Origin: Liolophura sinensis | Taxonomy: Eukaryota; Mollusca; Polyplacophora; Chitonida; Chitonidae | Direction: 5' to 3' | Assembly (NCBI RefSeq): GCF_032854445.1 | Contig: NC_088295.1 | Location: 9,657,385-9,721,384 of the forward strand | Length of the DNA: 64,000 nucleotides | Shown here: piece after piece, positions 1 through 64,000 of the stretch | How the letters are laid out: each line of letters starts with the position of its first letter | How positions within the stretch are numbered: position 1 is the first letter of the stretch | Notes under the pieces: generated by a model | Seen by the model: only the letters and a program-made list of their open reading frames with translations | What the model was told of the DNA's origin: nothing | Databases searched by the model: none | Program-made: the position numbers and the translations under genes

Positions 1-1399
1 CCCAAATTTTAGAGAAATTAGGGTAGTGGCATTTAAACACTCAGATGGGTTTCGAGGTTTGCACTCTCCGAGTTTTAAATGAAATTTTACATTCATACAC
101 TTAATTAACATTACAATGTTTACCAGCCATTTATACATTCAGCATTTTAACACTGCTACCAGGTTAGTTCATTCAAATCTTAGACCAATGTGTAAACAGC
201 ACTTCACTCATTCAACACAATATTATTTCAGTGAAAAATGAAATGTTCAGACATGAACTGATTTGCTTCAGTCAAAATAATACTTGTGTCTCAAGATTTT
301 CATAAAAAAATGAAATAACAATCATTTAGCTAAAAAGAAACGTTTTTGTAACACTAATGTGTTATATGAATTTGCGCTGAGTATCTCAGGGATTGGAATT
401 GTCAATTTTTGGTATGTACATGTATACAATATTAGTGACCTATCACTGACTGCTTTGCTAATGGGCTTAATCACATCATCAATATCAAAGCAATTATCAC
501 TTAACCTACAAGGTATGACAAGGTTAATCCGATGAAAGTAATACTATCCATCTCAATTAAAATGGATTAAAATTGTATAAAGATTAAAACCATCTCCATC
601 CCATACGCAGTATGAAACGATGTGTGCAGTACAAGTACTTACCTTGAAACAGGTCAGACAAAAACTTCACCTGATCCAACATATGAGAGAATATCCTGCT
701 TTCACCTGTTACCTCTACAGGTGAAATGCTCTAGTTTTTAGTTATTCCTCAGAACTTCAATAATCCTCTCTGAGATGTACAACCTTTTCAATTAGTATTT
801 TTATCTTTTTATATACCTACCTTTTAGCTGTAAGACATCAACTTTCCCATATTGAGCACTTAACAGCCTTTATATGTACATGCTTTTCTGCATAAGGTCT
901 GGATGTTTGCTAAAATGACCAAAGACTATAGCACTGAATTTGACAAATGTGAACCAGGTTTGCTGATTTCTGTTCATCACTTCAAAGCTTGCTACAGGTA
1001 ATAACAATGTTCTTAATAGCTGATCACCTAATGAGAGCCAAGAACGAATACGTCGGGTGTTAACTGGTACAATATTCTATTAAATGCCATTTCCGAAACA
1101 AGCAAAAAAATAAACAAAATGACTGTGTGCATGCCACAAATACTGATGCTTCATCTGTTGACCTCTTCTACATTATCTGAATGATGCGGATGAATACCAC
1201 CAATTCCTAATCGAATTGAGCTCTAAGCACGTTCTTAAGATCACAAAAGCAGTTGTAAACAAAGCACTATCACCAAAGTCACATATTTTACACATTTAAC
1301 ACATTTATATCACCCTCGTGCTGCACAGGTTCACACACTGACAATCTGAATAAATAGTACAGTTTTAGGCATTTGCCCAATAAATTATCACTGTCACTG
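1..1399 (-). other. Probable KLHL 3' UTR and downstream DNA
   Basis: AT-rich sequence after the KLHL stop codon with no convincing ORF on either strand. It is the expected place of the 3' UTR. I found no clear canonical AATAAA on the minus strand, so the transcript end may lie outside the window or use a variant signal. Confidence 0.5.
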
Positions 1400-1575
1400 T
1401 CAGAGCATGGGCTTGTCAATCACAGCTACGCCAGCATAGCTTCGCCCCGTCATCATGCTCGAAGGTAACATGTTCCATACATTACTTTTGGGGTCATAGC
1501 ACTCGAATGAACCCAGGTTTGAAGAGCCATCATCTCCGCCTACCACATACAACAGGCCACCATTAGAGAGGACAC
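1400..1575 (-). CDS. KLHL exon 12: kelch repeat 6 and stop
   Basis: Encodes [39 protein letters not shown] and [16 protein letters not shown], then TGA at 1400-1402. Human KLHL3 ends [14 protein letters not shown], so the C-terminus is complete. The last repeat supplies the strand that closes the propeller. Confidence 0.97.
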
Positions 1576-4500
1576 CTGCAAAACAAGAGAAAAGCAATAT
1601 CAGAGACAGAATGGAACACTGATTTCTTCATTTGTTTAATACTATACTCTAGCGCTTTTTACATACATGACTGCAGTCAGTAGTATGGGTGAAGGCAACT
1701 TGATTGCCCCTGAAAACCACTGACCTTTGGCATGTTACTGACAGACTTACATACTGAAGTACAGTCATGCACACACCATATTTCTGGTAGACAAGTGGTC
1801 ATCAACGGCCTGCAGAAACAACCATATAGGCGTCACTGATGGCTTATTGCCACCAAGGCCACTGATGCAGTGAGATAAGAGAATTTACAAATTCCCTGTC
1901 CAATGTCAGTGTCCTGTCTGCACCTCATGTCCTAGCAACTGAGAGATCAATGAAACAGAAAGTTAAAGACCAATGTTAAAATGTATCTGAAGACACCCTG
2001 AGAAGCTCATGTGTTGTGCATTTTACTATACTTTATAATCTGCTTCAGCTATAATTTGTTTCAGACATCTGTAATTTACCTGCATTCCGTCTACACAGGT
2101 GCATCTCTGCCACCTGTGACCAACAGTTTGTTTCTGGGTTATAAAGCTCCACACTCTTCCTCACCAAGGGTCCATCATGCCCTCCCACTGCGTACAGCAA
2201 CCCGTCAATCACCCCAACACCTGCACAGATAACCACAGCAAGACAGGATCAAGATAAGGACAGTAGAAAAACAGGTATACTCTTCTGTTTTTCTTCAAAG
2301 AAAAGCTGCCATGAAATCAAGTTTTCTGACTTTTAATGATTACACAAAGATTGGTCGATTTGTGAAATGGTAATACTCAGGCCTGTTAAATATTGAAGGA
2401 CATCCTCGAGCTAGTCACCAACTAAGACGTATCAACATTTTACATGATGCCTTGAATTCTGTGGTTACCTTCGGGCCAGGTATGAACAAGATCTTACCTG
2501 CACCACTCCTCCGGCATGTCATCTCTGCCACAGGTGTCCACATGTCAGTCACAGGGTTATAACACTCCACAGAGCTGAGGCACTGACGTGAGGCACCATC
2601 ATACCCCCCGACTGCATACAGCAGACCTTAACACATAGATACACATGTCAGTCACAGGGTTATAATACTCCACATAGCTGAGGCACTGACGTTAGGCACC
2701 ATCATACCCCCCTACTGTGTACAGCAGACCTTAACACACAGATACACGTCAGTCACAGGGTTAAAATACTCCACATAGCTGAGGCACCGACATGAGGCAC
2801 TATCATACCCCCCTACTGTGTACAGCAGACCTTAACACACAGATACACATGTCAGTCACAGGGTTATAATACTCCACATAGCTGAGGCACTGACGTTAGG
2901 CACCATCATACCCCCCTACTGTGTACAGCAGACCTTAACACACAGATACACATGTCAGTCACAGGGTTATAATACTCCACATAGCTGAGGCACTGACGTT
3001 AGGCACCATCATACCCCCCTACTGTGTACAGCAGACCTTAACACACAGATACACATGTCAGTCACAGGGTTAAAATACTCCACATAGCTGAGGCACCGAC
3101 ATGAGGCACTATCATACCCCCCTACTGTGTACAGCAGACCTTAACACACATATACACATACATGTCAGTCACAGGGTTATAATACTCCACAGAGCTGAGG
3201 CACTGACATGAGGCACCATCATACCCCCCGACTGCATACAGCAGACCTTAACACATAGATACACACGTCAGTCACAGAGTTATAATACTCCACATAGCTG
3301 AGGCACTGAAATTAGGCACCATCATACCCCCCTACTGTGTACAGCAGACCTTAACACACAGATACACATGTCAGTCACAGGGTCAAAATACTCCACAGAA
3401 CTGAGGCACCGATGTGAGGCACCATCATACCCCCCTACTGTGTACAGCAGACCTTAACACATAGATACACATGTCAGTCACAGGGTTATAATACTCTACA
3501 CAGGTGAGGCACTGACGTTAGGCACCATCATACCCCCCTACTACGTACAGCAGACCTTAACACATAGATACACATGTCAGTCACAGGGTTAAAATACTCC
3601 ACATAGCTGAGGCACCGACTTGAGGCACCATCATACCCCCCTACTACGTACAGCAGACCTTAACACATAGATACACATGTCAGTCACAGGGTTAAAATAC
3701 TCCACATAGCTGAGGCACCGACATGAGGCACTATCATACCCCCCTACTGTGTACAGCAGACTTTAACACATAGATACACATGTCAGTCACAGGGTTATAA
3801 TACTCCACAGAGCTGAGGCACCGACGTTAGGCACCATCATAACCCCCCTACTACGTACAGCAGACCTTAACACATAGATACACATGTCAGTCACAGGGTT
3901 AAAATACTCCACATAGCTGAGGCACCGACATGAGGCACTATCATACCCCCCTACTGTGTACAGCAGACTTTAACACATAGATACACATGTCAGTCACAGG
4001 GTTATAATACTCCACAGAGCTGAGGCACCGACGTTAGGCACCATCATAACCCCCCTACTACGTACAGCAGACCTTAACACATAGATACACATGTCAGTCA
4101 CAGGGTTAAAATACTCCACATAGCTGAGGCACCGACGTGAGGCACCATCATACCCCGCTACTGTGTACAGCAGACTTTAACACATAGATACACATGTCAG
4201 TCACAGGGTTATAATACTCCACAGAGCTGAGGCACTGACGTTAGGCACCATCATAACCCCCCTACTACGTACAGCAGACCTTAACACATAGATACACATA
4301 TGTCAATCACAGGGTTAAAATACTCCACATAGCTGAGGCACCGACGTGAGGCACCATCATACCCCCCTACTGCATACAGCAGACCGTAACACACAGATAC
4401 ACATGTGAGGCACCGACATGAGGCACTATCATACCCCCCTACTGTGTACAGCAGACCTTAACACACAGATACACATGTCAGTCACTGGGTTACAATACTC

Positions 4501-7500
4501 CACATAGCTGAGGCACTGACGTTAGGCACCATCATACCCCCCGACTGCATACAGCAGACCTTAACACATAGATACACATGTCAGTCACAGGGTCAAAATA
4601 CTCCACAGAACTGAGGCACCGATGTGAGGCACCATCATACCCCCCTACTGTGTACAGCAGACCTTAACACATAGATACACATGTCAGTCACAGGGTTATA
4701 ATACTCCACAGAGCTGAGGCACTGACGTGAGGCACCATCATACCCCCCGACTGCATACAGCAGACCTTAACACATAGATACACATGTCAGTCACAGGGTT
4801 ATAATACTCCACAGAGCTGAGGCACTGACATGAGGCACCATCATACCCCCCTACTGTGTACAGCAGACTTTAACACATAGATACACGTCAGTCACAGGGT
4901 TATAATACTCCACATAGCTGAGGCACTGACATGAGGCACCATCATACCCCCCTACTGTGTACAGCAGACCTTAACACACAGATACACATGTCAGTCACAG
5001 GGTTAAAATACTCCACATAGCTGAGGCACTGACATGAGGCACCATCATACCCCCCTACTGTGTACAGCAGACTTTAACACATAGATACACGTCAGTCACA
5101 GGGTTAAAATACTCCACATAGCTGAGGCACTGACATGAGGCACCATCATACCCCCCTACTGTGTACAGCAGACTTTAACACATAGATACACGTCAGTCAC
5201 AGGGTTAAAATACTCCACATAGCTGAGGCACTGACGTGAGGCACCATCATACCCCCCTATTGTGTACAGCAGACCTTAACACATAGATACACGTCATTCA
5301 CAGGGTTAAAATACTCCACATAGCTGAGGCACTGACGTGAGGCACCATCATACCCCCCTACTGTGTACAGCAGACCTTAACACATAGATACACATCATTC
5401 ACAGGGTTATAATACTCCACAGAGCTGAGGCACTGACGTGAGGCACCATCATACCCCCCTACTGTGTACAGCAGACCTTAACACACAGATACACACGTCA
5501 GTCACAGGGTTAAAATACTCCACATAGCTGAGGCACTGACGTGAGGCACCATCATACCCCCCTACTGTGTACAGCAGACCTTAACACATAGATACACGTC
5601 ATTCACAGGGTTAAAATACTCCACATAGCTGAGGCACTGACGTGAGGCACCATCATACCCCCCTACTGTGTACAGCAGACTTTAACACATAGATACACGT
5701 CAGTCACAGGGTTAAAATACTCCACAGAGCTGAGGCACCGACGTTAGGCACCATCATACCCCCCTACTGTGTACAGCAGACTTTAACACATAGATACACG
5801 TCATTCACAGGGTTATAATACTCCACATAGCTGAGGCACTGACGTGAGGCACCATCATACCCCCCTACTGTGTACAGCAGACTTTAACACATAGATACAC
5901 ATGTCAGTCACAGGGTTAAAATACTCCACATAGCTGAGGCACTGACGTGAGGCACCATCATACCCCCCTACTGTGTACAGCAGACTTTAACACATAGATA
6001 CACATCATTCACAGGGTTAAAATACTCCACATAGCTGAGGCACTGACGTGAGGCACCATCATACCCCCCTACTGTGTACAGCAGACTTTAACACATAGAT
6101 ACACGTCAGTCACAGGGTTAAAATACTCCACAGAGCTGAGGCACCGACGTTAGGCACCATCATACCCCCCTACTGTGTACAGCAGACTTTAACACATAGA
6201 TACACGTCATTCACAGGGTTATAATACTCCACATAGCTGAGGCACTGACGTGAGGCACCATCATAACCCCCCTACTACGTACAGCAGACCTTAACACACA
6301 GATACACATGTCAGTCACAGGGTTATAATACTCCACATAGCTGAGGCACTGACGTGAGGCACCATCATACCCCCCTACTGTGTACAGCAGATCTTAACAC
6401 ATAGATACACATAATAAACAGGTTTACTTAAGAGGTCTTCTCAAAACAAACAAATCTTGTGAGGTAATGATCTGCTATAATTATGGTACTAAAACAATAG
6501 TATGTCATATTTGTGATAGACCTTTATTTAATGTGATAGCAATCACATCACAAAATGGATTGTGTTTTCAACAAAATTAATCTACTGAGGTTATATGACT
6601 CTTGGCTTTACCTCCCACCACTCCAACACCAACACTGCTACGACGAGTGCTCATGGACGCTATCATCCGCCATTCTCCATTCTTGATGTCGAAATATTCT
6701 GCACTGTCCAGACCTGGGAAATAAGCACACAATTAAGCACATAAAAAGGCTAAATGAAGAATCGATGTCACAAGAGCTAACACTACTATCAGGCTTCTTG
6801 AAATACTCTGGCTGGATTCTTTTCCTTGGTATTTGACGCCAAACTTGATTACACTTTCATGCCAGCTAGCATAAAGCCTTGTCAATCTTAAGTGTATGTA
6901 ACTACCATGGCAGCCACGACTGTAGGCATCACATTGCCAAGGCAGTTATGTGATTGTTAAGTTAAGAGGGCAACCTACAAGTGTTTCCAGTTATTTCATA
7001 CAGCCCAATTCCGTCTTTATATGAAAGCTACATGTAGGCATAGTCAATGCAACTAACCTGTCCCCAAAATGCGTGATGCAGAAAGTATCTAGTGTTAAAT
7101 CCGTAACATTTTTGTGACACACACAAGTTGATTTATTTATTTGATTGGAGGTTTACGCCGTACTCAAGAATATTTCACTTCAGCTAGTATTAAAGAGGGG
7201 GAAACTAGGCAGAGCTTGGGGGAAACTGTGACAATAAGAACAGTTGCTGTACTTCTAACCAGTTGTTTAGTGTTAGCTATTCTCTAGCAAAGTCTTAGAT
7301 GAAGACATCTTACGAAATACACTTTTCATTCCGTTCCTATATATGTATGCTTGGGGAATTACATACTTAATTTTTCTGGAACGCAGCGACATGTCATTAG
7401 ATGTGTGTACACATACTGCGTCTCCTTGTAGCAGGACTGTCTTCAGTGGTGGGTTCTCCTGACACTGAAGCATCATGTCCAAGACAGCAGCCATGACACC

Positions 7501-10500
7501 CTACCCAGTCACATTATACTTACACCATGCCAACCAGTCCTGTTTCCTTGCTCTAACCTCTCTGTGCTAAATGCCGAGTGAGGCTGCAGCAAGAACCATT
7601 TGTAAGTCTTTGGTATGACCTGACCCAGGTTGAACCCCAGGTCTATCAACTTCAAGGCTGACACTTTAACCTTTAGGCCACCGAAGCGGGCCATTTAGCA
7701 ACAGAGATCTATTCTATACCCTATGCAGAGCAGCGTGTTAGGTCAGTAAATACATGTATGAGTAGTGTGTTAGGCTACTGACTAGGACTGCAGCAGGAAA
7801 CCAATCTACATGTACTTCAACAAACACTTGACAAACCCCTTAACAGAAAGGGCAGACAATCCTTTAAAACACTGAATCTAATATCTGATTAGTCCCAGTA
7901 CATGGAATTGGACGTTGAGAATAACTGGATACAAGATGATCATGGCTCTATTTAGAGACCCAGCCATTCGCTGAAGTTTTTAGCACAAATAAGAACTCCA
8001 CGTACCTCTAGCAAGGTACTTATTACAAAATTGAGTGTCGTGATGTGAAGGGGAGTTGTTAAGACGAGTATCTGACCAGCTAGAGATATGTGGATTACTT
8101 ATGCCATGTTTCTCGAAACTTGTGCAAATGGCTGGGTCTCTGACTGGAGGTCAAGGAGCCACAATTACGGCGATTCCAAATATATGTATTTCTCAACCTA
8201 ATAGTGCATCTGGACTAATACCTGACCTGGTGTAACCAGAGTGAAGGATAAGCAAAGTGGTAACATACCTGATGATCCATCAAATCCTCCCACGGCATAG
8301 ATCAGCCCATTTAGCACAGCCACACCCAGAGTGCTGCGCCTAGCTTCCATGCTGGGGCAGTTTGTCCAGCTGTCCTTGAGAGGGTCGTACATGTCCACTG
8401 TCCTCACCCTCAATGAGCCATTAAAGCCTCCCACAGCATACACCATACTGTTCACCATGGCTACACCTGTCAAACATAAAGCACATACATGTCACCATGA
8501 CAACACATAAAACACATACGTCAACATGGCCACATGTCACACATAAGGCATGTATATGTTACCATAGTCACTCCTGTCACACATAAAGTACCTATATGTT
8601 ACCATGGCCACACAAAAAGCACTCATATGTTACCACATGGCCATTCCTTTCAAACATAAAGCACCAAAATGTTACCACGGCCATTCCTGTCACATAAAGC
8701 ACATACATGTACATGTTACCATGGCCACACATGTCACACATCTAAAACACCTATACGTTACCATGGCCACACATGCCACACATAAAGCACAAACATGTAG
8801 GCAGGAGATAAGGATAAGGAGCAAGTTGACACAGAAGATCAAAACTCACCATTAGCTATTTTTGATTATGACTATGACTTGATAAATATACATGCTGTAT
8901 ACCAAAGAAAACACGTTCTATGTTACTCACAGTCGTAATATGACATTCTAAAACACACTATGAACCGTCTCTACTTACCACAGCGACACCTTCGTGATGG
9001 CATTTCTGCCAGCTGATACCACTTCTCCTCCTTGAAGTCGTAGCACTCAACACTACGTATAGCCTTCGGAGCCTGACCTCCTATCACCAGCATCACCTGA
9101 GACGTCAGAGCAGATGGTTATACATTCATGTAATGATAAACAACTTCATCTCTTTAGTTCTGATAACTTGAGCCAATACAGGATATACATTTGTCACTTG
9201 CTATTATCCATTATATATATTCATTCATTTGTGTTTACTGCAGTACTCAAGAATATTATACAGTGTAGCCTGGCTATGAGACACCTCGATATAGCTCGCA
9301 ATTGGATATAATGTGACCCAAATCTTGTTCCCTAAAAATCTGTGGTGTACTTTCATATGAGAATAGCTAAAACTGCGAAAGGATAAAGATTTTTCACCGA
9401 CAAATATGCGTAATTAATGCAGCATCATTTCCTACCGTTAGTGTGTGACCCATGTGTCATTTGATATTTTAGGCTTAATCTTCTGAATATTACGTGAGTA
9501 CAACCAAAAAAAATGGATTTTCTATGAATAATGGGGGAGGTTGTAGCTGGTTACATTTTCTTTGTGAGCGATTTTGATTCCAAACGTACATGTGGTGCAG
9601 TTGTTGTTGCAGCATTACTTCCTTGTGAGTGTGGCTTCGTCAGCAATGCTGAACACATGCTGCTCACTGTGACAGGCATACCACATAATGGGACTAATGT
9701 TTGCACACTTTCAGTAAATGCTGATAACTTTATTCAGATTAATGAATAGCTATAAAGAGAGGTGTGAAACTGCAGGGAGTGAGATTTGGCTTACGGCATG
9801 CTGACATGTCAGAGTTGAGATGAACTCACTCAAACGTTTCCTTCATTTAATACACTGATTTAGCATGGTATATATTAAAACACTGAACATTATTTTTTTG
9901 TGCGTGTGTGTTCAGTATCTGTAACACGGTCAGGTGATCGAGTTGACAGTTGCCTGCAGTAGGCCATTTTGAATCCGAGGCATCTACCAGACATGATTGT
10001 GGTGAACCAAGAAAATAGCTGAAATTTACTATCATAGCCCAAAAAAGCCGGGGTCCAGGGGCCGCCTAGGCCCCGGAAGCTAGAAAAATCTGCGGAAAAC
10101 AGGTAAATTAATCGAAACTGAACAAAGAAAAAGCGGAATTCCTCTAAAAAGCGGAAAAAAATCATGTCTGATCTAAGTTCCAGGCGTTACTTCTGATATG
10201 AGCAGACATGGGCGAAATGGATACAAAATGCGTTGTAGCTTTTTTTTTAATTTGAAAATGAAGTGGATGGAACTACTTTACTTGAATTCAGCTTGTGGAA
10301 ATGCTTAACATGCACTGAGTTCTGCAGGTCAGTCCGTGCCTGTGATTACACGATACGAGGTTAGCTTTGTGGGATATGACTTCTGGAATGCTTGAATCCT
10401 TAGGAACCAAAAATCTCATGAGTTTATATTAAACTAACAATAATAAAGCATTTGCCAAAACACATTTTGCATTGATAAAACTTATAACACACACAGGAAC

Positions 10501-13500
10501 CTGTCTGCAAAGCAGCATGCTATAGCCAGGATACACTGTATTATATTTATATACTATCCAAAAAAAGAAACGCATAACCCGGTTTTTTGCAGAGGTGATG
10601 CAGTCTTTTCAATTATGCATAACTAAATAAGAATTGCTATTCTGCAAATATTTTTTTACACAGATTAAGGAAGGGTCCATATCTAGACAACAAGGCCATC
10701 AACTTGAGGTAAGACACTCACAATGAGTCTCCCACTTGAGTGGAATGTCAGTATCTGTTGTGACCACCACGGGCACAAATAACAGTTTTGACACGCCTTG
10801 TCATGGACTGGATGAGACGCTGGACAGAGGCCTGGGGAATGTTCTGCCACTCCTCCTGCAAACATGCAACTTGCTCTTGAAGCGATTGGGGTTGAGGCTG
10901 ACGTTGGCGTAGACGTCGATCAAGTTCATCCCACAGATGCTCCATTGGGTTAAGATCCGGGGAACGGGACGGCCAGGGTAGCACATTTACATAGTTTTCG
11001 GTGAGGAAGTCCCTTGTGACACGTGCCGTGTGCAGTCTGGCGTTGTCCTGCTGGAACAACTCCCGCTGAACGTCAATGACAGGTAAGCGGTGTGGCTGCA
11101 GGATGGTGTCTCGGTAGCGTACGGCCGTAAGATTTCCCTGAACGTGGACAAGATTTGTACGACCAGTATACGATATTGCTGCCCACATCATCACACTCCC
11201 TCCACCAAATCTGTCCACTTGGCGTACGCAGTTAGGGGCATAACGTTCGTGAGCATGTCTGTAAACCCGGTTTCTACCATTACGTCTCTGCAATAGGAAT
11301 CTGGACTCATCACTGAAGCAAATGCGTTGCCAGTTGCGTAGATTCCTTGCAGTCACGTTGTTACACCATCGGAGGCGATTGGCGCGATGGTGAGGACGCA
11401 GCACGATCCCAACATAGGGCCTCCTGGCTCTCAGTCCATGTTCCCCCAGCCTGTTCCGCACTGTCTGACCTGATATCCTCCTCAGTCCCGGTATGCTGGC
11501 TGCTGTGCTTTCAGCTGTAGCACAACGGTCACGCAAATGGAGGACCCTTATGTAGCGTTCTTGGGCTACTGTAGTGACACGTGGTCGACCTGAACGCCGA
11601 CGGTCATTTGTTGTCCCAGTATTGTTGTAGCGGGCAGCAAGCCGTGAAATCATGCTCTGGCTGAAGTGTAGACGCCTAGAAATGGACGACTGGGACTCTC
11701 CAGCTTGAAGTCTTCCAATGGCAATATTTCTTGTGACAGTGTCAAGACGTGGCATGTTGAATCAGCTTGAAAACACCACTTGAAAGACGCCGATTTCCGG
11801 CCCGAAGTTGCGGTTTTATAGTCACACACCGCATGCTTTCCGTGCGTAAGTTCGGCGTGTAAGACTGCACGTGATGCAGTGTGGTGCTGTATTTTTTACT
11901 TCTTCCACAAACGGCCCCCAAACTCAACATGTACTCATGTAAGAAATGTTTTGAGGAATAAAATGTGTGCTAACTGTGACTATTAACAATATTAAAACAC
12001 ATTTTGCTCATGAAATGAAGACAAAATGTATTTATTTCATTTTAAAATAAAACAAAACACCTATGCGTTTCTTTTTTTGGATAGTATATCACAGCACTCA
12101 CATGCCCTAGGCTATGTTTACTTTCAAATGTGATCTTTTATACTTAACTCATTACTGAAGTTAGATTTGATCTTCAATGCTAATTTTCTTTTCTTTTCAT
12201 GAAGGTGAAAGACAACAATTAGTATTACAATAGGAAGCCTAACAGATGGTCAAAATTTCAGCACAGCGAACTGTTTAGAAGTTAGGACCAAGTTTCACTT
12301 ATGTCTAAGACTGCTTCATGGTCTGGGGATCACAGAAAGTAACATTTTGACAAAGAAAAAAGGTACCTTTCCTTCATATAGGACAGGGTAGGGATAGCTA
12401 TGTACAAGAATGTATGATGAATTACAAACCTTTGGAAGGCCTATTGGTGTCCTCGGGTTTGTCCTAGGCGTCTTGTACACCATCTTCTGTTCAGGTTTGA
12501 GCAGGTGGTACTTCATGGCCTCTATCAGGTAGTCCTTACAGTTACTGTTTTCTTTGATCAGGGGCTCTGCCTCTACTCTCTGTACTAAATACTCCTGCGG
12601 CATCAGAGGTAAGCGCACATGCTCCACCAGCTGGGCAACATTCTCCCCCCTATTGGGCAGGTCGTGTTGTAACCAGGTAATCACAGCCTCAAACACCTGA
12701 ACAAATGTAATTAGCTTGTCATTCTGGAAATACATTAAGCTGTTCATGGCCAAGCTGACGAGGATAAACAAAACTTTACATATACATGGTAAAAAAATTT
12801 TATCAGTCACAAAATTCACAAAAGAGCAATTTTTTTTATATCTTTTCATATTTTTATTAAGGGGTATATAATCATATACACATAAATCTTAACAGTTCTA
12901 AACAGAAGAAAACGTATACTGAAGAAAAAGTATCACATTATTTAAACAGCACTTCTCACAAATTATGGGATGTTGACAACATGCTCAGAAATAAACAGGA
13001 ATTATCTTGTAATGTTTTCTCTTTGTGACAAAATCTTTGTGAATCCAAATACCAGGCATCCCAGGAGTACTTTTCTTCAAATGCCAAGTCATACTCAAAT
13101 TTAATATAACTATCATTCTGACAGAAAATGAAGACATAAAACTAAACACTAAGTTTAAATCTTGATACACAGTTGAAAAATTTTGTCAACGTCAGATATC
13201 ACCCACCTGCTCCTCTGAGGTTACGGTCAACCTATCACTGGAGATGAGTTTACACACATGAAGGGCAGGCAAGGAGAGAAACTCATCATAATGTACCACC
13301 TCACTGTAACAAGACACATGTTCATGATGCCTCATATAAACCACTGTCTTAAAATAACCAGGTACCTGATGAGCGAATTTATAAGATGAAGATGAAGCCA
13401 AACCAGCAGAAAATGTATACAAATCCACAACATAGAATTTTTGTGAAAATTTATGTTATAACAGATATTTAAATAAATATAAGTTCTACAAACAGGCAGC

Positions 13501-16125
13501 AAAATTTGGCCTGTCGGCGAAACCCAGAAATCGGTTACGTCTTTTCCGCCTCGCCTAACAGATCATTCGGTTACGCCACGTATGTTTATCAACCCGATCG
13601 GTTACGCTAATTGTTTACGTGGTTTATGTTTCAGGCATCATTATGGATCATTAATAAAAGTATTCAGCTTAATGTTATGTTTGTTTTTCTTTTCTATATC
13701 TAGCAGCTCATACCGTAAGGTTGGTGAACAAAAGAAAGAGAAATTTTACACTCACACGGTGTTTCAACGTTGTGTGTTGCCTGGTTGGTACTTGACTCCT
13801 GTGGCACATTTTTACGTGAAATTCCGTTATACAGGCTTATATGTTTGCAATATGCCCAGTCGAACATTAAGTACTTCCAGTAAGTGTCATTACGGTATTG
13901 GGGAGCGAGTTTGGTATCCCTGATTACTGATAATTAACGCAGTTTCCAACGCACGTGGTGTGAGTCTTACCACAGTGATATATATATATATATATATACT
14001 CGCTACAGGGCCGGGAGAGACCTTGACGTCACAGGCCAATGCGTCACAGGCCTGTGCTCTAAATCAGAACAAAGCCGGTGAGGTCCCGTGAGGATCCATC
14101 AATCTGTACGGTAGACTCGACTAATTTGGGCTCGAGTAGCAGTTAAACTACATGTACATGAAAAGGTAACCTTGTTTTATTTACTTGCGTGATCGTGAAA
14201 AGATAAGTCAAAATAAATAATTTGAGTATTATCTCAAAGCCTGTAAAGCATATATGAATGATTACATTTCCATGTGACCAGCACAGGCAGCTGGCTGTGG
14301 CTGAAATCGATGTTTCTATTTTTAGACGCGTTGCCATACTGGCCGCGTTGTGATTATGAAAGCTGTTCAGTCCAGTTTATCTGTAGTTACCTAATGCACA
14401 CTGACTCTAAGGGCGTTCTCGTTGGACAGTTGGCCTAACCGATTTTCCGGTTAACCAAATTGAACCGCACGTAACCGTTGCGCGACCGACGGTTTCGTTC
14501 GCGCCAAATTTCGCTGCCTGTACAAATATATCAATAGACATAATAAACTTACTCTTTGCTTCAAGACAAATAAGGAAGCCAGTCGCAAATACTACTAGTT
14601 AATCTGTTTAAAGTTTTATGGTGGCCAGCAATTCACTCTAACCGAAACAGATTCCACAAAACACTAAGACATTTGCCCCTGTTTAATCAGGCCACATGAC
14701 AGCAAGTGGGAAGGTTCAACAACTGCAGTAAACACCTGAAATGTTGTTCTGTATAGGTCTGGGAGTAAGAGAGCAGCTCTGTACAGGCATGAAGGTCAGC
14801 AAAGGCCCGGATACCAAGGCAATTAGACGGGTGCAGCTGAGACTGTAGGAAATCACAGCAGGCATCACGCACTTCTGTAAGCTGTAACAAGTTGGCCGCT
14901 GGGAGTAGCATCTGCATCGACAAAGGTAGGCACATTTAGAGGTATCACATGATTACAAAGAAAAGATTTAGAAGTGAAACATATACAGCTTAAAACCATT
15001 TGAACACTTGATCAGTACTGGATATTAAAACCAATAGACTACATGTACACACTGTACAAGTAAAACACTTTTTGTTTAAATATTGACAACTATAGTAGAC
15101 ATCTTAGTACTGTTTTCATACCTGTGCATTTTCCTCTGTGACCTGTTTTTCATCTCAGTACCATATACCTGTATATTATCCGCTGATCCCTTATTTCATT
15201 ACAGTACCCCATACCTGTACCTTATCCTCTGTAACCCATTTTTCGTCCCAGCGCCCCACACCTCCACACTATCCTCTGTGATCCATTATTCCCCATACCT
15301 ATATATTATCCTTGCTGGCTTGTTTTTTATCCTTGTACATTATTCTGCATGAACAATTTTTCATCCCAGTACCCCATACCTGTATATTATCCTTCTTGAC
15401 CTATACATGTATTTCATAGCAGTACCATATACCTGTATACTATTCTTCATGATCCATATTTCATCCCAGTACCCCTTACCTGTACATTATCCTCTGTGAC
15501 ACGTATTTCTGATGTGTAAACGAAGTCTATCAGCTGTACTAGAGCATTAGACTCTATCTCCTGGAGGGTGATTCGGTCAGCTTTAGCCTCCGTCATCTCC
15601 CCAGTGAACATGGCGTAGAAATACTGACTACAGGCAGAGAGCACAGCCCTGTGGGCGGGGATCTCGGTATCGTCCACCACAAGGGTCACGTCACACAGCA
15701 GGTTGTGCCTGACAAGATACACCATTTACAACATCAATTATCACCATTATCAGTATAAATTCAGGTTGATGAGAACTAGAATAAAATGATTCAAGGTGTA
15801 ACATGAGCAGATAAATAGACCATTGTAAAACTGTACCATGTGCATTAAAAACAAGCTTTTGTTTTCTTTTCTCTATCCATTACTTATCTTTACCCAGTTT
15901 CAAGAATTCTAAACATTATCATTTACATTTCAGGTCAGTAATTTGAAAATCATTATTTATTCCCTGCAACATTCGTTATCTAATAAATGCTGGCAGCACT
16001 TACTTCCTCATCATATTCAGCGTTTCAAAAGCCTTACAGCTGTGCTGTGGATGTTTGTAAGCTGGACGCTCTCGGCCTCCCAACATTTTAGGCCTTGCTT
16101 CCATGGCAATGGATTGTAGGACCAT
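1400..16125 (-). CDS. KLHL2/3-like: KLHL2/KLHL3-type BTB-BACK-Kelch protein (whole coding span, 11 coding exons)
   Basis: The joined exons 16004-16125, 15480-15708, 14736-14911, 13207-13303, 12430-12696, 8979-9096, 8269-8466, 6612-6713, 2498-2626, 2080-2220 and 1400-1575 give 584 codons plus TGA. All joints are GT-AG and in phase. Human KLHL3 (587 aa) and KLHL2 (593 aa) are nearly the same length. Domains: BTB about residues 30-140 ([22 protein letters not shown]), BACK about 145-250 ([20 protein letters not shown]), the linker [13 protein letters not shown], then six kelch repeats with YAVGG/DG blades ([26 protein letters not shown]). The family acts as a Cullin-3 RING ligase adaptor: BTB/BACK binds CUL3 and the propeller binds substrate, WNK kinases for vertebrate KLHL2/3. 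An RRSS motif in kelch repeat 3 matches the PKC-site region of KLHL3. KLHL2 and KLHL3 cannot be separated here; the gene may be the pre-duplication orthologue. Confidence 0.96.
2080..2220 (-). CDS. KLHL exon 11: kelch repeat 5
   Basis: Encodes [40 protein letters not shown] and LCRRNA, matching KLHL2/3 repeat 5 ([15 protein letters not shown]). Phase 1 on both sides. Confidence 0.97.
2498..2626 (-). CDS. KLHL exon 10: kelch repeat 4 (source of the adjacent array)
   Basis: Encodes [20 protein letters not shown] then [22 protein letters not shown]. The first 86 bases or so, with the preceding intron tail ending in ttaag, are repeated about 37 times upstream in the gene. Only this copy continues into the rest of the exon (WTPVAEM...) and a donor (gtaaga), so it is the functional one. 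Its acceptor has a purine-rich, weak tract. Confidence 0.95.
2627..6412 (-). repeat. Roughly 103 bp tandem array amplified from kelch exon 10
   Basis: About 37 head-to-tail units follow the functional exon copy. Most are 103 bp; some are 101 bp through loss of two bases near the unit junction, and one near 4377-4449 is about 72 bp. On the minus strand each unit reads: intron tail ending ttaag, then GTCTGCTGTA (exon start), GGGGGGTATGATGGTGCCTC, and on to ACTGACATGTG, where the exon's WTPV codons are replaced by the next unit's intron tail. Some units (near 3190-3240 and 4735-4765) differ from the exon by only one or two bases over the shared part. Reading past a unit junction shifts frame to a TGA, so no array unit can replace the real exon without truncating the protein. 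There is no ORF above 60 codons in the array. Confidence 0.95.
6612..6713 (-). CDS. KLHL exon 9: kelch repeat 3 end
   Basis: Encodes [20 protein letters not shown] and [13 protein letters not shown]. The RRSS motif aligns with the KLHL3 segment holding phosphorylated Ser433. Acceptor is tttcccag, donor is gtaaag. Confidence 0.96.
7128..7227 (-). repeat. SINE 3' fragment (family A)
   Basis: The minus strand carries the family A tail: a diverged copy of the CCCGGTTTCC block, then TATTCTTGAGTACGGCGTAAA and a (AAAT)n end. It is diverged and lacks the tRNA-like head. Confidence 0.75.
7385..7692 (-). repeat. tRNA-like SINE (family B)
   Basis: The minus strand starts GGCCCGCTTCGGTGGCCTAA, with a box A-like stretch and a box B-like GGGTTCAACCTGG about 50 bases later, as in tRNA-derived SINEs. 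The body follows (GTAAGTCTTTGG in reverse, then GACTGGGTAGGGTGTCATGG). It differs in sequence from family A. The far boundary is approximate. The 61 and 73 codon ORFs inside it are incidental. Confidence 0.55.
8269..8466 (-). CDS. KLHL exon 8: kelch repeat 2 and start of 3
   Basis: Encodes [33 protein letters not shown], then [20 protein letters not shown] and FDGSS. The first 14 bases and the acceptor of this exon are the proximal unit of a degenerate tandem repeat that runs to about 8798. Confidence 0.97.
8457..8798 (-). repeat. Degenerate roughly 40 bp tandem array over the exon 8 splice acceptor
   Basis: About nine diverged units of 30-44 bp in the pattern ACCATGGCCACACctgtca then cataaagcacatacatgtt on the plus strand. 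The proximal unit is the KLHL exon 8 start itself (minus strand GTGTAGCCATGGT preceded by tgacag). Several distal units keep the gacag acceptor-like end. The array lies wholly in the intron except for 14 exon bases. Confidence 0.8.
8799..8978. other. KLHL intron remainder between exons 7 and 8
   Basis: Unique AT-rich intron between the degenerate array and the exon 7 donor; nothing else recognised. Confidence 0.6.
8979..9096 (-). CDS. KLHL exon 7: kelch repeat 1
   Basis: Encodes [20 protein letters not shown] followed by [19 protein letters not shown]. It is near identical to KLHL3 repeat 1 ([17 protein letters not shown]). It starts in phase 0 after the LPK linker exon and ends in phase 1 with donor gtaagt. 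Confidence 0.96.
9097..10549. other. KLHL intron 6, part downstream of the Tc1 element
   Basis: Intron sequence. A short SINE-tail-like stretch (tactcaagaatatt, about 9240-9262) is visible. The 91-codon minus ORF at 9890-10165 and the 72-codon plus ORF at 9531-9749 show no recognisable domain and I treat them as chance. Confidence 0.55.
10550..12088 (-). mobile_element. Tc1-like DNA transposon, apparently full length
   Basis: The ends are perfect 27 bp inverted repeats, 10550-10576 and 12062-12088, starting tatactatccaaaaaaagaa. The outermost bases read TATA on both sides, consistent with insertion at TA. The 1.54 kb length and a single uninterrupted transposase match Tc1/mariner. It lies in KLHL intron 6 in the same orientation as the gene. 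Confidence 0.95.
10748..11755 (-). CDS. Tc1-family transposase (DD34E), intact
   Basis: An intact 335-codon ORF from [20 protein letters not shown] to the TGA-free end GGHNRY and stop. The N-terminal half holds the paired HTH DNA-binding region ([18 protein letters not shown], then the GRPR-like SGRPRVTT linker). The catalytic triad is visible: Asp in CFSDESRF, Asp in [10 protein letters not shown], and Glu in [13 protein letters not shown] with 34 residues between the second Asp and Glu. Length is typical of Tc1 (about 340). The enzyme cuts and pastes the element by binding its inverted repeats. With no stops or frameshifts, the copy is recent and could be active. It has no functional tie to the host gene. 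Confidence 0.95.
   Translation of the reverse strand: MPRLDTVTRNIAIGRLQAGESQSSISRRLHFSQSMISRLAARYNNTGTTNDRRRSGRPRVTTVAQERYIRVLHLRDRCATAESTAASIPGLRRISGQTVRNRLGEHGLRARRPYVGIVLRPHHRANRLRWCNNVTARNLRNWQRICFSDESRFLLQRRNGRNRVYRHAHERYAPNCVRQVDRFGGGSVMMWAAISYTGRTNLVHVQGNLTAVRYRDTILQPHRLPVIDVQRELFQQDNARLHTARVTRDFLTENYVNVLPWPSRSPDLNPMEHLWDELDRRLRQRQPQPQSLQEQVACLQEEWQNIPQASVQRLIQSMTRRVKTVICARGGHNRY
12430..12696 (-). CDS. KLHL exon 6: end of BACK and linker to the propeller
   Basis: Encodes 89 residues starting [20 protein letters not shown], through [20 protein letters not shown] and [14 protein letters not shown], to [13 protein letters not shown]. Open sequence continues upstream of 12696 but is separated by a good acceptor (catttgttcag); that upstream part is intron. 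The donor is the less common GTTTGT. Confidence 0.96.
12697..13206. other. KLHL intron between exons 5 and 6
   Basis: AT-rich intron; open sequence upstream of the exon 6 acceptor is not conserved with KLHL proteins. Nothing else seen. Confidence 0.6.
13207..13303 (-). CDS. KLHL exon 5: BACK domain
   Basis: Encodes [20 protein letters not shown] then [12 protein letters not shown], matching the EEFLSL...LISSDKLTVSSEE block of KLHL3. Acceptor is gttacag, donor is gtgggt, leaving phase 0. Confidence 0.95.
13493..14520. mobile_element. Non-autonomous DNA transposon with inverted termini
   Basis: The left end CAGGCAGCAAAATTTGGC and the reverse complement of the right end CAGGCAGCGAAATTTGGC match at 17 of 18 positions; weaker similarity continues through a GAAACC stretch to CGGTTACG. 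Both sides are flanked by TACAAA (13487-13492 and 14521-14526), a 6 bp target-site duplication. Several CGGTTACG motifs near the left end (about 13520, 13568 and 13598) resemble transposase-binding subterminal repeats. The interior (1.03 kb) has a (TA)10 run at about 13978 and no transposase; the 113-codon ORF at 13582-13923 has no recognisable motif. The superfamily is not assigned. Confidence 0.75.
14736..14911 (-). CDS. KLHL exon 4: BTB end and BACK start
   Basis: Encodes [20 protein letters not shown], then [20 protein letters not shown] and a TEQHF end. This block is highly characteristic of KLHL2/3. It ends in phase 2 (AG|gtgttt), completed by the T of the next exon to give Ser. Confidence 0.97.
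14912..15479. other. KLHL intron between exons 3 and 4
   Basis: Pyrimidine-rich intron with an irregular repeat of the theme catcccagtaccccatacctgt about every 50-70 bases from roughly 15120 to 15480. The last iteration (agtaccccttacctgtaca) overlaps the exon 3 donor on the minus strand. Confidence 0.55.
15480..15708 (-). CDS. KLHL exon 3: BTB domain core
   Basis: Encodes 76 residues beginning [20 protein letters not shown] and ending VTEDNVQ. It carries the BTB signatures ([31 protein letters not shown]). Acceptor is cttgtcag, donor is gtaagg. It aligns almost without gaps to KLHL2/3. Confidence 0.97.
15709..16003. other. KLHL intron between exons 2 and 3
   Basis: A 295 bp AT-rich intron bounded by matched GT-AG sites; nothing further seen. 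Confidence 0.7.
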
Positions 16126-16170
16126 CAGCCTTTAATGCTGCTATCCACTGCAGGACTAGCGACTCCTCAA
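16004..16170 (-). CDS. KLHL exon 2: start codon and N-terminus
   Basis: The acceptor follows a T-rich tract (ttttttgccag) and the donor is GTAAGT at 16003. Two in-frame ATGs occur: 16125 ([15 protein letters not shown]) and 16104 (MEARPKML). An in-frame TAA lies just upstream of the first. I use 16125; 16104 is equally possible. The exon ends with ETLNMMR plus two bases of a Lys codon, matching the KLHL3 segment before the BTB core. Confidence 0.88.
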
Positions 16171-16976
16171 CTGGCAAAAAAATATTCAAAATGAAGAATG
16201 ATATTCTTCTCGCCAGCTAACTGTCACTGATAGCTGTACACGGTATTTAAAAAACTCTCATTAGAATCTTTCGCACTGCCAGAGCTTTTCTTTTTAAGTG
16301 TAATACAACACAACCCACCCATAACCCTCATCCACCCAACAACTGCACTCATAGGTACAGGGAATAATTATCATAGACAGTAGTGAATGACAGCATCGCT
16401 TTCATCAGAGATGAAAAAAGTACCGTACCTCTCTTCTTCCAACTGACAAAAGCATATATGCATTTTAAATGCTGACCAAGCCAGGGGGTGACCACATTAT
16501 ACAATAACCTGTCAGCAATCATAAACTGAGAAAAGCTTTATCTCAAAATTACAAAGATTACAAAAAGGTAGAGCTCCATATCACTAGACTGCCATCCCTA
16601 TGAACATCTCCCAAACTGTCAGATCTATGAAAGAGTAAAAAAAATCACACACATTAAAATAACAGCTGTTTGCTTGCATGCAAATCTTCATTCTTCGCTA
16701 CTTACTGGATCAGTCTGGATCCACATTATTTTTTTTTGGACAGATTAAATAAAGTTTTGTGAAACAATATGTCAATGCCATAAACATGGTGATAACAACA
16801 CATATCTAGAGTGAAAGAGAAGCTTGTTCTGTTGTAGTTGTTGCATGAAGCAAATATCCCAATGACTTGTCCGCTGTCATTCTCGCCCTGAGTGTACCTC
16901 TTACATCGCTGGTCGTACAATGTTGTAAGGAACATTCAGCAACACTTACCAGATAAATAGACAAAAACATACTTAC
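16171..16976. other. KLHL 5' intron
   Basis: Likely intron between the 5' UTR exon (donor gtaagt at 16971-16976) and coding exon 2. No coding sequence recognised. Confidence 0.6.
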
Positions 16977-17219
16977 TTCAAGTTTTACATGGATGTGTTT
17001 TACAATCATTTTCATTTTCTTGTCGCCCCCAAAACAACCCAAAGCTAACTTCCGATCTAACGCCGCATGCGCAAAGGTCAGGGGTCACGGTTTCGCGTGC
17101 CGGCGATGGCGATGGCTTGTCAACGTGAGAGAGTTTGACAGGCCAAGATTTCACATTAAACCTCTCTCTGGATCTTTCGACCTTCAAGTGCTAAGTGCTG
17201 TAGTATGTCTGTTTTGAGA
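16977..17219. promoter_or_regulatory. Divergent promoter of the KLHL and tandem-CH genes
   Basis: A minus-strand splice donor (TTGAA|gtaagt) at 16977 marks the end of a probable KLHL 5' UTR exon, and the start codon of the plus-strand CH gene lies at 17205, only about 230 bp away. The interval is locally GC-richer and holds an NRF1-like palindrome (CCGCATGCGCAA, about 17062-17073) and a TTCCG ETS-like site (17049). Such sites are typical of TATA-less metazoan divergent promoters. Start sites are inferred, not seen. The KLHL leader would carry a short upstream ORF (MKMIVKH...) that stops in the next exon. Confidence 0.65.
17205..17219 (+). CDS. CH gene exon 1 (MSVLR)
   Basis: Five codons, ATG TCT GTT TTG AGA, then donor GTAAGT. 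Joining to 23936 gives MSVLRVYLNWVN, a natural start of a CH1 domain. The very short coding part explains why it has no long ORF. An ATG further upstream has not been excluded. Confidence 0.8.
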
Positions 17220-20200
17220 GTAAGTATATTTTTGTGATATAGTTACGGTTTCAGTCAGATTGCTTTTGATACAGGTCGATATGCAGTGGTATTGTTCCGG
17301 CGAGCCGGTGGTCGGCCGGTCGGTCGTTGTTGTAGGCGGTTGGAGGCACACAAGTCGAGGCTTGTCAATGCGTCGATCAGAGCTGTCACTTCTCCAAGTC
17401 CCACTGCCACACTACAGGCAGGACTTGTATTAGAGGCAAGGTGATTGCTTGTAGCTGGGTTGAAGGTATGCATGTTTATCTAGATAAGGATTGAGAAATA
17501 TTGAATTAGGAAGTTAAATGTTTTGCCTACATCATGATGTAACTTCATTTAGGCCTAATCACGATTTATTACTTATTTTTGCTGTACATGCAGGGCTGTA
17601 GTGGGTAGTTCGAATAATGTGTAGGTCCTGCTTGTACCATGGAATGGTGTATGTTACCTGTGCTGGCCATAGTAGTTTTCGATTAAGGGGACTTTTAGCT
17701 CGAAACATTTTTGGCTTGTATCCAAAGTAACCCTACATGTACCACCACATAACTAATTTAATTAGCACATCAGGGAGTAAGGGACCTATTTTCTGCACAC
17801 ATTAAGTACTCTAGCTAACTGACAAATACAAGTATTTACAAACATTGATCATATTTTAAGCCTGGTACACCCAGGTGGATGATGCCAGTGGCAGGTGGTT
17901 GAGTCCGCCGGGACTGGTGACTCGAGTGTTCTCATGTGCACACCGGCGGTGATCGGAAAAGTTGGACACGTTTTAACTTTACCTGTTCCGACTGCCAGTG
18001 GCCATGTTCTCATACTGCTGTCATGTACCGCTGGTGGGGTACTGCCAGTTGTATGAGAACCAGTATAGTTTTCAGTTGATCCTAAAGCAAACAGAGACAC
18101 AAACATGTGACAACTTAAGATTCTAGGAATATATATAGACGTAATAAATGGTACCACTGAGTATAGTTTAAATTAAGAGTGTTCAATGTCATTGTTGAAG
18201 ATCACATCTGCAGTTCATGGGTGTTCCATGTCAGTATATATTTGCATGCAGTTCATTTAGCCATAATTTAAAAACACTTTGTTGGGCCTAACTCAACCCA
18301 ATCAGAAAACATAGGAGTGGTTTTTGAGGGCATTAGTTAATTGTGATAGCCGCTTATGACAAATACAGAGATTTTAAAGAAACTGACATGCAGAGAAAAA
18401 TTTAAGAAAACAACTTTTATCACAACCTGAATAAAAACCTTTAAAATTGAGCATTTTTTGGAGGGTTGGTAAAATTAGGCTTAATGGTGACATTGGTGTT
18501 GTTCAATATTAATGTTCACATCTGCAGTTCATGGGTGTTCATTGTCAGTGTTTGCATCTGCAATTCATGGGTGCTCCATGTGCATATTCACACCTGTAGT
18601 TCATGGGTGTTCCATGTCAGTGTTCACGTCTGCAGTTTTTGGGTGTTGCATGCCAGTGTTTACATCTGAGGTTCACAGATCTTCCGTGTCAGTTTCCACA
18701 TCCACAGTTCATGGGTGTTCCATGTTAGTGTTCACATCTGCAGTTCATGCATGCTCCATCAGTGTTCACATCAGCAGTTCATGAGTGATCCATCTCAGTG
18801 TTCACATCTGCAGTTCATGGGTGTTCCATCTCAGTGTTCACATCTCCGGTTCATGGGTGTTCCATCTCAGTGTTCACATCTGCAGTTCATGGATGTTCCA
18901 TCTCAGTGTTCACATCTTCAGTTCATGGGTGTTCCATCTCAATGTTCACATCTGCAGTTCATGGGTATTCCATCTCGGTGTTCACATCTACAGTTCATGG
19001 GTGTTCCATCTCAGTGTTCACATCTCCAGTTCATGGGTGTTTCATCTCGGTGTTCACATCTACAGTTCATGGGTATTCCATCTCAGTGTTCACATTTTCA
19101 GTTCATGGGTGTTCCATGTTAGTGTTCACATCTGTGATTCATGGGTGTTCCATGTTAGTGTTCACATCTGCAGTTCATGGGTGTTCCATGTTAGTGCTCA
19201 TATCTGTAGTCACTAGTTTGTGAAAGGTATGCACTGTTTAAGTGGCATAGGCTATCTTTAAATTGTGTGCAGAGCAGCAAACCTGTGATACACATTCAGT
19301 AGTTATGTTGGAATGTGTCCAAAGTCAAACATCTAGGTAGACTTAGACCTGTTTGTAGACTTCAGTGTTTAAGGGAGCTTTGGATTACTCTACTGGAGCC
19401 TGTTGAATTTGAGGCCAATGGCAAACAAGCCATTTTGAATTTTGTATACTTAGAACTTTGTGAATGTGTAGCAGTATTTCTTCAGCCTCATGTGTCTAAT
19501 CTGTATGAGAACAAGACACAAGGCTTCCAACTTTTGGAAGTTGCAATGGTAGTACTGTCCTCATGGTGGACATCTTGGATTTTTGCAACCAGCAACATGT
19601 GGATTATCACCTGTTTTTCCCCGGCCTCTGGCTGTTTTCCACCATAATGCTGGTCACCATCATAAATGAAATGTTCTTGAGTATAGCATAAAACTCCAAT
19701 GAAATAAATAAATAAATAACAATTGTGCACAGAATTACTGGCACTTAGTACTACCTAACTGCAACAGGACTACCATCCTTTTGGTTGTAATCTTGAGCTT
19801 TTTTCTAAGTCCTTCTTGATGTGTTTGTCTTCTTCAGGCTTTCCTGTGAGTGGCTTTTAGATTAATATTGGTCCAAATAAAATTTTGATCGGTAATAAAT
19901 TTAATTTGGTGAGTGTCTTAGACTTTAGGAAAAAGCAGTGACATGAATGTATATACCGGGACTGATTAAATGTGTGTGATTTTCTCACTCTTCTATTGAG
20001 CAATTGTCTTGCAGAATTTTTGATTGAGAAGAATGTTCATATGGTACCATTGGAGCCATCTCATGTTTTACTTGATTAATGTCTACCTTACTTCATTAAT
20101 TTGTCCACAAATGATATAACTACAAAGTGCTACATGTATGTGGAAGTGTTAGGGAAAACATGAGTGCTTGTTCAAGCATAGCTGTTTATTTATTGTAATT

Positions 20201-23200
20201 GATACACTCAAAATCAATCATGCAAATGTATCAACAAAACGGACGATATTTTTTGGTCCGACAGTTTACATTGATGTGCTGTAGCCTGTGAGTCACATAC
20301 AATATTTACCTTAAAAATTAGCCTTAAAAGATGCATTTTAGAGGATGGTCAAGGTAATAGAACATTACTTTTTGTGCTGAAACTTACATTTTTTTCTCTA
20401 GTATATCATCCTATTTTCCTTGGACCGTTCCAAAGTCAGTAGAATTCTCAGAATCAGGAAAACAGTTTTGGACGTAATTTTCCGTCAGAAACAGTATCGT
20501 TTACATGTGTGCTAAATTGACATAACACATGGAGTATGATATATTAACCATCAGTTGTGCTTGCAGCAATCGTTCCATATCACTTGATATCAACACAGGG
20601 AGAAAAGGGACGTATGTATCAGGCTAGATTCAGATCAGTCACTGGGAGGGGATGTTGGCTGCATAATTAATGCTATTGTGATGAAGTCACTGTGTGGTGG
20701 TTAGCCAGTTTGGAAAGGACATGTAATCATGCAGCCCATGATACAGTTTGTATATGAACAGTTTGGGTTTGGAGGGATAGTCAATACACATGGAAAAGTG
20801 CACTGGATGACAGAAAAAGTGTGCATTTAATACAAATAAATACATTTGCTGTAAAGAAAATTTGCAGGAAATGAATGTACATTTTACAGGCGAGTAATGG
20901 TCATAAAGTATTGTTCTTGGCTCTGAAATTCATTCATCATTCTTTCTCCAAACAAACCACAAAGGTGGTTTGAGGGATTTGTTTCATTTAGTCAAGGGCT
21001 AAGCCCATTTATTCTGAAGCATTATTTAAGATGCAGCTGTGTAGGTAATGGTATGTTGATATAGTGCTGGGCAAATGCTCGTCACACCATAGTGACTATA
21101 CAGTCCTGTAGGCATATATTGATATTTATGTACTTCAGTCATATTGATATACAATAGTATTATGAATGTGCTTTTTGCTTGCTCAGCATTATTTGGTTTA
21201 GTCTGTGAAGTGCATGGATACCTTACGCTCCAGGACAGCGTAACATGTACAACAAGGTGTGGCTGCTCCGCAGAGCTCCAGGTATTGTTTCCACAGGTGC
21301 TGTGTATGTGAATATATGTGCCAAATAGGACGAATGCAAGAACTGGCTCAGGCGTTAAGCCACAGGCGAATGATTCGATCATTTCCCAAAGCTCTTCGGC
21401 AATTAAGTACAGGTCAATTTCTGACCAATCTGTAAGTCGATATCTCTTTTATGCACAGACGACCTGTCGTGTCAGTGTTGACATTACTCTATCGCCTTTC
21501 CTCCCGTGTTGTTAAGGTTGACAGCATTCACACACAAGTGACCAAGCATTATGTACAGATAAGTACAGGTCGCATTAAGGTATAAGCAGAGGACTGGTCA
21601 AACACCCCCAGGCTCTCAATGGGCTGTTTGAGTATAGACAAGCACTAACCAAACAATCAACAGATTTGTTCTTAAGGACTTACCTTTATGCTAAGATCTT
21701 AACAGTCAAAAGATTTCTGAATAAATCTTAGGCTATAGCTTTATATTTAAACTTTTATACACTTTTAGACTCTTGTTTGATTATCAACACCAGAATGGAG
21801 AAATCATTGGTTGACTCTGATAGAAAGCATATTGTCGTATGTGTATCAGTTGAAATTTTATATTCAGCCGGTCTATGTAATTGACACCTTACACAGGTGA
21901 TAAGGTTTGAGTAAACATGTTTTACCTCAGATTTCACTCACTGCATTTGATGTTGTTGAGATGAAAAAATAAAACTGAGAGCTTTGATAAACAAGTAATT
22001 CATGCTTACATGATAATGTCAGATGTTAAAAACATTTAGTCTATAATCACACTTTCCAGCCAGTGTCCTCTTCTCTGCACAATTTATGAAAGGTCACAGA
22101 GGCAAACTGTCGCTAAGTCGCAATGGCGATTGTCATTCATGGAGACATAGATCATGTACACTGGCTTGTAGCTGTTATTGTAGGTGTTGGTGAAATTGGA
22201 AACTAATTAAATTCCGAGACTTTATTGCCTCAAAATTTATTTTGTCGTTTTATGTCACTGAGATTGGTTTTACCAAAGCATGACCCTTCACTTCTAGTGT
22301 ACCTGGGAATTGTCTGCAATGCGCTGAAGCCTAAAGTCTTTGTGTGTTTTTTATGGCTAGGTTCTAGCCATGTAGAAATTATATAGTCCGTCTGTGTATT
22401 TACAAGCTGCGCCTTAAGAGCCCGTGGAAAGGGAGCGCACAATTGTCATATTATTCGTTTGTGGATGTATTGAGTACACTTTTCTGGGGATATTCAATCA
22501 ATATATTATGAGCAGTCAGGCCAAAGTATTAGGCAGCCACAAAGCAAAGTACACAGGTACTTGTCAGAACATGTTTTCTTCTGTGTACTAAATAAATAAT
22601 GCCACATACATAATACATACATATAATACTACCTTGACCATTACATGCTAACATTATAATCTTAGGGGTTGACTTCTTCTTCGGGTGTCTGACAGTTAAA
22701 GTGATTTTGTTATCATTGTTTAAATGGGGTGTGTAATGAAATTTAGTGTAAGATGCTGTTAAGTGGAAACTTGTCCACGTTCATTGTTTACCTTTGGTGA
22801 AATTATGACCTGCTTGACAGGAAAGTCAGGTAAATACTCTGGTTGATGCAAACATGCCACCTGAACAGCGCTGATTTTTATTTCACGCTGAATAAAATGA
22901 ACATTTATTCACCCTTTCGTATGGTGATGTGTCAGAAGAATTATTTTATACACACCTATGGCTAGGGAACAAGTTTTCATTACAAAGAGGATAAGTGAAT
23001 AGCATTAACCTACTTGTACCTGGCTTTTCAGTCTGTGAATTTAGACTAATCTCTGATAGTTTACTTTAATTTCTACCTGGGTAGATTTCCCATTTAACCT
23101 TGTGACAGTGACAGAGTAGGCCTGTTCCAGCAAGTTGCTACATGCTTTGGTCACTTTCTCCTGGTGGGATCGAGAGTTATCTCCCCCTTTACAATGATTA

Positions 23201-26200
23201 ACAGCCCTACATGTGGGAACATGTTATCTGTTGTTAATTAAGTTAGACTAATAAACAGTGGGAGTTCACCTGGTCAGTATAGCCAATCTCTAGCTCCGTG
23301 CAACACACTTATTATAGCTATCATAGGATAAGGGTAAGGGTTATGTCAGGTTCACTCACCGATTAACCTTAAAATGTACCGTAGTAAACATGGTATAAGC
23401 TACCCAAGTCATGAGAGGGATGACGTCATCAAGCTTTTCATTTTGAATTGTAGGTCAGAGTTCAAAAGTAGGCCGCTGAACTGAAAGTAATTAGGTCACA
23501 ATTACTACTGATTTAAATAGTTAGAATATTCAAAGTAGGCAGCTATGGGGATGGCAGTAGGCAGCTGTCTGCAGCCTGCTACTTGCCCTTTATGAACACT
23601 CTGCATCATGTGTACTTATATCAATATTGAGCTGTATCATGCACATATTTCATATTCTGGTGTTTAACCAAAAAAAATATGTCAATGGATGCATTTGAAA
23701 TTTAGACTTGTAATGTTCTGGAGACGTTTTTAACACATACCAGTGTGTACCTGAAACATTTGATCATTTGTGAATATCTTTCTTCAGTTATAAGTATTGC
23801 AAATGTATGTTTAAATGTTTACACTGCATGTATATCATGTGCCGCCTGGAATTGATCTTTTCAGCATAAGTAAGTGTAAATCAATGTTTATTAGAAACCC
23901 GATGTTAACCTTTCACCTGTGTTTTGATTGGACAGGTGTATCTGAACTGGGTGAACTCTGTACTAAGCGACACAGGGCGGCAGGTGGAGGGACTAGCTGA
24001 CGTCCAGAAAGGGGAGGTGTTGTGTCAACTGCTCAATATCCTTAGTCCTGGAGCAGATCTTCACTACACAGTCACAGTATGTCAGTAGTTTCATATGAAT
24101 TGTATTTTACAAACCATCTATCATATCTTCTCTACAGTGTACATGTATATGTATGTGAACTTCACTGACCAAGAGCTCTTACTAACTCATTCTGTTAAAA
24201 TTAAAAATATTACTCTTCAGCAGTCAATTAACACTTGATGACTACTCAAATCAAGATGAGGCATAGGTTTGTTGGATTTCTGGCAAATTCTGCTGTTGAA
24301 ATCATTATTCTTGAGTGTGATATAAAAAATATATCCACTAATATACCAAACTTCCATTTTCATTCACTGAGATTAAAAACAATTTATAAAAACATTTTTC
24401 ACTTTTTTATTCCCATGTCCACTTCATTAATTGAACAGTGATCTTGAGGTTTGACTTAAAAAATGCCAGATTTTTTGGATCTGATATACATGTATTTCCT
24501 GGAGGAATACTTCATAAGCTATATCCATGTATGAACATGTATGACTTCTGTGGCTAGATCAATTTACACAAATTTTACTGACGCCATTGAAGAATTACGT
24601 CCAAGGTCTTCAGAGCACACACACAGTCTCAAGCAGATTTTGTAATTCTATGTAAAGATTGCAGAGTTTGAAATAATAAAAGGAATTCTTACTTACGTAG
24701 AATTAAATACAACTATGCAGAACAAATCCTTTGATTTGCCCCAATACTACATGTTTTCACAAATGCTCTTTGCAAAGCATACTCAAATTTGCATGGGACT
24801 TGTATTCTGGGATTAGCCGTAGCATTAATGGTAACTCATTACAACATATTTAAGGTGGAACGTGCCGTGCATGATAAAAGACCTTTACAATACAGGTGAA
24901 AATTTATCAAATTACCTTCCCAAGAACACCTTTATTTAGTGATAAGGTTATCTTTTGTAATTGGTTTATTATTTGGATGTTTGAAACAAAGAAACAATGT
25001 AGCTAAGCAGTGGCTTAGTTTTGTCAGTGGCTAGTTTGGAGAATGTAATATCCTACCCATGAGGAATTAGGCATTAAGATCTAAGAGGATTTAACATACC
25101 CAGCTAGAACTGACCTGTATACCTACTGACTGTTACAGGCTGGGGGTGAGGTAGAGGGGCAGGGGACGATTCTCAGGTACCTGGACCAGGTCATTTCCTA
25201 CCTGACCAAGCATGGAGTAAAGCTCAGTTTGACCAGTCAAGGTAACTGACTTATATATATATATATATATATATGTACCAGCAATTCTAGTATACACAGC
25301 CATAGCACCATGTAACACAAGTTATCTGTAGATACTATTCCAGAATACTTGTGCACCTGTTGACAGTTATTGTCTCTGATTACATATAATGACTATAATA
25401 TAAATGCATACCACAAGGTAACCTAACCTTGTCATTTGACAGTTTGTTTTTTAAATCCAACTATCTGGAGCGATCACCTCATGTAAATTTGCCTGCTGTC
25501 TTATTCATGCGGTTGTCTACGTTCGTTGATTTTGTCAGTTTGTTATTTTGTGTTTGTGCTACCCTAAATAACAACCCTTCACCATGCTTACATGTATACT
25601 ACAGCACTGTGCTGAACAGTTGTATGTAGGTTAAGAATAATTGGAATATCTTTTTGGATGCATACTGTAATGGTTTTTGTATCAATTTTCAGATGTTATT
25701 CAGGGAGATGTGAAGTCCATATTGGACCTTTTGTGGGCTATCATACTTCATTTTACAGTCCATAATCCAAGTAGGCATGACCTTCCGAGCATGTAATCAT
25801 TCCATAATAGATTGTCATTCACTTGCCTTATCTCTTATACTGCTAGATAGCAAAAGGGGATTTTCAGATAAAAGAAATATTTCATGGCCTTTATTTGCTT
25901 CTAAAAATACAGTTGTAACCTTTGTACTTTGTTATAGTCACACCTGTTTGAAAGAATATTTGTTCATGAACTAAGCCATAATTAATTTAGTTACCGGTAC
26001 ATGTATTTATTTAATATTATCTATTTGCATTTAGGAATACCGAGAAAATACAGTTGTAACTTTTGTACGTTGTCATAGTCACACATGTTTGAGAGAATAT
26101 TTTTTCATGAACTAAGCCATAATTAATTTAGTTACCTGTAAACGTACTTATTTAATATTATCTATTTGCATTCATTCTGGTCAGCTTACATATACCTTTA

Positions 26201-29200
26201 AGCCGAGTTACCTGTAAGTATGGTGTCAAGTAAAGATATTAAGTGTGAGATTCAGCATTGATGTAATAAAGAGTAACATTATACGATTCTTTCTCAGAAA
26301 GAAGTGTTGATAAAAGAACCATCAGAAATGGGAAGAAATTGATTCTGAAGTGGTGTTGTAAACAACTGCCATCAGGAGTCTGGAACCCGCAGAAAACTGT
26401 GACAAACAAGTGAGTGCATGTGAGGGAAGCTGTCATTATTTGTGGTGGTTTATCTGTTGTTAACATCATGCTACTGTTCCTCACTCACTCACTGAACAGA
26501 CACAGTTGACATCTGTGATTGGTCACACAGTTTGCATTGTTTTGTTTTTACAATAATTGGTTAATGGTTTATCACTGTGTGATGACCAATTAGTATTTCG
26601 CTGTCTTTGAAAGTTTTAAAGAATGTAGATAATTGGAAGAATTGATAAATCACTGACTTCTGATTACCAGTATAGCACATTGCACACATAGGTAACATGT
26701 ACATGCAAAACAGAATGACTGAAAAAAGTTAAGGCGACATGTCTGCCAAATTTGTGTATAATTGGGCAAGAAAACACAGGCAATGTGTAATAGTCAGTCA
26801 AAAATTAAAGCTGATTTGTTTGCTTTTGTCTCATGCTGTGACACAACTTTTCTTCAGGATTTTGTTCTGATTTCAGCCTTTGTAGTCATGAGAACTTTTC
26901 GAAGCTTCTGCAGCAAGTTTGTGGCAGTCCAGTGAAGAGCACTACAGAGGTAGGAGATATGTTACTTAGTTTCCAGGCACATGTTACTATTGGTTCAGAA
27001 ACTGTCATGTTCACAATTTTGCTGTGATAAAATTTGCAGATGTATGTTCTAGACGAAAGTCTTGATCATTGTGGGACATTTTTGTCAGTAGGGTAGAAGA
27101 TATAGTACAGGTCTTCAAATTTATTTGTTCTGAATGTAATTTATAACCTCAGGAACACTCAATTTTTCTGTATAGTTATTTATCTAATCATTGGCTTTGC
27201 GGAAAAGCTTATAGCGTATTGAAGAATGGTGCATTCATAAATCTCTCATAATTCAAGCTGCATTTCCATATGTAACCAATATATACCGTGGATTCCTAAT
27301 GGCGAAGGTATTGATTGCTGCGATATGTGTGTGCAGAGGGACTTGTGAAACAGGAACCTGCCAAAAATAAATGATAAGTGTGTAATAAATTCATTACTTT
27401 TGTCTGTCAGGATAAAGAAGAACAGATTCTGAGTCTGCTGTCTCAAGTGGAATCGAAATACAAAGTCAAAGGGGAGATAATCAAGTAAGTATGTGAAGCT
27501 CATAACATTTCATAATTAATTGAGTATTTATGTTGGAGAAGTTCATGGTTTAAATTAATAATTGTGTAGTGTATACCACATGATTATCTCCGATGTTCTG
27601 TGTTGCAGACCTAAGGAGTTACTAGATGGTACAATAGAGGACCATGACCTGTTGATATACATTGCTCTGCTGCGTTGGAGGGTAAGCCCAATTTTACTCT
27701 AATGTCAGTCTTATAGCTATTTTTTAAATTTATTTTATTTATTTATTTGATTGGTGTTATTTTTTTTAACTGATCATGCTTTATTTGATTTATTCAAATG
27801 TTACTTATGTTTAGGATTTCATACCAAAGCGGTTAATTAAATATTCAATTCAGAATAGTGATATCATAAAGATGACATAATGTGCAGTGGAGGATTTCAA
27901 TGCTGTTGTTGTAGAAACATTTGTCTGATGTCCTGTTTGACACATTTCCTTGATTAGCAGAGTGTTATTCATCCATATTGGCAGTACATGTATATAATAA
28001 TTTATATGTTTATCAGATAGATAACATCTGCATGGCCATTCTTATACAGTATGTGCAAAAGATAAGAGACACCAGGAAGTAATATTTTATGTTTTGTACA
28101 GATAGGAGAGACACAGGATTCAGAGAGCTCGTCGGAAGAAAATAGCACAAGGACAAGCGATGCTCTGCAAGATAACTCGGTAATAAGTAACTCAGTAATG
28201 TACAGATTACATTTTGTTGTACATGAGCTTATTCTCCAATCAGACGGAGGTACTAAGCATTGTTATTGGCATGACGTGACCATTAAATCTCGGTTTATTT
28301 TTATCCGGACTGAGAATTAGTTGTATGTTAACATGCACACAATTGTACTGGCATGGCTGTTCTGGATAACTGAGATTTGCATATCAGTATTCAAATCAAC
28401 CCCACACTGGTTCAGCATCAGTTTTACATCAGGAGTTTAGTTCCTAGTTAGATGCCGTAGTTTACTTCGGGCTCTGTTTGGTTTCCATTTCTTTTCATCT
28501 GACTGCTGCCGTATTGAAATGTTTTCAGCTGTAAAACCTGATAAAGTACATGATGAGCTCTATAAAAGATAACTCTATAAAACTGTTCTACTGGACAATG
28601 TATATTATTTACTGACGTTGGGGTGACAGCCTATCACCTTGAACAGAGTAAGGTGTTAAACAAAAAGAATTCCTGTTTATACTAAAACAATTTGCCACCA
28701 ATTCAGGATGTGTCAGGTCTGGTGAATTCCCATTTTTGTATAAAAAGGAATTCTTTAACACTTACTCTGTTGAAGTCGATAGGTTGTCGCCTCAGTAAAT
28801 AATATACATTGTCCAGTAGAACAGTTTTATAATGTTATCTTTTATAGCATATTAACCTGGATGTCTGAAAATCTACATTCCTATATATGTGATGAGTAGA
28901 TTCCAATGTTGTGTTAAAATAGAAAATTTGTTATTTAAACATCTATGTCACTGTACTGGTTTTCTCAATTGTTATTGTCAACACATTATTGTTTTCTCCT
29001 TAGTAACTTTTGGAAATTGTTGTGTTTTGTCAGAGTTTTCATCCGAGTGATCTAGGAAGAAGAATCTACCCCATGTCCACAGAAGACAACCAGTCTGGTG
29101 TGCCACTGTCGGTTATGCTTAAAAGTTACACTAATGGACAAGATAATAACCACAGTTACATGAACAAAATGTCTGATAAGAAATTTGTCACTTTCTCTGG

Positions 29201-32200
29201 TGAGAATGATAGTCTGCTTGAGAAAGGAAAAAACTGTTCAGCAGGAAGTCTGAGGCTTTCGAGGCCTAACAGTGCACCTACATCAAGATTTTCAGGTTCA
29301 GAAAGCAACACTTCTGGAAAAAGTGGCGCTGGCAGATTTGTCAGAAGTTTTTCTCCTTCACGGTATGCAAAAAGTTTCGAAATTCCAGCAGACAAAAAGA
29401 AGGAGTTGGAAAACAGAAGTGTGAAGATTAATGGGCAAGTATCTGGTGTCATTACTCCTCCGCTAGGGGGCCACACATCAGACACCAACGGCTTCTCAGA
29501 GGACACATCTGATTGGCTGTCTTCAGACATGGAGTACCAAGGAAACACTGATAAGGGAATCGTTAGAGATACTATCAATTTAAAGGTAAAAGAAGTAGTC
29601 ACAGGATGTGAAGCAAAGTCACTTGAGAGTGAAAAGTCCAGAGATAATCCAACATGCAGTGATAGCCATTGTAACCAAACCAGACTCCCTTCAACCAATA
29701 ATCCAGGAATTAAAGGATACCAAAATGGAGAGCCAAAGAATAATTTCAGAATCCCCGTAGGTGGCGTACCATTGTTTGGGATGACACCTGGCGCACCCAT
29801 GTCATCGGGGGTAAGTGGAGGAGTGCCGCTGTTCTTGTTACCAGGGCACGGCCCTGAAGTGGCACGACTACTGGAGGTTCTCCAACAACAACAACATACC
29901 CGTCAGACATTGGCTGACATGACAGACGGGGCAGTCTCATTGGGTGACACATCTCAATTTGAGACAAGTGAGAGGATCTCAGAAGGGGACTACACAGAGT
30001 ACTCAAACATTGGAGACGAAACTTCCTCATCCAGTGATTCTCGGGGAAAGCTTGAGAAAAACCATTCTCAGGATAGCTCTGAGGCAGAACTGAAACACCT
30101 TGGAGGTAGTCGGACTCCTAGTGAGGATCTAGCTCACTACATGTCTAGAGAATCTCGCTTAACAGATCCCCAGCGTCTGACAGATTCGGGGTGTGAATCT
30201 CAAAGTCGACCCGAGTCTAATCAGGGATGTAAGATCCAGGAAGATGAAAGTCTGAAGAAAATCCGACTGTTAAGAGAATCTTTGCAAAAACCTATGGAAG
30301 ATGATAAATTAAATGACAGGTCTTTCGGATCTGGGGATCTTCACATGGATGACTTAAGCTCAGGAAGAAGAGGGAATGTTTCTCCAGGAATGTCTTCCCT
30401 GGAAACAAAACCATTAGCACCTAAATGTAAACCAGAACAGCATTTTACAAGACGATTGATAGAAGATGTTGATGAATACAGAAGTAAGAACAACACATCT
30501 GGTGATGGCTACAGAGAAAGAGCAGAAAGATTCCCAAAAGGTGAAAAGCAGTTTGATAAAGACTTGGTTCATCTCTTGACTGATGAGATAAGAAACCTGA
30601 AATCAAAGGTTCTTACTTTGGAAAGATCTCAGGAAGGAACGGGGCCTGACAGTTTGGAGCAGCAGGAGCGAGGCAGGAACACAGAAAGGAGCCGTTTGCC
30701 AAAAGGCCCCTCAAAGAGATCCTCACGTGAGTCACCTCCAAGATCTCTGTTACGCTCTCCAGAACGTACTAGTCTCTCCAGCATAGAGGCCAGCAGGAGA
30801 GCTCGAGACACTGTCAGTGATCTCCTAGTTACTATGCAAAGTCCTTTAAGTCGGAAGACTGCTGAAGATGATATAGACCAAAGATCCCGCCGAGACTTGA
30901 GCAGACGGCCATTGTTATCATATCATGGGTTTGGGCGATCATTATCAGAAGATAGACTTCACAGGAATCAGTGTCGCCGAAGAGAAAATCATTCACCAGT
31001 TGATGATTGGAGGTCTAGAAGTTTCCATGGACACAGTGAACAAAGTCAGGATCCTGACTATTATCGTGAAGCCCGCTCCAGAAGTTTGCAAGATCTTTCG
31101 GGAAGGAAGATTCCCACGGGCATACTGATGGATGATGAGCTGATTGTAAAGCCTCCATCTGCAGCACCCATCAAATATGGTTACAGCAGCCCCATACAGA
31201 AAGTCTCCTCTGACATTTGGGGTGTGGACATAAAAGATTTGGACAGTCTAGAACCTGGAAGGCAGGAAAAATGGAAGCGGCTGACAGAGCCCAAGAAATT
31301 CATGACTGACAGTCAAATCATCGAGCTCAAGCAATGTCTGGCCAGCGCTACAATGGAGAATGAAATCCTGCATGCCAAGGTGGGCAATGCCAGTCATGAG
31401 ATAGGTGAAAAGATGACCAAAATGGCCCAAGTTTTAGAGGAAACCAAGCTGTCCTTGATTAAGACTCAGGCCGAGAATGAAGAGTTGCACACTCAGTTGA
31501 ACAGAGAAAGGTTAAGGTCAGACACTTTAGAGGTCAGGGTGGCTGACCTTGAAGGCTCTCTGACCAAGTCAAGGTCAGATTGTGAGCGTCTTGAACAGGA
31601 GCTTGAAGAGGCACGGACCCTGTTGGGTGGGACCGACGCTGATGGTATTCACAAGGTGGAACAGGAGAATTATCAGTTAAAGAGACAACTTAATGTCAGC
31701 AAACAAGAACAGAAGAAAACTAAAGAGGTAAGTGTCTGCAGTTGCTTTTCTTCACAAGCCTGTTGTAGGTGAAGGCCAAACTTTTAGATATCACAAATAA
31801 TAGTTTTGAAAAACATTCACTCCTTCCAGTGTAAAAATGTATCCTTATCCTTAAATCACAGTGTATGAAAGTATGTCACAGTAAAGTAAGGTAAAATCTA
31901 AAAGCCTTGCTTATTGACATGAACATATATAAACCACATTATTACAGTATAAACGAGCTGTGTATTGGTAGTATGTTAAGCTGTTTTTCTTTACACTCAA
32001 CCATCTAACAATTTGAAAAATTGTGCAATACATTTAGCGTTTTACCTTTACTTTGCCTTTGTTATTTGCAGGAGCTAGAGAGCATGAAAGTGAGCCGGGA
32101 CCGAGCCCATTCTGCTGTGAAGGATCTGCAGGTTAAGCTTGATGACACAAGAGAAGAGAACCACTTCCTAAGCCAAGAAATCAATGAGGTCAAAACACAG

Positions 32201-34445
32201 GAACGATCTTACAGGAAAACAGCGACACTTCTGACACGGGCTGCAGATATCAAAGAGAGGTTTTCCAACAGGGATGAGAAAATGAGTGCTATCACTACCG
32301 AGGATCGACTCCAAGCTGATCGGATTCATTCCTTCTCCCCCGCCACCCCTGCACACACCTATACCACATCTACACCATACTCTAAGCTGAAGAGTTCTGA
32401 GCCCTTGATGACGAGTAGTCCCTCCAGGGGGCACTTTATACCACGATCTGTCTCCCCAACAGATATCAGCCCAGTAAAGAACTACCCATCAAGACCCAAA
32501 TCCTACAACTATGAGGAGATTTCGCCCGCTGTCAAGTCATCCTTCAGAGAAATCTACCCACATCGCAGAGGAAAGACTTCAGCCCTCCATACAAGAGATG
32601 CTTTTCAAGATGTTACCCCAGGGGATGAAGGGCGTATGAAGTGGTCTCTGACCGGTCAGCTTAACTACTCAGACAGTGACCTGGGTGAGAGTCAAGCAGA
32701 GAAGCCATATATAGATGGGTACATGGACAGTCGGCCACCCCACCGTGACCCACTGAGAGAATCCCAAACCTCACATACGTCAAGGTCACGCCAAGGTGGA
32801 AGCAGAAGTTATGCCGAAGAAATAGAAAATCTCAAGTCCCACCTCTCCCGGTCATATCTCAGTGAGGACAATGGGCCTCGACAAAGACCTCGCTCAACAG
32901 ATCCTCATTCCTTAGCACTGCATCATCATTCAGGGCTCAACAACAGTTACCATGGCAACTCAGGGTATGACTGGGAAATGAGAACTCCTCAAGGGAGATC
33001 ACTGAGTGAGTTTACTCCACAGAGACCGTTCAAAGCTGCAGGCCGTTCTCCAGTAAGAAGTAGTGGTCCAGTCCGAGGAATTCTCAAACCTGCCAGTAGC
33101 GATCAGGACCTCAGGAGAATTGGCAGGAGTTCTCCACCCAGCCGGCGGAGTGCTAGTCCTAATGTCACCTTCAACATGGAGGTTGCATCACGAGCCATCT
33201 CCCCACAGAGTACGATCAGTCGCCATGAGACGGTGGGACATCTGAGAGGCCATTCGCATTCCGGAGGGGTTCCACTGTTTGGGGTTCCAGCCCGTCGCTA
33301 TGGCATCGTTCGAAATCTAAACGATGAGTTTGAAGACGAGGAACCAGTCCGAGACTCTGAGAACCATTCAATTCAGGGGTTCCGTGCCAAGAACTGGTTT
33401 GAAAATAAAAACAGGTAAGGAATCTTTACCCAGTTCACACATTTTTAACAGCTTCTACCATAAGTTGATGTTTTAAAACTGTTGTCAGTAGTGGTTAAGA
33501 TACATGTAGTAAGGTGAAACTGTTTAGTGCTCTGGCAAGTCTAAATCTATGCTCTGTTATTATAATCCTCTAATATATTTGGTATATTTTCTCTTTTATC
33601 ACATGTCTTGAATGACTTGAATGTTTTGTTGTAGTGAGTATAGGTATTCTATCTGCTCCTGACTATTCCCTTGTCACCTGAATGATGGCTCTGAATGTAA
33701 ATAAATGTTGTACAGTACAATATGTACGTAACCACCAGTATATTTTTTCTTGTGAAAAATATAATGGGTGGACAAGTACATACAAATGCATGTACATGTA
33801 GCTAAAACTTTTTGACCTATTTCTTGTAATCATTGTATTGAGTGTTACTGGTAGTTTTGCATTTTCTCAAATTTAAACATGGAAATAGCTACAGAGTGCT
33901 TTGTCAACACTCTTCATTCTATCACTATATAGGTATAATGGAAAGAGAGAAAATTCAGGGAATTTTTGAGGCCGCATGCACAAATAAGTTAACAAACTGG
34001 CTAACAAAGCAAACCAGAACTTTGACATTGATTGACTGAACTATTAGAACTCTCAAATCTGTTTATGTAAATTTTGTCTCCTGGCAGTAAACTAAGCTAG
34101 CATTTTACCTGTATAATCCAGGACTTAGCAATGGCACCACTTCACAAAATATACCTTTTTTATACTGTGTTTTAGTCTCGATAATTGATTTTTTGAGGGC
34201 TACACTGTCTTTCTTGAAATAAAATTTTGCAGACAAAAGACTGATTTTCTGCAGTGGTGCGTTTTACTGGGTTACCTCCCTTGTTTCCTCACTAACTTCC
34301 CCCCTCTCTCTGTCTTCCTGTGTTTCCCGTCAGCTGTGACGCCTCTGTACTAACCATGGACCAGCGGCAGTTCGCTGATTTCCTCATTGATAAATACCTG
34401 AACCATCGTGTACCCTACCTGGACTCGGCCTGTCCCAGTGTCTAA
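17205..34445 (+). CDS. Tandem calponin-homology, serine-rich coiled-coil protein (12 exons)
   Basis: Exons 17205-17219, 23936-24076, 25139-25241, 25693-25770, 26298-26409, 26886-26949, 27411-27484, 27609-27681, 28102-28179, 29034-31727, 32072-33414 and 34334-34445 join in frame to 1628 codons plus TAA. Residues about 5-112 resemble CH1 of actinin/spectrin proteins (VYLNWVNSVL, LTKHGVKLSL, GDVKSILDLLWAIILHF). Residues about 117-220 resemble CH2 (GKKLILKWCC, KPKELLDGTIEDHDLLIYIA). Residues about 225-990 are rich in Ser, Arg, Glu and Asp and probably disordered. Residues about 995-1210 are a coiled coil. The tail ends DQRQFADFLIDKYLNHRVPY. Tandem CH modules bind F-actin, so an actin- or cytoskeleton-linked scaffold is likely by inference. 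I do not recognise a named orthologue. No CDS break is seen. Confidence 0.9.
18505..19215. repeat. 36 bp minisatellite, about 20 units
   Basis: The unit is gtgttcacatctgcagttca followed by tgggtgttccatctca. Substitutions distinguish units; the 18790-19110 part is most regular. A lone related unit sits at about 18200-18240. Because 36 is divisible by 3, all three plus frames stay open for 90-143 codons, giving 12-residue periodic ORFs that are artefacts of the repeat. Confidence 0.95.
19609..19720 (+). repeat. SINE 3' fragment (family A)
   Basis: Diverged family A tail: ccaccataatgctggtcacc, then tgttcttgagtatagcataa and an aataaataaataaataa end. The tRNA-like head is missing. Confidence 0.8.
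23936..24076 (+). CDS. CH gene exon 2: CH1 first half
   Basis: Encodes VYLNWVNSVLSDTGRQVEGL, ADVQKGEVLCQLLNILSPGA and DLHYTVT in phase 0. The pattern of W-x-N...L...DV.KGEVL.LL is the first half of CH1. Acceptor is attggacag, donor is gtatgt. Confidence 0.9.
24077..25138. other. CH gene intron 2
   Basis: AT-rich intron of 1.06 kb. Nothing recognised apart from the flanking splice sites. Confidence 0.6.
25139..25241 (+). CDS. CH gene exon 3: CH1 middle
   Basis: Encodes AGGEVEGQGTILRYLDQVIS and YLTKHGVKLSLTSQ, matching the helix-GVKL segment of actinin-type CH1. Ends in phase 1 with donor gtaact. Confidence 0.9.
25693..25770 (+). CDS. CH gene exon 4: CH1 end
   Basis: Encodes VIQGDVKSILDLLWAIILHF TVHNP. 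The G(D/N)VK...L.L.W.IIL.F pattern is the most diagnostic CH1 stretch. Phase 1 on both sides. Confidence 0.92.
25771..26297. other. CH gene intron 4 with a tandem duplication
   Basis: Contains two direct copies of a roughly 130 bp segment (25904-26032 and 26045-26173) sharing aaaatacagttgtaac, catgaactaagccataatta and attatctatttgcatt. Spacing is 141 bp; copies differ at about one base in ten. Confidence 0.8.
26298..26409 (+). CDS. CH gene exon 5: CH2 start
   Basis: Only one frame is open: RSVDKRTIRNGKKLILKWCC, KQLPSGVWNPQKTVTN. LILKWCC aligns with the first helix (LLLWCQ) of actinin/spectrin CH2. Ends phase 2 at gtgagt. Confidence 0.88.
26886..26949 (+). CDS. CH gene exon 6: CH2
   Basis: To stay in frame the acceptor must be ccttttgtag at 26885, not the nearer ttcag at 26875, which brings a stop in the needed phase. 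The exon then encodes HENFSKLLQQVCGSPVKSTT E. Donor is gtagga. Confidence 0.78.
27411..27484 (+). CDS. CH gene exon 7: CH2
   Basis: Encodes DKEEQILSLLSQVESKYKVK GEII plus two bases. Acceptor is gtctgtcag, donor is gtaagt. It aligns with the long CH2 helix before the PKxLL segment. Confidence 0.9.
27609..27681 (+). CDS. CH gene exon 8: CH2 end
   Basis: Encodes PKELLDGTIEDHDLLIYIAL LRWR. The P.(E/D)LL...D...L.YIA...R pattern closes a CH2 domain. Donor is gtaagc, phase 0. Confidence 0.9.
27682..28101. other. CH gene intron 8
   Basis: AT-rich intron. A stretch near 27722-27760 (tttatttatttgattggtgtt) matches an inverted family A SINE tail. Confidence 0.55.
28102..28179 (+). CDS. CH gene exon 9: acidic linker
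   Basis: Encodes 26 residues, IGETQDSESSSEENSTRTSD ALQDNS, a Ser/Glu-rich linker after CH2. In phase at both ends, so it could be skipped without a frameshift. The donor gtaata is weak. Confidence 0.8.
28560..28847. mobile_element. Fold-back (MITE-like) element in CH gene intron 9
   Basis: An inverted repeat of about 120 bp per arm with a central spacer. The left arm starts ctataaaagataac and continues aaactgttctactggacaat; the right arm, read in reverse complement, starts the same way (ctataaaagataac) and continues with the same aaactgttctactggacaat. Both then share gtatattatttactga. It would fold into a long imperfect hairpin in the pre-mRNA. No clear target-site duplication or coding content. 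Confidence 0.85.
29034..31727 (+). CDS. CH gene exon 10: giant serine-rich exon and first part of the coiled coil
   Basis: A single 2694 bp exon of exactly 898 codons (residues 247-1144), far larger than all others. It starts SFHPSDLGRRIYPM after acceptor ttttgtcag and ends QEQKKTKE before gtaagt. Composition is Ser/Arg/Glu/Asp-rich with RSRSLQDLSGR-type stretches. Two GGVPLF motifs lie at about residues 489 and 508. A short coiled coil is at about 757-780 (LTDEIRNLKSKVLTLE), and a long one begins near residue 995 (IIELKQCLASATMENEILHA). Confidence 0.93.
32072..33414 (+). CDS. CH gene exon 11: coiled coil end and basic/serine-rich tail
   Basis: A 1343 bp exon for residues 1145-1591. The coiled coil continues (ELESMKVSRDRAHSAVKDLQ, then LDDTREENHFLSQEINEV) to about residue 1210. 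The rest is low-complexity, rich in SPxR and RS motifs, with a third GGVPLFG at about residue 1542 followed by VPARRYGIVRNLNDEFEDEE. Acceptor is tatttgcag, donor is gtaagg, phase 2. Confidence 0.93.
34334..34445 (+). CDS. CH gene exon 12: C-terminus and stop
   Basis: Encodes CDASVLTMDQRQFADFLIDK YLNHRVPYLDSACPSV then TAA. The compact helical-looking end (FADFLIDKYL) contrasts with the disordered region before it and may be a docking element. Acceptor is tttcccgtcag after a long CT-rich tract. Confidence 0.88.
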
Positions 34446-35200
34446 GGTACTGCTCAGGTGTGTCTGTTCCACATAAACCAGCTGTCATTCAGTAACTATA
34501 TTATTCCATTGTGCTGTACGTGTATCTTACCTAATGATACCTCTGTCTACTAAATTTATTGTCAAGATATAACTTTGCATATGTATACATGTACGCTAAA
34601 GTGGTTTTGAAAATACATGTTAAATTAATATGTGCATGCAAATTTATATACTGATCTTATATATTTGTTCAATTTGGCATCTGAAGAAAAAAATCATATA
34701 TATTTTTCTTCACCTTCACGTTAATAAAAGCATCTATCATAGCTTGTAATGTACTGTGCTTTCTTAAAGTCTTAATAGCTTAATTATGCTAAAGATTATT
34801 CAAAAGTTGTATCATATGAATTTATGTCCTCAATTTACAGTATTGGTTAGCTGATATAAAGTGGAGTGAAAGAGAAATATGTAATTTAAAATTTAAACCA
34901 AACACGTTTCATGAGATCTGTTATGATCCCACAAACCCAAACACATATGAGATCTATTATCATCCCACAAACCCAAACATGTATCATGAGATCTGTTATC
35001 ATCCCACTAACTTACGAGTTGTAACTTCCCCATGCAGCTCAACATGGTAAGCTGGGTTTTGTAAGAAATCCATCATAATGGCTGTCTTTTTTTTTTTTTT
35101 TTTTTTTTTGTCTTTGTACCATTAACATAATTACCTATCTTTTGCGCAAGTCTTTGGTGTTTGTTGTTTGTTTTTCCATGTGCTTATAATGATGAAATTA
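34446..35200 (+). other. CH gene 3' UTR
   Basis: AT-rich sequence after the stop. A canonical AATAAA is at 34723-34728, a likely polyadenylation signal. From 34905 to 35020 the phrase catgagatctgttatcatcc recurs three times about 45 bases apart. A poly(T) run of about 28 lies at 35081. Confidence 0.6.
34723..34728 (+). terminator. Candidate polyadenylation signal of the CH gene
   Basis: AATAAA 278 bases after the stop codon, followed by T-rich and GT-containing sequence. Other signals further downstream are possible. Confidence 0.45.
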
Positions 35201-35206
35201 TATAGT

Positions 35207-35492
35207 GCGAGTTGAGGCCCATGGTGGTTAGCATGCCAGCGCGGCGCTATGACCGAGGAGCCTCTCACCAATATGGTCATTGTAAGTTCAAGTCCAGCTC
35301 ATGTTGGCTTCCTCTCCAGTCGAATGTGGGCAGGCCTTCTAGCAAGCTGCGAATGGTCATGGGTTTTTTCCTGGGCTCTTCCCGGTTTCCTCCCACCATA
35401 ATGCTGGCTGCCATCATCTACATACATATACATGTATGTGGACTATTCTTGAGCACAGTGTAAAACACCAATCAAATAAATGAATAAATAAT
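35207..35492 (+). repeat. Full-length tRNA-derived SINE (family A, Meta-SINE-like)
   Basis: The head carries a box A-like GGTTAGCATGCCAGCGCGGC and a box B-like AAGTTCAAGTCC; the body runs ctcatgttggcttcctctcc, then the conserved gggctcttcccggtttcctc ccaccataatgctgg block, cttgagcacagtgtaaaaca and an aataaatgaataaataa tail. This is the most complete copy of the family in the window. The 83-codon ORF inside it is incidental. Confidence 0.9.
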
Positions 35493-36837
35493 GGTCTAAT
35501 TTTTTAATAAACTTCTCACAGGTACGCATGAGTTGCTAAATGCCCGAAATGCTTAAGAATTTTTTTTTTTTTCTTTTTAATTTGCAGAGATTTGAGGCAC
35601 AGAGTTTGCTAAGAAGTGTGATGTTTATTTGTGGCAGCAGCCAATGTACATTTGGAGGTCCAGTGGATAAGCAGCATTCACAAAGGAACATTCAAGTTGA
35701 AATTGTAGTCCACTAATATAAAAGCTCTGTATGTGGCTTACAGGAATTTGAAAAAAAAAAGGGAATACAGACGGAAGGGGGAGGAGGTCTTTTTGTTATG
35801 AAATACAATGTTAGTGAGTTGTCCCCGTTTGTGAATTTTGAAGAGAATGATAAAGTTATTACATAATTGTGATATTTATATGTGCATGTACTATGCATAA
35901 CTGCTATTGCTGTTTCCTGTATTAACCCTACAAAAACACCTATGCTAACGATGCCTGTATGCAAATGAGTAGTACTGGGCTTCAGCAGACGCGTCAGTAT
36001 TATAGCATGTATAAGTTAATGAGGGTATGTCAGTACTAGACTGCACGGCAGTATTAAATGTCATACAATTAGTACTGTGGTTGTTCCGTCATTGTTGGGT
36101 AAGGAGTTTTTTGGAAGGCTTCCAATTCTGCATTGTTATGCTGGCCTTTGTATTAACCAGATACTGTCATATCATTGGTTAGGTCCTAAATGATGCCACT
36201 GTCAAGATTAGAATGTTATAGACTGCTGAGTATTAGGGTTACGGTTGCAGTGGGCTTCATACTGTACGATTCACGTCAATGCAGGACAAAATTGTCTCTT
36301 GTGGACAAGATACAGATATATGTATCAAAGAAAAACAAACGAATAGCGACATGTATGTGCGCAAATAAAATGTATGTTAGAATGGAATTCTACCTCAAAA
36401 CATTATGAGTTTTGAATTTCAATTTTTCTGGTATCTTTCTGAGAGCTCTGTTGTTTTGTTCATTACCTTATTATGGTACTCGTGGAGGAATTAGCCAACT
36501 GCATTTTTCATTATTTACATGTAAGTTTGATTTTAATATTGTGCTGTAAGTTCTTGCATGTTATATGTTAAATGTTATAACCACTTTTGTATTCCTTTTT
36601 ACTTATGACATAATATATGTTTGTATATATTAGATATGTGCACATATTACAACTGTAGCATAAGGGCACTTATGTTTATGATGGTATTGTTTTGATGTTT
36701 AAATTTTAATGAAATTTACATGTAATTATTACCAGTCTGACTGGTGCTGATTAGAGCAAAAGCTGTGATACAAGTTTAGATTCGTAGTAGTTTATTTATT
36801 ATTGTATGTATACATACATACATATATATCTTTTATA

Positions 36838-36894
<57 letters not shown>

Positions 36895-37650
36895 CCCTTC
36901 CTTTAACCTTTAATTGTATGTAAAAAATATTTCGTCAACATTTGTATCTTCAAACATTTCTGAATAATGTTCCAGCTTGTATCATTCCAAATACGTAATA
37001 GAAATCATTTTGTGAGCTCTTTAATCCTCTGGTTTGAAATCCATTTTTTGTGACTGGAATATACCTCACGTCTGTCTGTTTTTTGACAGAGTGAAAATTG
37101 ATAAGAAAAAAGGGAATTTTCAGATTCATGGATGCATCATTTCCAATGTTAGTCATGAGCATTCTTCCCGTTTACAACGTCTCACCTTTATAGTGTACAA
37201 AATGTTGACTCCTCAGTAAAAATATTGTGACCATTTGCCATTAGTTAGTTACCAACTACATATGTACATAAGGCTCAGTTACTGTACATGTTATTTTAGG
37301 TTTCTGTGTTCAATTCTAACAGGAGAAAAAACTGTGGGTTCCATTTTTTTAATGGGTCTATTTTAAATGAATTTATTACACATTCTTCAGAGAGAAACTT
37401 TGCAGTATTATTGGAACAGTTTTCAGTCAGATTTTGGCACTGTTGTCTGTAAATGATGTAATGGATCAAAATTTGTTGTATTGTTTGGTTTATAAAATAA
37501 ATAGGACTTAGACATTAAACTAATAATGGATAATTTTTTATATCAGAAGTGAAATTCTTATGGATAGATGTTGTAGACAAAACCATTTTGATATCAGATG
37601 TATTATGCCAGTTACAACAGAATTCATCCTCTATAACAAAGTAGATCAAC
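35493..37650. other. Intergenic DNA with a TA microsatellite
   Basis: AT-rich, no recognised gene. A (TA)n run of about 50 bases occupies 36848-36892. ORFs of 60-85 codons here have no family resemblance. Confidence 0.6.
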
Positions 37651-37659
37651 ATGTGCTAG

Positions 37660-38610
37660 TAAAGTGGTGAGATTTTCATTTGAGGCAGATGACAGTAGTG
37701 ACCTTGAGACAGCACCAGATTGGACAAAAAGTGATCTGGCCAAAATAATGTTGGTAGTCAAGCCTGTTAATTTAATAAGGGGTCAAGATAGAAAAAAAAG
37801 ATCAGGTGTCAGAAGTGGGATGAAGGGGAAAACAGTACAGTTATCTGCTGAAATTCATGCTAAAAAGGTTTTCTTGGGATAAGGGGTCTTCCTTATAAAC
37901 TCATATAGATTTTGAACTTTTAAGATCTGAAGAGTTAGGTGTAAAAAATTAAATCCCCTGGGTCTAAACGACTGTGCCTTAGATCAAGTTTCTTGGTCAG
38001 ACTTGATTCAGTGGAGCTAAGAGTTAATTGTTGTTCAGTGGAGTGAACATTAAGAGGAATCGACACGGTTTATTTATGTACCAGACGTGTTTGAGAATAA
38101 GTAGGTGTTGAAATTCAAGATCAACAAGATTTGGTAAAAGTTAAATCCTGTACAACTGGATGTGGACATTTCAGATTTCAAGGCTTGATGTGAAACCTGC
38201 TCGCCTATGTACAAGGCACAATATTCTAGATGAGAAAGGGTTGGTGTCTAACTTGGAATTCAGTGTTGCTAAAAGAGTTAAATTACAGACGTAAAAGCTT
38301 GTCAGACAAAGAACTGGGTGTTGTTGCGTGTCGACTCTTTGGGGGGAGATTGGAATTGGGTGTCGGATGTGAGAATCCATATGGTACCGTGTTGGTGTTC
38401 AACATGGGGAGCGTAAGATTTAGTGTGAGATGTGAAATTCGGTATGATTACTTCCTAATGCCCTTGAAGAACAAGGCACGTTTGATGTCAGATGTAGAAT
38501 TAGGTATAATTACGTGTTGGTGTGTGATTCTGGTGGATGACGCCATTATGCTCAAGATGCACAAGGTTTTGTGTCAGATGTGGGATTCGGTATAATTACG
38601 TGCTCATGTG
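37660..38610. repeat. Degenerate tandem repeat region
   Basis: A theme like gtgtcagatgtgggattcgg tataattacgtg recurs with heavy divergence (about 37807, 38360, 38422, 38487, 38572). Spacing is irregular, about 60-85 bases in the later part. It resembles a decayed satellite; no coding content. Confidence 0.55.
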
Positions 38611-40819
38611 CTATATCAACTGTATTTTTACGTGTTGATCTATATTTTGGTATTCTTGGGTTAATTCGATGGTTTGACGGTTATTTCCAATATACCCCAC
38701 CTTGAGTTTTATTTGACTAATTATGATGTGCTGTTTTACACTGACGGGAGTAATTAACGCCATACCAAACCTTTACTGAATTACTATATACTTTGTCACG
38801 TGTCCTGTGTACAGAATTTTCTGCATTTGGGAGTAATTTTCCTCACAGTCCGTCCACATTTTCACTCTCACATTTTATACTGTATATATGCATGATCTCT
38901 TATCGTATTATTTAGCATTTGCCAGACTTATAAGAAAATAACAGAGGTCAGCCAGATGTTATATAGCAAAAATATCTATTGGCTCTTTACTAATTCGCCC
39001 TTTATAGAAACAAGTTTCACTGGTGCCCATCTTGGAATATAATATTCAGTCATACTTTGGGCTGTTTGCAGTGTGAAGTGAGGTAGATTTTACAGCTGAA
39101 ATAATGTTGTCATGCTTTCAATCGAGTGCCTTGGTAGATTTTACCCATTTCTTCTCAACCTTTGTAAACAGCATAAATATACCAGCACTATAATATGAAA
39201 CTCTGTGTTGCTTGTCCTTTTTCTGTCTAGAGTAAACGGTAACAAACTGACATAACTTTTGTAACCCATTATCTAGATGTCCAATGAGTCAGGTACCTAA
39301 GAGAAAAGTATTTCTTTTGGCCCCTAATGAGGTTGCCTTGACCGATTAGAAGTAAGTACAACCACAATGTTTCTGAACTACTCTCGCTGAGGTAAGACTT
39401 TCGGTACGATGCTTGCTCTTTGGATGCATTACTGGGATAGTTATAGTAGGTGCATAAAAATGATGCAAGTGACAACACTCTAACCTTTAACCTCCACGGA
39501 AAATACCGACAGACTTTGGGCATTAAGCTCGTGCTCAAATGTAAATCAGTGAGCTGAAGCCATTATCTCGGTTTCTTTGCGCTTGATGGTATCCTGTGAA
39601 GTCTGTGTCAATGCTTGCCAAGTAACCTACCTTTACTATATGCCTATTTTGGCACTGTGTTCGTCCTTGTCAATTCATATAGCCTAATGGAGGCTTTGCC
39701 TTCATCGGTCTGAAATTTAGACCGTGAATTTGAAACAGATGACCCCACGGGTGCAGAACAGACCACATACCACAAGTCAGTGGGTGGAATACAGCCGATT
39801 TGAAATGATGACATTTTTAGTATATCGAGGGATATACCAAAATAAATTCAGGGAGTAAAATTATTTCGGGGCGTACTTAATATTTCTTCCAAAATATGTT
39901 TGGAATTAGTACCTGTGAAAGAGGTGTTCGAAAACGGGCTATGCGACCCTGCTCTGGACCGGAAGCCATTTATGGCGTTGAATATCACTTTCGGAACAAT
40001 TAGATTTTCTGGTCGGATACATCGATTTTTTAACATAGATTGGCGGGGACATGGATTCTAATGTGAACCAGAGTCCCTCGATTTGCAAATGGCAAATGCA
40101 TGACATCAATTTAGACGAACAACCTCTGGCGAGTGTGATTGCTTTTTCAGTTGTGATATATGGTAGATGTCTTAACCAGCCACACGTACAGGTTCTAAAT
40201 GCATTTAGTTAATTGTTGGTGTTCTTTGCCCTATCAATTACGAAATGACAAGTGCTTTTTGAGGTTCCCCTACCCTACCTTTTACTCACTTTTGTCCACC
40301 AATAGACAAACCACAGGGAATAGTCGTACCAACGGCATAAAACAGTTGTGAAGCAAATAAATAACATATCTTGTGCCAGGCATGTCCTATTGTCGCGAAC
40401 TGTTGTCTAGCACCGTTATAGCTGATAATGATTTGTGTGACTTGATGGTAAGCAGACAGATCTCATACTAGTATATGCAAGCATTGTATCGATTCAGAGT
40501 TTGTACATACATGTCATGCAGAATATATACCTTGCTTGCAGTTGATGTGCTGTATGTTCCGGCTTAACATCATAGCCTTATTCAACATCAGATAGCCCTG
40601 ATATCTATTGTTTTGAATGCTGTCGGTCAGGACAAAAACCGTCTATTTTCTTTACAATAATTAATTCTGTAGTATGGGTTCAGAATCAGCTTTGGCAGAT
40701 CCTTCAGAGAAATGAGTAAATTTTTTGTCCGTTGTGATTAAATGTCAGTGAATATACCGGTCTTTACTTCACACCCAGGGTGTAGTTATACTGTTTCTTC
40801 TGACGCACCGTGCTTAGAT

Positions 40820-40880
40820 TGACGTCATAATACTACGTCACAACATTAGAGGCCAGGCCACGTGTCTCACAGACCACGTG
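40820..40880. promoter_or_regulatory. CRE and paired E-box cluster
   Basis: A full CRE palindrome TGACGTCA at 40820-40827 is followed 6 bases later by TACGTCA, and two CACGTG E-boxes lie at 40859-40864 and 40875-40880, 16 bp apart. The motif match is direct; enhancer or promoter function is inference. Confidence 0.4.
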
Positions 40881-42046
40881 TCAGGAGATGCCAATGCCAT
40901 CGGTTGCAGACTGGCCAGTAAATCACAGGGAAGCGCCGCCTGCAGATCGATGGGCGATGATAGCAAACCGTTCGCAGTAGCATCTTTCACTTAAACCTCT
41001 CGTAAAGCTTCTCTCGGCGTTCCAAGGTCAGTCCGCCCGCTCGCAGACTATTACATATTAACCAGTTACACTTGCCAATGTAAGCAGATGTTACTCGGTA
41101 TTAGTTTGTCATTATCTCGAACACAGTCGTTATATTGGAGTAAACTGGTTTTCACTAGTATTCGCATCTCTTGCATATATCGCGGTTGACAGCACAGATT
41201 AAGCAGGATTTACTGGCGATGAGAAGATTCATGGGTTGCTTTACATGGGCTTACCGTTGTCTAATGTCCATCTATGATAATTATCAATGCTGACTGTATT
41301 CAGCAATTACCTTAACGCTTTATTGCCACTCAGAAATGATTGCATGGATTATACTAAGAGTCTGGGAGACAGGGTCATAGGTTGTATACCAGTTGTATAA
41401 TGTTAACAACGAAAAGTAGACGGGGGATGGGGGAGTGCTGCTATCGTTCTTACATCCGCCCTTCTCTCAGTCCGTTCCATGTGCATTGCGAAGGCGATAT
41501 CTAAAAAGCAATCCAGAGCATCACTTTCAAACTTGAGTATTGCCGAATTAATCCCAAAGATGGTTGCTTCTTGCTCTGATCCGTGACTCAAGGTGGTTGC
41601 TGTGACTATGCCTACTGTGAATGGAATATATTGAAATCAAATCAGTGAATTGATTTCGAACTTGTATAACGCCTTTTCATTGTTCAGACGATGTGTGAAA
41701 ATGACCCATCAATGTGAACGCGATATTCATTTTGTCTAACTTGCTCCATGACGAGGAACCTGCAAACTACTCACCTTGTGGCACTTGGATGAATGATATA
41801 ACTTAAATGATCGGAAAGCCCTATATTATTTGAGCGTTTCAAATCCCTTTCAATAAAGATGCGCTTTGCTATGTAAAAATGTTCCAGAAATATGGCGACC
41901 ATGTCTAGGCCAAAATTTATACACATGTGCCGTGCTACATGAGTTTAATACATTGACTGGGTACATTAATGGTTTAGTGATACCCGGCACACGCTCATTT
42001 ACAGAATATATATTTTCACCTGAGTGTCCTGCGAACACAATAATAA

Positions 42047-42064
42047 ACAAATTAAACCAGATAA

Positions 42065-42134
<70 letters not shown>

Positions 42135-42152
42135 TTAACTGGTTTAATTTGT
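42047..42152. repeat. Palindrome with a (TA)n core
   Basis: The left arm acaaattaaaccagataatc and the right arm, read in reverse complement, acaaattaaaccagttaatc match at all but one base, continuing through tgt into the TA run. The roughly 60 bp core is pure (TA)n. Likely a cruciform-prone site or a small palindromic element around a TA target. Confidence 0.85.
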
Positions 42153-43153
42153 ACATAGACATGTGCACAAAAGTTAATTGACCTGGTTTGTGTACAGGGG
42201 GATTTACATGCGCGCATCTCTAGGGACGGTCTAGAACAAAGAAATACACAGTCACTTTGAAGGTCGTAACCAATAATATTTCAGGAAGACGAAATCCGGA
42301 CGGATCTGAATGGAAATATCCTATCCTAAGCCATAGATTTGGAAAAATCAAAACTTGCTTCAAACACATGATCTCAGGCCCATCAGCCTGTGTCCTTTAA
42401 GGAGAGCGAAGCCGCAGCTACACCGACAGTTTTGCTTTCATTATGCAATTAGTACATGAATTGAGCTCTTTGCCACACAATAATTAACAACATTTCACTT
42501 TATTGTCGGCGGTCAGGTTTAATGATTGGAGGAACCCGAAAAAAAAATGAAAAAAACAAACACTGTCGATCCCACCAAGCAGGTAGCAGGTTCGCGAATA
42601 AAGCTTATGTTAAACCAACAGGATCTAGATTCGATACCGCGAGCACATGCACACCTTATTCACTCGGCCAGCGACACTGCTAGAGATGGACAATTCGGCA
42701 CTGATTAATATATATATGGGTACACTTGGGAAGAGAGTTAAGAGTAGGCATACATGTCGGTAAAAGAATACCCAGGTTCTATTTTCCATTTGCCTAATGC
42801 AGTCATAAAATCTCTATATTTGTGTGCGAACACAATTGCTCCTGCCTGATGCATGCTTGGTGAATGACTCGATGTGTGAGCTGTAAATATAAATTAAACT
42901 CATTCAAGCATGCACGACAAATAGTATAAATAAGTCGCCAGTTCAACGTTCGCCCCGTAAAGCTTTGCTTTGCATGAAATAAAGTTTTACGTTCGAACAA
43001 TGCGATTTGTCGTGTATCGACTCGTCGACTGGAAATAGGACACGAGCTACTTCATATATTTCGAATAAGTTGCACCGTTTGAAGGTGGCTTATGAAAAAG
43101 TGCTTGTTCAATTTTCGTTCGACTAGTCCCACAACATATGGCACCGACTCAAC

Positions 43154-43368
43154 GCCGTGGGCGAGGGGTTAAGCACGCCAGCACGGCGCAATGACTTAGA
43201 AGCCTCTCACCAACGCGGTCGCTGTGAGTTCAAGTCCAGCTCATGCTGGCTTCCTTTCCGGCCGTACGCGACGTCTTTCAGCAATCTGCGGATGGTCGTG
43301 CTGGTCGCTGTCATGTAAGTGAAATATTCTTGAGTACGGCGTAAAATACCAACGAAATAAATACACGA
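43154..43368 (+). repeat. SINE (family A), internally deleted
   Basis: The tRNA-like head (ggggttaagcacgccagcac ggcgc), box B gtgagttcaagtccagctca, then a jump from gcggatggtcgtg to ctggtcgctgtcatgtaagt, losing the CCCGGTTTCC block, and a gtacggcgtaaaataccaac tail. Confidence 0.85.
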
Positions 43369-46300
43369 CAATCACATCCAAATTCCGCTTCATAATATTA
43401 CATATACACCAATATGGTGTTACCTCATCACAAACTAAGGCCAAGGCACGGGTATGGTCAACAAACTTTATTCTATTCAAACAAGTGTGGTGAAAAATCT
43501 CTGAATAACACAGCGGTGACTGACAACGTTTACCTATATAGCTGTATACACGTCTAATAATGTGAGTGTTCCTATACGCTTTCTGATACAAACACAAAAT
43601 AGTCAGCACAACAAAACCATGGCCCTGGGATGATCACGTTATTGACTGTTTGCGCATACAGGAAAACATGGTATTAAGTCCTATCCCCTGCATGCTATGA
43701 TTCCCGGGCATTCATTTTCACCATACCACTTATATATGTACACACGCGTCTTTATTTGATATACAGTATGTATTTCAAAACACCGCGATGATTGACTATC
43801 GTTACCTATAATACAACACCAAACGCTATATTATCAACTACTCCTTCATTAATGGTCTTTTCCATTTCTTACCACCAATCATGCATGGCGGTAGGCAAAG
43901 CAATTGGATACAGGCCAGATTCAGATTTATATGAATTTGCACAAAATAAGAAATCAAAATTTTATAGATTTTATGTACACAGACTTGCACTAAAAGTTTC
44001 TTGTACAGAGATATCTATATATGTATACATTTGTAGTATTATAACATAGTGGAAAGTATGTATATTTAACACCTACAGCGTGGAACCACATGATGTGCAT
44101 TATGTCATGTAACATAACGTACTTTAATGTTAAGTAATGATTCGTGTGTATACGTTTTTTCCATCACATTTTTTGTTACTTCCCTTAATATGTACATACA
44201 TATATAGTGCATAAATCCTGTTATTTATTAATAAGTTTACAATCATATTAGCTACATGTCTAAATCTACAGTCATGCTATTGGTACATGTCCACAGAAGT
44301 TTACTCTTAGCTGAAAGCTTTAGTAACGGTGTTAATTGCTACCGGCCTGCACACATGTCTTTTCGGACTGGATACATAATACTGCCCGACAGCTCTGACA
44401 CAGCAACAGCGCAATACTGTGTAAAGCAGAAAGTTTGATGTATAATGCGTTGTCAACTGCAACTAAACATATGTACAGTATTTTCACTAGACATGATTTT
44501 AGCAGATTTGCTGCCCACCCGGATCGATTATGTTATATAGCTTATTTGAAACGCGCAATACTTAGTCTATAAGAAGGACATATCAGTTACACATTTCTAA
44601 TATCAACGTATTATAATCTGTACAACACGTATATGTTTTGGCCATAAAGTTCCTGCGTTTATAGGTTTCGTATATGTATAGTGCCGTATAAACAATGTTT
44701 TCATAGTCAAATACGGCCACAACTGCCGAATATCGAACAGTGATTGAACTCGAATCTTCCTATAAGTGTGTTAACATGCCAGTGGACGTGTATATAGATT
44801 CTCCCTAAAAGACTTAACGATGCCTCGCATTTTAGCTAGACAAACACAGGAAGAAGACAAAAACGACAAATCGCACGGCCGCTAGAATATCGAACGACTT
44901 TAAATAATTCAGCGATACTTTTTTTCACGTTGTATATTTATTATTTACACGTTGTGTTACATAGATCAATACTGGAGTCGGATTAATTGGCCCGGCTGAC
45001 ACAAAAGCTGACGTCATATCTACGTCATCCTACACGTAACCGTGGCACACACTATCTCTGTGCTCACAGTACCGGTTCTGATCTCCGTATGTATTTTAAA
45101 CACAGTCAGAAATAATCGTCTATTTTTGACAACAGCTTGACGGCCAGTGGCTTTCCTACGTGGGGTGCGCCTAGGTTACATCGCAAGCAATCTATACATA
45201 GTCCATCTAACCATAACAAGAGCATTTATCTGACAGAATAACGATGATTGACTGAACTGCATGTTCTTCATACCACACAAATGATGAGTTACACATAAAA
45301 AAAAAACTTTCATGGAAGCACGAACTTTCATGGGTGCAACAAATACAAAATGTTGGATGTGAAGCAGAAGCCTGGAACACCGTATACATTCACATCATTT
45401 GGACACAGCAGGCGGATAATCACAAATTCAGAATGTGTACATAGTGAGTGCATATAGTGACACGGTGATCTAACGTGAGTAATACGGGTGTCTGTGTCCT
45501 GTGTCCAGGGAGTGAACGGATTCACAAAACTCATCCAGTACCGCCAGAAGGCAACACTACCACCTTTATAAACACATATACAGGCCTATTTACAGGTATT
45601 ACGTTGGTCCTCCAGTCACAGAGGCTCACGCAACTCATGGTATCTTCGTTAACATATAGACAGGTCTAAACAAACCATAAACGCCCACAACACAGAATTT
45701 AGAATTTCTCTTCGGTGCTTCATATAGCAGGGTATGCTGTAACATGAATAGTAGGTCTATTGTGCTTCACAGACGGAATATTCTATGAAAAGAAGAGGTC
45801 ACAACACCCTGGAGACACAAACCACATGTCCAAATACACAGACACTGGGGTGAGGTAGAAGAATTTCGAACAATGCCACTCCATTCACTGTCTGTATGAA
45901 TATTGGGATAACGTCACCAAAAAGTCAAAAAGCAACCATATCGTATTGTTTTAGTACACAGGACACAATAAACGTTTCTAGTATACAGGCTAAGCAATGC
46001 CTTCCCAAATAATCTGCATAGATAAGAAAACGGCAATGCCACAATTCCACAGCGTATATCTTACCTGTTCAGTCCCATGCAATGTAACGCTATCCCTTTG
46101 AATAATCACATGAGACTGTACACAGGGTGACGTGTGCTGACGAGATGGTGTCTATATTGTGTCTGGGACATTTACATTCTTGGAACATAGAAGGTCTATA
46201 CACTCAATGTGCGGACACCCAGAAATTATTGGCGGATAATGCAACAGTTCCCACCATCCAATCAGAGAAACTTGACTGATTTTCGATACATCGAAATGTA

Positions 46301-48047
46301 CCCAAATATGTAAATGATATGCCAGTTCGTGTCAGGTTAAGTAAACGTGCCGTCCATTAGTGTTGACAACCCAGAATGCTGATGAAAACGTTGGTTTGTA
46401 TCACCAGCAAAGATATGAAACATGGTTAACGACTGAACGCCAGTACCAAGAACGATACAAGATGACACAAAAATTGGTGTATTGACAAATTTTTCAATGT
46501 GCTGTTGTACAAGTGCGCTATGTGCATAGCTGTGACCCTCACCCACAGACATTCAAATGGGGTTTCGAATGTTTTAATTTACAACCCCCAAGCTATATCA
46601 CACCTCCATCTGCAGAAATAATGAAATACAACTTTCCCGTCGTCCAGTGTGAGTTCGATCTCAGCCAGCCACCATGCTTGAGGCCCCATACTCTCCCCAA
46701 TGCCTGGTATAAATCCACCTGGTAACTCCATTCGTCCCCACAGGCTTGATACACACCATACAGGATGTCTCGGATTAAAAATGCCTAGATGTCGTTTTTC
46801 AACCTTTTAACATGTAAATATATGCTGTAACATATTCAGATATCTGCGGAAAGCATTTCACAGTCCAGCTTGCGCACATTCTCACTCTTCTTCTTTGGAG
46901 CATAAAGTTAGCCGTAGTCGACGACTATGTTTAATGCTCTAAGGTAATATTATTCTTATATCCTATCACATTTGCCGTGCTAGATACTGTTGTTCAAAGG
47001 TGTGTGAGTCTGGCCTATTCATTGGTTTTGTACAAGGATGTAATTGGTACTGAGTTTTATGTCCGTCGTAATTTTGTCTACGCTTTTGACAACTTTTCCA
47101 AGTTAGACGCCGTTATGTGACCATCGAAGACTTGGAGACATGTCTATGGGTCAACTTTTGTCACTAAGATACTTGTATAACCAAGCAATTAAGTGTGATC
47201 GTCAAAAACGAAAGATATCACATGCACGCTCGGCCAATTATAGTTAAACTGATGGTCAAATGTACAGATGCATCGATAAACCTACGAAATGCACAGAAGT
47301 TATGTACACATATTCATACTGTCAGGAAAAGTCATGGTCAAAGGTCAAGGATGAATTCTATGGTACTTCGTGTATAAGATTCTGAATCTAGGGCGCCAAG
47401 ATATTCTCCCAAGAGTTCGGAAATCGAGTATTCTCTTTCTCCTCACAAATCTTCGGCTGTGAAATGACATACAGATCGACGAGTAATTGCTCTGACCTTG
47501 ATTACAACAACGCTATTACCATCGAGTTACTGCCAGATTCACGGCAGTGCGTCTTGATCCAGTCTAATCGGAGGACTTGGTGTGATGGCAGTGTCATATT
47601 GGATAAATCAAAATAAGACACATAACAAGATCTGCCTGCGTTTGATTACAAATTTTACCTGGCATTTCCCTGTTGATTTCGATTGTCATATGGAGGCCTA
47701 ACATAAACCATGCCGGATCAGACAGTATTAACAGGCCTTAAGTTACATTGTTAAGGTGTATAAACATAAAAATATGCAATAAAAAAGATGAAAAAGACAT
47801 ACTAAACAAAATGACAGTGATATCAGTCTTGTCGACAACACATGTGAACGGCAAAACAAAGGGATACTTCGTGCGACATTGTTTATATTCAAAGAACCAA
47901 AAAACAAAAGAAAAAAGGAAAGAAAAAGTTTCAATTATAGAACAAAAGGGAAGCATTATGAAAGTTTCAGCATATATAAAGGTGGTTAGAGCCTACATCA
48001 GACATCTCGCTCCGACACGAACTGCATCGCCGCCATGATGACAGCAA
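43369..48047. other. Intergenic region downstream of the Ly6 gene
   Basis: No gene recognised. The part nearest 48047 should include the Ly6 gene's 3' UTR. A second CRE pair (TGACGTCA at 45009-45016, TACGTCA at 45021-45027) is present. Confidence 0.5.
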
Positions 48048-48207
48048 CTAGGAGGAAGGAATGAGGTACTGCTTGGCGAGCGGTGGAGAGCCGTTGCACC
48101 TGTCCGTGTCACAGTTGCAATAGGTGCTCTTGATCTTGTAGGTCCCGGCCCTCTTGATGCATCCCACGGATCCCAGACTGGCACAGCCGTAATACACTCT
48201 GGGTCCC
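48048..48207 (-). CDS. Ly6 exon 3
   Basis: The frame GPRVYYGCASLGSVGCIKRA then GTYKIKSTYCNCDTDRCNGS PPLAKQYLIPSS ends at TAG 48048-48050. The strong tttgttcag acceptor is followed in this frame by TGA, so the acceptor must be six bases later (ttgaag) or at the cccag after it. The two other frames lack the cysteine pattern. Confidence 0.75.
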
Positions 48208-51200
48208 CTTCAACTGAACAAAACAAAGGCAAACCTCGCATCGTATCAGATATTCCGAAGTATAAAACAAAGGTGAACATCATGGAATACATACGCAGAA
48301 GGAAAATAGTTTCACAATTTTGAGACATATATCTCAATATTCCGTTACCAACATAAAGCACAGTATTTCAGTCCTACATTTACATCCTTTGTCCTAATTT
48401 GTGGCAGGGCAAGTACATCTTTACATTTTACTGCAGTTAAACATGCTTAGCTGACAAAGCAAGAATAAAACGGGCAAAATCTACATGCATTTGGGCATCT
48501 GTCCATACCAACCTTTCATGAAATCCTCCAGCAAATTAAGCATTACATTGGGAAGTGTAACCTATTGCTTCCTGGGGAAATGCACCCCCCCCCCCCCCAC
48601 ACACACACACATACGGAAATTCAAACAACTAAAGAACAGGTAAGTGTACGTACTGTCTTGGTAGATTTTTGTACACATTGTATAGTTTTTGTTGTAAATG
48701 TCACAGTTTTGGAGATGATCTTTCTTTTCCTCTTCTGGAACGTTGGGTAGATTCTCGCAGAATGCTGCTACCGTGGATATTGGCGACGGAGTGCATAAGT
48801 AGCATTTTATACTCAGACCTGAACAAAAACTACCATAATGTAATCGAACAAATAAAGGTTGTACTAAATCCGGGCTAGCCCACCAGTTAGAATCACCAAA
48901 AATGATGACAGCATCTGCTAGACGAAAAACGGCTGGATGACTGACTGATGAATACAATAGTAAACCCATGCAAACCCTCATGGTGTATGTATATACCACT
49001 TTGCATGAGCGCAAACTACAATCAGTTGCAATCACACAATTCAGCACATGTACATTATGTACGCTCAACCCAGGATTACGGAAAAACAATTCAATTTAGA
49101 TTTTGACGTGCATAGTTCTCTACGAACAAAATTGGAAAATTCGACACACGTTGCAGAAAAGAGGGAATGGATATGCAGTTTTCTTGGGAGTCCTGTTCCG
49201 GGTGTTCTTAATTTTACTTTTCACATAGGACCAACTTCAAAAACATATCATAATAATTTGAAATCTACATACCGGAATATATACATGTTGGAAAGAATAT
49301 TTCATGTTTTTTGTATTAAAGATTGAACAGTCTGGATATACGTTCGTCCTGGACACAGTGTACACGTGCACGGCGTTTTCTTGAGAGCAAACATGAGTAA
49401 TCCACAGATAAAGAGATACAGAATCCACACTGAATGGCTTACACAAACTCCTTAGAGCGCAGGCGTTGCTCTCTACCTTTCGGTTTGGAGCACTGCCACC
49501 AACAGACAAGCTTGACCTGTGTTGCATGCGAGACGTACGTAGGCTTGTTAAGGATTAACCTCATCACTTGTGTCCTCCCGCGGAACCATTTAATCAGCAT
49601 TCATTAATAAAACTGTTTTAGGTGTTGATTAGAATCATATTGTGCATCCTCTAGATAAAGAGAACGCGCGTGTATAGAGCATCATTAGAGACGAATGTTG
49701 AGACGGATTGTTTGTATTTGCTGACATCACTTCCTGCCTCATCATCGTGACCCCAGTCACGCAAGGTTGAACCACGCAGTCTTGGTCACGCTTGAATAAA
49801 TATGCCTTACCTAAAATTCAGTTTAGGCTATAGATGGACTTGCCCATCTTTCACATCACTTAATCAAAATCAAAATCAAAAACAAGAAAACGAGTTTTAT
49901 ATGAGACATCTTGGGTTCGTAGTTCTCACAAGCTACAAACTAGAGCCCAAGAGTTGTGAAATGGGTCTATTTTTCGTCTTCTATTTTTATTTCTCTCTTA
50001 ACTAAGGGGCCAATTGTCTTCTAGTACAATTCACATGTCTTCTCCACCCGTAAAGGGCCTATCAGTTATTCTGTCTGTAATGAAGGACCTAGCCCCCACC
50101 TCATTATGACATGACTTTAAAAAGAATCCACTGCACCAGAACGTCATGTTATGATATACTGTAAGATTGTAGACATTTTCCCGAATTTTTTTTTGGCAGC
50201 TAATTGCTATTCATTCGGTTAGTGTGAGCATGAAAATGTTCATTATTTGTAACACTGCAATATCTGGCAACAGATCAAGGCAACATATCGCAATACACGA
50301 TTTTGGCCCTTACATTATATAATTGTATATCAACAGTACAACTATGGCAAGGACACATAAAATACATGTACAATCTGTCGACCTTTTTATCTCCAAATGT
50401 TCATCACGTATAGCACACAGCTCATTTCACAATTTAACAGATACCTTCAAAACTTTGTTTAACAAGTTTGTTGACATTCACGCAATTAGGAAGATCAACT
50501 ATTGGGCAGTCACCCAAGGGGCCCTACTTTTCCAAGAGAGGGAATACTGGGTAAGCCCACCGCAGTACAGATTTTTTAAAATACTCAACACTTCACTATT
50601 TTGGGTACCCGGCAATGCACCTGGAAAGTATGAACTTGACTGAGTGTATACACGAATAACTGCTGTTTTGGGATCAAAACAAGATACGCTTCTTATGCTA
50701 AATCCAAATGTAGGCCTACATTAGAAGACAAATTATTTTGTGCACTATTTATTGGCAGTATATAGTATAAGTCTAAACTGTTTCTGCACACTAGCTGTTC
50801 TCGCGATCGTATTTCATTTCACTGGTTCCTCTCGTAAGTCACCGATACATGTACGTGTTGTAAACTTGACCCTCGATGAAACTTTAACACAGTACAAATA
50901 ACTGATGATCGGTGTAGAATTAAACCATACATTGGCAGCGATATTAGGTTGATTTAATGCAGTAGAGTGGCAGAACTTGCTGTTTAGCAACCCAAATATT
51001 CTTCATCGCAAACACCAGAGAATGTCACAAATACAAATATCACAGTAGTCATTCTCCTTGACTACGGGTAGAGGTACATGAGACTTTGCTGTAACCTTCC
51101 CTTTCGGAAAACTAACACGTCGCACACGTAAACTACCTTGGAGATCTGCTTTCGATTTTGACAGTGCTGTTTGCTTTAAACCTCTTGTGTACTCTATAGC

Positions 51201-54200
51201 TTCCAGGTACTAAGACGTACACACAAATCGTCATGCGTATTCAGTACGCTCTGTTTTAATTTTAGAAGCGCGCCATTTAATTTTACGCGCAATTACACCT
51301 GAACGCCCTTATGTGAAACGCTATGTCAAGGTCAAATGGCATACCCGCCGTCTGATAACTTCCACATTCTTTATTTCACCATTTTGATGACTAGCAAAGC
51401 GCTCGATTGCCGTAAGGTAGGCCTACATATTATCAGGAGCTGTTAAATACATGAAAGCAGGCTACCTTACATGGTGTAAATCTTTTCGCTACATATGCTA
51501 TCACAGGCAATCAAGGTACTGACTGTGTGACCGTCACGATCCTCAAAATCGCGCAAACGCATTCGATAACCTTTCGTGACGCGAAACTAAACGAATAATA
51601 TATGAAAGTACGACTTCAAACATAAATAAAATTTTTTATTCAATGCATAATCATATAAATCCCAACAAAACATTAAAGAAAACTCGTACTTGAGTGAAAC
51701 TACGTCAGACAATTTCTTCACATTTTTTGATGCCTCTATAATGAACCTCTGGTGATTCTCACCAATAGACCCAATAAAAACAGCGAATCAAAAACACTGA
51801 CATCAAAGGCATTCACTCTAAGTTTCTTCAATTTTACAATTGGTACAGTTCTCCTGTAATTAAATATGGACGGATTGTCCAGAATATCTGATGTTCTGTC
51901 CCAGTACCGTGTCTAATTCCGCTTGATCCGCCATAAGAGGGGACGAGTCTGTTTAAGCGCCTAGACTCACACGCTGCATTTCGTAGTTTATTCATGAGCT
52001 ATAATATATGGGTAAACGCGGCTCTCCATGTCATCACACTATCATGCTTTATGATTAGTATGTATTGTTGGCTAAATGTGTTGACAACATTTTGAGTAGA
52101 CCTAATTTTAGACCAGTGACGTCTAATAAATTGCAATTAACATTATTGCATTTTTTTTACTCAATTCTACTTAAGCCATGATGCTAGGGGGCATGTAATT
52201 TGCTGCTTTTTAAGCATTTACATGAACAGTTAGAATAAACCTTGAATGAGGTAAATTGACATGAGGCTGTATTTCATCGGTTGCGCGTGACCATTTGCCA
52301 GCTACACACTGTCGACCCTCCTCTGGTTTTACTCTGTTCTGTACGGCTTTAATTATATCTTATGAATTCACTTGCCCTTGCTACCCACAAACATCAAAAC
52401 TGACAATCGCGGAAAATATATGAACTGCACGAGTATATTTGAATTGCAGAGTCTCAAGATTATGTGAATGGCTCCATGTTAAGGTTCAACGAGTACTAAC
52501 ACGTGTGGACTCGTGGTGAGCAAAACCCGTGGAAAGTTACACCGGCAAGTTATATGGCACATATCTCGTATATGTGCACATTCTTTAACACCAGTTGCAA
52601 AGCTGTCGAAGCTAAGCGGAAAACTTCTACCCGGAACTATTTAGTGATGTCTTCAAAAAATCATGAGGTTGTTTTTCCTAGGAATTGCACAGCTGACAAA
52701 AAGTGTTATGGCGAAAATTGTGTTAACAAGTAGAAACATATCACACAACTGAATGGTACGGATCAATGCGCAATCCAACAGTCAGATAACGGGTTCATAA
52801 TAGCCTATTTATATTTACACCCGTGACTAATCAACAAGATTCACCAATAGTCATTAATGGTGTTTCCATAGTAACTGACAGTTTCAGAATTACTCTTCCA
52901 CAGATGTTCGCCCAGGGGCTCAAAGATACGTGACATAATGGTCACTTTCAGATTTTCATCATACTCCAGAATTTCCAGCCTCGGACTGCTTGATCTTGTA
53001 TTGACAAGCCGGCAGTTCCGTCGTGTTGGTTAAATGCTGATGTTGTACTCATTTAAAGTCCCTTGAGGGCGTCCATATTCATTGTCTCGGTAAATGTTTT
53101 CCTAAATTTCAGACGTGATGCATGTCTACAGCTATCGCACCAAAACCTCTGCATAGAACAAACCATTACACCGACAACAAAACCGTATCACAGTCATACA
53201 AGCCGCAGATTGAACAATAGCGGAAAGCCAGTCGACGGACAATTGCATCAAGGAATAGTCAGTGTGTATATACCGAGTATTGCATGACACTCGTCTACAT
53301 ACCAGCGAGCTACTGTGTACACCGCTTTTAATTAAGATATACATGCAATATCGGCTTCCAGGAAATGGCTTTACTATATGGTGTTTGCATGCCTTTACAT
53401 GGAAATTTGGAGAGACAAAATACTGCTTTATGGATTATACCCTGTTAAAATTGCTGGTAAAAGATTACTGAAAAAAGGTGCAGCTGGGCTACGTTAAATT
53501 TCACAGCACACAAAATTATATCTGTACTTTTGTGATGTAATGGTTATAATGTAAAGCATTTACCTTTACCGATTCTGACCTTTACTGAAAAATTTACTTT
53601 AAATGCTGCAGCCTAGATTTGTAGTCCTGGCCCACGCATGCTGCAGCAGGCCTATGTATGTCAGCTGGCTTTAGGAAAGGGTAGCAATTTAACATAGGCC
53701 TACATAATTTAAAAACACAAGCCTCTTACATGGTCAGCTGTAAACGTTCAGCTATTCGGGTGGAGAGTAGGATACACCCGTACCTGAATATGTATATGTA
53801 CATGTTTACTGACTGTTACTTACCCAGTGTAAAACATTACTACATCAAGTAAAAATACATAGTCCTTCTTATAAATGTGGAATGTTTGCTGTAAAAGGTA
53901 TACAAACTTATATAAACTTATACAGTATTCGCTGAGCGTTTACTAGAAATTCTAACACTGTTGTATAATAGACTTTTTGGATTGCAGGAGCTTGTTATAT
54001 TACATTTGAACATCATGATAGAAAAGCCGGTGATACCCAGTAGTTTCCGGTGCAACACTGGAAATCCCTTTGCGTATGTGGTGCCCCGAGTTTCCGGTGC
54101 CAGATCCATGTAACCCAAGATTTGTGGTGTTGTGGAGGCCATTTGCATTTTGGCTGTGAAGAACTGTAAGTCATCAAAGCTACATGTATCTTCACACGTT

Positions 54201-56934
54201 GAATAAGATGGCGGACTAAGTGTTAGGGAACACAACTGCAGGTGCCCAAACCGTGTAAAAACGATTGGAATGTATATTTCTGTTTGCATTTGATTTTGGT
54301 CTATGATTTGGAATTTTAACATGTGCCTTGTACAAGCTTAGCTTGAATGTCGACTTTGATCACACTGTTAAAGATTGGTGACTAAATGCTGGGATGGGTG
54401 TGACGGTTTCTGTGGCGTGAGGTGAATTCCTGCTGGCCGAGGTTCAGTATCTGGCACTGATTGATTTCAGTGGTGATCGATTAAATAAGCACGATGATCA
54501 GTGGTTCATTATAAACTGTGCGCTATAAACGAAAGACTGTTTAAGTGTTAGAAACCACCCGCTTTGAGCAACAATGGCAGGCTTTGGCCAGGTGCATGTA
54601 TAGTCCAATCAAGACGTTCCTTTACGTCACGTGATGTTCTGATAACCTGGAATGTTGCCAACCATGACCCATCGGTAAGTTTGGCTTAGTTCTCCATTTA
54701 TTTACCAGTGAGAACAGCACCAAATTAACTCATCATTGATTAAATATCGTATTTAAAACAACTATACATCTATATATAATCACCTCAGACGATGCATGCA
54801 GGCTCTGCATGCAGTGTGGATTTTAGTGCTGAAGATATTGTGCGGGTACACATCCACCCTCGTCAGACAAATAAAACTGCATGTCTTATGCCCTTTGCAA
54901 TGGATTGTTTGGTCGTGTACACGAAACCACACAAACAGTCGCATGTTGAATAAAAGCCATGCGATACCTTAAAAAGAGGTCTATTGGTATCTTTTCACCG
55001 CGTAGAGCCCGTATGCGATCATACACTTTCCTATCCCATCTTCAGCCTAAATAACAAACTGAACGATGTCTTGATATTTCTCTAAGCATGGAGCAAGATG
55101 TCTTAGATACGTAGACAAATATATGGGATACATCAAATGTGCATGAGGTGGGAGTGTGTGTGTGTGTGGTGGGGGATATGAGTTCAAGTCCAGCTCATGA
55201 TGGTTTCCCCTCAGACCGTTGTTGGGAGGGTCTTCCAGTTACCTACGGGATGGTTGTGGGCTTCCCCCAAGCTCTGCCCGGTTTCCTCCCACCATAATAC
55301 TGATCGCCATCGTAAAAGTGCGGCGTAAAATATCAATCAAATAAATAAATACTAAATCAAATTTGCATGTATTTTGTATCCAAACACCAAGGTGTCAAAA
55401 TGTTACATCCATGTATACGCCTGACAAATGTTTTCCGTTGGTTTGGTTGCGGATTTATTGCACAAGGCTTGCTTTGCTGTATTCATAACTAAAATCAAAT
55501 ATGCATGTATTTTGTATCCAAACACCAAGGTGTTAAAATGTTACATCCATGTATACGCCTGACAAACGTTTTCCGTTGGTTTGGTTGCGAATTTATCGCA
55601 CAAAGCTTGCTTTGCTGTATTCATAACTAAATACATTATAGTTATCTAGTTTTAGTCTCACTTTCATGCTATGGATTAGACTATTGGATTATTCTTCGCA
55701 AGAGATCGAGGTCAAAAATAAAAATAAAAAAAATGTAAGGAATAATTTACAATTGATCACTCAATGAATGAGGCTGTTATCTTGCTGATAGCAGCTTATT
55801 GACTCTCTATATGCGTTCGCCCACACTGGTCCACATAATGTTTGCTCAGTTCAAACTGTTATAACCACGAAAGTTCAGCACCATGGGAATACAAGATATA
55901 TAATTACAAGGCCCACATCCAAAGCACAAACTCGAATTGTGCTAGGAACATCTCTTCGCTCCATACCAAAACACGTTTTCTCCACATGTTCAAGGCTGAT
56001 TGCATAAGCATATGCAAATCTCTAAATTAAGTCATATTTAATTTGAAAGCTTTCCATCGTTTCTGTTTTTTGTAGCCGGGTTTTGCTTTCTGGACGCATT
56101 GGGACACTGGATATCCAAAAGCGTATGGGGATTGATTCAGAATGGAGCGAGCCTAGGCTCGTCTTGATAACGTTAGTGGGGATTTTAACATGGGCTGAAC
56201 GAAGCTGTCAGATCGATTCGTGGAATACTGACGCGTAGCCTGCCATACTGCTTTGACCAGCCCTTCTCCAACAGCATGAATAACCGGCTTCACCCAACGA
56301 ATTCCACTCATTGGTCACAGTTAACAATAAATATGTGGGATTAACCATTGTACAACGTACGCAAGTTGCAAATCTTGCGCTCAGCCTAAATATACACATG
56401 TATACACAGAGCTTAGCTCCGCGGGACTACATCAAACCTTTTATATTAATGGTTCCTGCTAATCCGTAGCTAGTAACCAGAGTCGTACGACCTTCAACCA
56501 TCACTTAACCCTTGGCAACTTCACCCGCTTCAGGCAATCACTATATGCACACATGAATTTGTACCATCAAAGCAGTGCACAGTTATTATAGAAAATGTTG
56601 CAATGGTGACAAACACTATAGAGTTATCCTAGCTGACCATGTGGCTGATAAGCAGATACAGCCAGCTTCCCAGGGATGAGGTATCAGTTAATAGATGCCA
56701 CATGCTCGCTCCATTTTCTCGTCTCCCCAAGAGTATCTCTGTGTGGTGGACCGGTTCCATGTTTCTGAGTCAAACATGCAGAAAATAAGTTGTGTGTGGA
56801 AGCCTGAAATGGCCACAACCAAATGATGAACAAAAACACACAATGATCATAAAGAACTCACCCTTCTCCACGAAACAGAGACAGAATACAACCAGAGTTG
56901 AGAGCGCCGATACTAGACTTCGCCTTGCATCCAT
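48048..56934 (-). CDS. Secreted Ly6/uPAR three-finger protein (3 exons)
   Basis: Exons 56862-56934, about 48650-48818 and about 48048-48207 join to roughly 133 residues. Exon 1 is a signal peptide (MDARRSLVSALSTLVVFCLC FVEK). The mature part has ten cysteines: CYLC, AFC, QNC, TMC, YGC, VGC, TYC, NC and RC, with the hallmark CNCDTDRCN end of the Ly6/uPAR/CD59 fold. A sequon NYT precedes the fifth cysteine. After CNG only 13 residues follow (SPPLAKQYLIPSS), with no hydrophobic tail, so a GPI anchor is not predicted and the product is probably secreted. The exon 2 donor and exon 3 acceptor are not certain because the best-looking sites are out of phase. Function is unknown; members of the family modulate receptors or channels or act in immunity and development. 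Confidence 0.78.
48583..48613. repeat. Poly(C)-(CA)n microsatellite
   Basis: A C15 run followed by (CA)n, within the Ly6 intron near the exon 2 donor. Confidence 0.95.
48650..48818 (-). CDS. Ly6 exon 2
   Basis: After acceptor tttttgttcag the frame reads GLSIKCYLCTPSPISTVAAF, CENLPNVPEEEKKDHLQNCD and IYNKNYTMCTKIYQDST. Possible donors at 48653, 48649 and 48637 leave different phases; 48649 and 48637 keep the frame with exon 3. Phase 1 entry matches exon 1. Confidence 0.75.
51815..51900 (+). mobile_element. Retroelement 3' fragment
   Basis: A reading IKGIHSKFLQFYNWYSSPVI KYG is colinear with the end of the decayed reverse transcriptase at 59645-59730 (IKRLHSRFLKFYSEYNSLVN KYG). Only the end of the ORF is recognisable. 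Confidence 0.55.
55160..55353 (+). repeat. SINE (family A), head partly lost
   Basis: Begins about atgagttcaagtccagctca, then tccagttacctacgggatgg, aagctctgcccggtttcctc ccaccataatactg, and ends with gtgcggcgtaaaatatcaat and aaataaataaa. Box A is absent. Confidence 0.88.
55354..55631. repeat. 138 bp direct duplication beside the SINE
   Basis: Two adjacent copies start at 55354 and 55492. Shared text includes gtattttgtatccaaacacc, atgttacatccatgtatacg and cttgctttgctgtattcata. Copies differ at only about six positions, so the duplication is recent. Confidence 0.92.
56862..56934 (-). CDS. Ly6 exon 1: signal peptide
   Basis: ATG at 56934 gives MDARRSLVSALSTLVVFCLC FVEK plus one base before gtgagt. 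A basic N-region, hydrophobic core and short polar end fit a signal peptide. The phase joins exon 2 as Gly (G|GT). Confidence 0.8.
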
Positions 56935-57479
56935 CTTTCCCTCACAGCAGCGACCGCTTAACCACGAGATTGTACATCCGGGTAGTTGGGAACTGTGTGC
57001 AGGCGCAGAGAGTAGAGGGTGCTTATGACTGCTAGAATCTATTATCCGACAAGGCGAGCGAAGGACCGGCGAGGGCGCGCTATTTGATTGGCTCATTAGA
57101 TGATTTGTATAATCTGTAGGCCTATACAGAGAGCTAGTCGTATGGGTTAACAATGGGGTGGCGAATGATTACACTCTATGGCCACACGTCTTCTACATAG
57201 CTCTGTACTGTACATATAACCACATTTTACCTCTGTAAGTCTGCTATATACCTTTAACAGATTGGTTGTATCTAAACAGAAGTGCATACTGGATCCAGAA
57301 TTGCACTACAGACCGTTTAATATCTACCGTGACATAAAATTCTTACGTACACACGATATATGGTTCCCACTGCTTCTGCACATGTCACGTGTACTTAGCA
57401 CATAATTATATATAGTGATTACATTAAATCTATATCCATTCCTAATTTTAATTCTTCTGCAAAACTTATCTAATGAATC
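56935..57479. other. Ly6 promoter-side and intergenic DNA
   Basis: Upstream of the Ly6 start codon; the Ly6 5' UTR and promoter are expected within the first 150 bases or so. A GC-rich stretch is at 57045-57085 (gcgagcgaaggaccggcgag). No further motif is claimed. Confidence 0.45.
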
Positions 57480-58420
57480 AAAAAAATATGTTTTTTTAAT
57501 AAAATAAAACAGAAGTCAGACTTATGAAAGTGTCTAAATAATAGATGATAGAGGTCAGATATATGGATCTTCTTTATAATATCTAATAGAACTCAGAGGA
57601 ACTTTTTGCATCGTATATACATGTATGATAGATTTAGATACTCAGATATATAAACCTTCTTCATAAAATATTACTACGGCCTCCTTGGTCGAGGCGGTTA
57701 GCGTGCCAGCGCGGCGCACTGACCCAGTATCCTCTCCATACTGCGGTCGCTGTGAGTCCAGCTCATGCTGGCTTCCTCTCCGGCCGTAAGTGGGAAGGTC
57801 TGCCAGAAACCTGCTGGCCGCCGTCATATAAGTAAAATATTCTTGAGTATATAGCGTAAAACACCAATCACATAAAAAAATTTGTACATGCAGAAATCAT
57901 ACACAATAGCTCATGCAAGTCAGATATGTGAACCTTTTGCCCCACATCTATAACAGAAATCAAATATGGAAAGTTCTGCTAAATATGTAAAAGAAATCAG
58001 ACACAGTTATGTAAAATTTCTAATAGATGTGAGATATATGGAGTTTTCTGTATAATATATGATAGACGTCCGATGTACGGACATTTTTGCACAATATCTA
58101 ATAAAAATTAGGTATATAGAGTTTTGCACTCTATTACAGAATTTAAATTAAGTCAGACAAATGGAAGGTTTTATGGATAACATGTAATGAAAACCAGATA
58201 TATAGACAATTCTACATAATAACAGACCCCAGAAATGTACTTAACATCGAATGGAAACCAGATATGGAGACATTTCTGCATACTGAATAATAGACCCCAG
58301 AAATGTACGTAACAGCCAATGAAAACAAGATATATAGACAATTCTGCATAATAACAAACCCCAGAAATGTGAGCTTCTATACAATATCAATGCAAAAGAA
58401 ATCAGATATAACCACAAAAT
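57480..58420. repeat. Degenerate satellite interrupted by a SINE
   Basis: A theme near ataatatctaatagaaatca gatatatggagctttctgc recurs from 57530 to 58400 with irregular spacing, and its last copies add cagaccccagaaatgtac. The SINE at 57674-57880 sits inside it. Confidence 0.65.
57674..57880 (+). repeat. SINE (family A), internally deleted
   Basis: Head tcgaggcggttagcgtgcca gcgcggcgc, box B region slightly shortened (gctgtgagtccagctcatgc), then loss of the CCCGGTTTCC block and a ttcttgagtatatagcgtaa aacaccaatcac tail. Confidence 0.85.
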
Positions 58421-58689
58421 TTTTTACATTCTTGTATCCAACCGCAGTTTTGAACTTGTCGCTCTCACGAGGAATACTAAGTGTTAGTAGTGTGGACGTA
58501 TAATTATGCAAGTATGATTATATACAGTGTGGTCAGTGTTTACTTGACCACAGTGGTTACATAACAGGAGAAACACAGAAGCGGCGAGTACTGACTCGAA
58601 TTTAATACTTTAGGCAAAACACAATGGATAGATCAAACAGCATAATCTTAGCAAAATATCTTACATGAATAGGCCTATAGCATGACTAT

Positions 58690-59740
58690 ACCCTGGAGGA
58701 ACTATTTAAAGAACACCAGTTTTTTGTCAAACAGTTTTTTGTCCGTACATTCCCGTCACACAGACATACAGCAACTTTACCGGATTCCAAAAATGCATAA
58801 ATCCCCATACAAATCTCGCTTTATTGCAGGGTCAAATAGCTGTACCACCAAGCTTATATCCACTCTTTTTAGGCGCTACATGCAGGAAGTACAGTCATTT
58901 TGGAACAAGTACTGTTATGGAATTACCGAACATTAAGGCGTCAACTGTATGTGAATACTTAAAAACTCTACAAAGGCTCACCGAAGAACAAGACGCTGTA
59001 ATACACGTACCGTATAAGGACATATTTACTTAGGATTTCCCCACTCTATATACTATTATTCTTCACATAGATTTAATAGATAGACTCTAATCATTAATTA
59101 TTTCGGTGTTTAATAAAAAGCGTTCACCGCTATATTAACATCAGAGGCAACAAAGCCTTCTCCAGTTCCACTACAGACAAGGGTGATCATGGCCTATGTC
59201 TGTTCTCATAGGAATACGACTATACATGCAGAAACTATAAAGGAGTAATCCTCACCAGGCCCGATTCTTTCTCATTCACTAAATAGTATATTCATGATCT
59301 GCTAGCTTTAAACCATCCATATATAGCAAAGGCTGTAACAGATACTACCCACCTTCGCTGGATTTAAAGGAAACCACAGACTCTCCAGATGGTACATTTT
59401 ATCTCGAACTGTATTTGTACAAAGGCCAAAACGGTTTCCTCTCTCGCAGACTTTACGAAAAGGGGGATAGTTCCCATTTTGTTATTGTAAATTATCCTTA
59501 CTTGGACACCAATATACCGAAGGGACCTGCATATGGAGTGCACTTACTTCGCCTTGTAGCATTTGTTAGATCCTGCGTGTTGTGTGACAACTTCAATCAA
59601 CGTCACAAGTTGTTATTGCAAAATCTAGTGTGTCAAGGTTAGTCCATCAAACGCCTTCATTCCAGGTTTCTGAAGTTTTACAGTGAGTATAATTCTCTTG
59701 TAAATAAATATGGACAGAGTGCCTAAAATCTCTGGAGCTC
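58690..59740 (+). pseudogene. Decayed reverse transcriptase (non-LTR or Penelope-like)
   Basis: Conserved RT-like pieces are spread over frames with stops between: YRIPKMHKSPYKSRFIAGSN (58770 region), DFPTLYTIILHIDLIDRL (59035 region), and FVIVNYPYLDTNIPKGPAYG VHLLRLVAFVRSC followed by FNQRHKLLLQ (59480-59640). The order and motifs (PK.HK.P...RFI; NIP..PAYGV...L.R) match the RT ORF of a widespread animal retroelement group. At least five stops or frameshifts make it non-functional. The exact clade is not resolved. Confidence 0.7.
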
Positions 59741-60285
59741 GATTTCAAATCTTTTATTCTATAGCGCAATAATTCAATATGAGTGAGGTATTCATGACAT
59801 GCAATCGGAAAAAGGAAGGAGCTGTAATGTTTGGTTTAATAAAATATTAATCAGTTTCAAATTTTAACACACACATTTCTGGAATTTGTCGACTTTCCTA
59901 CTGGGTCTATTAACAAACCGTAAATAGATTAATGCTACACGACTACATTTTTGCCTTATCTGTAGCCTTACATATACCGGTAGTTCATTTGCTCTTTTCA
60001 GCAGGCTCATCTGTCGGCGGTGAATGACGGATGGGATTAAAAGTGGTTTGTGTCAAGGAAATCAAGTTTGTGTTTAAACGAAACACAGAATGGAACAACG
60101 CCAGCCATTTCTGTGCGTTTTTAAGACCATTTCTACCCTGTCGGTAAAGTATGTCATCGGTACACCGTAGAATCTCAGGCCCGGTAGGCCCATGGGGGAC
60201 ACAATATGTCGTGGCTCGGTATGACATCCGTGCCAGATGCCGATGACTGCCGAAAATACCCGAATCCAGACCCAGACGTCATCAT
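59741..60285. other. Intergenic DNA upstream of the E2 gene
   Basis: No coding content recognised; 3' remains of the retroelement may extend to about 59860. Confidence 0.5.
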
Positions 60286-60429
60286 CACAACTTCCGGCTG
60301 CGCATACGCAAACAGGTGGACGTATAGAAATAGGAAGTTGAGACAAAACTACTGAACTGGTTTGTTTAAGAAGTGTCAGAAAGTGTCATTTTTGTGGAAG
60401 AGGTGTGAGTCCAAAAAAGAGCTACAGAC
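60286..60429 (+). promoter_or_regulatory. Promoter and 5' UTR of the UBE2D-like gene
   Basis: An ETS-type ACTTCCGG (60290-60297) is directly followed by an NRF1-like TGCGCATACGCA (60299-60310), a pairing common in TATA-less housekeeping promoters. The start codon is 120 bp downstream. The exact start site is inferred. Confidence 0.6.

Positions 60430-64000
<3,571 letters not shown>

Follow-up and report, generated by a model that had tools for sequence, protein, structure and literature searches.

A human minisatellite with multiple splice donors, in the gene IFI6/G1P3, was reportedly described by Cuin and Porter in 1995; it shares repeated splice sites with the chiton array analyzed here, and its repeats are on the donor side. 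The closest described systems are the "mirages" of amphioxus, which, according to the accessible text of the two reports, are found in Adh3, the globin genes BflGb6 and BflGb9, troponin C, and PGBD5 (PMC3087553, PMC3902484). They are minisatellite-like copies of exon-intron boundaries at the 5′ or 3′ edges of exons, many of which contain AG or GT, while the host gene stays intact and splicing is apparently not disturbed. In human duplicated genes, internal tandem repeats at exon-intron boundaries are linked to novel introns and alternative splicing (PMC2812944, accessible text), and in the potato RdRp gene splice signals, with a putative branch site among them, were copied by a tandem duplication (PMC4974935, accessible text). 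The chiton locus resembles the former in its boundary repeats and the latter in its copied splice signals, but no new intron has formed within a former exon; instead, an existing intron was enlarged.

We consider it highly probable that the chiton array is a mirage, i.e. a minisatellite that arose by a single microhomology-mediated duplication followed by expansion, is most likely neutral, and belongs to a class of such arrays present in the genome. As in amphioxus, the tandem units run across an exon-intron boundary, many but not all of them keep the AG signal (24 of 37 in register), and the authentic exon is retained at one end of the array with its reading frame intact in the joined coding sequence. 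In contrast to the known cases, the host is a mollusc and not a cephalochordate, and the 37 units compare with 6 and 3 in two BflGb6 haplotypes in the accessible text of the amphioxus reports. Length instability between haplotypes or tissues and normal mRNA splicing despite the copies are traits of mirages; the chiton array is represented by one assembled sequence. No mollusc mirage was among the matches listed in a literature search that had most subscription journals outside its range, and the main text of a chiton genome comparison (PMC12005716) does not contain the terms "minisatellite" or "tandem repeat".

The host gene lies on the minus strand at positions 1400..16004 of the window, i.e. 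the whole 64,000-nt stretch of Liolophura sinensis DNA that was analyzed. It was delineated by its joined coding sequence, structure alignment, and profile matches. Ten exons join in frame to an open coding sequence of 543 codons, in which BTB, BACK, and six kelch motifs are recognized, and the N-terminal exon probably ends at 16004. The closest solved structures by sequence are KLHL2 (2xn4, E 1.2e-143) and KLHL3 (4ch9, E 6.4e-136), in agreement with the KLHL2/3-type identity proposed in a first-pass annotation. The amplified exon, which had been numbered exon 10, is the ninth of 11 placeable exons (ten exons in addition to the probable N-terminal one up to 16004).

The array itself (2627..6412, minus strand) was defined by unit parsing, Tandem Repeats Finder, and intron arithmetic. 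It consists of 37 partial acceptor-side units ahead of a complete exon that forms copy 38, confirming the suspected roughly 37-fold amplification of a kelch exon in place. This functional exon (2498..2626, minus strand) has 129 nt and encodes one kelch repeat, as seen from the open joined coding sequence and the alignment to KLHL2 (2xn4). Among the 38 copies it alone contains the rest of the exon and the donor CAG|GTAAGA, also as previously proposed. The preceding exon (6612..6713, minus strand, placed by the joined coding sequence) ends with the donor GGAG|GTAAAG. The intron between the two is 3,985 nt long, of which the array makes up 3,785 nt (~95%); the leftover native intron (6413..6611, minus strand) is ~3.8 kb away from the acceptor in use. 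The unit lengths are 101 to 105 bp for 35 of the 37 units, one unit has 72 bp and one 107 bp. Tandem Repeats Finder placed the array within 2539-6412; besides units of 103 and 101 bp, it detected the longer periods 305 and 406. A genome-wide search with one unit, which covered 609,464,459 bases in 632 contigs and skipped very common words, yielded 39 matches, all within 2539-6412 of the window. A dispersed repeat or mobile element is ruled out by the restriction of the matches of this unit to the one locus.

The first-pass annotation had suggested aligning all units with the exon, and this alignment yielded 37 copies of the exon start together with the intron end. The native intron ends with TTATTATGTGTATCTATGTGTTAAG, the exon reads GACTGACATGTGGACACC, and the units join GACTGACATGTG to TATCTATGTGTTAAG, so that the breakpoints have the five bases ATGTG in common. 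Because ATGTG is common to exon and intron at the join, a unit can be split in two ways, into exon bases 1-88 plus 15 intron bases or into exon bases 1-83 plus 20. The earlier description of about 86 exon and 17 intron bases therefore captured the architecture, but the exact figures are 83-88 and 15-20 nt per full unit. The shared join and the unit parsing also agree with the proposal that an exon-boundary duplication founded the array and that the true exon stands at its end. The founding event would have been one tandem duplication, mediated by microhomology at the 5-nt ATGTG, and later growth would have been ordinary array expansion by unequal exchange or slippage. Array growth would be under little selection, since the exon's own copy remains intact.

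The unit alignment points to a single origin. At one site the exon reads TGT (Cys) and every one of the 36 full-length units reads TAT, and human KLHL2 (2xn4, compared at the protein level) likewise has Cys at this site; it is therefore most likely that the array descends from one founder. The mean unit identity is 0.91 and five pairs of units are identical, which is compatible with local turnover as expected from unequal exchange or slippage. Compared with the exon, unit U17 has a single difference in 86 sites and U32 has two, the TAT/TGT site being different in all 36 full-length units. With regard to the exclusion of end copies from homogenization, a trait of mirages, the exon is set apart by this one site and yet is nearly identical to U17 and U32. 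Recent exchange between array units and the exon is possible, because U17 is so close to the exon.

For comparison, we examined 27 other loci of this genome (15 kelch, 12 myosin), hand-picked where profile matches clustered within 10 kb; with the window gene, the survey comprises 28 loci. The splice sites of the survey are predictions, called at fixed thresholds with a rough matrix, and the 80 sites of each set were called from 62 (kelch) and 53 (myosin) profile matches, leaving out sub-threshold sites. At least two same-strand copies within 2.5 kb that span the junction were required for an array, and copies within the profile match of another exon were left out. Arrays were found at three of 80 kelch sites, seven of 80 myosin sites, and three of 20 sites of the window gene, i.e. 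at 13 of 180 sites in total; two sites with a single copy are not counted among the 13. The least certain of the 13 is the donor CAT|GTGAGT of locus L024. In dinucleotide-preserving shuffles of the 27 survey loci, two copies occurred at none of 27,145 positions and one copy at 74 of 27,145. Among the copies listed, with up to five per site, those of acceptors are on the upstream side and those of donors on the downstream side. The 13 sites are distributed over eight of the 28 loci, and clustering by locus is not significant (permutation P 0.056).

Thus, 12 splice sites besides the main array have at least two copies of themselves, and two of these are in the same KLHL gene. The first (8557..8797, minus strand) comprises five diverged acceptor copies of exon 8466-8269, all five spanning the junction and four found with a longer query. 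The second (15148..15446, minus strand) comprises six donor copies of exon 15708-15480 with a unit of ~47 bp, six of them spanning and four found with a longer query. A BTB-kelch gene on contig C3 closely repeats the KLHL architecture: nine 94-bp units with up to 65 exon nt each lie upstream of the true exon, which comes last. A reading of the array as a new kind of structure or a singular event was not supported, given the 12 further sites in the genome sample and the mirages already described in amphioxus (PMC3087553, PMC3902484, accessible text).

Several further repeats were noted in the survey loci. An acceptor of a myosin locus (L019, C2, oriented position 2997) is repeated locally about 40 to 50 times at 32-bp intervals, a copy number above that of the main KLHL array, with 7-9 exon nt per copy among the rows listed. 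At another myosin locus (L023, C12), two donors of one gene (oriented positions 474 and 2984) have 7 and 17 copies, and at least two local copies are present at 742 of the 1,078 non-ORF positions of this locus. In a kelch locus (L006, C8), a minisatellite of ~32-33 bp with GTACAT repeats extends from oriented position 2292 onward, starting at the first intron base of a donor; copies spanning the donor into the exon were not found, and it was excluded from the count. A cluster beside an exon of L013 looked like an unrelated repeat and was rejected as a boundary array.

The values for splice sites were compared with those for non-ORF positions of the same loci. At the kelch loci, at least two copies were found at 3 of 80 sites versus 1,411 of 10,058 non-ORF positions (14%), a depletion with a binomial P of 0.005 that is qualified by the autocorrelation of the control positions. 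At the myosin loci, the values are 7 of 80 versus 2,684 of 11,447 (23%). Preferential targeting of splice sites is ruled out, as arrays are rarer there than at non-ORF positions. The occupancy rises from exon to intron in both survey sets: the kelch values are 1/80 at 50 nt inside the exon, 3/80 at the site, and 7/75 at 300 nt, and the respective myosin values are 1/80, 7/80, and 15/62. The 20 sites of the window gene show no clear rise (2/20 at 50 nt and 4/20 at 25 nt inside the exon, 3/20 at the site, 6/17 at 300 nt, and 3/17 at 400 nt). Three or more local copies are also present at 38 of 1,375 window positions outside of the main array. In the simplest interpretation, minisatellites form anywhere in non-coding sequence, and those that start in an exon edge survive when the copy at the exon is whole. 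In view of the depletion at sites and the rise into the intron, arrays at splice sites seem to be the tolerated margin of a general load of minisatellites in non-coding sequence, and no special function is indicated for them.

The units of the KLHL array have decayed in several respects. A stop in the exon-derived frame is present in 12 of 37 units, in four of these via a 1-nt insertion. The acceptor AG, which each unit had been said to possess, is in register in 24 units, has moved by one base in 12, and is absent from one (U21, 4384), so that it is lost or shifted in 13 of 37. This pattern appears neutral; coding or regulatory sequence under constraint would be expected to look different. 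If any of the 36 decoys that retain a usable AG is connected to the true donor, the reading frame ends prematurely, first at TAG in 18, at TGA in 11, and at TAA in 7 cases; the earlier prediction that upstream units read into a stop was correct, but TGA comes first in a minority. The open coding sequence of 543 codons was obtained with the last acceptor only, and we infer that this is the acceptor in use.

How might this acceptor be selected? Eight of the 37 decoys are identical to it from -30 to +10, so the acceptor sequence cannot single out the correct site. The best explanation from the sequence appears to be exon definition by the downstream donor: the last acceptor would be chosen as the only one followed by a strong donor, at a distance of 129 nt. 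The splice-site matrix used here is a rough one without training on this species. By its scores, the true donor ranks second among the nine donors of the gene, while the true acceptor has the lowest of ten scores (-1.0) and is not separated from most decoys (-2.3 to -1.0). On account of these acceptor scores, leaky splicing or skipping of the in-frame 129-nt exon is possible. Of the cryptic donors within the units, GGG|GTATGA is frequent (33 sites) and scores 1.2, versus 2.0 to 7.4 for the nine true donors; a single site, CAT|GTATGT, scores 2.3, above the two weakest true donors.

With 3,785 of the 3,985 intron nt taken up by the array, a long distance separates the native branch site from the acceptor in use; the array would have displaced this site upstream by ~3.8 kb. 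A branch-point-like CTGAC motif is present in the exon-derived sequence of unit 37 (2647..2651, minus strand); its A lies 22 nt upstream of exon base 1. The motif occurs before the true acceptor and 28 of the 37 decoys and is absent before nine. Exon-derived sequence probably provides the branch point for the acceptor in use, a guess from the motif: this acceptor would rely on the CTGAC (codons ACT GAC) 22 nt upstream. Most units would thus be self-contained acceptors.

The properties of the decoys could also be read as regulatory. Use of decoys would generate frame-broken transcripts that are subject to nonsense-mediated decay, and the length of the array would set the KLHL protein level. The premature stops from all 36 usable decoys, the weakness of the true acceptor by the rough matrix, and the exact match of eight decoys from -30 to +10 are compatible with this reading. 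However, the acceptor AG is lost or shifted in 13 of the 37 units, the cryptic unit donor GGG|GTATGA is weaker than all nine true donors, which disfavors unit-sized exons, and amphioxus mirages reportedly leave regular splicing undisturbed (PMC3087553, accessible text). We therefore regard such tuning as unlikely. As a poison exon, a unit would have to be included via its own donor, and the cryptic donors of the units are mostly weak, with one site at 2.3; poison-exon use and circular RNA, both suggested in the first-pass annotation, are hypothetical. Because the decay looks neutral and splice-site arrays are rarer than arrays in non-coding sequence, nothing observed favors a regulatory role.

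Still less probable is an assembly artefact, i.e. a collapsed or expanded array. Long repeats are prone to assembly errors, and one amphioxus mirage was aberrantly assembled in a reported case (PMC3087553, accessible text). Yet the units are not alike (mean identity 0.91), and for the published L. sinensis assembly the accessible text gives HiFi reads with an average length of 8,347 bp at 14x (PMC11068029), from which we estimate that about six to seven reads would be expected across the 3.9-kb array if the sequence stems from that assembly. The array is real and present upstream of the functional exon. A bank of alternative coding exons for mutually exclusive splicing can be dismissed with near certainty: every unit resembles the exon start, but the last 41-46 nt of the exon and the donor are missing from every unit, so that no copy is a full coding exon with a donor, and 12 of the 37 units have an in-frame stop.

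A neutral mirage would tie minisatellite turnover to intron growth, and the smaller arrays at other exon edges suggest that exon-edge arrays may be one route of intron growth in this genome. A broader proposal, which we put forward tentatively and rate at somewhat below even chances, is that the frequent birth of exon-edge minisatellites is a main route of intron growth, with dozens of near-identical acceptors silenced by exon definition alone and branch points supplied by duplicated codons; the frequency behind it is that of 13 of 180 called sites in 28 hand-picked loci. In the accessible literature, mirages are an amphioxus curiosity, and their presence at several percent of the sampled mollusc sites would generalize them. 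The arrays would offer natural experiments on competition among many near-identical 3′ splice sites that differ only in their position relative to a donor, and the KLHL array may be a natural test of how cells choose the correct splice site.

Other features of the window include a 921-codon open frame on the plus strand (29007-31772) with no Pfam match at E 0.001, which is possibly a large coding exon. Upstream of the KLHL gene, a 36-bp x 19.4 minisatellite with long plus-strand open frames (18513-19210) is located at no splice site recognized in the analysis. A KLHL intron contains, at 10748-11761 on the minus strand, an open 337-codon frame for a Tc1/mariner-type transposase (DDE_3, HTH_Tnp_Tc3_2).
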